This document shows positions 1-34,346 of a stretch of 34,346 bases of DNA, piece after piece (the stretch's first letter is position 1; each line of letters opens with the position of its first letter). Source of the stretch: Desulfovirgula sp. (GTDB lineage: Bacteria; Bacillota; Desulfotomaculia; Desulfotomaculales; Desulfovirgulaceae). The stretch lies in the NCBI GenBank assembly GCA_020725525.1, contig DYEX01000051.1, forward strand, positions 1-34,346. Direction: 5' to 3'. Position numbers and translations under genes: made by a program. Under the pieces are notes generated by a model. It was not told the DNA's origin, did not search any database, and was given only the letters and a program-made list of their open reading frames with translations.

Positions 1-88
1 CAAGACCCTTGTTGACCTTGCACTGCACTTCACAACTGCGGCAGGAAATGCATCTCTTCTCGTCCTGGTACAGGTAATACTTGCTCAT
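1..88 (-). CDS. 4Fe-4S ferredoxin-type electron transfer subunit (partial, N-terminus only)
   Basis: Only the first 29 codons lie in the window. The peptide starts MSKYYLYQDEKRC and carries a 4Fe-4S pattern with Cys at residues 13, 16, 19 and 23 (CxxCxxCxxxC). This is the usual opening of the iron-sulfur subunit (PsrB/PhsB/DmsB/NrfC type) that passes electrons between a quinol-linked membrane subunit and a molybdopterin catalytic subunit. A GGAGG site lies 7 bases before the ATG. It follows the molybdopterin oxidoreductase gene by about 20 bases on the same strand, so the two very likely form one enzyme. There is no signal peptide, consistent with a cytoplasmic complex. The rest, including any NrfD-like anchor, is outside the window. 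Confidence 0.85.
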   Translation of the reverse strand, partial: MSKYYLYQDEKRCISCRSCEVQCKVNKGL

Positions 89-108
89 GGATTAACCTCC
101 CAACAGTA

Positions 109-2193
109 TCAGTTAATTGGCCTTACGGTGACGAAGACATGCTGTAAAGCCGGGCTGCCTCCCACCATATCGGAAATATTCTCCTGCAGCAGGGCGTCCA
201 TGGCACCCTTGCCGTAGCACCTGGACTGGACGGGCACCTTATGCCCGAAACCGTGCAGCATGAAAACGGCTTCGGGGTGAATGAGATCCGTCACATAAGC
301 ACGGATGGTATCCCGGCCCCGGGAGGATACAACTTCCACCATCTGGCCGTTTTTGATGCCCAGCTTTTCCGCCTGGCGGGTGTTAATCCATAAGACGTTT
401 TCAGGCACCAGTTCGTTTAAAAGCGGGTTGTTTTGCGTCGATACATGGGTATGGGCCGCGGCCCTGCCGATGAGCAGGCGGAAATAACCTTCCGGTGGAG
501 CCGGCACGGGCTCATACGCAGGGAAGGACGGAAACCCGTTTTGTTCTAAAAGGCTGGACACAAATTCAATTTTCCCGGAGGGGGTTTTCAATTTGATCCC
601 GTCCTTCCGGTCCCAGTAAATGGGTTCGTCGCTCAAGGATACGTAGCCCCTGGCGTCAAAGTCGCTGATTTTGATGCCGGTGCCCTGCAGCTGGTAAGCC
701 CACAGGTCTTCCAGCGTGTGATAGGGGAAGTACTGGCCGATGCCCAGCCGGTCGGCCAGGTTTTTCATGATTTCCCATCCCGGCCTGGTGTCATAGCGGG
801 GCGTCACTGCGGGCCGGCGCAGGTATAATGCGGGCTTTAAGCCGTTTGCTTCCTGGATGGAGTCGCCCCTTTCCAGGTAAATGGATTCGGGCAGGATGAC
901 GTCCGAATACCAGGCAGTTTCACTGAAGTGGATATCTATGGTAACGACGAAGTCGAGCTTTTCTAAAGCACGCCTGGTGTTTTCGTAGTCGGGAATGGAA
1001 AGCAGCGGGTTAAAGCGCCAGACTATTAACGCCTTCACCGGGTAGGGATATTCTTCCAGTATGGCTTCAGGCAGCATCTGCACTACCCCGTGGGCCGGGT
1101 CGGGCAAAGGCAGCCTGGGTGTGCCCACTCCGTCGCATCTTTCTTCGGTTACCCCGGGCAGGTCTTGATCCGTTAACTTGTTGAGGGGCTTCTTGCCCAC
1201 ATCCCTGGCGCCTTTCTTGAAAAAGAGTCCTCCCGGAGCTTCAATGCTGCCCATGAGGGCGTTCAGCATGATAATGGACCTTCGGAAGTAGATTTCGTTG
1301 AGGTAGTGGGCACAGCGGTACCCGTAGTGGAACACCACCGCCGGTTTGGCCTCGCTGACCTCACGGGCTAAAGAAACTATTTCGTAAGCGGGAATGCCGG
1401 TTTCTTTTTCCGCCCATTCCGGGGTGTAGGGCTCGACAAACTGCTGCAGTTCCTTCAAGCCAAGGACCCAGCGATTGACATATTCCTTGTCGTACAGGCC
1501 TTCCTTTAAGATGACGTGCATCAGGGCATAGTTCAGGGCCAGATCCGTTCCGGGCCGGATCATGAGGTATTTGTGGGCTTTTGTGGCCGTAACGCTTACC
1601 CTGGGGTCGATGTAGGTGAGTTTGGTCCCGTTGTCAATGGCCTGCATTAATTGTTTGACCTGCTTGAGTTCCAAAGATTCAAAAATATTGCGGCCGTAAA
1701 GGATCACATGTTTGGCCTTCCCCAGGTCCACTCCCACCTGAGCGTCGGTATACCCGGTCAAAGTCCGGAAGGCGGTGTTCAGGGAACCTTTGCAGCAGGA
1801 ATCATGGGTAAAGTAGTTGGGAGAGCCCAGCGCCTTCATAAAGGTTTTGCTGATGTGGGAGTTGAGGTGCGCCCTTTCGGTGAGGGCAATGCTGCGCCCA
1901 CCGTATTTTTCTTTGACTTCCGCCAGTTTTGCCGCCACGTAGTCCAGCGCTTCTTCCCAGGATGCTTCGCGCCATTGCCCGGAACCCCGGGGGCCGGTCC
2001 GGATTAAGGGCCTTTTGAGTCTTTCGTCGTCGTTTAAAAGGCTGACCCCGGCTGCGCCTTTGGGGCAGATGCTGCCTTCAATGCCGCCAACATAGGGGTT
2101 GCCTTCGATCAGCTTGACGTCGTCATTTTCCACCATTACTTTTATGGGACATCTTACCGTGCACATGAAACAAATGCTGTAGACAGTTTCCAT
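109..2193 (-). CDS. Molybdopterin oxidoreductase, PhsA/PsrA-like catalytic subunit without Tat signal
   Basis: Catalytic subunit of the DMSO reductase superfamily, about 694 residues. The N-terminal 4Fe-4S ligands are Cys 8, 11, 15 and 43 (CFMCTVRC then ICPKG). A probable Mo-coordinating Cys lies in HDSCCKG near residue 133-134, as in polysulfide, thiosulfate and related reductases. The C-terminal molybdopterin-binding domain includes the region with HTHVSTQNNP. I place the start at 2193 rather than the upstream ATG at 2208, because the GGAGG site overlaps codons 2-3 of the longer reading and sits 8 bases before the second ATG. Neither start gives a twin-arginine signal, so the enzyme is predicted cytoplasmic, unlike classical PsrA/PhsA. 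It sits between a membrane protein and a 4Fe-4S subunit, downstream of a TauE-type exporter, which suggests sulfur-compound metabolism. The substrate cannot be read from sequence alone. Confidence 0.85.
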   Translation of the reverse strand: METVYSICFMCTVRCPIKVMVENDDVKLIEGNPYVGGIEGSICPKGAAGVSLLNDDERLKRPLIRTGPRGSGQWREASWEEALDYVAAKLAEVKEKYGGRSIALTERAHLNSHISKTFMKALGSPNYFTHDSCCKGSLNTAFRTLTGYTDAQVGVDLGKAKHVILYGRNIFESLELKQVKQLMQAIDNGTKLTYIDPRVSVTATKAHKYLMIRPGTDLALNYALMHVILKEGLYDKEYVNRWVLGLKELQQFVEPYTPEWAEKETGIPAYEIVSLAREVSEAKPAVVFHYGYRCAHYLNEIYFRRSIIMLNALMGSIEAPGGLFFKKGARDVGKKPLNKLTDQDLPGVTEERCDGVGTPRLPLPDPAHGVVQMLPEAILEEYPYPVKALIVWRFNPLLSIPDYENTRRALEKLDFVVTIDIHFSETAWYSDVILPESIYLERGDSIQEANGLKPALYLRRPAVTPRYDTRPGWEIMKNLADRLGIGQYFPYHTLEDLWAYQLQGTGIKISDFDARGYVSLSDEPIYWDRKDGIKLKTPSGKIEFVSSLLEQNGFPSFPAYEPVPAPPEGYFRLLIGRAAAHTHVSTQNNPLLNELVPENVLWINTRQAEKLGIKNGQMVEVVSSRGRDTIRAYVTDLIHPEAVFMLHGFGHKVPVQSRCYGKGAMDALLQENISDMVGGSPALQHVFVTVRPIN

Positions 2194-2275
2194 AAGGGAA
2201 GCCTCCATGTTTTAGTTTTTAATTGTCTGAGCGTTTTTGCCGCTAATAGCGACATTGGGTGTCTTATACAACAAC

Positions 2276-2815
2276 CTAGCTTTTGCCGGAGTTTTCTTCG
2301 TAAGCCATCAGCATCTGGTGTATGCCGCTGAAATAGGGGAGCCTGTGCTTGATCTTGCCGAAAAAGATGCGCGCCAGGATATAACAGATGATAAAGGTGA
2401 AGACGTAATTTACGGCCAAACCGGTAAAGGGTATGGGAAAGCCGATGCCGGCAAAACGCTGCTGCATCCAGGCAAGGGCAAAGAAAGCGGGCCATAGAGA
2501 AGCTGCCGACAGGCCAAACATGTTAAAGAATGCCCGGCCAAAGGCGTCGTTTGCTTCTTTGTTGCAGGCGTCATAGCTCTTCCTGTCCCCTAACTTCAAT
2601 GCCGCCATGGTTAGTTGCTGTAGTTCGGCCAGGCGGGTGTTCAGCCGGTCCAGGTGGTTTTTGTTCACCCTGAATACTATGGAAACGGTGAATTCACCGA
2701 CAATTACCGCCAGAAGGGCCACCGCAAAAGTCCCTGCAAAATAATCTACAACCGGGTGACCGCTGATTTTGTAAAAGCTAATCAAGAATTTATCCATCAT
2801 TACCCAAAGGTCCAT
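2276..2815 (-). CDS. Small three-helix membrane protein, possibly Oxa1/EMC3-like
   Basis: A 179-residue membrane protein. A hydrophobic helix at about 22-48 is followed by a charged, probably helical cytoplasmic stretch (about 50-90, Leu-rich and coiled-coil-like). Two more membrane helices follow at about 93-116 and 128-152, then a basic tail. The order helix, coiled coil, helix pair resembles the EMC3/DUF106 branch of the Oxa1/YidC superfamily, but that is a topology argument and not a recognised motif match. A GGGGG site lies about 8 bases before the ATG. It lies between tauE-like and molybdopterin oxidoreductase genes on the same strand, so it may help insert or anchor one of them. Function unknown. 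Confidence 0.7.
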   Translation of the reverse strand: MDLWVMMDKFLISFYKISGHPVVDYFAGTFAVALLAVIVGEFTVSIVFRVNKNHLDRLNTRLAELQQLTMAALKLGDRKSYDACNKEANDAFGRAFFNMFGLSAASLWPAFFALAWMQQRFAGIGFPIPFTGLAVNYVFTFIICYILARIFFGKIKHRLPYFSGIHQMLMAYEENSGKS

Positions 2816-2850
2816 CTTTAAAAGCCCCCGTTTACGCGATGGTAAGGGTT

Positions 2851-2884
2851 ACCAGGTTCCCCGGAACCACCCGGAGAACCTGGT
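2851..2884 (-). other. Intercistronic hairpin between exporter and membrane protein genes
   Basis: A 9-base perfect inverted repeat, ACCAGGTTC at 2851-2859 and GAACCTGGT at 2876-2884, with a 16-base GC-rich loop. It has no T-run on the minus side, so it looks more like an mRNA processing or stabilising structure, or a weak attenuator, than a full terminator. Confidence 0.5.
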
Positions 2885-2899
2885 ATGGATTTGTTTGCT

Positions 2900-4111
2900 T
2901 TACATCGGCACCCAGGCTTTCCCGAAGAACCCCTTGCTGAAGTAACCAAGTCCGACGTATAGGGCGAGAACGACAAACAATCTCTTCAGCCAGATATCCG
3001 GAATATATTTTTGCGTGCGCGGGCCAATCATGGAACCAATAAATACGCCGATTAATTCCACACCGATCATGCCCCAGTCCATGGCGGCACCGGCTACGGT
3101 GATGTAGGTGGTGATACTGGTCATCATACTGACCAGAACGGCCATGGCCGAGGTGCCCGCCACCACAAACATGGGCAGACCCACGATACTGGTCAGGTAG
3201 GGTACGTATAAGAAACCGCCGCCCACACCAAGAAAGGCTGAAATGGCTGCAATTACCACGCCACCCACAAACGCCCAGATGGGGTTGAACTTAAACTCCA
3301 CGCCGAAGAAGGAAAACTTAACGTTGGTAAGACTCCATTGGGTAACGGTGATCCCCTGGGCAGCTTCTTCTTTCTTTTCTTTGATGCTCTGTTCAAAGGC
3401 CCTGGCCGCCTCTTTGGCCGCCTTCTTGCTCGCCTGCCCCCTGGGGGTCGTTTCATACAAAAGTACGCCGCCTACCACAAAGACAAAGAGTCCGAACCAG
3501 CCCTGGTACTGGCTGAAGCTGACCTTGCCGCCGGTAAGAGCGGGAATGGCCACGGCCCCCACTATGGAGCCCAGTCCCAGGGCAATGCCCAGCGGCCAGG
3601 CCAAACGCTTTGCCTTCAGGTAGTTAATGGTACTTAAAAGTGCTGACAGGCCGACCAGCCACTGGTTGGAGGTGCGGATACTGTCGGTAAGCAGCTTGTT
3701 TAATTGAGGCGCTGTCTTCTTAAAAGGTTTCACCCAATCGCCCAGGCCGTAAACGGTCATGTGACCAACTCCGGCCATGATGCCCCCAAAGGCACCCACC
3801 GTGGAGAAGATCCAGCCTACCCAGATCGCCCACAAAACCGCCAGTACGTAGTTGATCTTTGGTGCTCCGGGAATGCCGAAGGCTCCCCTGGGCGCGTTGG
3901 GATCGATCTGACCCTTGCCCGTGCCCACCGGGGCTTTAGCAATCGCTTCGCCCAGTTTTCCCTTCAAGCCAAGGTCACTGCCTACCACCTGCACTTGAGC
4001 GTTTTTCCCTGCTTCCTGCTGCGCCCCCACACCGCTGGCCCCTAAAGCCAGAACGGCCAACATCAACAGCAGTGTGACCAGGGCAATTTTGTTGATTATC
4101 CCCTTCTTCAT
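2900..4111 (-). CDS. TauE/SafE family anion exporter with signal peptide
   Basis: Membrane permease of 403 residues in the TauE/SafE (sulfite/sulfonate exporter) family. Residues 1-30 form a cleavable-looking signal peptide ending ASGVGA. A hydrophilic segment follows, then about eight membrane helices in two halves. The second half carries the family's glycine-rich stretch FLGVGGGFLYVPYL and a downstream GTSAMAVLVSM region. A charged loop around residues 225-250 (rich in Lys, Glu and Ala) separates the halves. GGGGGAGG lies 5 bases before the ATG. It is the first gene of a minus-strand unit with the membrane protein, the molybdopterin oxidoreductase and the 4Fe-4S subunit, and is divergent from a Crp/Fnr regulator. 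Long TauE relatives with signal peptides are common in sulfate reducers. Sulfite or a similar oxyanion is a guess from family and context. Confidence 0.85.
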   Translation of the reverse strand: MKKGIINKIALVTLLLMLAVLALGASGVGAQQEAGKNAQVQVVGSDLGLKGKLGEAIAKAPVGTGKGQIDPNAPRGAFGIPGAPKINYVLAVLWAIWVGWIFSTVGAFGGIMAGVGHMTVYGLGDWVKPFKKTAPQLNKLLTDSIRTSNQWLVGLSALLSTINYLKAKRLAWPLGIALGLGSIVGAVAIPALTGGKVSFSQYQGWFGLFVFVVGGVLLYETTPRGQASKKAAKEAARAFEQSIKEKKEEAAQGITVTQWSLTNVKFSFFGVEFKFNPIWAFVGGVVIAAISAFLGVGGGFLYVPYLTSIVGLPMFVVAGTSAMAVLVSMMTSITTYITVAGAAMDWGMIGVELIGVFIGSMIGPRTQKYIPDIWLKRLFVVLALYVGLGYFSKGFFGKAWVPM

Positions 4112-4277
4112 TTAATCCTCCCCCAAAAAACTTTGGTTAAAAACTAAATAATAATTTCAAGTACCACTTTGAATTCAAAAAACGAAAACATAAAAACTGA
4201 ATTTAAGTTTTTTAAACAACCACAAACAAATGAATAAAGATTAATAAATCACCCCCTAATCCCAGCTTTTAGGCAAA

Positions 4278-4287
4278 ATCACCTCCC
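4278..4287 (-). other. Orphan perfect Shine-Dalgarno in the exporter leader, with a 6-codon ORF
   Basis: On the minus strand GGGAGGTGAT matches the 16S tail closely and stands 5 bases before a TTG that opens MPKSWD and then stops. It lies about 165 bases upstream of the exporter start, within its predicted leader. It could be a leader peptide or a relic of a lost gene start. Confidence 0.3.
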
Positions 4288-4334
4288 TCATAGCATTTTT
4301 TAAAAACAACTATTTTTATGTGTTATAATTAAAT

Positions 4335-4364
4335 ATAATCAATGTAATAACTCGTTAATGTCAA
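4335..4364 (-). promoter_or_regulatory. Predicted sigma-A promoter of the exporter operon
   Basis: On the minus strand TTGACA (plus 4359-4364) is followed after 18 bases by GATTAT (plus 4335-4340). The region is AT-rich and divergent from the crp-like gene. A TGTC...GACA inverted repeat overlaps the -35. Confidence 0.45.
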
Positions 4365-4393
4365 CAACAAGACAAACTAAAAGTCATCTTCAA

Positions 4394-4407
4394 GACAACT
4401 TATTGTC
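4394..4407. promoter_or_regulatory. Palindromic operator candidate in the divergent intergenic region
   Basis: GACAA-CTTA-TTGTC is a perfect 5-base inverted repeat with a 4-base spacer, the geometry of a Crp/Fnr-family site. It lies between the exporter promoter and the crp-like promoter, about 30 bases upstream of the exporter -35, so it could serve the adjacent regulator. The half-site is not a textbook FNR or CRP half-site. Confidence 0.45.
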
Positions 4408-4499
4408 ATGCAGCCGACATAATATAGACATATTCTCGATAAAAAACAGTTTCTAACTCTACTATCTATACCTTTACTAACGACTTGCCACAACAACCA

Positions 4500-4529
4500 T
4501 TGACAGGAGTGGATAAATGAGAATATAAT
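4500..4529 (+). promoter_or_regulatory. Sigma-A promoter of the Crp/Fnr regulator gene
   Basis: TTGACA at 4500-4505 and TATAAT at 4524-4529, spaced by 18 bases. Both hexamers are perfect consensus. Transcription would start near 4536, giving a leader of about 136 bases. Confidence 0.75.
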
Positions 4530-4614
4530 AGTTCCTAAACATATTAACCTTCTCCCCGGAAGAGGATTCTGTCCCTTATATGCTACCAAATATCTCCAAG
4601 AATTTTCTCAATAA

Positions 4615-4631
4615 TTAACCAATTGTTAACC
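4615..4631 (+). promoter_or_regulatory. Direct repeat TTAACC-N5-TTAACC upstream of the crp-like gene
   Basis: Two TTAACC hexamers start at 4615 and 4626, exactly 11 bases apart, which is the arrangement bound by OmpR/PhoB-type regulators. A third TTAACC is at 4544. The same hexamer type and spacing recur upstream of resB at 17045-17115. The same bases also form an inverted repeat (TTAAC-N5-GTTAA). Confidence 0.4.
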
Positions 4632-4671
4632 CCTTTTTGAAAACCCTTTCTAACCGGGAGGGATAGACGGC

Positions 4672-5340
4672 ATGTCAATACCGCATTTGGAAACAATAGC
4701 ACTAAACGAAGTGGAAAAGGCGATCATTCGCCAGGCAGGGTTTACCGTGCATTATCCCAAGGGTCATGTTATTTTTGCCGCCGGCGATCCGGCCGACCGG
4801 GTTTACCTGGTGGAAAGCGGCTGGGTAAAAATTTACCGCCTGAATGCCGATGGCCGCAGGGTAACTGTAGGGAGCATTCGCAGTCCCGGAGAGTTAATGG
4901 GTTTGGCAGAAGCCCTCTGGGGGGGAGAAAGAACCTGCTTTGCCGGTACGATCAGCAACGTTAGCCTGGTAGTTTTGCGAAAAAACAAATTTGAAGAGTT
5001 AATGGGCACCCATCCTTTTCTGGCCATTAAGGTGGCTAAACTACTGGGAGTACGGATGCGGGAAGCCGAACAGATCATTCACGAGATGGTCTGCTGGCAG
5101 GCTCCGGGGCGGCTGGCCCTGGCCCTGTTAAAAATGGGCGAACGCTGCGGTATGGAGACCAAAAACGGCATTAAACTGGGTGTACAGCTCACCCATGAGG
5201 AACTGGCCAATATGGTCGGAACCTCCCGGCAGACGGTAACCTCCCTTTTAAACACCTTCAAGCAGGAAAAAAGCATCGCTTACGAAGGAAGGACTATCAG
5301 CATTGTCGATCCAGACAAGCTGGCCCGGTGGATTATGTAA
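4672..5340 (+). CDS. Crp/Fnr family transcriptional regulator
   Basis: A 222-residue regulator of normal family length. The cyclic-nucleotide-like beta-barrel spans about 10-115, with FAAGDP near 35-40 and GELMGL near 73-78. A dimerisation helix lies at about 116-140 and a winged helix-turn-helix at about 173-196 (LTHEELANMVGTSRQTVTSL). The barrel lacks the Glu of the CRP cAMP pocket but keeps an Arg near residue 87. There is no N-terminal Cys cluster, so it is not an Fe-S FNR of the E. coli type; its effector is unknown. GGGAGGG lies 9 bases before the ATG. It is divergent from the exporter/molybdoenzyme operon, its likely target, and is followed by an intrinsic terminator. Confidence 0.9.
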   Translation: MSIPHLETIALNEVEKAIIRQAGFTVHYPKGHVIFAAGDPADRVYLVESGWVKIYRLNADGRRVTVGSIRSPGELMGLAEALWGGERTCFAGTISNVSLVVLRKNKFEELMGTHPFLAIKVAKLLGVRMREAEQIIHEMVCWQAPGRLALALLKMGERCGMETKNGIKLGVQLTHEELANMVGTSRQTVTSLLNTFKQEKSIAYEGRTISIVDPDKLARWIM

Positions 5341-5344
5341 AGTC

Positions 5345-5374
5345 AGCCGACCTTACAGGCCGGCTTTTTATTTT
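5345..5374 (+). terminator. Intrinsic terminator of the crp-like gene
   Basis: AGCCGACC (5345-5352) pairs with GGCCGGCT (5358-5365) with one mismatch and loop TTACA, followed by TTTTATTTT. Confidence 0.85.
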
Positions 5375-5390
5375 AGCAGGTGCCATTCCA

Positions 5391-5418
5391 GAAGAAAAAA
5401 ACGGCCGGAATCCGGCCG
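5391..5418 (-). terminator. Intrinsic terminator of the nitroreductase gene
   Basis: On the minus strand CGGCCGG pairs with CCGGCCG (plus 5402-5418) around a 3-base loop, followed by a run of T. It converges with the crp-like terminator. Confidence 0.85.
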
Positions 5419-5423
5419 GTCAA

Positions 5424-5945
5424 CTAAAGGTAGCTCACAATTTCTTCTATTTCCCTTCTTTTGGGCCTGCGGGCCGGATCGTCGGCCGAATAACCAACAG
5501 GAATAATGGCTACCGGTATACGCTCCGCAGGGATACCCAGATGCTCCCTGACCCGTCCTTCATCAAAAGCTCCCACCCAGCAGGTTCCCAATCCCAGGGC
5601 AGTTGCGGTGAGCAAAATATTTTGAACCGCAGCAGCCGTATCCTGATAACAGTAAAGCCGCCGGCCCCTTTCACCGTAAACCCGGGCCGATCGTTCCGGT
5701 TCCGCGCAAACCACAATCACCACCGGCGCCTGAGCAATAAATCGTTGATTTAAAGCCGCTTGTGCCAGGGCTTCTTTTTTTTCCTCCCGGGTAACCACGT
5801 AGAAAAACCAGGGCTGCAGATTACCGGCAGAAGGCGCCCAACGGGCAGCTTCCAGGAGTTGATCCAGAAATGCCTCAGGCAGCGGATCGGGTTTGTAGTG
5901 CCTCACAGAATACCGGCTCCTCACCAGGGAGAGAATCGTGGACAT
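5424..5945 (-). CDS. Nitroreductase family FMN oxidoreductase
   Basis: A 173-residue flavoprotein of the nitroreductase fold, typically an FMN-dependent NAD(P)H oxidoreductase acting on nitro compounds, quinones or similar acceptors. FMN-binding features are visible: SRYSVRHYKPDP near residues 9-20, APSAGNLQPWFFYVV near 37-51, and the C-terminal motif with ALGLGTCWVGAF near 118-129. The start is the ATG at 5945, with AGGGG 8 bases upstream; a longer TTG reading at 5975 has no such site. It is a single-gene unit with its own terminator, convergent to the crp-like gene. The physiological substrate is not evident. Confidence 0.85.
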   Translation of the reverse strand: MSTILSLVRSRYSVRHYKPDPLPEAFLDQLLEAARWAPSAGNLQPWFFYVVTREEKKEALAQAALNQRFIAQAPVVIVVCAEPERSARVYGERGRRLYCYQDTAAAVQNILLTATALGLGTCWVGAFDEGRVREHLGIPAERIPVAIIPVGYSADDPARRPKRREIEEIVSYL

Positions 5946-6377
5946 GATTGTTTTCCCCTGGTTCAAAAAACCCAACTGTTTTTAATCCAGTCAGGCGGCC
6001 TCCCCATGACCAGGCTTACGCTCCTTTCAGATTGGATTTGCCCACCCCTGGGAGCGGGCTTCGCGACAGGGAGACCTCGGCCCCGCCCAGCACTCAGATA
6101 AAGTTAAATCTCCTTAAAAATGTCTAAAGTCTAAAATCATGGGTTTACACCGTCGCTGCAAATTTAATTGTGAATCTCTGAGTGCTGGACGCCTCCCGCG
6201 ATCTGTTGGATGCGGCCTACCGGTTTGTCCGCACTCCGGCTAACGGGGTCACTTACTCAGCAAAGCCAGATGCTTCATATCCGTGCCAGACGGAATAAAA
6301 GATTCCTGCCTGAAACGGTCTAAACCGTTGTATACGAAAATTTTTCCGTCCAGCCGATTGAAGAGCCGCTTCGCCTT
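5946..6377. other. Gene-poor degraded stretch with inverted repeats
   Basis: I see no intact gene here. A 12-base inverted repeat, CCAGCACTCAGA at 6087-6098 and TCTGAGTGCTGG at 6177-6188, encloses 78 AT-rich bases. A short palindrome AACGGTctaaACCGTT lies at 6314-6329. The minus strand near 5990-6095 gives a basic, proline-rich open stretch that could be a decayed transposase C-terminus. With the adjoining TnpB-like remnant this may be the wreck of an IS605-type element, but element ends cannot be fixed. Confidence 0.35.
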
Positions 6378-6710
6378 TCAGGTCATCCCTCTTCCTTGCC
6401 CAGGCAAGGAATTAACCTTTTGGCTCAGCTTCTCTTTGATAGCTTGAACCTTTTCCATTAACTCTTTCGCGATGCATTCCTTAAAACCTATCGCCCGTCG
6501 GGCAATAACAAGAGCGGCGGCATGGTGAATAAGAACGCCGTACCGCTCCACGTACTTCCAGTATCCGACGGTAGACGTGTGCGCCGGCCAGTTTGCCCGG
6601 TGTATCCCACATTGGCCAGGGCCACTCCGCAGGGTTGGTGTCCCTGTGTAACCTTCCAGTAGCCGGTTGAAGGCCCAACGGGTACAGGCGCAAAAATTCT
6701 GATTGAGCAT
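6378..6710 (-). pseudogene. Internally deleted TnpB-like (IS605 OrfB) remnant
   Basis: An open frame of 110 codons. Its first residues, including CTRWAFNRLLEGY, resemble the N-terminal conserved segment of TnpB/IS605 OrfB proteins. About 45 residues on, the stretch with YGVLIHHAAALVIARRAIGF and KECIAKEL resembles a segment normally found more than 200 residues further along. No catalytic RuvC Asp/Glu region or zinc finger is seen, and there is no convincing ribosome binding site. I read it as an internally deleted, inactive copy. A perfect 9-base inverted repeat with a 2-base gap (6392-6411) lies in its 3' end. The assignment rests on remembered family motifs. Confidence 0.5.
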
Positions 6711-6783
6711 CTTCCGGCTATTTTTCTCTTCTACAACCTAATGGGAAAAACCTGCCCTCAGAGCAGGCCGGGCAAATTTCTGA

Positions 6784-6812
6784 TTGCCTTCTTCCCCTTT
6801 AATCAATATAAT
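6784..6812 (+). promoter_or_regulatory. Predicted promoter of the riboswitch-permease unit
   Basis: TTGCCT (6784-6789), a 17-base spacer and TATAAT (6807-6812). Transcription would start near 6819, just upstream of the aptamer. Confidence 0.6.
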
Positions 6813-6840
6813 ATTGTTACAAAAATAAAAATGCGTGATG

Positions 6841-6937
6841 CTCTTACGGGTTGGGCAAACCGGGCGAAAGCCCGGGACGCTAAAGCCATGGGTCTAAGGT
6901 CCTTTTCAGGACTATGATCGCCAGGCTGCAACGGTAC
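6841..6937 (+). promoter_or_regulatory. c-di-GMP-I (GEMM-I) riboswitch aptamer
   Basis: The region has the GEMM hallmarks in order. GGGCAAACC is followed by a GC stem capped by GAAA (CCGGGC-GAAA-GCCCGG), then GGACGCTAAAGCC, then a second arm GGGTCTAAGGTCC...GGACTATGATCGCC leading to AGGCTGC. This is the consensus layout of class I cyclic-di-GMP riboswitches such as Vc2. The base just before CAAACC is G, which by established work favours c-di-GMP over the cGAMP-selective variant (A). It sits between a promoter and a terminator-like hairpin, upstream of the ArsB/NhaD-type permease. There is one extra T in the usual ACGCAAAGCC segment. Confidence 0.85.
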
Positions 6938-6948
6938 CGACTGCTGGG

Positions 6949-6981
6949 GGGGGTAGTCATTTGGCTGCCCCCTTTAAGTTT
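6949..6981 (+). terminator. Terminator hairpin of the riboswitch expression platform
   Basis: GGGGGTAG (6949-6956) pairs with CTGCCCCC (6965-6972) through 8 pairs, one of them G-U, followed by TTTAAGTTT. It lies directly after the aptamer and about 100 bases before the permease start, so ligand-dependent termination is the likely mechanism. Confidence 0.65.
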
Positions 6982-7023
6982 GCCTAAAATTATGCACAAA
7001 ACTGCGCGGAGGTGGTTCCATTA

Positions 7024-7059
7024 AGTGTTTTACTAGCAACACCGGGTTTTCGAAACACT
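7024..7059 (+). other. Hairpin just upstream of the permease ribosome binding site
   Basis: AGTGTTT (7024-7030) and AAACACT (7053-7059) form a 7-base stem ending about 11 bases before the GGGG site. A second strong site, GGAGGTG, at about 7010 precedes it without an obvious gene. Confidence 0.4.
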
Positions 7060-7083
7060 ATTTTATGAAAGGGGATGAAAGCT

Positions 7084-8481
7084 TTGTCGGATCACACCCA
7101 GGTCATTATAGCTACATCTGTTTTTTTACTCACCTATGCGATAATTATTTCGGAAAAGATTCACCGCACCGTGGCCGCCTTCTGCGGTGCGGCGATAGTC
7201 ATACTGGCCGGTATCATTACCCCGGAACTGGCCGTCCACTACATCGATTGGAACACCATCGGCCTTTTAACGGGCATGATGATCATCGTGGGCGTTACCC
7301 GTGAAACGGGAGTTTTTGAGTACTTGGCCATCAAGGCGGCCAAAATGGCCCGGGGAGAACCCCTGCGCATCCTGGCTTCTCTTTCCCTGGTCACCGCCGT
7401 CCTTTCAGCCCTGCTGGATAATGTGACCACGGTATTGCTCATCGTGCCTGTTACATTTGCCATCGCCCACAAGCTAAGGGTAAGCCCCCTGCCCTTTCTG
7501 ATTGCTGAAATTATCGCTTCCAACATTGGGGGCACGGCCACCCTGATCGGAGACCCGCCCAACATCATGATTGGCAGTGCCGTGGGGCTCGGGTTTATGG
7601 ATTTTGTGATTAACCTTACCCCGGTGGTGATAGTGATTTATGTCCTGACGATCTTTATCCTGCGCCTTATTTACCGCCGGGACCTGGTTACAAACCCTGA
7701 GAATCAAAAAAGCATCCTGGAGCTAAATGAATGGGACGAGATTAAAGACGCCTCTCTGCTCAAGCCCTGTCTTTGGGTTTTGGGTTTAACCATTGCCGGG
7801 TTTGCCCTGCACCAGTTCCTGCACCTGGAGAGTTCGGTGATTGCCCTGGCCGGGGCGGCCCTGTTGCTGGTAATTACCCGCTCCGACCCGGAACATGCCC
7901 TGCACGCCGTGGAATGGCCGGTTATCTTCTTCTTTATCGGCCTGTTTGCCCTGGTGGGAGCGCTGGAAGAAGTAGGGGTCATTGAAACTATTGCCCATTT
8001 TGCCCTGGAGGTTACCGGGGGCGAACTCCTGCCGGCCGGCCTTCTGATTGTCTGGCTTTCGGCCCTGGCCTCGGCCTTTGTGGACAACATCCCCTTTGTG
8101 GCCACCATGATTCCTTTAATCCAGGATATGGGCCGCCTGGGGGGAATAGAAAACCTCAATTTCCTGTGGTGGTCCCTATCCCTGGGGGCCTGCCTGGGTG
8201 GCAACGGCACCATCATCGGTGCTTCGGCCAACGTAGTGGTGGTGGGGATGGCCGAAAAGAGGGGTACCCACATCAGCTTCCTGGGTTTCTTTAAAGTAGC
8301 TTTTCCCCTCATGCTCCTTTCCATTATCGTTGCCACAGCATATCTGGTGGCCTGGCTGAAATTTAATACCACCCTGGTACTGGTGGCCACGCTGGCGATA
8401 GGGCTGGTTTTAAGCCTGCTGTTAAACCTGCTGCAAAGGCAGCTTAAAATAGAAACCACGGTAACAACAGGCAACCAGTAA
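7084..8481 (+). CDS. ArsB/NhaD (ion transporter superfamily) permease
   Basis: An integral membrane transporter of about 465 residues with roughly 11-12 helices. Family marks occur in both halves of the internal repeat: LDNVTTVLLIVP near 111-122 and ASNIGGTATLIGDPPN near 145-160, then VDNIPFVATMIPLI in the second half and GGNGTIIGASANVVVV after it. These place it in the ArsB/NhaD/CitM superfamily of anion and Na+/H+ carriers; arsenite, Na+/H+ or a carboxylate cannot be told apart. No arsR, arsC or arsA lies nearby, which argues against an arsenic operon. I favour the TTG at 7084, with AAAGGGG about 9 bases upstream; the ATG at 7075 touches the GGGG. It is preceded by a c-di-GMP-I riboswitch and terminator. 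Confidence 0.85.
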   Translation: MSDHTQVIIATSVFLLTYAIIISEKIHRTVAAFCGAAIVILAGIITPELAVHYIDWNTIGLLTGMMIIVGVTRETGVFEYLAIKAAKMARGEPLRILASLSLVTAVLSALLDNVTTVLLIVPVTFAIAHKLRVSPLPFLIAEIIASNIGGTATLIGDPPNIMIGSAVGLGFMDFVINLTPVVIVIYVLTIFILRLIYRRDLVTNPENQKSILELNEWDEIKDASLLKPCLWVLGLTIAGFALHQFLHLESSVIALAGAALLLVITRSDPEHALHAVEWPVIFFFIGLFALVGALEEVGVIETIAHFALEVTGGELLPAGLLIVWLSALASAFVDNIPFVATMIPLIQDMGRLGGIENLNFLWWSLSLGACLGGNGTIIGASANVVVVGMAEKRGTHISFLGFFKVAFPLMLLSIIVATAYLVAWLKFNTTLVLVATLAIGLVLSLLLNLLQRQLKIETTVTTGNQ

Positions 8482-8499
8482 TTCCCCGGCACCCGTTCA

Positions 8500-8794
8500 C
8501 TGTTGCAAAACCAGAAACTGGATGGGCGGCGGTCGTCCCATAAGGAGCGACATTGCGGAGGGCCGGATACGAAACACGGCGCCGCCGAGGTTAGCGAACC
8601 GGCAGCGCGAATCGCGCTGGTAACAGTATCGATAGAATGATTGAGCTACTTATGCTATAACTACCCATAAGGAAAAAAGACTTTCGGCGCATATGCAGCG
8701 CTGCCAGGTTCGCTCCGAGGCAAGTCGATGTTTCGTCCGGCCCGTAGCACGGAGCGACGGGGGACGACCGCCGTCCCGGGTAGTTATTCGACAG
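8500..8794. repeat. MITE-like element with long imperfect inverted arms
   Basis: The left arm (8500-8608) and right arm (8698-8794) are imperfect reverse complements. Shared blocks include GGCGGTCGTCCC, GGGCCGGA, CGAAACA and AGCGAACC followed by GGCAGCGC. The ends read CTGTTG on the left and CGACAG (complement CTGTCG) on the right. The centre (8609-8697) contains ATTGAGC and ATAACTACCC. It has no credible gene and fills the space between the permease and deoC. The first 52 bases recur at 29065-29116, so this is a dispersed family. Confidence 0.7.
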
Positions 8795-8827
8795 TATCTT
8801 ATTAAATTCTATAAGGAGGGTTGGCGG

Positions 8828-9496
8828 TTGACCAGAAACCAGCTGGCCGCCATGATTGATCATACCCTGCTTAAGCCCACGGCCACCACCCGGGACATCC
8901 ACCGGCTTTGTGCCGAAGCAATGGCCGAAGGATTCGCCGCCGTATGCGTTAATCCCGCGCATGTGGAGTATGCCGCGAAAATACTTGCCGGTTCCCGTGT
9001 GGCAGTGTGCACGGTGATTGGCTTCCCCCTGGGGGCAACCACACCGTACGCAAAAAAGAAAGAGGCCGGGGAGGCCATCAGAAATGGCGCCAGGGAAGTA
9101 GACATGGTCATAAACCTGGGCGCTTTAAAAGAAGGAAACCATGACCTCGTCGTGGCCGATATCCGGGGAGTGGTGGAGGCAGTGACCGCCAGTTTGCCCG
9201 ACGGGCTGGTCAAGGTAATTATCGAAACGGGCTACTTAAATCACGAGGAAAAGATCACCGCCTGCCGGCTGGTGCGGCAGGCGGGCGCCCACTTTGTAAA
9301 AACCAGCACCGGTTTTGGGCCGGGCGGGGCCACGGTAGAAGATGTGGGGCTATTGCGGGAAAACCTCCCCCCGGAAATTGGCGTAAAAGCCTCGGGGGGC
9401 ATTCGTACCACCGGCCAGGCCCTGGCCCTGATCCGGGCCGGAGCCGCCAGGCTGGGTACGAGCGCCGGCCCGGCCCTGCTGGCCGGCCTGGAATGA
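8828..9496 (+). CDS. deoC: Deoxyribose-phosphate aldolase
   Basis: Class I aldolase that cleaves 2-deoxy-D-ribose 5-phosphate to acetaldehyde and glyceraldehyde 3-phosphate in deoxynucleoside catabolism; cytosolic. Its 222 residues match the family's usual length. The N-terminus has IDHTLLKP (10-17). The Schiff-base Lys is K158 in FVKTSTGFG, with a second active-site Lys, K187, in GVKASGGIRT and an Asp, D92, in EVDMVINLGAL. The start is TTG at 8828, with GGAGGG about 8 bases upstream; longer readings run into the repeat element. A long hairpin terminator follows. No other nucleoside-catabolism gene is adjacent. Confidence 0.95.
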   Translation: MTRNQLAAMIDHTLLKPTATTRDIHRLCAEAMAEGFAAVCVNPAHVEYAAKILAGSRVAVCTVIGFPLGATTPYAKKKEAGEAIRNGAREVDMVINLGALKEGNHDLVVADIRGVVEAVTASLPDGLVKVIIETGYLNHEEKITACRLVRQAGAHFVKTSTGFGPGGATVEDVGLLRENLPPEIGVKASGGIRTTGQALALIRAGAARLGTSAGPALLAGLE

Positions 9497-9529
9497 AGTT
9501 TATTCACCGGAACCCGAACAGCCGGCAAG

Positions 9530-9582
9530 AAAAATGATTTCCTCCACCATTAATAGAGCATGTGAAGGAAATCATTTTTTTC
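9530..9582 (+). terminator. Long hairpin terminator after deoC
   Basis: AAAAATGATTTCCT (9530-9543) pairs with AGGAAATCATTTTT (9566-9579); after one mismatch CAC/GTG extends the stem, leaving a 14-base loop. The 3' side runs into seven T. The A-rich 5' side makes it potentially bidirectional. Confidence 0.8.
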
Positions 9583-9681
9583 TGGACGAATATACTAAAA
9601 CACTGCAGGAAGCAGGGGCCATAAGAAGATTTCAAACACCACAAGTTTTGAAAAACACCATAGAGGAAGCGGGGATTTTTC

Positions 9682-10890
9682 ATGGGCAGTGTCAGGGATT
9701 ATCAGAGTATTGTTGGTGATCAACTCGTTGAAGAAATTTATGATTTAGCCCGGCAGCTTGGCGGCTGCAGAATTCAGCACATTAATTCCACCCTTGTCGG
9801 CGGCGGAGTGGCGGAAATTTTAAAACGCCTCGTGCCCATGATGCAGGAAGCGGGCTTAGAGGTACGCTGGGACGTCATCAAGGGAGATGAGGAATTTTTC
9901 CGGGTGACTAAAACCTTTCACAATGCCTTTCACGGCGTGCCCGTGCAAATAACGCCCGCCATGCTGGACACCTACCGCCGGATATCCCGGGAGAACTACG
10001 ACCTGGTAGACCCCCGGGCGGACTTTGTCATTCTCCACGATCAGCAGCCCCTGGGCCTGGCCGAAGTCCGTCCCGGCCACCCGGGCCGCTGGCTGTGGTA
10101 CTGCCACATTGATCCGGTAGACGTGGACCGGGAGGTGTGGGATTTTTTGAGCCCCTGGGCCAGGCGTTGTGACGCCGCCATCTATCATATCCCGGCCTAC
10201 GCCCGGAATTTAGGTCACCGGCAATACTTCATGCCCCCGGCCATTGACCCCCTGGCCGAAAAAAACCGGGAGGTTTCGGCACAAGAAATTGATGCTGTTA
10301 TGGAGCGACTGGGGATACCCAATGATCTACCCCTGGTGGTGCAAATTTCCCGGTTTGACCGCCTCAAAGACCCGTTGGGGGTTGTGCAGGCCTTCCGCCT
10401 GGTACGGCAGGAAGTGCCGTGCCGCCTGGTGCTGGCGGGGGGTGGAGCCTCCGACGACCCCGAGGGCATCCAGGTGCTCCAGGAGGTACAGCAGGAAGCC
10501 GCCCATGACCCGGACATCTTTATCCTGGAACTCCCCCCCACCAGCGACCTGGAAATCAATGTGCTCCAGCGGGTTGCCGCAGTGGTTGTCCAGAAATCGA
10601 TACGGGAGGGTTTCGGGCTGACCGTAACCGAGGCCATGTGGAAATCCCGCCCGGTGGTAGCCTCCCCTGTGGGCGGTATTACGGTTCAATTAATCCCCGG
10701 GGAAACGGGACTGGCCGCTGCCACCACCGGAGAAATGGCCCGGGCACTGGTGAGGATTTTACGCGACCCGGCCCTGGGAGAGAAGCTGGGTCAAAACGCC
10801 AGAGAACATGTCAGGAAGAATTTTATCCTGCCCATTTATCTAAAACGGTGGCTGGAAATACTCACGGCCGAAAAGAGTTACCCGGTATGA
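9682..10890 (+). CDS. treT: TreT-like trehalose synthase / GT4 glycosyltransferase
   Basis: Glycosyltransferase of 402 residues with two Rossmann domains. It resembles trehalose glycosyltransferring synthase (TreT), which makes trehalose from an NDP-glucose and glucose. Visible features are INSTLVGGGVAEIL near 35-48 (donor-loop glycines), RVTKTFHNAFHG near 74-85, DFVILHDQQPLGL near 113-125, and the C-terminal retaining-GT signature SIREGFGLTVTEAMWK followed by PVVASPVGGI. The start ATG has GGGG 7 bases upstream. It follows deoC after a terminator and has no visible partner gene. Its 3' end overlaps the convergent fetB-like gene by 29 bases. Trehalose synthesis fits stress protection; specificity is inferred. 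Confidence 0.8.
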   Translation: MGSVRDYQSIVGDQLVEEIYDLARQLGGCRIQHINSTLVGGGVAEILKRLVPMMQEAGLEVRWDVIKGDEEFFRVTKTFHNAFHGVPVQITPAMLDTYRRISRENYDLVDPRADFVILHDQQPLGLAEVRPGHPGRWLWYCHIDPVDVDREVWDFLSPWARRCDAAIYHIPAYARNLGHRQYFMPPAIDPLAEKNREVSAQEIDAVMERLGIPNDLPLVVQISRFDRLKDPLGVVQAFRLVRQEVPCRLVLAGGGASDDPEGIQVLQEVQQEAAHDPDIFILELPPTSDLEINVLQRVAAVVVQKSIREGFGLTVTEAMWKSRPVVASPVGGITVQLIPGETGLAAATTGEMARALVRILRDPALGEKLGQNAREHVRKNFILPIYLKRWLEILTAEKSYPV

Positions 10891-11629
10891 CCAATTGTTC
10901 GGCCTGGTTGAAATAAGCCCGGTAAAGGGTAAACCCCAGGGCAATGCTGGAAATGGCCGTGGCGCTGCTGAGCATCAGCATAACCATGATCTGGTACTTA
11001 ACCGCCAGCAGGGGATCGGCCCCGGCCAGGATGGAGCCGGTCATCATCCCCGGCAGGGTAACCAGCCCCACGGTTTTCATGGAATCAATGGTGGGCAGCA
11101 TGCCCCCTTTAACGGCCGCCTGCAGAACGCCTTCCACCGCCTGCCGGGGAGATGCACCCAGGGCCAGGGCGGCTTCCACCTCCCGCCTCTGCTGGCGAAT
11201 GTCGGCTTGAAAACGGTTGAGCACCAGGCCGGCGGCCACCATGGCGTTGCCGACAATCATCCCCGCTACCGGAATGACAAAGCGGGGGCTACCTTCGATG
11301 ATGTGGAGTGAGAGCATCAGGCCAAGGGTTATTACCTCCCCCAGCCCAATGGCCAGGATCACCCGCCAGAATATCCCCGGGATCTTTTTGCCCTTTCCGG
11401 CCGCATTGTGGGCGGCCACCAGGGTCATCAGCAACAATACCCCCGCGGTAAAATACCAGCGGTCCTGCCTGAACACAAAGGTCAGCACATAGCCGATAGC
11501 CAGCAACTGCAAAAAGGTGCGGACCGTCCCCACCAGCAAATCCCGCTCCAGGCGCAGCTGCTGCCACAAAGACAAAAGCATGGCCACCAGCACCAGGGCC
11601 AGCGTGGACAATAGGGCTGTATCGGTCAA
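10862..11629 (-). CDS. fetB: FetB/YbbM (UPF0014) ABC exporter permease
   Basis: Membrane protein of 255 residues with about seven helices, matching the UPF0014/FetB family. Conserved segments include VGTVRTFLQLLAIGYVL near 34-50, PVAGMIVGNAMVAAGL near 120-135, EVEAALALGASPRQAV near 150-165 and the stretch TIDSMKTVGLVTLPGMMTG. In E. coli FetAB exports iron and eases oxidative stress. The start is TTG at 11629 with AGGTG 7 bases upstream, 16 bases after the ATPase gene stop, so the two form one exporter. The 3' end overlaps the convergent treT-like gene by 29 bases. Confidence 0.9.
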   Translation of the reverse strand: MTDTALLSTLALVLVAMLLSLWQQLRLERDLLVGTVRTFLQLLAIGYVLTFVFRQDRWYFTAGVLLLMTLVAAHNAAGKGKKIPGIFWRVILAIGLGEVITLGLMLSLHIIEGSPRFVIPVAGMIVGNAMVAAGLVLNRFQADIRQQRREVEAALALGASPRQAVEGVLQAAVKGGMLPTIDSMKTVGLVTLPGMMTGSILAGADPLLAVKYQIMVMLMLSSATAISSIALGFTLYRAYFNQAEQLVIPGNSFRP

Positions 11630-11645
11630 GGGATTTCACCTCTCC

Positions 11646-12413
11646 TCACGACCGGCAGCACCCGTGCGGGGTGTGCCGGCCCTCCTGGAAGAACTGGCGC
11701 ACCCAGGGATCGACCTCGCCGCGCATGAGATCTTCTTTCGGGCCACAGGCCGTAAGGCGCCCCTTCTGCATGACGGCCAGTACCTGGGCTACCCGCAGGG
11801 CCTGGGCGGCATCGTGGGTTACCCACACCACGGTGAGGGCATTTTCCCGCTGTAGCCGCGTGATTAACAGCTCTATCTCATCCCGGGCCTCCGGGTCCAG
11901 GGCTGAAGTAGGTTCGTCCAGCAAAAGGGCCGCCGGCCGGTTGGCCAGTGCCCGGGCCAGGGCAACCCGCTGGGCCTGACCACCGGAAAGACCGCTTACC
12001 TCCCGCCGCAAAAACTCGCCGTCCAGCCCGACCTGTTCCAGCAACTCTGCCGGTTCTACGCGCGGGGCCGAGCGGGTAACCCGGGGACCGTAAAGGAGAT
12101 TTTCTTCTACGGTACCGGGAAAAAGGACCGGGGTTTGAAACAACATGCCCACCTGACGCCGCAGTTCCCGCACGGGATACCTTTCCAGGGGTTTGCCCTG
12201 CCAGTAAAGCCTGCCCCGGCTGGGTTCATCCAGACGGTTTAAAAGACGCAGCAGGGAACTTTTACCCGAACCCGACGGCCCCACCAGGGCCGTGATGGCA
12301 CCCCCGGGAAAATGGGCCGTAATGTCCTCGAGTATGGTGACCAATTGCCCATCATAGCCGGTAACCGTCCGCCATACCCGATCAAGAAAAAAGCCTTTGG
12401 CTGGGATCACCAC
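11646..12413 (-). CDS. fetA: FetA-type ABC transporter ATP-binding protein
   Basis: ATPase partner of the FetB-like permease, 255 residues. Walker A GPSGSGKS is at 45-52, the Q-loop Gln at about 93, the signature LSGGQAQR at 142-149, Walker B LLLDEPTS at 163-170, and the H-loop in VWVTHDAAQ near 195. The N-terminus is slightly long; the start is taken as GTG at 12413, where only a weak site (GGTGATGG) precedes, so an internal start is possible. It is first in a two-gene minus-strand unit behind a good sigma-A promoter. The C-terminus ends in HTPHGCC, a His/Cys pair that might bind metal. Confidence 0.88.
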   Translation of the reverse strand: MVIPAKGFFLDRVWRTVTGYDGQLVTILEDITAHFPGGAITALVGPSGSGKSSLLRLLNRLDEPSRGRLYWQGKPLERYPVRELRRQVGMLFQTPVLFPGTVEENLLYGPRVTRSAPRVEPAELLEQVGLDGEFLRREVSGLSGGQAQRVALARALANRPAALLLDEPTSALDPEARDEIELLITRLQRENALTVVWVTHDAAQALRVAQVLAVMQKGRLTACGPKEDLMRGEVDPWVRQFFQEGRHTPHGCCRS

Positions 12414-12466
12414 TCACCATCACCAAACCCCAAAAATCTTGAAATCTCGAAACTTCTATCCTTCGT

Positions 12467-12495
12467 ACTATACTTTGTGTTCTTCTGCCGGTCAA
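12467..12495 (-). promoter_or_regulatory. Sigma-A promoter of fetAB
   Basis: On the minus strand TTGACC (plus 12490-12495), a 17-base spacer and TATAGT (plus 12467-12472). It lies just past the nrf operon terminator. Confidence 0.65.
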
Positions 12496-12511
12496 GTCCG
12501 AATTATGCGGG

Positions 12512-12550
12512 CGCAAACAAAGAAACTCCCCCGATCTGCGAGGGAGTTTC
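12512..12550 (-). terminator. Terminator of the resB-ccsA-nrfHA unit
   Basis: GAAACTCCC and GGGAGTTTC (plus 12522-12530 and 12542-12550) form a perfect 9-base stem with an 11-base loop, followed on the minus strand by TTTGTTTG. Confidence 0.75.
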
Positions 12551-12622
12551 CTTATGTTACCTGCTTTTGAATAAAACTTCATAATCAACGAGGGGATAAA
12601 TTAATATACATGCTTTATTAAC

Positions 12623-14032
12623 CTATTTCGTCCCGTCAAAGGTAAACTCCAGATTCTCTTCCGGCTTATAGGGGACGCCCTTGGTACCCCGTTTGGCGTA
12701 CCTGGAAAGTTCAAGGTCAAATTTATCCGGTACCTGTACTCCAGCTTTCACCAGAGCTTCCCGGGCTTTCATCAGGGCCTGGTCGGCGTAATACAGGCCG
12801 TCACCCAGAACGCGCAGGGCTTCTTCCGGGTTGTGGAAGCCCATGCTGTTTTCTGCGCCAACAAAGGTCACCCGGTAGTAGGCCTTTTCATAAAGCTGCT
12901 TGGCCTGGTTCAGAAGCTCCTGGTTCACCCCGGCCGTCTTGTTGGCCAGTTCGATGGCTTTGGCCGCCTGGGCGGCGGCGTTGCCGGCCCGGGTATACAT
13001 ATTGTTCACCCGGTCCTGAATCAGGATCACCTGCTCCCGCAGCCACTGCGGGCTCTGGTTATGGCACTGGGTGCATGCCCTCATGTTGTCCTTCAGCGGG
13101 CTCTGCACGTGGTGGGAGGAAATCTTGCTGCTGCCCACCCGCTCGTAGGGCATGTGACAGTCGGCGCAGGCCACCCCGGCCCGCCAGTGGACGCTGCCGT
13201 TGGAATATAGCTCAAACTCAGGGTGGCGGATGTGCCCGAGCTTGATCCCGGTGGGGTTGTGCTTCCATTCCAGATTGGCCGGGTCGGACTTGAGCACGCG
13301 TTCAATGTCTTCAACGGTGATGTGACCCCACTGGGATTTCTGCCAGGGCAGGAACAGGCCCACGGGTTTCATATTCTGATCCCTGGGAATGACGTAGGTG
13401 TTATGGCACTGGGCGCAAACCAGGGTGCGCTTTTCCTGCCTGGTTAAACCCGCCGGATCCTTACCCAGGGCTTTCAGGGCATCGTTCATAAACCAGCGGC
13501 TTAACTTCAAATCCATGTTGGCCGGATCATGACAGTCAGCGCAGGACAACCCCAGTTCCGCATGATTCTGCGGGATCATGGCGTGCACCTGGTCATAGGG
13601 TTGCTGGAAATAGGCCAGGCCCATTTGCTCCTTTAACCGGGGTGCATAGGGGGACTTGCAGGAAAGGCATACGCCCCCCGGCTTGCGCCGGGACGGGTCA
13701 ATATCCAGCTGGTCCTTGAGCATGTACACGTGGCCCCGGGGTTCGTTGAATTCAATACCAAAACCCCATCCCTCCAGCAGCACCAGCTGGAAAGGATATT
13801 CACTCAATTTGTCCTTCAGCTCCGAACCCTTGTACTTGCTCTCGCCCTGCCCCCCCTCCTTCGTCTTCATGAAGCTATCGTATTCCAGGGGGTAGACCTT
13901 TCCCCAAACGGCAGGGTCCAGTTCCCCGGAAGGTATGGAAGCCGTCTTGACCATTTCGGCCCTGGGCGGGGCGCATCCGGCCAGAAAAAGCAGAATGAGT
14001 ACCGGCAACCAGGCCCACCAGGCTTTTTTCAA
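12623..14032 (-). CDS. nrfA: Pentahaem cytochrome c nitrite reductase NrfA (lipoprotein)
   Basis: Ammonia-forming nitrite reductase, 469 residues, acting outside the membrane. The N-terminus is a lipoprotein signal, LFLAGC with Cys 20, so it is anchored by lipid. The active-site haem is the Lys-ligated CLSCK at 122-126, and four CxxCH follow at 164-168, 206-210, 289-293 and 320-324. Catalytic Tyr 213 follows the third haem motif (CHNTY) and catalytic His 270 lies in HIRHPEFE. The calcium-site Glu is replaced by Thr 212 and the KTQ segment by HIR, which fits the calcium-independent subclass with an Arg in that site. The start is TTG at 14032, with GGAGGAG 6 bases upstream. It lies 24 bases after nrfH. 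Confidence 0.95.
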   Translation of the reverse strand: MKKAWWAWLPVLILLFLAGCAPPRAEMVKTASIPSGELDPAVWGKVYPLEYDSFMKTKEGGQGESKYKGSELKDKLSEYPFQLVLLEGWGFGIEFNEPRGHVYMLKDQLDIDPSRRKPGGVCLSCKSPYAPRLKEQMGLAYFQQPYDQVHAMIPQNHAELGLSCADCHDPANMDLKLSRWFMNDALKALGKDPAGLTRQEKRTLVCAQCHNTYVIPRDQNMKPVGLFLPWQKSQWGHITVEDIERVLKSDPANLEWKHNPTGIKLGHIRHPEFELYSNGSVHWRAGVACADCHMPYERVGSSKISSHHVQSPLKDNMRACTQCHNQSPQWLREQVILIQDRVNNMYTRAGNAAAQAAKAIELANKTAGVNQELLNQAKQLYEKAYYRVTFVGAENSMGFHNPEEALRVLGDGLYYADQALMKAREALVKAGVQVPDKFDLELSRYAKRGTKGVPYKPEENLEFTFDGTK

Positions 14033-14056
14033 GAATATCTCCTCCTTTCACAGTGG

Positions 14057-14689
14057 TTAATTGATTAATAACCGTGTCCCCTGCCCGTGGGGCACCGAAC
14101 GGTGACATTCCCAGCAATCCCTGTCTTCAAGATCAATCACGTTCTCCATCAGATTACCATGACAGCGCAGGCAGTTTTCCCGCACTATCCGGCCGCCCCG
14201 GTCGCTGAGGTGTATGGGATCCGGCACCTGATTGGTGTAAAAGAGATAAAAATCCCGTGTGCCGTCGATACCCTTGCCCACCAGTTTGGCCGCCAGGTTC
14301 TGGTGTGGTACATGGCAGTCGCTGCAGGACGCCCACTGGCGGTGGGACGAATGGAACCAGGTTTCATACTGTGGTTCCATCACGTGACAGCTGATGCAAA
14401 ATTCCGGGCGGTCGGTGTAAGACACCACGGCCTTTGTCCCGGCGGTCAGGAGCACCACCATCACCAGCAGGCCGGTCAGGAGGGACCAAATACGGCGGCG
14501 CAAGCGGTAAACGGCACTTTTCCAGGCCGGAGGGTTCTGCCGGGGGCCGCCGGCTCCGGTATCCCCACCATTTGTCCCCCCGGCACTGCCTCCCGCCGGC
14601 TGCGAGGTATCACCGGCACCGGATGGCGGCATCCCCCGGGTGTCACTGATACCGGAGCTTTTTCCCTCATGCACGGCATCTTCCCACAT
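14057..14689 (-). CDS. nrfH: Tetrahaem quinol dehydrogenase NrfH with long N-terminal tail
   Basis: NapC/NirT-family membrane cytochrome that takes electrons from menaquinol and passes them to NrfA. Haem motifs are CISCH at 98-102, CSDCH at 122-126, CLRCH at 173-177 and CWECH at 192-196. The first is followed by V-M (CxxCHxM), the Met ligand typical of NrfH. A single membrane helix lies at about 67-90. The start is the ATG at 14689, with GGGGGGTG 6 bases upstream. Odd: the roughly 60-residue cytoplasmic tail before the helix is rich in Gly, Pro, Ser and Thr with no recognised domain, where NrfH usually has about a dozen residues. It is followed closely by nrfA and preceded by ccsA. Confidence 0.93.
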   Translation of the reverse strand: MWEDAVHEGKSSGISDTRGMPPSGAGDTSQPAGGSAGGTNGGDTGAGGPRQNPPAWKSAVYRLRRRIWSLLTGLLVMVVLLTAGTKAVVSYTDRPEFCISCHVMEPQYETWFHSSHRQWASCSDCHVPHQNLAAKLVGKGIDGTRDFYLFYTNQVPDPIHLSDRGGRIVRENCLRCHGNLMENVIDLEDRDCWECHRSVPHGQGTRLLIN

Positions 14690-14795
14690 TGTTCCCACCC
14701 CCCTTCCCCCGAAAACCACCCGCCGGACGGCAGCCGGCCGGGAATGTTTCTAAAATATTTGCACAATGGCCCTTCCATGATATCCCGGAGAGTCC

Positions 14796-15620
14796 TCAGA
14801 CGTAGCTATGCTGGCCGGACATTAAAAAGGTAACGCCCACAAAAGTAAACATGACCACGATAAAACCGGCCACCGCCAGGTAGGCCGCCGGCCGGCCTCG
14901 CCAGCCCAGCATAAACCGGGCGTGGACGTAGGCGGCGTACACCAGCCAGGTGATCAAAGACCAGGTTTCCTTGGGGTCCCAGCTCCAGTAGGCCCCCCAG
15001 GCGTACTGGGCCCAAATGGCCCCGGTGACAATCAACAGTGTTTGAAAGGGCAGGCCGATGACCACTGCCTGGTAAACCAGCCGGTCCAGAACTTCCCGGT
15101 CCGGCAGGCGCCGGCGTAAGCCAGCAAACAGGGGGGAATCCCCGCTGGCGATCAGATAAAGCACCGCGCCGGCAAAGGAAAGAGCAAAGGCACTGTAGGC
15201 CACAATGGCCGTTAATACATGATAGGTCAGCCAGTTGCTGCGCAGGGCCGGCATCAGGGCGCCGGTCTCCCGGGGCAGCATGGATATCAGGGCAATTACC
15301 AGAAAGCCCATGAGGGTCGTAAATACTCCCAGTCCCTTAATCTTTACCTTCAGCTGCAGCAACAAATAACCCAGCATGATCCCCCAGGCAAAGCACAACC
15401 CGAACTCGTAAAGATTGGCCAGGGGCAGCCTGCCGGTAGCGGCAATCCTGGCCCCCAGGGCGGCGGTATTGCCCAGCAAACCCAGCCAGGCCACCGCTGC
15501 GGCCCAGCGGGCGGCAACCGGTTTGTCCGCCATAAAATCGGCCAGGTAAAGAATAACCGCCCCCAGATAGGCACCAAAGGCAATTTTAAAGGCAAGCGGT
15601 TCAAGCCACATCCTGTTCAT
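14796..15620 (-). CDS. ccsA: CcsA/ResC cytochrome c synthetase subunit
   Basis: Membrane haem-handling subunit of System II cytochrome c maturation, 274 residues and about eight helices. The tryptophan-rich WWD domain is at 203-220 (WAQYAWGAYWSWDPKETW). Conserved His residues lie at about 134, 233 and 271. With ResB it moves haem across the membrane and attaches it to CxxCH motifs. The gene overlaps the end of resB by 20 bases. The start is ATG at 15620, touching AAAGGGG; the ATG three codons later (15611) has better spacing and may be the real start. Its presence upstream of nrfHA supplies the maturation machinery for nine haems. Confidence 0.93.
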   Translation of the reverse strand: MNRMWLEPLAFKIAFGAYLGAVILYLADFMADKPVAARWAAAVAWLGLLGNTAALGARIAATGRLPLANLYEFGLCFAWGIMLGYLLLQLKVKIKGLGVFTTLMGFLVIALISMLPRETGALMPALRSNWLTYHVLTAIVAYSAFALSFAGAVLYLIASGDSPLFAGLRRRLPDREVLDRLVYQAVVIGLPFQTLLIVTGAIWAQYAWGAYWSWDPKETWSLITWLVYAAYVHARFMLGWRGRPAAYLAVAGFIVVMFTFVGVTFLMSGQHSYV

Positions 15621-16935
15621 CCCCTTTCCACAGGGCCAGACTGGATTCTATTTCACGGACCATTCCATCAAACTCCTCCCGGGCCAGGGCGCGGGTATGC
15701 ATGGAAGCCCCGCTGCCCAGAATCAGGCTCAGCGCACCGTCCGCCGTCTCTTCCATACGCAGCCAGTACCGCCTGTGCCGCACAAACAGGGTCAGGAAGA
15801 AAAAGAGACTCATCAGGGTTAAACCGGCAAACACCAGGGGGATGCTGGGATCGTGCTTTACCTGCAGCACCGAAAAGGGGTTGGTTCCGGTCAGGCGCAG
15901 GATTCCGGCACTTTCGGGCAGGGTAATGCTTTCCCCCGTGGAGAGAGTACCCGCAGCTATTTCCTGGTGCCCCTTGTAAAGGGCATAGTCCACCGTACCG
16001 TTTTCATTCCAGGAACCAAACCATATGCCATAGTTCTCCAGGCCGGGCAGCCGGTAAAACCGGTTTGGGGAAAGGACCGCCGCCTGGGGCGTTCCCTGTG
16101 CTCCACCGGCAAGCTCCACCTTTAAAGCCTGGCCGTAGGAATACTGGTATAAATGATAGCCGCGATAATTAAAGGGGTGGTTGACCATGACATCCCCCCT
16201 TTGCACTTCCTGGCCATTGGCAATGATGGTCACCCTGCTCACCCAGTTATCAATGGCCCCGCTGGCATCGTAAAGGGTGGTAAAGTCATCCAGCCTGATG
16301 GTAAAACGGTCCACACCGGAAGACTGCTGGGAACCCGTGACCACTTCCGCCTGCTCGCCCACGAGAAGGACCACCCGGGTTTCCGACCGGGCCACTCCCC
16401 CCCAGGCAAAACCGGCCACCACTACCACCAGGGAGATGTGCAGCCCGAAGCTGAACCAGGGGCCCGCTTTTCCCCGGCTGGCATAGAGCCAGGTGGTGGA
16501 TCCATCGCGGCATTTGCGTACGGAATAATGGCGCCGGCGAAAAAAATCAACCAGGCGGTCTTCTGCCGGAATCCCGCCGGTTTCCAAGCTGGTCCGGTAA
16601 ATCAGGGGCATTTGTTCAATGTTGCTCTTTTTGATCTGTTCCGGGGAGGGGAAAGTGGTTATTTTTAACATATATAACCGGTTAATTGAACAGGCAATGA
16701 GATTCAGGCATAAAAGAGCGAAAAGGAGGCGGAACAGGAAGGAACGGTATATGTTATCCAGGCCCAGCACCTGCACCAGCCAGGCCGTCTCCCCGTATCC
16801 CTGACCGGTGCCGGGGGCGAACAAGGAAGCAAAGGCCAGGGCTGCGGAAAGGATACAAAGCAGAATCAAGCCGAAACGCATGGAAGTAAACAAGCGCCAG
16901 GTACGATTGAAAAAGTTTCGCTCTGCCACGGACAT
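15601..16935 (-). CDS. resB: ResB/Ccs1 cytochrome c biogenesis protein
   Basis: System II partner of CcsA, 444 residues. Two helices lie near the N-terminus (about 20-42 and 66-86). A third at about 163-184 precedes a large extracytoplasmic domain (about 185-370), and a last helix lies at about 372-392. Family marks include MRFGLILLCILSAALAFASL and the C-terminal part of the loop with VNHPFNYRGYHLYQYSYG. ResB binds haem and presents apocytochrome to CcsA. The C-terminal cytoplasmic tail is about 50 residues. The start ATG at 16935 has AAAGGATGA just upstream; a GTG two codons later is possible. It is the first gene of the resB-ccsA-nrfH-nrfA unit, directly downstream of a phased TTAA array. 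Confidence 0.92.
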   Translation of the reverse strand: MSVAERNFFNRTWRLFTSMRFGLILLCILSAALAFASLFAPGTGQGYGETAWLVQVLGLDNIYRSFLFRLLFALLCLNLIACSINRLYMLKITTFPSPEQIKKSNIEQMPLIYRTSLETGGIPAEDRLVDFFRRRHYSVRKCRDGSTTWLYASRGKAGPWFSFGLHISLVVVVAGFAWGGVARSETRVVLLVGEQAEVVTGSQQSSGVDRFTIRLDDFTTLYDASGAIDNWVSRVTIIANGQEVQRGDVMVNHPFNYRGYHLYQYSYGQALKVELAGGAQGTPQAAVLSPNRFYRLPGLENYGIWFGSWNENGTVDYALYKGHQEIAAGTLSTGESITLPESAGILRLTGTNPFSVLQVKHDPSIPLVFAGLTLMSLFFFLTLFVRHRRYWLRMEETADGALSLILGSGASMHTRALAREEFDGMVREIESSLALWKGDEQDVA

Positions 16936-17044
16936 TCATCCTTTTATGAATAGTGGTTTTGGTTTTGCGGAAAGCGCATTTCCCCAAAATCTTTTTATGT
17001 AATCCGGTAAAGGACAAGTGCTTGTGACTACTTTTACATTAAAT

Positions 17045-17115
17045 TAACATAAACTTGTTAATACATAAGAAACGTTTTATTAACAAATTCTTAAGGAAAA
17101 CTTAAAAGCTGTTAA
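17045..17115 (-). promoter_or_regulatory. Phased array of TTAA-type hexamers upstream of resB
   Basis: On the minus strand hexamers start at successive helical turns: TTAACA (plus 17110-17115), TTAAGT (17100-17105), TTAAGA (17089-17094), TTAATA (17078-17083), a degenerate TTTCTT (17067-17072), TTAACA (17056-17061) and a degenerate ATGTTA (17045-17050). Steps are 10, 11, 11, 11, 11 and 11 bases. This is the layout of tandem sites bound by OmpR/PhoB/PhoP-type regulators, such as the TTAACA repeats of Bacillus PhoP. The OmpR-family gene ends at 17151 and resB starts at 16935. A poor -10 (TACATA, plus 16996-17001) without a good -35 follows, as expected for an activator-dependent promoter. Confidence 0.7.
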
Positions 17116-17150
17116 TAACCAGGGGTGTTTATCCAGTGTGAAATTAAGGG

Positions 17151-17834
17151 TTATTCGGCGACAAATTTGTAACCCACGCCCCAGATGGTTTTCAGATACC
17201 GGGGCTTGCGGGGATCGGCCTCGATTTTTTCCCGCAGCCGGCGCATAAATACGGTGACCGTACTCAAATCGCTTAACACGTCATCGCCCCAAACGTGTGC
17301 AAAGATTTGCTCCCTGGTAAATACCCGTCCGGGGTGGCGGGCCAGAAACCACAGGAGGTCAAATTCCTTTGGCGTGAGCTCCACCTCCCTCCCCTCCACC
17401 CACACCCGGCGCTGAAAGGCATCTATTTGCAGGCCTGCCGCTTCCACCCGGTCCGAACGGTCCGTCCGGCCCTGCCGGCTGCGGCGCAGCAGCGCCTTGA
17501 CCCGCAAAGCCAGCTCCACCGGGCTGAAAGGTTTGGTTAAATAGTCATCGGCACCGCAATTAAACCCCACACTTTTATCCACAATGTCCCCTTTGGCGGA
17601 AAGGATGAGGATGGGCACGTCGCTCACCTCCCGCCAGCGCCGGCAGAGCTCAAACCCGTCAATCTCCGGCAGCATGACGTCCAGAATGACCAGATCCGGC
17701 CGCCGGCGGGCAAAGAGCTCCCGGGCCGCCAGCCCGTCGGCGGCATAGTCCACCGTAAAACCCTCCCGTTCCAGGGTCTGCTCCACCACCCGCTTGATAC
17801 TGATCTCGTCATCTACCAGCAGAATCCGGGCCAA
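17151..17834 (-). CDS. OmpR-family response regulator
   Basis: A 227-residue regulator. The receiver domain (about 1-118) has acidic residues in VDDE (7-10), phosphoacceptor D52 in LVILDVMLP, and K101 in DDYLTKPF. The C-terminal winged helix (about 130-225) ends in the typical KPRYLKTIWGVGYKF. The start is TTG at 17834, with GGGGGGAG 4 bases upstream, giving MARILLVDDE; the ATG at 17861 is out of place and has no site. It follows the haem-c sensor kinase by about 158 bases. Its likely targets are the phased hexamers upstream of resB and perhaps those before the crp-like gene. An inverted repeat of TTAA type precedes its own gene. Confidence 0.92.
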   Translation of the reverse strand: MARILLVDDEISIKRVVEQTLEREGFTVDYAADGLAARELFARRRPDLVILDVMLPEIDGFELCRRWREVSDVPILILSAKGDIVDKSVGFNCGADDYLTKPFSPVELALRVKALLRRSRQGRTDRSDRVEAAGLQIDAFQRRVWVEGREVELTPKEFDLLWFLARHPGRVFTREQIFAHVWGDDVLSDLSTVTVFMRRLREKIEADPRKPRYLKTIWGVGYKFVAE

Positions 17835-17850
17835 AATTCTCCCCCCTGCA

Positions 17851-17868
17851 TTAAGGTACATGCCTTAA
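17851..17868. promoter_or_regulatory. Inverted repeat before the response regulator start
   Basis: TTAAGG-TACATG-CCTTAA is a perfect 6-base inverted repeat just upstream of the ribosome binding site. It shares the TTAA(G/C) core with the resB array and may be an autoregulatory site. Confidence 0.4.
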
Positions 17869-17935
17869 GTGCAATGCCAATCAAAAAACCACCATACTGC
17901 ATAATCATGTCAGGGTACAAGCGTTCTAACGAGCT

Positions 17936-17972
17936 CCCTCAGGCATAGCCCTTGCATCATGCAACTGAGAGG
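17936..17972. other. Hairpin in the kinase-regulator gap
   Basis: CCCTCAG and CTGAGAGGG pair with a one-base bulge around an inner palindrome TTGCATcATGCAA (17952-17964). There is no T-run on either side. It could tune regulator versus kinase expression. Confidence 0.4.
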
Positions 17973-17992
17973 GCAACCGGCTCCCACGGCGC

Positions 17993-19636
17993 TTAAGCTA
18001 CGGGCAGGTGAATCACAAAGGTACTGCCTTCCCCCGGTTTACTGGTTACACTGATATATCCCCCGTGCAGTTCCACCAGTTCCCTGGCCAGAGACAATCC
18101 CAGGCCGGACCCCCCGTATTTATGCGCCCGGGAATTGCCGGCCTGGTAGAATCGTTCAAAGACCAGGTCCAGCTCTTCCGGTTCGATGCCCATACCATTG
18201 TCGGCCACCCGGATGAACACCTCTTTCCGCCCGGGGTCGAATCCGGCCCGCATCTCCACCCGCCCGCCGGGAGGGGTGAACTTCACCGCATTGTGGGCCA
18301 GGTTTAAAATGGCCCGGCGAATCTTTTCCCCGTCCACCTCCATCAGGGGCACATCCGGCTCCACCTCCCAGTACCAGCCGAGACCATTGGCTTCAATCAA
18401 GGGGCTCAAGGTTTTATCAATGGATTCGAAAATATCAGCCAGGTCCACCAGTTCCCGGTGCAGCTGGAAACGGCCGGCCTCAATTCTGGCCAGATCCAGC
18501 AGGTCCTCAATCAAAGCCAGCAGACGCCGGGCGCTGGCTTTGATTTCCTGTAAATTCTGCCTTTGTAACCTGTTTTCCTCCCTTGTTTCCTGTAGCAGCA
18601 ATTCGCTGAAGGCAATGATAGAAGTAAGGGGGGTGCGCATCTCATGGCTCATCCCGGCCAAAAAGCGAGACTTCATCTCACTGGCCCGGGCCAGCTCCCA
18701 GTTGGCATTCTCCAATTCCTGCCGCTGCCGCTCCAGGAGTTCATTGGCCGCCTGCAACTGGGCCGTACGCTCCTGCACCTTTTGCTCCAGGCCGGTATAC
18801 AGGTCGTGTAACTGCCGGGCCATCCGGCGGAACTGGGCCGCCAGCTGGCCGATCTCCGCACTACTATCCAACCTGGGAAAAGACAGATCCAGTTCCCCTT
18901 CCCCCAGGCGTACGGCGGCCAGGCGCAACTGGTTCAGCGGCCCGGTGACCAAACGCTGTATTAAAAAGTAAACCACGCCAAGGATGACCAGCAAAAGAAT
19001 AAAAAAGAAGCCCAGGTGGCGCAGCAGGTTGTGCCACAGGGCGGCAAGCAAATTGTTCACCGGCACTATCAGGCTGATGGCCCCTCCCAGATCGCCCACC
19101 CGGTAACCTTCCCTGGGGTAACCGGAAATATCCAGCCGTCCCGCCGGTTCCCCGTGGCACTGCAGGCAGTATTCCTCCACCCGCAAAGGTACCATATACC
19201 GGAAAACCTTTTCTCCGTTCAGCTCATCAAAACCGTAAAACTCGGTCAAAGAGGGGTTTTGGGCCAGGGCTTCCAGTCCTCTTATTTCAAAGGCATCGGG
19301 GGCATTCCCGGGATTGCGGGGATTGAGGCGGGTCTGTTTAATGTGGTAACCGGTGGATTGGTTGAATATCTCCCCCACACCCCGCCCCACCGCCGCCGGG
19401 TTGAGGCCTTTAAATTCAAAATGGCCCCGGGAATCGTAATTGATCCGGTCCTGATTACGGGCGATAAACTCCCGGGTGGCCAGAAGCTGGCCGGTAATCA
19501 CCCGGGACTTTTCCTTTAACTCCTGCAGGATCTGATTTTTCTGCTCGTAATAATCCAGCCCAAGGTTTATGCCGGTAATCAAAAGCAGGATTGCGGTGAT
19601 CCGGATCATAAACTTCCGGCTCAAACTACCCCGCAT
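17993..19636 (-). CDS. Sensor histidine kinase with haem-c (DUF3365-type) periplasmic domain
   Basis: A 547-residue membrane kinase. A signal-anchor helix lies at about 12-30. The extracytoplasmic sensor runs to about residue 195, with the haem c motif CLQCH at about 157-161 in the DUF3365 context EEYCLQCHGEPAG followed by YRVGDLGGAISLIVPV. A second helix (about 205-228), a HAMP domain (about 228-280) and a coiled coil follow. The H-box SHEMRTPLTS, N-box NLAHNAVKF, VADNGMGIEPEE and GGSGLGLSLAREL mark a complete kinase core. The start at 19636 has GGGTGGG 6 bases upstream. It is paired with the OmpR regulator. A covalent haem suggests sensing of redox state, NO, CO or nitrite. The cytochrome assembly genes it seems to control are also needed to mature it. 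Confidence 0.9.
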   Translation of the reverse strand: MRGSLSRKFMIRITAILLLITGINLGLDYYEQKNQILQELKEKSRVITGQLLATREFIARNQDRINYDSRGHFEFKGLNPAAVGRGVGEIFNQSTGYHIKQTRLNPRNPGNAPDAFEIRGLEALAQNPSLTEFYGFDELNGEKVFRYMVPLRVEEYCLQCHGEPAGRLDISGYPREGYRVGDLGGAISLIVPVNNLLAALWHNLLRHLGFFFILLLVILGVVYFLIQRLVTGPLNQLRLAAVRLGEGELDLSFPRLDSSAEIGQLAAQFRRMARQLHDLYTGLEQKVQERTAQLQAANELLERQRQELENANWELARASEMKSRFLAGMSHEMRTPLTSIIAFSELLLQETREENRLQRQNLQEIKASARRLLALIEDLLDLARIEAGRFQLHRELVDLADIFESIDKTLSPLIEANGLGWYWEVEPDVPLMEVDGEKIRRAILNLAHNAVKFTPPGGRVEMRAGFDPGRKEVFIRVADNGMGIEPEELDLVFERFYQAGNSRAHKYGGSGLGLSLARELVELHGGYISVTSKPGEGSTFVIHLPVA

Positions 19637-19652
19637 AATCATCCCACCCGCA

Positions 19653-19808
19653 TTACTTCAGGAAATGAAGGACGTCTTTTAGGACAACGATACCTACCAC
19701 CTTCTTGCCCCCATCCACCACGGGAATTCTACCGTAACCGTGTTTAATGATCAACTGGCTTTTTTGAATGGGGTCTCCGGGGAGGAACCTCCAGTGCATC
19801 TCATCCAT
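19653..19808 (-). pseudogene. Half CBS domain remnant (51 codons)
   Basis: The short frame starts MDEMHWRFLPGDPIQKS. Its second half, HGYGRIPVVDGGKKVVGIVV and then LKDVLHFLK, is a clear C-terminal half of a CBS domain (the beta-strand/helix segment with R-x-P-V-V-D and the V-G-I-V strand). The first half of the domain is missing. It overlaps the end of the P-type ATPase gene by 8 bases, lacks a ribosome binding site and ends 17 bases before the kinase start. It may be a decayed CBS protein or a translationally coupled small protein. Confidence 0.55.
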
Positions 19809-21726
19809 TCCGGTAACGCATAAGTCGCATGGCGTTCAGGATGACCAGGAGTACACTGGCTTCATGGATAAGCATGCCGGAAGCCAGCACCACCTTTTGG
19901 CCCATAACACCCAGCAGCAAAACTGCCACCACCAGAATGGCAAAGGTGACATTTTGCTGGATATTTTTCAAGGTCTGACGGCTGAGGCCGATGGCGTAGG
20001 GGAGTTTATCCAGGCGGTCGGACATGAGGACGATGTCCGCCGTTTCCATGGCCACGTCGGTCCCTGCCGCCCCCATGGCAATACCCACATCGGCAGCCGC
20101 CAGGGCCGGGGCATCATTGATCCCGTCCCCCACCATGGCCACCACCAGCCCCTCCTGCTTCAAACGGCGGATGGCCTCCACTTTCCCTTCCGGCAAAACC
20201 TCCGCCTGGTATTCGTCCATCCCCAGTTCGCGGGCCACGGCCCGGGCCACCCGCCGGTTGTCACCGGTGAGCATGACCACCCTGCGTACTCCGGCAGCCT
20301 TTAACCGGGCCACCAGATCTTTCGCTTCGTCCCGGATCTCGTCGGCAATGCTCACTGCTCCCCATATTTCCTCCCCTATGGCCACCAGGACGGCTGTCCG
20401 TCCGGCAGACTCTTCGCCTGCCAGGTAATTTTCCACATCCACCGGAACGGGGATGCTGGCTTCCTGCATCAACCGGCGGTTACCCACCCGGATAATCTCC
20501 CCGTCCACCGTACCGGTTACCCCGCAACCGGGGTGAACCTGAAAATTTTCCGCCGGGGGGATTTCACCCAGGGACTCCGCCCTTTCCACCAGGGGTTTGG
20601 CCAGGGGATGTCCGGACAGTTTTTCCACGGCAGCAGCTTTAAGCAGCATTTCCTTTTCCGACCCGCGCCACACCCGCACTTTTTTTACCAGCGGCCGGCC
20701 CCGGGTGAGGGTGCCGGTTTTATCCAGAACCACCGCCCGGATCCGTCCGGCCTTTTCCAGGTGCTCCCCGCCCTTGATCAGAACCCCGTGGCGGGCGGCA
20801 TTTCCCGTAGCGGCCACAATGGAAACGGGGGTGGCAATCACCAGCGCCCCGGGACAGGCAATCACCAGCAGGGTCAGGGCCAGCAGGGCATCCCGGGTTA
20901 CCAGATAGGTCAGGACGGAAACCGCCATAATCCCGGGAGTATAGTAACGGGCGAAGTTTTCCAGCCAGCGCTGGATCCTGGCCTTTTCCTCCTGGGCCTC
21001 TTCCACCAGTTGCATGATCCGGGCAAAGGTGGTTTCCTCACCGGTTCGTTCCGCTTCCACCTCCAGGTAGCCGCTTTCATTCATGGTGCCGCTGAATACA
21101 TAATCCCCCGGCTCCTTCTGCACCGGGAGGGACTCCCCGGTGATGGCCGCCTGGTTGACCGCCGCCCGTCCCCTGACCACCCTGCCATCCACCGGAATTT
21201 TATCCCCGGCACGGATGAGGACCAGCTCACCGGTTTCCACCTCTTCCGCCGGCACCTCCACTTCGGTTCCCTCCCGGCGCACCCGGGCCACCCGGGGCGC
21301 CAGCTCCATCAGTTTCCTCAAAGCGGCACGGGTTTTGTCCATGGTCCGGGCTTCCAGATAATTTCCCAGGGAAAACAGAAAAGTGACCACGGCCGCCTCC
21401 CAGTATTCGCCGATAATGGTGGCGCCCAGGGCAGCCAGGGTAACCAGGGCATTGATGCCCACCACCCGGAAGCGCAAAGCCTGCCAGGCTGACGCAGCAA
21501 CCCGGTAGCCGGCCAGGAGAGTGGCCAGCACCATCAACCCGTTGGCCGCCGCCGGCCAGCCCAGGCGGCCGGCCAGGTAACCCAGCAGGATGAGCAGTCC
21601 AGAACCCAGGGTGATCATAAGCTTGTCATAAGCCACCCACAGCTCCCTCAAGCGTTCCAGGCGGAACAAGCCACCAACCGGGGCAACGGGAACGGCACTT
21701 TCTCTTTGTGACGGGAAGCTGAACAT
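19801..21726 (-). CDS. P1B-type heavy-metal ATPase with CPG motif
   Basis: Metal-translocating ATPase of 641 residues without an N-terminal metal-binding domain. TGES is at 196-199, the membrane metal motif CPG at 291-293 (ACPGALVIATPVS), the phosphorylated Asp 335 in DKTGTLT, the nucleotide-domain SGHPL near 374, TGDN and GDGINDAP further on, and a C-terminal membrane helix with HEASVLLVILNAMRL. The usual triplet is CPC (Cu, Zn/Cd) or SPC (Co/Fe); CPG is unusual and leaves the metal open. GGGAGGGG lies 6 bases before the ATG, 2 bases after the stop of the HMA gene, so the two are coupled. The separate HMA protein probably replaces the missing N-terminal domain. Confidence 0.92.
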   Translation of the reverse strand: MFSFPSQRESAVPVAPVGGLFRLERLRELWVAYDKLMITLGSGLLILLGYLAGRLGWPAAANGLMVLATLLAGYRVAASAWQALRFRVVGINALVTLAALGATIIGEYWEAAVVTFLFSLGNYLEARTMDKTRAALRKLMELAPRVARVRREGTEVEVPAEEVETGELVLIRAGDKIPVDGRVVRGRAAVNQAAITGESLPVQKEPGDYVFSGTMNESGYLEVEAERTGEETTFARIMQLVEEAQEEKARIQRWLENFARYYTPGIMAVSVLTYLVTRDALLALTLLVIACPGALVIATPVSIVAATGNAARHGVLIKGGEHLEKAGRIRAVVLDKTGTLTRGRPLVKKVRVWRGSEKEMLLKAAAVEKLSGHPLAKPLVERAESLGEIPPAENFQVHPGCGVTGTVDGEIIRVGNRRLMQEASIPVPVDVENYLAGEESAGRTAVLVAIGEEIWGAVSIADEIRDEAKDLVARLKAAGVRRVVMLTGDNRRVARAVARELGMDEYQAEVLPEGKVEAIRRLKQEGLVVAMVGDGINDAPALAAADVGIAMGAAGTDVAMETADIVLMSDRLDKLPYAIGLSRQTLKNIQQNVTFAILVVAVLLLGVMGQKVVLASGMLIHEASVLLVILNAMRLMRYRNG

Positions 21727-21728
21727 AA

Positions 21729-21944
21729 CTAACCCCTCCCGGTAATCCGGTACCCGGTTTTCGCAATGACCTGTTCGATTTCCCCGGGAGTTATAACCGC
21801 CGGATCATATTCCACCTTTACCTTTCCCGTGGCAAAGGTCACCACGGCTTTTTTAACTCCCTTCTGCCTTTCCAGGATCATCCCGGTGTTCCGGGCGCAT
21901 TCGGGACAGGCCAGCCCTTCCAGGCGGAAAACTATGGTTTGCAT
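21729..21944 (-). CDS. HMA-domain metal-binding protein (metallochaperone-like)
   Basis: A 71-residue ferredoxin-like HMA domain. Metal ligands are in GLACPECARN, with Cys 13 and 16 (CxxC). The fold pattern continues with VKKAVVTFATGKVKVEYDP and a C-terminal helix. It resembles CopZ/MerP but has Pro-Glu between the cysteines. It probably delivers metal to the adjoining ATPase, whose gene starts 2 bases after this one stops. Confidence 0.9.
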   Translation of the reverse strand: MQTIVFRLEGLACPECARNTGMILERQKGVKKAVVTFATGKVKVEYDPAVITPGEIEQVIAKTGYRITGRG

Positions 21945-21981
21945 AATTGCTCCAACCCCCTGTAATGTTTCATGTTCAGGC

Positions 21982-22233
21982 TCAAGACCGCCCAGATGCT
22001 TCTTTCACCCAGTTCATGAGCTCGTGGCGGGCCGGCACCCGTCCGCTGGCCTTCAACTCCCCGTCTATCATCAAACCGGGTAGCCGGTAAACCTCGTACT
22101 GCAGCCGCTCCCCGGGATCGGTGACCTTATTGACCGCTGCGGCCACCCCCATCTCGGCCAGGACATCGAAGACCGTTTGTTCCAGCTGACGGCATACCGG
22201 ACATCCATCCGCACCAAAAAGTTTGATCTCCAT
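21982..22233 (-). CDS. Small thioredoxin-like redox protein
   Basis: An 83-residue thioredoxin fold with the redox pair Cys 11 and Cys 14 (GADGCPVCRQLE) and a probable cis-Pro at 52 (YRLPGLMIDGEL). Length and sequence resemble the small redox-active disulfide protein 2/MTH895 group often encoded near metal transporters. AAAGGAGCAGG precedes the ATG. It is first in a minus-strand unit with HMA and the P1B ATPase, so it may keep the metal-binding cysteines reduced. A FNR-like box lies upstream. Confidence 0.85.
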   Translation of the reverse strand: MEIKLFGADGCPVCRQLEQTVFDVLAEMGVAAAVNKVTDPGERLQYEVYRLPGLMIDGELKASGRVPARHELMNWVKEASGRS

Positions 22234-22264
22234 AATTTACCTGCTCCTTTCGTAGTTTTCCCTT

Positions 22265-22306
22265 ACCCTAGCACATTTCTGCCGCCAAAACATTGATCCA
22301 GATCAT
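22265..22306 (-). promoter_or_regulatory. FNR-type box and class II promoter candidate
   Basis: TTGAT-CCAG-ATCAT (22293-22306) differs from the FNR consensus TTGAT-N4-ATCAA at one base. On the minus strand TAGGGT (plus 22265-22270) fits a weak -10. The box centre would then lie 41.5 bases from the predicted start, the classic class II distance. It would drive the thioredoxin/HMA/ATPase unit. Confidence 0.45.
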
Positions 22307-22350
22307 AGTTCCGGAATGATTTTTTTCGTGACAAGTAATGTGGCCAGCCC

Positions 22351-22379
22351 GGACGGTTCCTGCTTGTTCACGGGCTTAA
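22351..22379 (+). repeat. Dispersed repeat copy at the RND gene end
   Basis: This 29-base stretch, starting GGACGGTTC and ending CACGGGCTTAA, matches 26914-26942 at 23 of 29 positions in the same orientation. The two copies flank the RND operon. Confidence 0.4.
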
Positions 22380-25300
22380 TTCACACCGGTTTCCATATTT
22401 TTAACCCCTGCCGGTTTAAATTGAGCTCTGTCCACCAGATCATCAAACAGCGAATACACCACCGGTATGACCACCATGGTCAGCAAAGTGGCCACCAGCA
22501 TTCCCCCGATAACGGTTATGGCCAGGGGGGAAAACCTTTCCGAACCCAGCGCCCATTCCAGGGCCAGAGGAAGCATCCCCACCACGCAGGACAGGGCGGT
22601 CATCATGATGGGCCGGAAGCGCACCCGCACCGCCTCCACGATGGCTTCATCCCTGGCCGTGCCCGCCTCCCGGGCGCGGATGATGAACTCCACCAGCACA
22701 ATGCTGTTGCGCACCACCGTACCCACAAGCAGAATCAGTCCCAGTATGGCCGGCAAAGAAACGCTCTTGCCGCTCAGCAGCAAGGCCAGGGCTACCCCGA
22801 AGAGCACTAAAGGAATGCTCATCATAATGGTTACCGGGTGAATGAAGGACCTGAACTGGGCCACCAGCAGCAAATACACCGTCACCACGGCCAGAAGCAG
22901 GGCACGCTTTAAATCCCCGGCGGACTCCTGCAGGTCCGCCTTTTCACCGGTCACTTCCAGCGTGTAGCCCTCGGGAAGTTTCACCTCCCGGAGTGCCTTT
23001 TCCACATCGGCAATCACGTGGCTGAAGGGCCGCCCCTCAGTATAACCCAGAATATCAATGGAGGGCAGGAGATTTTCCCGGGTAACCACGCTGGCCGCCG
23101 GGTTGATCTCCACATGTACCAGCTCCCGCAGCGGCACCTGCACGCCCAGGGGAGAGGTGACGGTGACGGACAGCATGCTTTCCAGGGAACCCCGGTCCTC
23201 GGGCCGGTAGCGTACCACGATATCGGTATCCTTGCGGCTTTCCACCTGCAGGGAGGACGCCCTCATTCCCTCCAGAGCGGCATAAACCTGCCGGGCTATT
23301 TTTTCCGGGGTCAGGCCCAGGGCCGCCGCCCGGGTTTCGTCCACCACCATGTTTACCTCCGGCGTGTTTAGCGACCAGCTCCGGTAGAGGTTGACCGCAC
23401 CGGGTACGGTTTTTAACTGCGCAAGCACCTCACCGGCCAGGTAATCCAGCACCCGCACATCATCCCCGGTGATGCGTACGTCTATGGGCGCGGCGGTGCT
23501 GCTTTTAGCCGTACCGCCGACTTCCTTCACCACAAAGGTTTCAATGTCGGGAATGCGGGCCATTTCCCGGCGCAGCCGTTCTTCGATTTGCCAGATGGTT
23601 TCCTTCCTTTCCTTCCGGGAGGTAAGGGTTACGGTGATTTCCGCCTGGGTTACCCCCAGGGCGCCGGTACCGCCCATGTAATGCGACCCCGGTTCATAAC
23701 CGATGCGGGTGCTGTAGGCAATTACCGCCGGCTCCCTGTCCAGCAATTCCTCTACCCGCGCCACCACCCCGATCGTCTTCTCCAGGGAACTGGCGGGGGA
23801 GGTTTGCAAACTGATCAAAAGCGACCCGGCGTCCATCTTGGGCAGCACTTCCATACCGATCAGGCCCAGGAGTTTGATACTCAGCAAAATTAGCCCCAGG
23901 GACAGGAGCAGGGTCATCTTTCGCCTTTTCAAGGCCCTGACGACCAGCAGGGCGTAAGAGTCTTTCAGGCGGTTCATGGCTTTCGTAAAAGGAGCAATTG
24001 CCGCGTTTAACGCCCTTTCAGCCGCCGCCCAGCGCCTGCCGCCCAGCATAACTGTGAGCAGGGGGATAATGGTCAGGGAAACCAGTAAAGAACAGCTGAT
24101 GGCGTAAATGAGCGTTTTGGCCAGGGGGCTGAACATTTGACCCACGAACCCGCCTACAAACAAAAGGGGAATCAGCACCGCCACAATGGTGGCCGTACCG
24201 GCCACCGCGGGCAGCATGATCTCGCTTGTACCGTCAATGGCCGCGGTGCGGATGTCCTTCCCGAGCTCATGGTGATGGCGCATGATATTTTCCACCACAA
24301 TAATGGAGTCATCCACCACAATGCCTACGCTCAAAATGAGGGCGGAAAGGGTGATAATGTTCAGCGACAGGCCGGAGGCCTTCATAAGGACAATGGCTCC
24401 CAGCAGGGACAGGGGCATGGAAAAGGCAACGATGATTGATTCATTCAAGCTGATGAGGAATAGCAAAATAATGGCCGTGGTGAAGATGAGGGCATCCCTG
24501 ACGCTGGCGGTCATGTTCTCCACCACCTGCAGGGTGAAAATGGAATCATCATCAGCTACGGCAAACTTTATTTCGGGAAATTGCCTTTCCAGTTCAGCCA
24601 GCTTTTCTTTTACCCTCTCAACCACTTCAACCGTGTTGGCCTCACGCTTTTTGATGATCTGAACGGCCAGGGAATTCTTGCCGTTAAAGTTATAGCTGCT
24701 GCGTTGTTCCTGGCTGGAATCTTCAATCCGGGCCACGTCTTTCAAGTATATGTTGTGGCCGCCGCGGTTTTCGAGGAGGATGTTGGCCAGCTCCCCGGGA
24801 TGCAGGCGCTCCTGCGTGATCCTGATTAAGTATTCCTGCTCCCGCTGGGTAACCCGCCCGGCGGGCAGGCTGATATTTCCCCCTCCGATGGCCGCAGCCA
24901 CCCGGTCGAGGGAAATATTAAGAGCCTCCAAACGGTGCCGGTCCACGTAAACATTAACCTGCCGCCGGTGGCCGCCCAGCACGTCCACGGCCCCCACCCC
25001 GTCCACCAGCTGCACTGCGTTTTTAATTTCGTTATCAGCCAGCGTACGCAAGGCGACCAGATCCAGGCTATCGCTGCTTAAGGCCAGGGTGAGCACCGGC
25101 TTATCCTGGGAGCTGAACTTGAGCACCTGCGGTTCCTGAATGCCTGCGGGCAGGCTTCCCTTTATCCGGCTGATGGCATTTTGCACGTCCACCGCCGCCT
25201 GGTCCAGGTCTTTTTCGTAGTTGAACTCCACCCTGACCACGGAAAGTCCATCCTGGGAAGACGAGGAGATCTTCTTAACTCCCTCGATAGTAGCCAGTTC

Positions 25301-25507
25301 TTCCTCCAGCGGTTTGCTCACTTCCCTGGCCACATCCGAGGCGGCAACCCCGGGGTATACCGTGATCACGTTCACCATGGGAGGAGACGTATCGGGAAAC
25401 AGCTCCAGTTTAATTACGTTTTTGGCGTAGAGGCCGAAAAACACTATGGCCAGGACCAGGGCAAACACCGTATATTTGTGCTTGATGGCAAAGGCGGGCC
25501 AGTTCAT
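22376..25507 (-). CDS. RND family efflux transporter (AcrB/MexB-like)
   Basis: Proton-driven inner membrane pump of 1043 residues, about 12 helices and two large extracytoplasmic loops. Visible marks are the N-terminal helix and LELFPDTSPPMVNV, the proton-relay region GIVVDDSIIVVEN in helix 4 with paired Asp as in hydrophobe/amphiphile exporters (HAE type), and a helix-11/12 segment RNSIVLVEFI. The DD pair argues against the CzcA metal type. The start overlaps the stop of the membrane-fusion gene by 4 bases (ATGA), so the two are coupled. No TolC-like outer membrane gene lies in the window. It is in line with a TetR gene upstream. Confidence 0.93.
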   Translation of the reverse strand: MNWPAFAIKHKYTVFALVLAIVFFGLYAKNVIKLELFPDTSPPMVNVITVYPGVAASDVAREVSKPLEEELATIEGVKKISSSSQDGLSVVRVEFNYEKDLDQAAVDVQNAISRIKGSLPAGIQEPQVLKFSSQDKPVLTLALSSDSLDLVALRTLADNEIKNAVQLVDGVGAVDVLGGHRRQVNVYVDRHRLEALNISLDRVAAAIGGGNISLPAGRVTQREQEYLIRITQERLHPGELANILLENRGGHNIYLKDVARIEDSSQEQRSSYNFNGKNSLAVQIIKKREANTVEVVERVKEKLAELERQFPEIKFAVADDDSIFTLQVVENMTASVRDALIFTTAIILLFLISLNESIIVAFSMPLSLLGAIVLMKASGLSLNIITLSALILSVGIVVDDSIIVVENIMRHHHELGKDIRTAAIDGTSEIMLPAVAGTATIVAVLIPLLFVGGFVGQMFSPLAKTLIYAISCSLLVSLTIIPLLTVMLGGRRWAAAERALNAAIAPFTKAMNRLKDSYALLVVRALKRRKMTLLLSLGLILLSIKLLGLIGMEVLPKMDAGSLLISLQTSPASSLEKTIGVVARVEELLDREPAVIAYSTRIGYEPGSHYMGGTGALGVTQAEITVTLTSRKERKETIWQIEERLRREMARIPDIETFVVKEVGGTAKSSTAAPIDVRITGDDVRVLDYLAGEVLAQLKTVPGAVNLYRSWSLNTPEVNMVVDETRAAALGLTPEKIARQVYAALEGMRASSLQVESRKDTDIVVRYRPEDRGSLESMLSVTVTSPLGVQVPLRELVHVEINPAASVVTRENLLPSIDILGYTEGRPFSHVIADVEKALREVKLPEGYTLEVTGEKADLQESAGDLKRALLLAVVTVYLLLVAQFRSFIHPVTIMMSIPLVLFGVALALLLSGKSVSLPAILGLILLVGTVVRNSIVLVEFIIRAREAGTARDEAIVEAVRVRFRPIMMTALSCVVGMLPLALEWALGSERFSPLAITVIGGMLVATLLTMVVIPVVYSLFDDLVDRAQFKPAGVKNMETGVN

Positions 25508-26727
25508 GACTTTCTCCTTTCCTGGTACACAAGTACTTCTTTCCCGTCATAAAGCCTGGTCAAGTCGGACACCACCACCGGCTCGCCGGGCTTAAGGTCT
25601 CCTTTTACTTCATAGTGCGTTTCGTTCTTTAACCCCGGAGTTACCGGCACCTGTACCGCCCTGCCGTTTCTGACGGCGAACACCCAGGCCCTGCCCTGTT
25701 CCGTTTTCACCGCCCGGCGGGGGACCAGCAGGGCCCGCTCGCTTTGGCCGACTACAAAGGAAACCTCCACGCTCATCCCCGGCCTGACTCCGGGAGAAGA
25801 AACCGGCACCTCCACGATGGTGCTGCGGGTGAGGGGGTCTTCTGCCGGGTAAATCCGGGAAACCTGCGAGGCGGTTTCCCGCCCCCCGGGATAGCGCAGC
25901 GTTGCTTTTTGCCCTACTTTTAAAAAGGGTAGGTCTGCTTCTGCTACTTTTATCCGCGCAACCATTTTTCCAGTATCGTCCAGGGTAAGAATTGGTTTAC
26001 CCGGCACGGCCAGATCACCGGGATAGTTATGTACGGCTGTAACCACACCGTTAAAAGGCGCCTTGATGGTTGCATCCTGATAGGCTGACCTGGCAAGTGC
26101 CAGCCCGGCTTCGGCCTGGGCCAGCTGGGCCCTGGCCGCCCTGACCTGGGCGGGAGCGGTGCGTTCCGCCGATTCCTTCGCCTGCTGGTAGGGGAGTTCG
26201 TACTGGTTTTCAAAAACGGACGGGGCTATAGCTCCGGCGGCCAGCAACTCCTGCCCGCGTTTGTAATTGGCCGCGGCCTTTTCCAGATTGGTCCGGCTGA
26301 CGGAAAGGGCACCCTCGGCCTGTTCCAGAACCGCTCTGGCCTGGTCCACCGCCGCTGCCGCCTGGTTTAAGCGCTCTTTTAATTCTTCATCGTTTAAAAC
26401 TACCAGAACCTGGCCCCTGGTCACCCGGTCTCCTTCTTTAACCGTAAGCGTTCGAATTTCCGCCATTACTTTGGAAGCCAGGGACACCCGGTGGGCGGAT
26501 TCAATGGTCCCCGTATAGCTCAGGCTCTCCGTGATGGTACCGGCGGTAACCGGCACCGTCTCCACCGGCACGCCCGCCGCCTGTGCCGGTGGCGGCAGCT
26601 GGCGCAGGGCCATAATCTTTGTGCCTACCACCAGGCCAAGGGCTGCCAGGATAACAACCAGCAGAACCGCTTTGACCTGTCTTTTAACGGTAGAAAAGAT
26701 CTTTAGAAAGTTCAGTGGAAGATTCAC
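25504..26727 (-). CDS. RND periplasmic adaptor (membrane-fusion protein)
   Basis: HlyD/AcrA-type adaptor of 407 residues. A single N-terminal membrane anchor lies at about 18-40 in place of a lipoprotein Cys. Residues 60-100 hold a barrel-sandwich strand (ESAHRVSLASKVMAEIRTL). A long alpha-hairpin rich in Ala, Gln and Leu lies at about 105-195, then the second lipoyl half (TIKAPFNGVV) and beta-barrel domains. The start is GTG at 26727 with GGGGG 8 bases upstream. It is translationally coupled to the pump. The long hairpin is what docks on TolC in diderm bacteria, although no TolC gene is present here. Confidence 0.92.
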   Translation of the reverse strand: MNLPLNFLKIFSTVKRQVKAVLLVVILAALGLVVGTKIMALRQLPPPAQAAGVPVETVPVTAGTITESLSYTGTIESAHRVSLASKVMAEIRTLTVKEGDRVTRGQVLVVLNDEELKERLNQAAAAVDQARAVLEQAEGALSVSRTNLEKAAANYKRGQELLAAGAIAPSVFENQYELPYQQAKESAERTAPAQVRAARAQLAQAEAGLALARSAYQDATIKAPFNGVVTAVHNYPGDLAVPGKPILTLDDTGKMVARIKVAEADLPFLKVGQKATLRYPGGRETASQVSRIYPAEDPLTRSTIVEVPVSSPGVRPGMSVEVSFVVGQSERALLVPRRAVKTEQGRAWVFAVRNGRAVQVPVTPGLKNETHYEVKGDLKPGEPVVVSDLTRLYDGKEVLVYQERRKS

Positions 26728-27029
26728 GGCTTAAGCCCCCTTAACATCAAGAGTATCCAGTGTCAACTTGCCAGTAAAAGTCCTTCCTCAGCGAAAGCCT
26801 TTAAGACTGCTGGAAACCCTGTTGACCGGTGCCAGAAAAGCAACCCTTTATGGCTACCGGCATTATTGAACCGGCGACAGGCCGGCCGGAAAGCATGATG
26901 GCCGGGCAAGCAGGGACGGTTCTTGCGTACCCACGGACTTAACGTGCACAGCAATTGGCCGTCATTATCCTGGAGTAATGCCCTTACAGCCGAAAGCAAG
27001 CAAGTATTCACTCGCTAAATAACATAAAA
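26728..27029. other. Gene-free gap between tetR and the RND operon
   Basis: I see no credible gene. It holds the second copy of a 29-base repeat (26914-26942) and GC-rich inverted blocks such as GGCCGGCC near 26880. No clear promoter for the adaptor gene was found, so readthrough from tetR is plausible. Confidence 0.4.
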
Positions 27030-27623
27030 TTAATTTTGCAGTATTGTGGATAAAAAACGTAAAATCCGCCCGTGTGTTTCAGTAAGGGATGATTGACACC
27101 CTCTTAAAGACCAGCGCAACAGGCTTACCTGCACCAGGCCCAGGTAGGCAGCAACGACCATGGGTACATCCAGGCCGGGCCTGAACTGTCCCTTCTCCAT
27201 ACCCTCCCGGATAATGGTCCCTATAAGCTCCATGTATTCGCCAATGGTCTCAGATATCAACTGACGCAGCTTTTCGTCGTGCAGATGCACCTGCTCGGAA
27301 AAAATAATTTTGGGAATCCCCCTGTTTTGTTCAAACAGCTCCAGGTGGAAAAGCAAAATATCACCAAGCTTTTCCAGGGGTTCACCTCCCCCGGCAACCC
27401 TGGCCCGGCTCCAGCCCAGGAGGGTGTCCCGTATATAACGTACGGTGGCCAGCAGTATTTCATTTTTACTGGCAAAGTGGCGAAAAATGGTTCCCTCGGC
27501 AATGCCCACTTCCCGGGCAATTTCGGCAGTGGTCAACCCGGAAATGCCCCTTTCGGCAACAATCTTCAATGTGGCCCGGACGATTTGCTGTTGCCTGATC
27601 TGCGTATCGTATCGCTGCGCCAT
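27030..27623 (-). CDS. TetR/AcrR family regulator
   Basis: Repressor-type regulator of 197 residues. The N-terminal helix-turn-helix lies at about 20-45 (GLTTAEIAREVGIAEGTIFR then HFASKNEI). The C-terminal all-helical ligand domain is typical of AcrR-like proteins. I place the start at ATG 27623, with AGGAGG 9 bases upstream; a longer TTG reading would put the site inside the gene. It precedes the RND operon on the same strand and is its likely regulator. A palindrome sits between its own -35 and -10. Confidence 0.92.
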   Translation of the reverse strand: MAQRYDTQIRQQQIVRATLKIVAERGISGLTTAEIAREVGIAEGTIFRHFASKNEILLATVRYIRDTLLGWSRARVAGGGEPLEKLGDILLFHLELFEQNRGIPKIIFSEQVHLHDEKLRQLISETIGEYMELIGTIIREGMEKGQFRPGLDVPMVVAAYLGLVQVSLLRWSLRGCQSSLTETHGRILRFLSTILQN

Positions 27624-27653
27624 GAAAATTTGCCTCCTGAACAATTATACTCC

Positions 27654-27682
27654 ATTATATTAAGTGATTACTCACTTGTAAA
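27654..27682 (-). promoter_or_regulatory. tetR promoter with operator in the spacer
   Basis: On the minus strand TTTACA (plus 27677-27682), a 17-base spacer and TATAAT (plus 27654-27659). The spacer holds AAGTGA-TTAC-TCACTT (27662-27677), a perfect 6-base inverted repeat. A TetR dimer there would block RNA polymerase directly, so autorepression is likely. Confidence 0.75.
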
Positions 27683-27774
27683 CTAACATACCCGGTATAG
27701 TTTGTCAAGGATGCCACCTTTTCCTTAAAAATTGCTGCCTGCCCGCCATTATACCCCGCCCTTTGCCCGCCGGC

Positions 27775-27790
27775 AGTGAGCAATATCACA
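27775..27790. promoter_or_regulatory. CRP/HcpR-like palindrome
   Basis: AGTGA-GCAATA-TCACA differs from TGTGA-N6-TCACA at one base. It lies about 180 bases upstream of the cNMP-domain gene and upstream of the tetR promoter on the other strand. It is a candidate site for a Crp/Fnr-family protein; the target gene is unclear. Confidence 0.35.
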
Positions 27791-27966
27791 ATTACACTAT
27801 GCCCGCAGGCACCAACAGCCGTAACAAATAACTCATACCCCAAGGCAGGATCCTTTTCTGAACAGGTAGAATAACTTAACATGACGACCCTTTGGTAAAT
27901 GTTTACACCTGAATCCCGAGTGGGTCTTCTTGCGTTTATGATGAATTGGGAAAGGAATGTTTACTG

Positions 27967-29058
27967 GTGCCAGATTACACCGGATCAAAAATGATTCACT
28001 CCCTGGCGCCGGGTGAGTTTCTTTTTCGCCGGGGCGAACATAAAAGGGAAATGTATGTAGTATTACAGGGCAAGATCGAGCTCAGCAAAGTTGCCGGCGG
28101 TCAAAGGAAAGTGCTGGCCCTTGTGGGACCGGGAGAATTTATCGGCCAGAGCTCCCTGCTGGAAGGTTTATCGCGGCAAAGCGATGCCCGGGCGGTGGAA
28201 GATTCCCTGGTGTTGGTGATTAATGAGGAAAATCTGGAACAGGTAATCAAGATGCACCCGCAACTGGCCGCAAAAATCATGCGGGCGCCAGGGGACAAAC
28301 CACCCGCTAAAAAAGAAACTCTCCGCACAGGATCAGGACACCCCTTTCTTTACCAGTCAGAGGTTAAATGCCCGGTGTGCAGCACCACCTTTACGGTGCT
28401 GAAAGTATTTGAACACAAATTATCCTCCACCGGCCAGGATAGTGATTTCCGACAACGTTACCGTGATTTCGAACCGCTTTTGTACAGCGTCTGGGTTTGC
28501 CCGGGCTGCTTTTACGCCAACCAGCGCACCGATTTTCCAAATCTTTCTGCCAGGCAAAAAAAGCTGCTTCAGGACGGGAAGGCAGAAAGGCAAAAAGCTT
28601 TTTCCGGAACGATGGCCACCCTGGGAACACTGGAATTTGCCCTGCAGGCACACCGGCTGGCCCTGTTTAACTCAGAACAGATGGCCGCGGAACCGGACAA
28701 AATAGCCCGCCTGTGGTTGCACCTGGCCTGGCTGTATGAGGACGGAAAACAGAAAGAAGCTGCGTTAGACGCCCGGGCCCGGGCACTGGAATACTTCCGG
28801 CAGGCTTACTTTAACAGTTCCCGGACACTGTCCACCAAACAGGAACAGCAGCTGGCCTACCTCATCGGCGAACTGCACTTCAGACTGGGTCAGTATGCCA
28901 GAGCACTGGATTTCTTTCGCCGGGCGGTAGTCGTGCGTGGGGGCAGCGCCGCCCTGAACGAGCAGGCCCGGGACAGGATTACCTTGACCAGGAAACTGGC
29001 TAAATCAACCAGCCAACCTGCCGCCGGTTCATCCGGCGTGGAGGAAACAGGTCTTTAA
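27967..29058 (+). CDS. cNMP-binding domain / DUF2225 / TPR fusion protein
   Basis: A 363-residue soluble protein. Residues about 8-100 form a cNMP-binding barrel (GEFLFRRGE, GPGEFIGQSSLLEG), but the Glu and Arg of the CRP cAMP pocket are replaced by Gln, so the ligand is uncertain. There is no DNA-binding domain. DUF2225 follows, with zinc-type pairs CPVC at about 135-138 and CPGC at about 178-181 (VWVCPGCFYAN). The C-terminal third is helical with TPR-like repeats (WLHLAWLYEDGKQKEAALDA; YLIGELHFRLGQYARALDFF). I favour GTG at 27967, with AAAGGA about 10 bases upstream; a TTG at 27946 is possible. It stands alone. Its role is unknown; a signalling scaffold is a guess. Confidence 0.8.
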   Translation: MPDYTGSKMIHSLAPGEFLFRRGEHKREMYVVLQGKIELSKVAGGQRKVLALVGPGEFIGQSSLLEGLSRQSDARAVEDSLVLVINEENLEQVIKMHPQLAAKIMRAPGDKPPAKKETLRTGSGHPFLYQSEVKCPVCSTTFTVLKVFEHKLSSTGQDSDFRQRYRDFEPLLYSVWVCPGCFYANQRTDFPNLSARQKKLLQDGKAERQKAFSGTMATLGTLEFALQAHRLALFNSEQMAAEPDKIARLWLHLAWLYEDGKQKEAALDARARALEYFRQAYFNSSRTLSTKQEQQLAYLIGELHFRLGQYARALDFFRRAVVVRGGSAALNEQARDRITLTRKLAKSTSQPAAGSSGVEETGL

Positions 29059-29064
29059 CGGGTA

Positions 29065-29116
29065 CTGTCGCAAAACCAAAGACGGTGCGGGCGGCGGTCG
29101 TCCCTTAAGGAGCGAC
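29065..29116 (+). repeat. Second copy of the MITE-like repeat (left arm)
   Basis: These 52 bases align without gaps with 8500-8551, sharing CTGT-GCAAAACCA, GGGCGGCGGTCGTCC and TAAGGAGCGAC. Further on, CATTGAGC and ATAAC blocks near 29155-29180 echo the centre of the first copy. The right arm is not seen, so this copy is partial. Confidence 0.65.
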
Positions 29117-29217
29117 CCAGCACTCACTGGTACAACTCCTTCATTGGCACAGTCATTGAGCATTATGTAAATAACATAACTTCGAAGGCATTTCCAATGA
29201 ACGGGAAGGTATCAGGC

Positions 29218-31371
29218 ATGGCTTTAAAAGCATCTCCTGAAAACACCATCTTTGCCCTGGATATCGGCACCCGCACGGTAATCGGGCTGGTGGCCGTCCC
29301 CGAGGACGGCCGGTTAAGGCTGGCGGCGCAGCGGCTGGTGGAACACCGCCGGCGAACCATGCTGGACGGGCAGATCCACGACATTCCGGGAGTGGCGGAA
29401 GCGGTACGGGCGGTGAAAAAAGAACTGGAAGGGGAACTGGGCTTCCCTTTGCGATATGTGGCCATTGCCGCTGCAGGACGCTCCCTTATTACCAGGTCCT
29501 GCCACATCGAGCAGGAAACCAGCGGCCAGGAAATTGACTGGCCTGAAGTGAATGCCCTGGAACTGGCAGCCATCCAGCAGGCCCACCGGGAACTGGCAGC
29601 CGAACCGCCGCCCAACGGACAGGATTTCACGTGCGTAGGTTACAGCATCGTTTCTTATTACCTGGACGGCTACCCCATCTCCAGCCTGGTGGGCCACCGG
29701 GGCAAAACCATTGGAGCCGATGTGCTGGCCACTTTTTTGCCCGGCTCGGTGGTCAACAGCCTCTACGCCGTGCTCCAGCGGGTGGAACTGGAGCCTTTAA
29801 GCCTCACCCTGGAACCCATTGCCGCCATCGAAGCAGCCATTCCCGAAAACTACCGCCTTTTAAACCTGGCCCTGGTGGATATCGGCGCCGGCACCTCCGA
29901 TATTGCCATCACCAGGGACGGAACCATCACCGCCTACGGCATGGTCCCCGTGGCTGGAGACGAAATTACCGAAGAAATTGTCCAGACCTGCCTGGTTGAT
30001 TTTGATACCGCCGAGCGCATGAAAAGGGAGCTGGTGCGGGGTGAGGATATACGTTACACGGACATCGTGGGCATGGAAAATACCATCTCCTGCCGGGACC
30101 TGCTGGCCCGCATCGACCCGGTACTGGAAAGATTGGCCCGGGAAATCAGCACCCAAATCCTGGCCCAAAACGGGGGGCGACCGCCCCGTTCGGTATTTTG
30201 TGTGGGAGGCGGCGGGCAGGTTCCCGGCCTGACGGAAAAGATTGCCCGGCATCTGGAGCTGGACAAAAACCGGGTGGTCCTGCGGGACCGGCGCAGCCTG
30301 GGACAGGTACTCATGGTGGAGGGTGACGATCAAATTCCCGGACCGGAAGGGGTAACGGTGGCGGGCATTGCCCTCGTTGCTTTACGCAAACTGGGCCATG
30401 ATTTTATCCACATCATGGTGAACGGAGTGGAACACCGGCTCTTCAACGCCCGGGAATTTACCGTGGGGAATGTGCTGGCTTTAACCGGCTTTAACCCCCG
30501 CCTGCTGATCGGGCAAAACGGGAAAAACCTGGCCTTTACCTTAAACGGCAAGCGCCAGATCATTTACGGAGAGCTCTCCCAACCGGCCAGGATTCTGGTA
30601 AATGACCGCGAAGCCAACATGCAAACCAGGGTGGCCCACGGGGACCGGATTGTGGTCCACCCGGCTGTAAACGGTGCAGACGCACGGGCTACAGTAGCCG
30701 ACCTTCTGCCACCCCCGGGCACCATCACCGTTTACGCCAACGGCAAGGCGGTGGAAATAGCGGCCCTTTGTTTAATCAACGGACAGGCGGCCGAACCGGC
30801 CCGGGAAATCACCCCGGAATGCGAGGTGGAAATATGTTCCGTGAAACCCCTTTTTGAGTGGCTGGCAGAGCACTTGGCCGCCTCTCCGGTAGAATTCGAC
30901 GCATGGGAGGTGCTGGTGAACGGCCAGGCTGTCCCCCCTACCTACCGCCTTCATGATGGAGACAGGGTGGACTACCGGCCAAAGGGCAAGGAAAACCGTC
31001 GTTGGCCGGTAGATAAACTAATAACGGTTAAACCGGGGCAAAACGCCCCGGTTGATGAAGACCGCGGGGAAAATCAGGGTACCCAAGAAATATTGCCCCG
31101 CCACCCGGGAATACCCGGGGGTAATTTTAGTTCGGAGCTCACTCAAAGCATCACCGTAACGGTAAACGGATCCACCGTCAACCTGACGGGACGTTCCAGT
31201 TACATCTTCATCGACATCTTCAATTACATCGACCTGGACCCCGGCGGGCTTAAGCCGCCCATCCGCCTGACCCTCAACGGTAAAGAAGCATCCTTTACCG
31301 ATGAGTTGCACGACGGGGATATCATTGAAATCGGCGTTTCAAACCTTAAACCGGGCAGCCATGGCCTTTAG
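29218..31371 (+). CDS. FtsA-like actin-family ATPase with long beta-grasp-like C-terminus
   Basis: A 717-residue protein. The first ~390 residues are an actin-like ATPase of the FtsA/PilM group. Phosphate-1 motif is ALDIGTRTVIG near 13-23, phosphate-2 is LVDIGAGTSDIAI near 219-231, and the adenosine motif is FCVGGGGQVPGL near 327-338. An FtsA of this type polymerises and tethers division or envelope proteins. The remaining ~320 residues contain repeated units with a VNG strand, a V-x-L turn and a terminal L-x-DGD-x-I/V, seen at about 400-490, 505-610 and 640-712; these look like beta-grasp domains. The start ATG has GGAAGG 8 bases upstream; ATG 29197 is an alternative. No ftsZ is nearby. The 3' end overlaps an antisense chemoreceptor remnant. 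Confidence 0.8.
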   Translation: MALKASPENTIFALDIGTRTVIGLVAVPEDGRLRLAAQRLVEHRRRTMLDGQIHDIPGVAEAVRAVKKELEGELGFPLRYVAIAAAGRSLITRSCHIEQETSGQEIDWPEVNALELAAIQQAHRELAAEPPPNGQDFTCVGYSIVSYYLDGYPISSLVGHRGKTIGADVLATFLPGSVVNSLYAVLQRVELEPLSLTLEPIAAIEAAIPENYRLLNLALVDIGAGTSDIAITRDGTITAYGMVPVAGDEITEEIVQTCLVDFDTAERMKRELVRGEDIRYTDIVGMENTISCRDLLARIDPVLERLAREISTQILAQNGGRPPRSVFCVGGGGQVPGLTEKIARHLELDKNRVVLRDRRSLGQVLMVEGDDQIPGPEGVTVAGIALVALRKLGHDFIHIMVNGVEHRLFNAREFTVGNVLALTGFNPRLLIGQNGKNLAFTLNGKRQIIYGELSQPARILVNDREANMQTRVAHGDRIVVHPAVNGADARATVADLLPPPGTITVYANGKAVEIAALCLINGQAAEPAREITPECEVEICSVKPLFEWLAEHLAASPVEFDAWEVLVNGQAVPPTYRLHDGDRVDYRPKGKENRRWPVDKLITVKPGQNAPVDEDRGENQGTQEILPRHPGIPGGNFSSELTQSITVTVNGSTVNLTGRSSYIFIDIFNYIDLDPGGLKPPIRLTLNGKEASFTDELHDGDIIEIGVSNLKPGSHGL

Positions 31372-31690
31372 CTTCTCGGCCATGCTGGAAAGGGTGGCAA
31401 TGCTGCTGGCGGTTTCCTGCAGCAGGGCGCTTTGCTCTTCGGTGGAGGCGGCGATATTTTATACCGCCTCCGACACCTGCCGGGAAGCCGTCGCTACATC
31501 GGCCACCTGGGAATCCACTTCCTGCACCGCACCTAATATTTCCTTAAAAGCGGCACCGGCCTCCTCAACCACCGGCAGGCCCCGGTCCGCTTCCCGGGCC
31601 GATCCTTCCATCAGGGCAGTGACCTCGCTAATCTCTTCCCGGATGGCGGAAACCAGGTTGCCTATTTCCTCGGCTGAAGAGGCCGCTTAC
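31339..31690 (-). pseudogene. Methyl-accepting chemotaxis protein C-terminal remnant
   Basis: The minus strand encodes about 117 codons of a chemoreceptor signalling tail: EEIGNLVSAIREEISEV, then EVDSQVADVATASREVSEAV, an in-frame TAA at plus 31459-31461, and NIAASTEEQSALLQETASS to MAARFKV. Intact receptors have an amino acid, often Gln, where the TAA stands. The start of the gene is missing and the fragment begins abruptly near 31690. Its end overlaps the FtsA-like gene by 33 bases in antisense. I read it as a truncated, dead gene. Confidence 0.85.
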
Positions 31691-31757
31691 CTGATTATAT
31701 ATCTGAATTGATATAACCAACAACACATGTTTCGATTAAAGCTTAACTTAATCGTAA

Positions 31758-31793
31758 TAAACGGCAGGCATTCATACAGGGGCCTGCCGTTTA
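31758..31793. terminator. Strong hairpin downstream of the rhodanese gene
   Basis: TAAACGGCAGGC (31758-31769) pairs perfectly with GCCTGCCGTTTA (31782-31793), 12 pairs, with a T-rich TTAATTATTAAT after it on the plus strand. It lies just after the rhodanese stop and could also stop plus-strand transcripts. Confidence 0.7.
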
Positions 31794-31820
31794 TTAATTA
31801 TTAATATCGAAAAAACCAAA

Positions 31821-32585
31821 CTATTTTGCTGCAGGGGCATAAGGAACCGGCTTGCCGCTGGCATCCTCACGGGGACCGTAGATGGGAGCATCGGCCTGCC
31901 TGGTGCCTTCCCAGGCAATGGCGTAGCCAAAGCGCAGGTTCTTCACATTAAGACCCTCGGCGCCGAGGACACCTGCCGCCAACCCGGCAGTATGGGCGGT
32001 AAAACAGTACAGCACAATTTCATTCTTGCCGCCTTTGGCCACATGAGCCTCAAGGGCCTCTTTAAGGGCAGTCAGGTTAGCCGGAGCTGCAATTTCCTCA
32101 GCGGGGGAGATCCAGATGGCTCCCGGAATGTGCCCGGCATCATAGTCTTTCTTCAACCGGGTGTCGACTACCAGGGGATCGTTGGCTATGCTGTCACCCC
32201 CGCTGTGCCCGTCGCGATAATCGCAGAGGTCGCCGTCCTTATCGTCATCCAGAACGGCAAGCAAGTCGGCGGCTTTAACAAAGTTGGTATGGATGCTCGG
32301 ATTCTGCTGGGCGGGATCATTTTTACCCCTGAGGAACTTGTCCCCCGAGTTCTTAGTTATAACCACGGCATTTTTTGCTTCATCCCACTGAACGTCACAT
32401 CCGAGGGCTTCTGCTACGAACCTGATTGGAACCAGAACCCTGTTTTCCTGCTTGACCGGGGGGACGTCAGACTTAATCTCATTGCCGTTCACGTACATTT
32501 TTATCCCTTCCACATTTGCCGCCGCAACGGTTGCCAGTAAAACCAGTGACAGGGCAACAACCAGGAAAAACACCTTCTTTTTCAA
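31821..32585 (-). CDS. Secreted rhodanese with copper-amine-oxidase-type N-terminal domain
   Basis: An extracytoplasmic protein of 254 residues. A signal peptide lies at 1-23 (ending VAAA). A copper-amine-oxidase N-terminal-like domain follows at about 27-78 (MYVNGNEIKSDVPPV, VLVPIRFVAEALGCDVQW), a module common in secreted Firmicute proteins. A rhodanese domain follows at about 105-225 (LVVDTRLKKDYDAGHIPGA), with the probable catalytic Cys 194 in LYCFTAHTAG in place of the usual CRxGxR loop. An insert DDDKDGD near 113-119 resembles a calcium-binding loop. The start is TTG at 32585, 6 bases after GGAGGTG. Sulfur transfer outside the cell is suggested; the atypical loop makes the activity uncertain. 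Confidence 0.88.
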   Translation of the reverse strand: MKKKVFFLVVALSLVLLATVAAANVEGIKMYVNGNEIKSDVPPVKQENRVLVPIRFVAEALGCDVQWDEAKNAVVITKNSGDKFLRGKNDPAQQNPSIHTNFVKAADLLAVLDDDKDGDLCDYRDGHSGGDSIANDPLVVDTRLKKDYDAGHIPGAIWISPAEEIAAPANLTALKEALEAHVAKGGKNEIVLYCFTAHTAGLAAGVLGAEGLNVKNLRFGYAIAWEGTRQADAPIYGPREDASGKPVPYAPAAK

Positions 32586-33019
32586 AAAATTCACCTCCCC
32601 CGAAATTCTAAGATTTACTACTGCTCATTCAACTACTGTTCACTCATTAAATCTCACATCACCTCCTCGTTAGTAACTCGTTAGTAACTCCAGTATTATG
32701 GAGAAACCCGGCACTGCGGCCACTCCCCTGCCACTCCGGTTCGCTCATAATGAAAACCCTTTCTCTACTCATAGGAAATTCTAACAAAAGAATGTTGCCA
32801 CACCTACAGCCGCAGCACATATTTACGGTTTTTGGTCCTGTAATTACGAATTTATGGAATGAAAAAATCATAAAACTTACGCTGGATAACCAGATAATCA
32901 GTATACTGGATGGATACCTCTCCCTTCCTCAGGAACGGCCGCCTGTTCCTGCCGGCCAGGTGAGTTGCCGAGGCGCCGGGCTAGAGTTAAAAGCTGACTG
33001 GAAGGTAACGGGACAGGTA
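32586..33019. other. Leader with tandem repeats, otherwise no credible gene
   Basis: Upstream of the rhodanese gene two 15-base units, ACTACTGCTCATTCA and ACTACTGTTCACTCA, are directly joined (32617-32646). Two identical 11-base units CTCGTTAGTAA lie at 32666-32687. On the minus strand GAGGAGGTGAT (near 32663) precedes a 5-codon frame, and a 29-codon frame starting MSEPEWQGSG (32748 to 32659) ends in that site. The plus strand beyond 32750 is open but unrecognised and lacks a ribosome binding site. Confidence 0.4.
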
Positions 33020-33219
33020 AAACTATACGGTTACAGAGAATTAAAAAAGATCTCCAGGTATTGACCAGGCTTTATCCTCAGATCAGGGTTGCCAGCATCG
33101 GCGTATCTGTTTATGGCCGGAAAATACCGGTGGTATCCCTGGTCAGCGGGCCAAAAGAAGTCTTTGCCAGCGCAGCCTGGCATGCCGTAGAATGGATATC
33201 AGCCTGCTTAGGCATTTAA
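33020..33219 (+). pseudogene. Zinc carboxypeptidase (M14) N-terminal remnant
   Basis: The plus strand encodes LQRIKKDLQVLTRLYPQIRV, ASIGVSVYGRKIPVVSLVSG and EVFASAAWHAVEWISACLGI, then stops. This matches the opening of M14 peptidases (gamma-D-glutamyl-meso-diaminopimelate peptidase type): a helix ending in RYP, then IGxSxxGRxI, then the metal-site segment H-x-x-E. Here the first ligand of AHHANEW is changed (AWHAVEW), the Glu remains, and nothing follows. No start or ribosome binding site is seen. It is a truncated remnant. Confidence 0.6.
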
Positions 33220-33238
33220 CTTTTGAACCTCCGGGGCG

Positions 33239-33410
33239 CTAATCTTCCCTTAATGCCTTCACATACCTTGCCAGTTCTTCCTTCCGTCCCTCGCTGAGGA
33301 GGGCCGTGATGATCTGGACGTGGTTGATGAAGTCGTGGCGCTGGCCTCTAAGGACATCGATTTCCCGGCGCATCTCCCCGGCCAGTTTCTCCTGGGCGGT
33401 TAATGCAGCT
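33239..33410 (-). pseudogene. Spo0B/CitA-type sensor kinase DHp fragment
   Basis: The minus strand encodes EKLAGEMRREIDVLRGQRHD followed by FINHVQIITALLSEGRKEEL and ARYVKALRED, then stops. RGQRHDFINHVQII is the phosphoacceptor His helix of SPOB_a-type kinases. The sensor part and the ATPase domain are both missing, so this is a fragment. Confidence 0.7.
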
Positions 33411-33476
33411 TCATGGGCGGACGTCTTCAAACAAATTACGGATGGGCTCGTCATCATCGGCAATTACTATCTTTCT
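33411..33476 (-). pseudogene. Response regulator receiver N-terminal fragment
   Basis: Twenty-one codons, RKIVIADDDEPIRNLFEDVR then P, followed by a stop. IVIADDDEPIR is the first strand and acidic cluster of a receiver domain. It directly abuts the kinase fragment, so both are probably leftovers of one deleted two-component system. Confidence 0.6.
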
Positions 33477-33570
33477 TTAATACTGAGCCCGACATAGGAA
33501 CCTCCGCTGAGCAGTAGGGTTTTACCCAGACCACTCCTGACCAGATCCGCTCAGGTGCTGCTATTACCAT

Positions 33571-34346
33571 TTAAACAATTACCACTTCATCCGGGAATGT
33601 AGTAAGCCTCTCCAGCCCCTGCTCCCCGACCACAAAGGTATTTTCAATGCCAACTGCCCCCCGGCCCGGGAAAATAAATTTCGGCTCTATGGCCACCACC
33701 ATACCCGCCTGCAGCTTTTCCTTCACCCCCCGGGCCAGCACGGGCAGCTCGTTTAATTCCAGGCCGAGGCCGTGCCCCACAAAACGCACCTGGTCGCCGC
33801 AGCCCAGAAAGTGTTCCGCCAGACCAGCCCCGGTGGCCATCTCCAGGGCCAATTCGTACAATTCCCCGCAGGTCACTCCCGGCCGGGCCGCCGCCACCAG
33901 GGCGTTCTGGATGCTTACCGCCGTCTCATGGGCGTCAAGCAGGTCTTTGGGCAGGTACCCGAGGGCAAAAACCCGGGTCATGTCCACCTGGTAGCCGTTG
34001 GCCGCTCCCACATAATCCACTATCACCGGGTCGCCCGGAGCAATAATGTGTTTGCCCACACCAAGGGGAAAGGCCGGCGTAAAACCGGGTCCGCCCAGCG
34101 GTCCGTCAAAATAACTGGGCACGCCGCCGCTGGGTCCGGCCAGCAGGCAGCCCCAGAAGAACTCCTGGTTAAACCCCCGTACCCGGATCAGCCCCATATG
34201 GCCGGCACAGCGGGCTACCGCTTCGAGCCGGGCGGCCAGCTCCAGTTCGCACATGCCTTCCCGGAGCATTCCTGGAATCCGGGCAAAGACGCCGTCTATC
34301 ATGGAGGCAGATTCTTTCAAAAGGCTGATCTCGTATGCCGACTCCA
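33571..34346 (-). CDS. M24 family metallopeptidase, Xaa-Pro aminopeptidase-like (partial)
   Basis: The catalytic pita-bread domain, open to the edge of the window, so the N-terminus lies outside. The visible part begins ESAYEISLLKESASMID, the usual link between the creatinase-like N-domain and the catalytic domain. Metal ligands fit the family: Asp in VIVDYVG, Asp in YQVDMTRVF, His in FVGHGLGLELNELP, Glu in VAIEPKF and Glu in VGIENTFVV. This enzyme type removes N-terminal residues next to proline. Downstream on the minus strand lie only the remnant genes. Confidence 0.9.
   Translation of the reverse strand, partial: ESAYEISLLKESASMIDGVFARIPGMLREGMCELELAARLEAVARCAGHMGLIRVRGFNQEFFWGCLLAGPSGGVPSYFDGPLGGPGFTPAFPLGVGKHIIAPGDPVIVDYVGAANGYQVDMTRVFALGYLPKDLLDAHETAVSIQNALVAAARPGVTCGELYELALEMATGAGLAEHFLGCGDQVRFVGHGLGLELNELPVLARGVKEKLQAGMVVAIEPKFIFPGRGAVGIENTFVVGEQGLERLTTFPDEVVIV

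Follow-up and report, generated by a model that had tools for sequence, protein, structure and literature searches.

How might a bacterium control nitrite ammonification, together with the machinery that attaches haem to the enzyme concerned, through a kinase that seems to need the same machinery itself? The question is raised by a locus of Desulfovirgula sp. (assembly GCA_020725525.1), in which genes for a kinase, a regulator, ResB, CcsA, NrfH and NrfA follow one another in a single direction. The window, i.e., the whole stretch of DNA that was analysed, comprises positions 1 to 34,346 of the forward strand of contig DYEX01000051.1. The features discussed here are as follows.

17993..19642, minus strand: sCache_heme (Tll0287/DUF3365) sensor histidine kinase, 549 aa (Pfam domains)
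19154..19168, minus strand: predicted haem c attachment motif of the kinase, CLQCH, residues 159-163 (motif scan; conservation)
17151..17861, minus strand: OmpR/PhoB-type response regulator (receiver and winged helix), 236 aa (Pfam and NCBIfam)
17039..17115, minus strand: TTAA half-site array (steps of 10, 11, 11, 22, 14 and 5 bp) preceding resB; candidate binding region of the regulator (conserved in five genomes)
17015..17031, minus strand: block GTAGTCACAAGCACTTG immediately downstream of the array; possible promoter or second operator (alignment; largely conserved in five genomes)
15601..16935, minus strand: ResB, System II haem c synthase subunit, the sole one found in the genome (Pfam and genome search)
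14796..15620, minus strand: CcsA/ResC-type System II synthase subunit with a WSWD motif; 20-bp overlap with resB (Pfam, NCBIfam, motif)
14057..14719, minus strand: NrfH with four CXXCH (Pfam, NCBIfam, motif count)
12623..14032, minus strand: NrfA, ammonia-forming nitrite reductase, with four CXXCH and one CXXCK (Pfam, motif count)
13655..13669, minus strand: CXXCK motif of NrfA (CLSCK, residue 122; motif scan)
12517..12555, minus strand: strong hairpin after nrfA, its 3' side rich in U, probable transcript end (folding; -31.2 kcal/mol, z -5.6)

All six genes were found at these places on the minus strand, and domain matches, motif counts and the TTAA chain bear out the gene order, strand, haem motifs and array given in a preliminary description of this DNA. 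The regulator matches both Response_reg and Trans_reg_C (Pfam), which is the PhoB/OmpR architecture. ResB has a Pfam match (E value, 3.1e-57) and no NCBIfam match, and CcsA matches Cytochrom_C_asm (E value, 9e-46), scores above the cut-off of the NCBIfam CcsB model TIGR03144 and contains WSWD, a tryptophan-rich WWD-type motif, at residue 212; together, the two have the features of a System II synthase. NrfH matches Cytochrom_NNT (Pfam E value, 1.2e-16) and passes the NCBIfam NrfH model TIGR03153 (150 bits; cut-off, 134.2). NrfA matches Cytochrom_C552 (PF02335; E value, 4.8e-141; 471 bits) and falls below the cut-offs of two NCBIfam NrfA models (219.9 versus 595 and 171.3 versus 692.5). The hairpin after nrfA was also recovered in a terminator scan, the total of which was near expectation (15 found versus 11.5 expected), and a promoter scan yielded no excess over expectation (5 found versus 3.5 expected), with a weak TTAACA/AAGAAT pair lying within the array.

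The sensor domain of the kinase (Tll0287-like, PF11845; E value, 3.9e-35; 121.8 bits against a cut-off of 24.1) is flanked by two long helices and followed by HAMP, HisKA and HATPase_c domains, all matched in Pfam. ResE-type kinases have a cytoplasmic PAS domain between HAMP and HisKA; no PAS domain matched in the window kinase at an E value of 0.001 (Pfam). The kinase has two cysteines in all, both in the single CLQCH, and the two cysteines and the histidine of the CXXCH motif are invariant among 40 aligned sensor sequences; the sensor domain is predicted to carry covalent haem c. An AlphaFold2 model of the domain (pLDDT, 86.6) matched only two PDB entries with E values up to 0.001, namely, Tll0287 (5b82; 1.7e-8) and 3b42 (9.2e-4). 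In the alignment, a cysteine of Tll0287, probably its axial haem ligand, falls on Pro82 of the window kinase; proline stands at this position in the 20 nrfA-linked sensors aligned and cysteine in seven other sensors (LNCS, LHCS, LSCS, MNCS). None of the 20 nrfA-linked sensors has the cysteine, yet these are too few to claim a link between its loss and nrfA linkage. A tblastn search of phages with the kinase returned 169 records, none covering 80% of it, and the three matches listed align from residue 230 on, outside the sensor domain.

What such a domain might sense is suggested by a 2026 preprint, according to which the sCache_heme domain carries covalent haem c and one signalling-type member, which has no axial cysteine, binds NO (PMC12889525). 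Its signalling proteins (a P. azotoformans protein and GSU0582 and GSU0935 of Geobacter) share with the window kinase the domain family, the CXXCH motif, the fold and the HAMP-linked architecture. The preprint proposes the signalling domains as NO sensors and groups signalling-fused domains there, and a stand-alone domain that was assayed had redox-like properties. The latter would fit a sensor that reads how reduced the quinone or haem pool is rather than NO, as would the sensors of other relatives, which adjoin multihaem proteins (L050, L061) or ORF triplets of molybdoenzyme-operon size, judged by size alone (L048, L049). We find this reading doubtful, however, in view of the proline of the 20 aligned nrfA-linked sensors, where seven others have cysteine, and of the place of signalling-fused domains among the NO sensors of the preprint (PMC12889525). 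The words operon, nrf and nitrite do not occur in the main text of the preprint, and it does not appear to name target genes for the proposed NO sensors; in the window, by contrast, the sensor is linked with nrfHA and with the synthase for its own haem. Since linkage to nrfHA recurs, as described below, sCache_heme signalling proteins gain a testable physiological output.

From the gene order and its conservation, the haem motifs, the conserved array and the one synthase found, all read from the sequence, we infer that the locus probably encodes a ResDE-like two-component switch with a haem c sensor for ammonifying nitrite reduction, inducing the haem c synthase and NrfHA. The extracytoplasmic sCache_heme domain, without the Tll0287 cysteine, would sense NO or the accompanying nitrite or redox state, and the kinase would phosphorylate the adjacent PhoB-type regulator. 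The phosphorylated regulator would bind the 11-bp repeat array and raise transcription of resB-ccsA-nrfH-nrfA, and induction would yield both a nitrite- and NO-reducing enzyme and the haem c synthase needed by enzyme and sensor alike.

The array, placed by the preliminary description just before resB, lies between the regulator gene and resB and has seven TTAA within an 85-nt core. Five of them form a chain in which neighbours are 10-12, 21-23 or 32-34 bp apart; this chain was reached by 0.08% of dinucleotide shuffles, and the lag-11 self-identity of the core has a P value of 0.005, although these core values are optimistic because the core was picked after inspection. When 150 nt behind the window's regulator gene are taken without such a choice, lag 11 is borderline (P, 0.06). 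Five genomes of the family retain the array block despite a regulator-resB spacer of 200 to 517 nt, and on alignment this conservation is stronger support than the P values of the window. When ten repeat periods were compared in the regions behind the regulator gene, lag 11 came out best in a share of 19.5/46, compared with 7.0/44, 8.5/46 and 3.8/46 in three control regions; control regions have peaks at other lags too, at lag 12 upstream of the kinase and at lags 9 and 12 within the regulator gene. The 11-bp repeats are over-represented at this place across families, unevenly: of 17 loci from families other than the window's that are linked to nrfA or resB/ccsA, only 4 had a lag-11 P value under 0.05. 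Mere AT-rich noise as the origin of the family array is ruled out by its conservation and the lag-11 excess across families.

When the array pattern was used in a regulon search, the genome yielded five sites with perfect TTAA triplets at 11 bp; two of these sites precede pst-like and phosphonate-like (phn-like) operons, with genes named by eye, and this weakens the assignment of the array to the adjacent regulator. The array ahead of resB could then be a Pho box for a phosphate-starvation regulator of the PhoB/PhoP type; in B. subtilis, the res operon is under cross-regulation by PhoP and ResD. We consider this unlikely, however, as, across families whose downstream genes differ, the 11-bp repeats are enriched behind the cognate regulator gene and as the half-sites vary between groups (TTAAG-like; TGTCAT in L057/L059) together with the recognition helix, in a few cases.

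Conservation of DUF3365 kinases near resB/ccsA/nrfHA, on which the preliminary description had staked its reading, is borne out in relatives. Among 60 related genomes, its own included, the sensor occurs in 7 of the 13 that bear NrfA and in none of the 47 that do not. The kinase and regulator adjoin resB/ccsA in all six other sensor-bearing genomes, and nrfHA is also in the cluster in five of these, the contig of the sixth stopping after ccsA. In a phylum sample of 398 genomes, 18/72 sensor matches have nrfA at a distance of no more than 10 kb, where 0.59 would be expected, the 18 representing 17 genomes, including related ones, with three from the window's genus; a listed pair (G200) was dropped from this count as a weak match inside nrfA itself. 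Such recurrence in relatives and phylum rules out a chance or single-genome arrangement. The 211-aa ORFs in L008 and L010 look by eye like antisense frames.

Each part of the locus is of a known kind, and what recurs is the arrangement, in which an apparently haem-requiring sensor stands beside the sole haem-attaching machinery found and a nitrite-to-ammonia enzyme, so that the sensor may induce the machinery on which its own completion depends. In resABCDE of Bacillus, a kinase/regulator pair is encoded with System II genes (PMC5047918), and ResD switches on its own operon (PMC6323116); both there and in the window, a membrane kinase and a response regulator are encoded alongside System II genes. 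Unlike ResDE, the window kinase has a predicted extracytoplasmic haem c domain, and PAS is unmatched; unlike resABCDE, its kinase and regulator genes come first, and nrfHA is among the downstream genes. Control of nrf by nitrogen oxides is known from NarX/NarQ-NarL/NarP in E. coli and predicted for HcpR and nrfHA in Geobacter (PMC12285233, PMC1274295), but these systems have no haem c sensor and belong to other regulator families. Given the sCache_heme preprint, resABCDE, ResD autoactivation and apo-TorC/TorS (see below), the statement in the preliminary description that no system with this wiring had been described is too strong (PMC12889525, PMC5047918, PMC6323116, PMC11727998), and its interpretation overall is partly supported.

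That description also had the sensor mature only through ResB/CcsA, and the dependence turned out to be tighter than claimed. A genome search found one ResB and one CcsA-family protein, the latter being the sole Cytochrom_C_asm match found, and the haem of the sensor should therefore come from ResB/CcsA; a CcdA-type thiol transporter is present as well (one PF02683 match, G000:C135). Runs of at least three in-frame CXXCH occur in the genome in nrfH and nrfA only, so that the sensor and NrfHA are the only haem c clients found and share one synthase, which presumably serves the CXXCK haem of NrfA too. For single-haem clients, 20 stretches covering 26 of the 178 CXXCH-codon matches in the genome were read. 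By eye, their frames resemble cytoplasmic-type proteins (tRNA synthetase, DnaJ, RNA methylase, zinc-finger, iron-sulphur) or chance frames, and part of the stretches have no frame of >70 aa containing the motif. An in-frame CXXCH pair in C184 resembles a zinc-ribbon protein.

Perhaps resB-ccsA stands beside nrfHA as a dedicated lyase for the CXXCK haem that NrfA carries, in which case the kinase would be a nitrite/NO sensor whose dependence on the synthase has no regulatory meaning. This is compatible with the ResDE-like switch, and we judge the chances evenly balanced. The Wolinella operon nrfHAIJ includes the CXXCK synthase NrfI (PMC12285233), and clusters of HK-RR-nrfH-nrfA without resB in other families point the same way, while HK-RR-resB-ccsA without nrfHA nearby in two genomes (L067 and L072) argues against it. 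The Wolinella operon likewise has a System II synthase gene among nrfHA; NrfI, however, is a fused CcsBA for CXXCK and one of several synthases, whereas the window has one unfused ResB/CcsA pair, the sole synthase found. A 2025 review asks which System II synthase besides NrfI handles CXXCK (PMC12285233); barring an unrecognised synthase, the one unfused pair here should handle both CXXCK and CXXCH.

The self-dependency of the sensor may also have a regulatory consequence of its own. In addition to the ResDE-like switch, apo- and holo-kinase might signal differently and so report ResB/CcsA and haem supply beyond NO and redox state, which we think quite unlikely. As a setting for control of cytochrome c maturation, the genome seems minimal, with a single ResB and a single CcsA-family protein found and no clients found other than NrfH, NrfA and the sensor. 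The linkage to resB/ccsA is also seen without nrfHA in L067 and L072. There is precedent in E. coli, where apo-TorC binds TorS and blocks signalling, informing a kinase of cytochrome c maturation (PMC11727998, PMC8534201), and in the System I haem chaperone CcmE, which is impaired by nitrite and NO (PMC9697910). Kinase output would be linked to cytochrome c maturation in the window as in TorC/TorS, but TorS binds a separate apocytochrome, whereas the window kinase would itself be the client. Against this, apo and holo signalling are indistinguishable from sequence, the array does not precede the kinase gene, which is hence not obviously part of the regulated unit, 65/75 kinases of a tree have no resB/ccsA called nearby, and further single-haem clients may exist elsewhere in the genome, 26/178 matches having been read. 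A kinase that is both client and controller of the genome's only haem c synthase, whose apo form would mean "cannot mature" and whose holo form would add NO/redox, in a checkpoint assembled more than once, with and without nrfHA, is given a small chance.

Nearby genes on the kinase tree were called by BLAST to the window proteins, by which diverged ResB or NrfH can be missed. Of its 75 rows, 49 have neither nrfA nor resB/ccsA nearby, and 16/24 nrfA-linked rows are without resB/ccsA; the module is therefore dedicated to neither. The linkage to resB/ccsA needs 6 changes on the tree, which may include losses. The operons of the window and of one relative (L012) are alike (ccsA, 87%; NrfA, 85%; ResB, 72%), but the kinases are 41% identical and belong to different clades, which suggests from sequence an exchange of the regulator pair in which the type of sensor was retained. 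HPP-family genes, a family linked to nitrite transport in cyanobacteria and chloroplasts (PMC7438415), lie inside the cluster in L012 and L009.

The arrangement in the window, in which an sCache_heme kinase is joined to nrfHA and resB/ccsA, appears to be a new combination of known parts. The sCache_heme sensor family, System II, and NrfHA are all already known; a kinase-regulator pair with System II genes is known from resABCDE, and maturation-dependent signaling is known from TorC/TorS. Among the papers listed by literature searches that covered few subscription journals, none describes an sCache_heme kinase with nrfHA or resB/ccsA, and a term search of the main text of a 2026 preprint on the family gave no match for operon, nrf, or nitrite (PMC12889525). 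The window is contig C12 of a 3.24-Mb genome in 191 contigs and contains the following features.

Features of the cluster in the direction of transcription (genes from gene calls with Pfam/NCBIfam family assignment)
17993-19642, minus strand, kinase
17151-17861, minus strand, regulator
17115 to 17039, minus strand, array of TTAA half-sites in the regulator-resB spacer, with steps of 10, 11, 11, 22, 14, and 5 bp
15601-16935, minus strand, resB
14796-15620, minus strand, ccsA
14057-14719, minus strand, nrfH
12623-14032, minus strand, nrfA
12517-12555, minus strand, strong hairpin 3' of nrfA (z -5.6)

Since ccsA and resB overlap by 20 bp and nrfA starts 24 bp past nrfH, resB-ccsA-nrfH-nrfA probably form a single transcript. 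Directly upstream of the kinase lies the remnant of a CBS-domain protein (about 19650-19795, minus strand). Intact HPP and CBS genes stand ahead of the kinase in D. thermobenzoicus (locus L009, 4638-5846), a position taken in the window by a P-type ATPase gene (19801-21726), with only the CBS tail left.

The window kinase contains a Tll0287/DUF3365 domain (PF11845; 121.8 bits, with a Pfam cut-off of 24.1) together with HAMP, HisKA, and HATPase_c domains. No PAS domain was matched in the Pfam search, and the protein has no cysteines besides the two of CLQCH. A structure model of the sensor, built on a 16-sequence alignment (pLDDT 86.6), matched the fold of Tll0287 first (5b82; E 1.7e-8) and that of GSU0935 second (3b42; 9.2e-4). 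According to the available sections of the preprint, in which the family is named sCache_heme, CXXCH occurs in 99% of members, the one stand-alone protein tested showed Cys/His ligation, and the one signaling-type protein tested, without an axial Cys, released NO slowly (PMC12889525). In a profile alignment, a cysteine of Tll0287 is matched by Pro82 in the window kinase; the equivalent position is Cys in seven sensors of the sample and Pro in the 20 nrfA-linked sensors aligned. Set beside the NO-binding protein without an axial Cys, this proline would put the window kinase on the NO-sensor side.

Conservation of the neighborhood in relatives, on which the preliminary description had made its reading depend, was borne out. 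Among 60 related genomes, including the window's own, PF11845 was found in 7 and NrfA in 13; NrfA is present in all seven sensor genomes, the sensor is present in none of the 47 genomes without NrfA, and all six other sensor genomes keep the kinase and regulator together with cluster genes. Gene order is identical to that of the window in three genomes of its genus, and in one genome of its family (G008) the kinase, regulator, resB, and ccsA are followed by the contig end, with nrfA beginning another contig. Locus L012 has the window gene order plus one extra gene; in locus L013, nrfHA precedes the kinase, resB/ccsA are divergent, and ResB is only 27% identical to that of the window. L012 is close to the window in ccsA (87% identity), NrfA (85%), and ResB (72%), but its kinase and regulator are only 41% and 48% identical, and the two kinases lie in separate clades of a 75-kinase tree; the operon appears to have been combined with two distinct sCache_heme kinases. 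The resB gene of D. thermobenzoicus (L009, 8748-10070) is split into two open reading frames by a frameshift or an assembly error, with its neighbors intact up to the contig end.

Across 398 genomes of the phylum, PF11845 gave 73 matches in 44 genomes (43 over the cut-off), NrfA was found in 96 (strong matches in 71), and the sensor occurred with a strong NrfA match in 35, counting G200. That genome was left out of the linkage count because its weak PF11845 match sits within nrfA itself. Eighteen of 72 sensor matches, from 17 genomes of which the window's genus supplies three, lie ≤10 kb from nrfA, while 0.59 of 73 would be expected from random placement. In a gene map of the window and 66 fetched stretches, kinase-regulator-nrfH-nrfA occurs without resB (e.g., L051, L053, L055, L057, and L059) and kinase-regulator-resB-ccsA without nrfHA (L067 and L072). 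Kinases beside both resB/ccsA and nrfHA, for which the preliminary description had suggested a genome search, were found in the window's family, L012, L013, and L045. Other sensor copies adjoin multiheme proteins or large-ORF triplets, many adjoin neither, and the sensor frame of L079 is not intact. A named-genome scan gave 22 loci, several identical to stretches already fetched, and placed HK-RR-nrfH-nrfA in one Symbiobacteriaceae and one Actinomycetota assembly (L128 and L130). On a quick tree of the 75 kinases (49 with neither neighbor, 16 with nrfA only, 8 with both, and 2 with resB/ccsA only), nrfA linkage required 10 changes and resB/ccsA linkage 6, some of which may be losses. In Carboxydothermus islandicus and genomes with the same genus code (L041, L043, and L142), the gene for a 20-CXXCH protein lies upstream of those for an sCache_heme kinase and its regulator, and nrfA is convergent; the sensor frame of L142 is broken. 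PF11845 copies reach five per genome in the 398-genome sample (G393 and G431). The presence of the domain in 44 genomes of this sample, which does not give the phylum name, differs from the "rare or absent" stated for Bacillota in the preprint (PMC12889525).

The repeat array reported just before resB is present, and its block is kept in five genomes though the spacer spans 200 to 517 nt. For an 85-nt core picked after inspection, chance tests gave P values of 0.0008 for the TTAA chain and 0.005 for lag-11 identity. Ten lags were compared over the first 150 nt past 46 cognate regulator genes, near-copies included, and lag 11 came out best with a share of 19.5/46 (mean z over shuffles, 0.90; P < 0.05 in 10/46). 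Its share in the controls was 7.0/44 upstream of the kinase, 8.5/46 in the next 150 nt, and 3.8/46 within the regulator gene, and these controls had their peaks at other lags: lag 12 in the kinase-upstream region (share, 10.5) and lag 9 inside the regulator gene (share, 14.0). The test is blunt: the arrays of L009 and L010 are more than 150 nt away, and what signal L010 gives stems from other sequence. Of 17 loci from other families with nrfA or resB/ccsA linkage, four (L012, L055, L059, and L075) had lag-11 P values of <0.05; by the 150-nt test the signal was absent from L013, L051, L062, L063, L067, L068, and L069, although TTAA repeats are visible in L062 and L068. Half-sites vary, being TTAAG-like in several loci and TGTCAT in L057/L059, where the recognition helix differs as well. 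A live alternative is that the array is a Pho box: the genome has perfect 11-bp TTAA triplets at five positions, two of which precede pst-like and phosphonate-like operons (named by eye), as Pho boxes would. Against this stand the lag-11 excess behind cognate regulator genes and the joint variation, in few cases, of half-site and recognition helix, and on balance we favor the cognate regulator as acting on the candidate array. Because the array follows the kinase and regulator genes, its control would be expected to begin at resB and to leave out the kinase itself. A CRP/FNR-family gene (4672-5340, plus strand) is also preceded by an 11-bp TTAA triplet, with one mismatch (4615-4640). In L053 and L072, a palindrome and T run, possibly a terminator or attenuator, follow 11-bp repeats downstream of the regulator gene; in the window, the conserved block GTAGTCACAAGCACTTG occupies the place of this palindrome.

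A ResB search of the genome gave two matches, with window resB as the listed entry. Because both share one candidate and Pfam also matches this gene in two pieces, one ResB was counted; there is one Cytochrom_C_asm match and one CcdA-type match. Among 178 CXXCH-codon matches genome-wide (80 + 98), nrfH and nrfA are the only in-frame runs of at least 3 CXXCH within 600 bp. A further in-frame pair on contig C184 looks like a zinc-ribbon protein, another pair, at 19937/20075, spans CadA, whose protein has no CXXCH, and 20 stretches read by eye (26 of the 178 matches) held no cytochrome-like frame. In Desulfotomaculum reducens, the two predicted c-type cytochromes are reported to be NrfH and NrfA (PMC4137172). 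As far as known synthases go, this genome content agrees with the proposed dependence of sensor maturation on ResB/CcsA. That the kinase would moreover report heme c maturation capacity is a possibility, under which the apo-kinase would have an output of its own. NrfA also carries CXXCK (13655-13669), so the single unfused ResB/CcsA pair should serve this motif along with all CXXCH motifs. According to a review, NrfI alone among System II proteins has been confirmed to handle CXXCK (PMC12285233), and the window (13655-13669 with 14796-16935) offers a test case for System II CXXCK maturation.

Most likely, NO, nitrite stress, or an accompanying redox change would alter the heme c sensor; the kinase would then phosphorylate the regulator, which would act at the array, and the heme c synthase and NrfHA would increase together. 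The NrfA family is able to remove nitrite and NO. A joint response of this kind would be useful, since CcmE, a heme chaperone of System I, is reported to be impaired by both nitrite and NO (PMC9697910), although the genome here uses System II. HPP-family genes lie within the cluster in L012 and L009, and the family includes nitrite transport in cyanobacteria and chloroplasts (PMC7438415). Elsewhere in the window, a c-di-GMP-I riboswitch (RF01051; 71.5 bits; 6844-6933, plus strand) lies 5' of an ArsB/CitMHS-type transporter gene (7075-8481).
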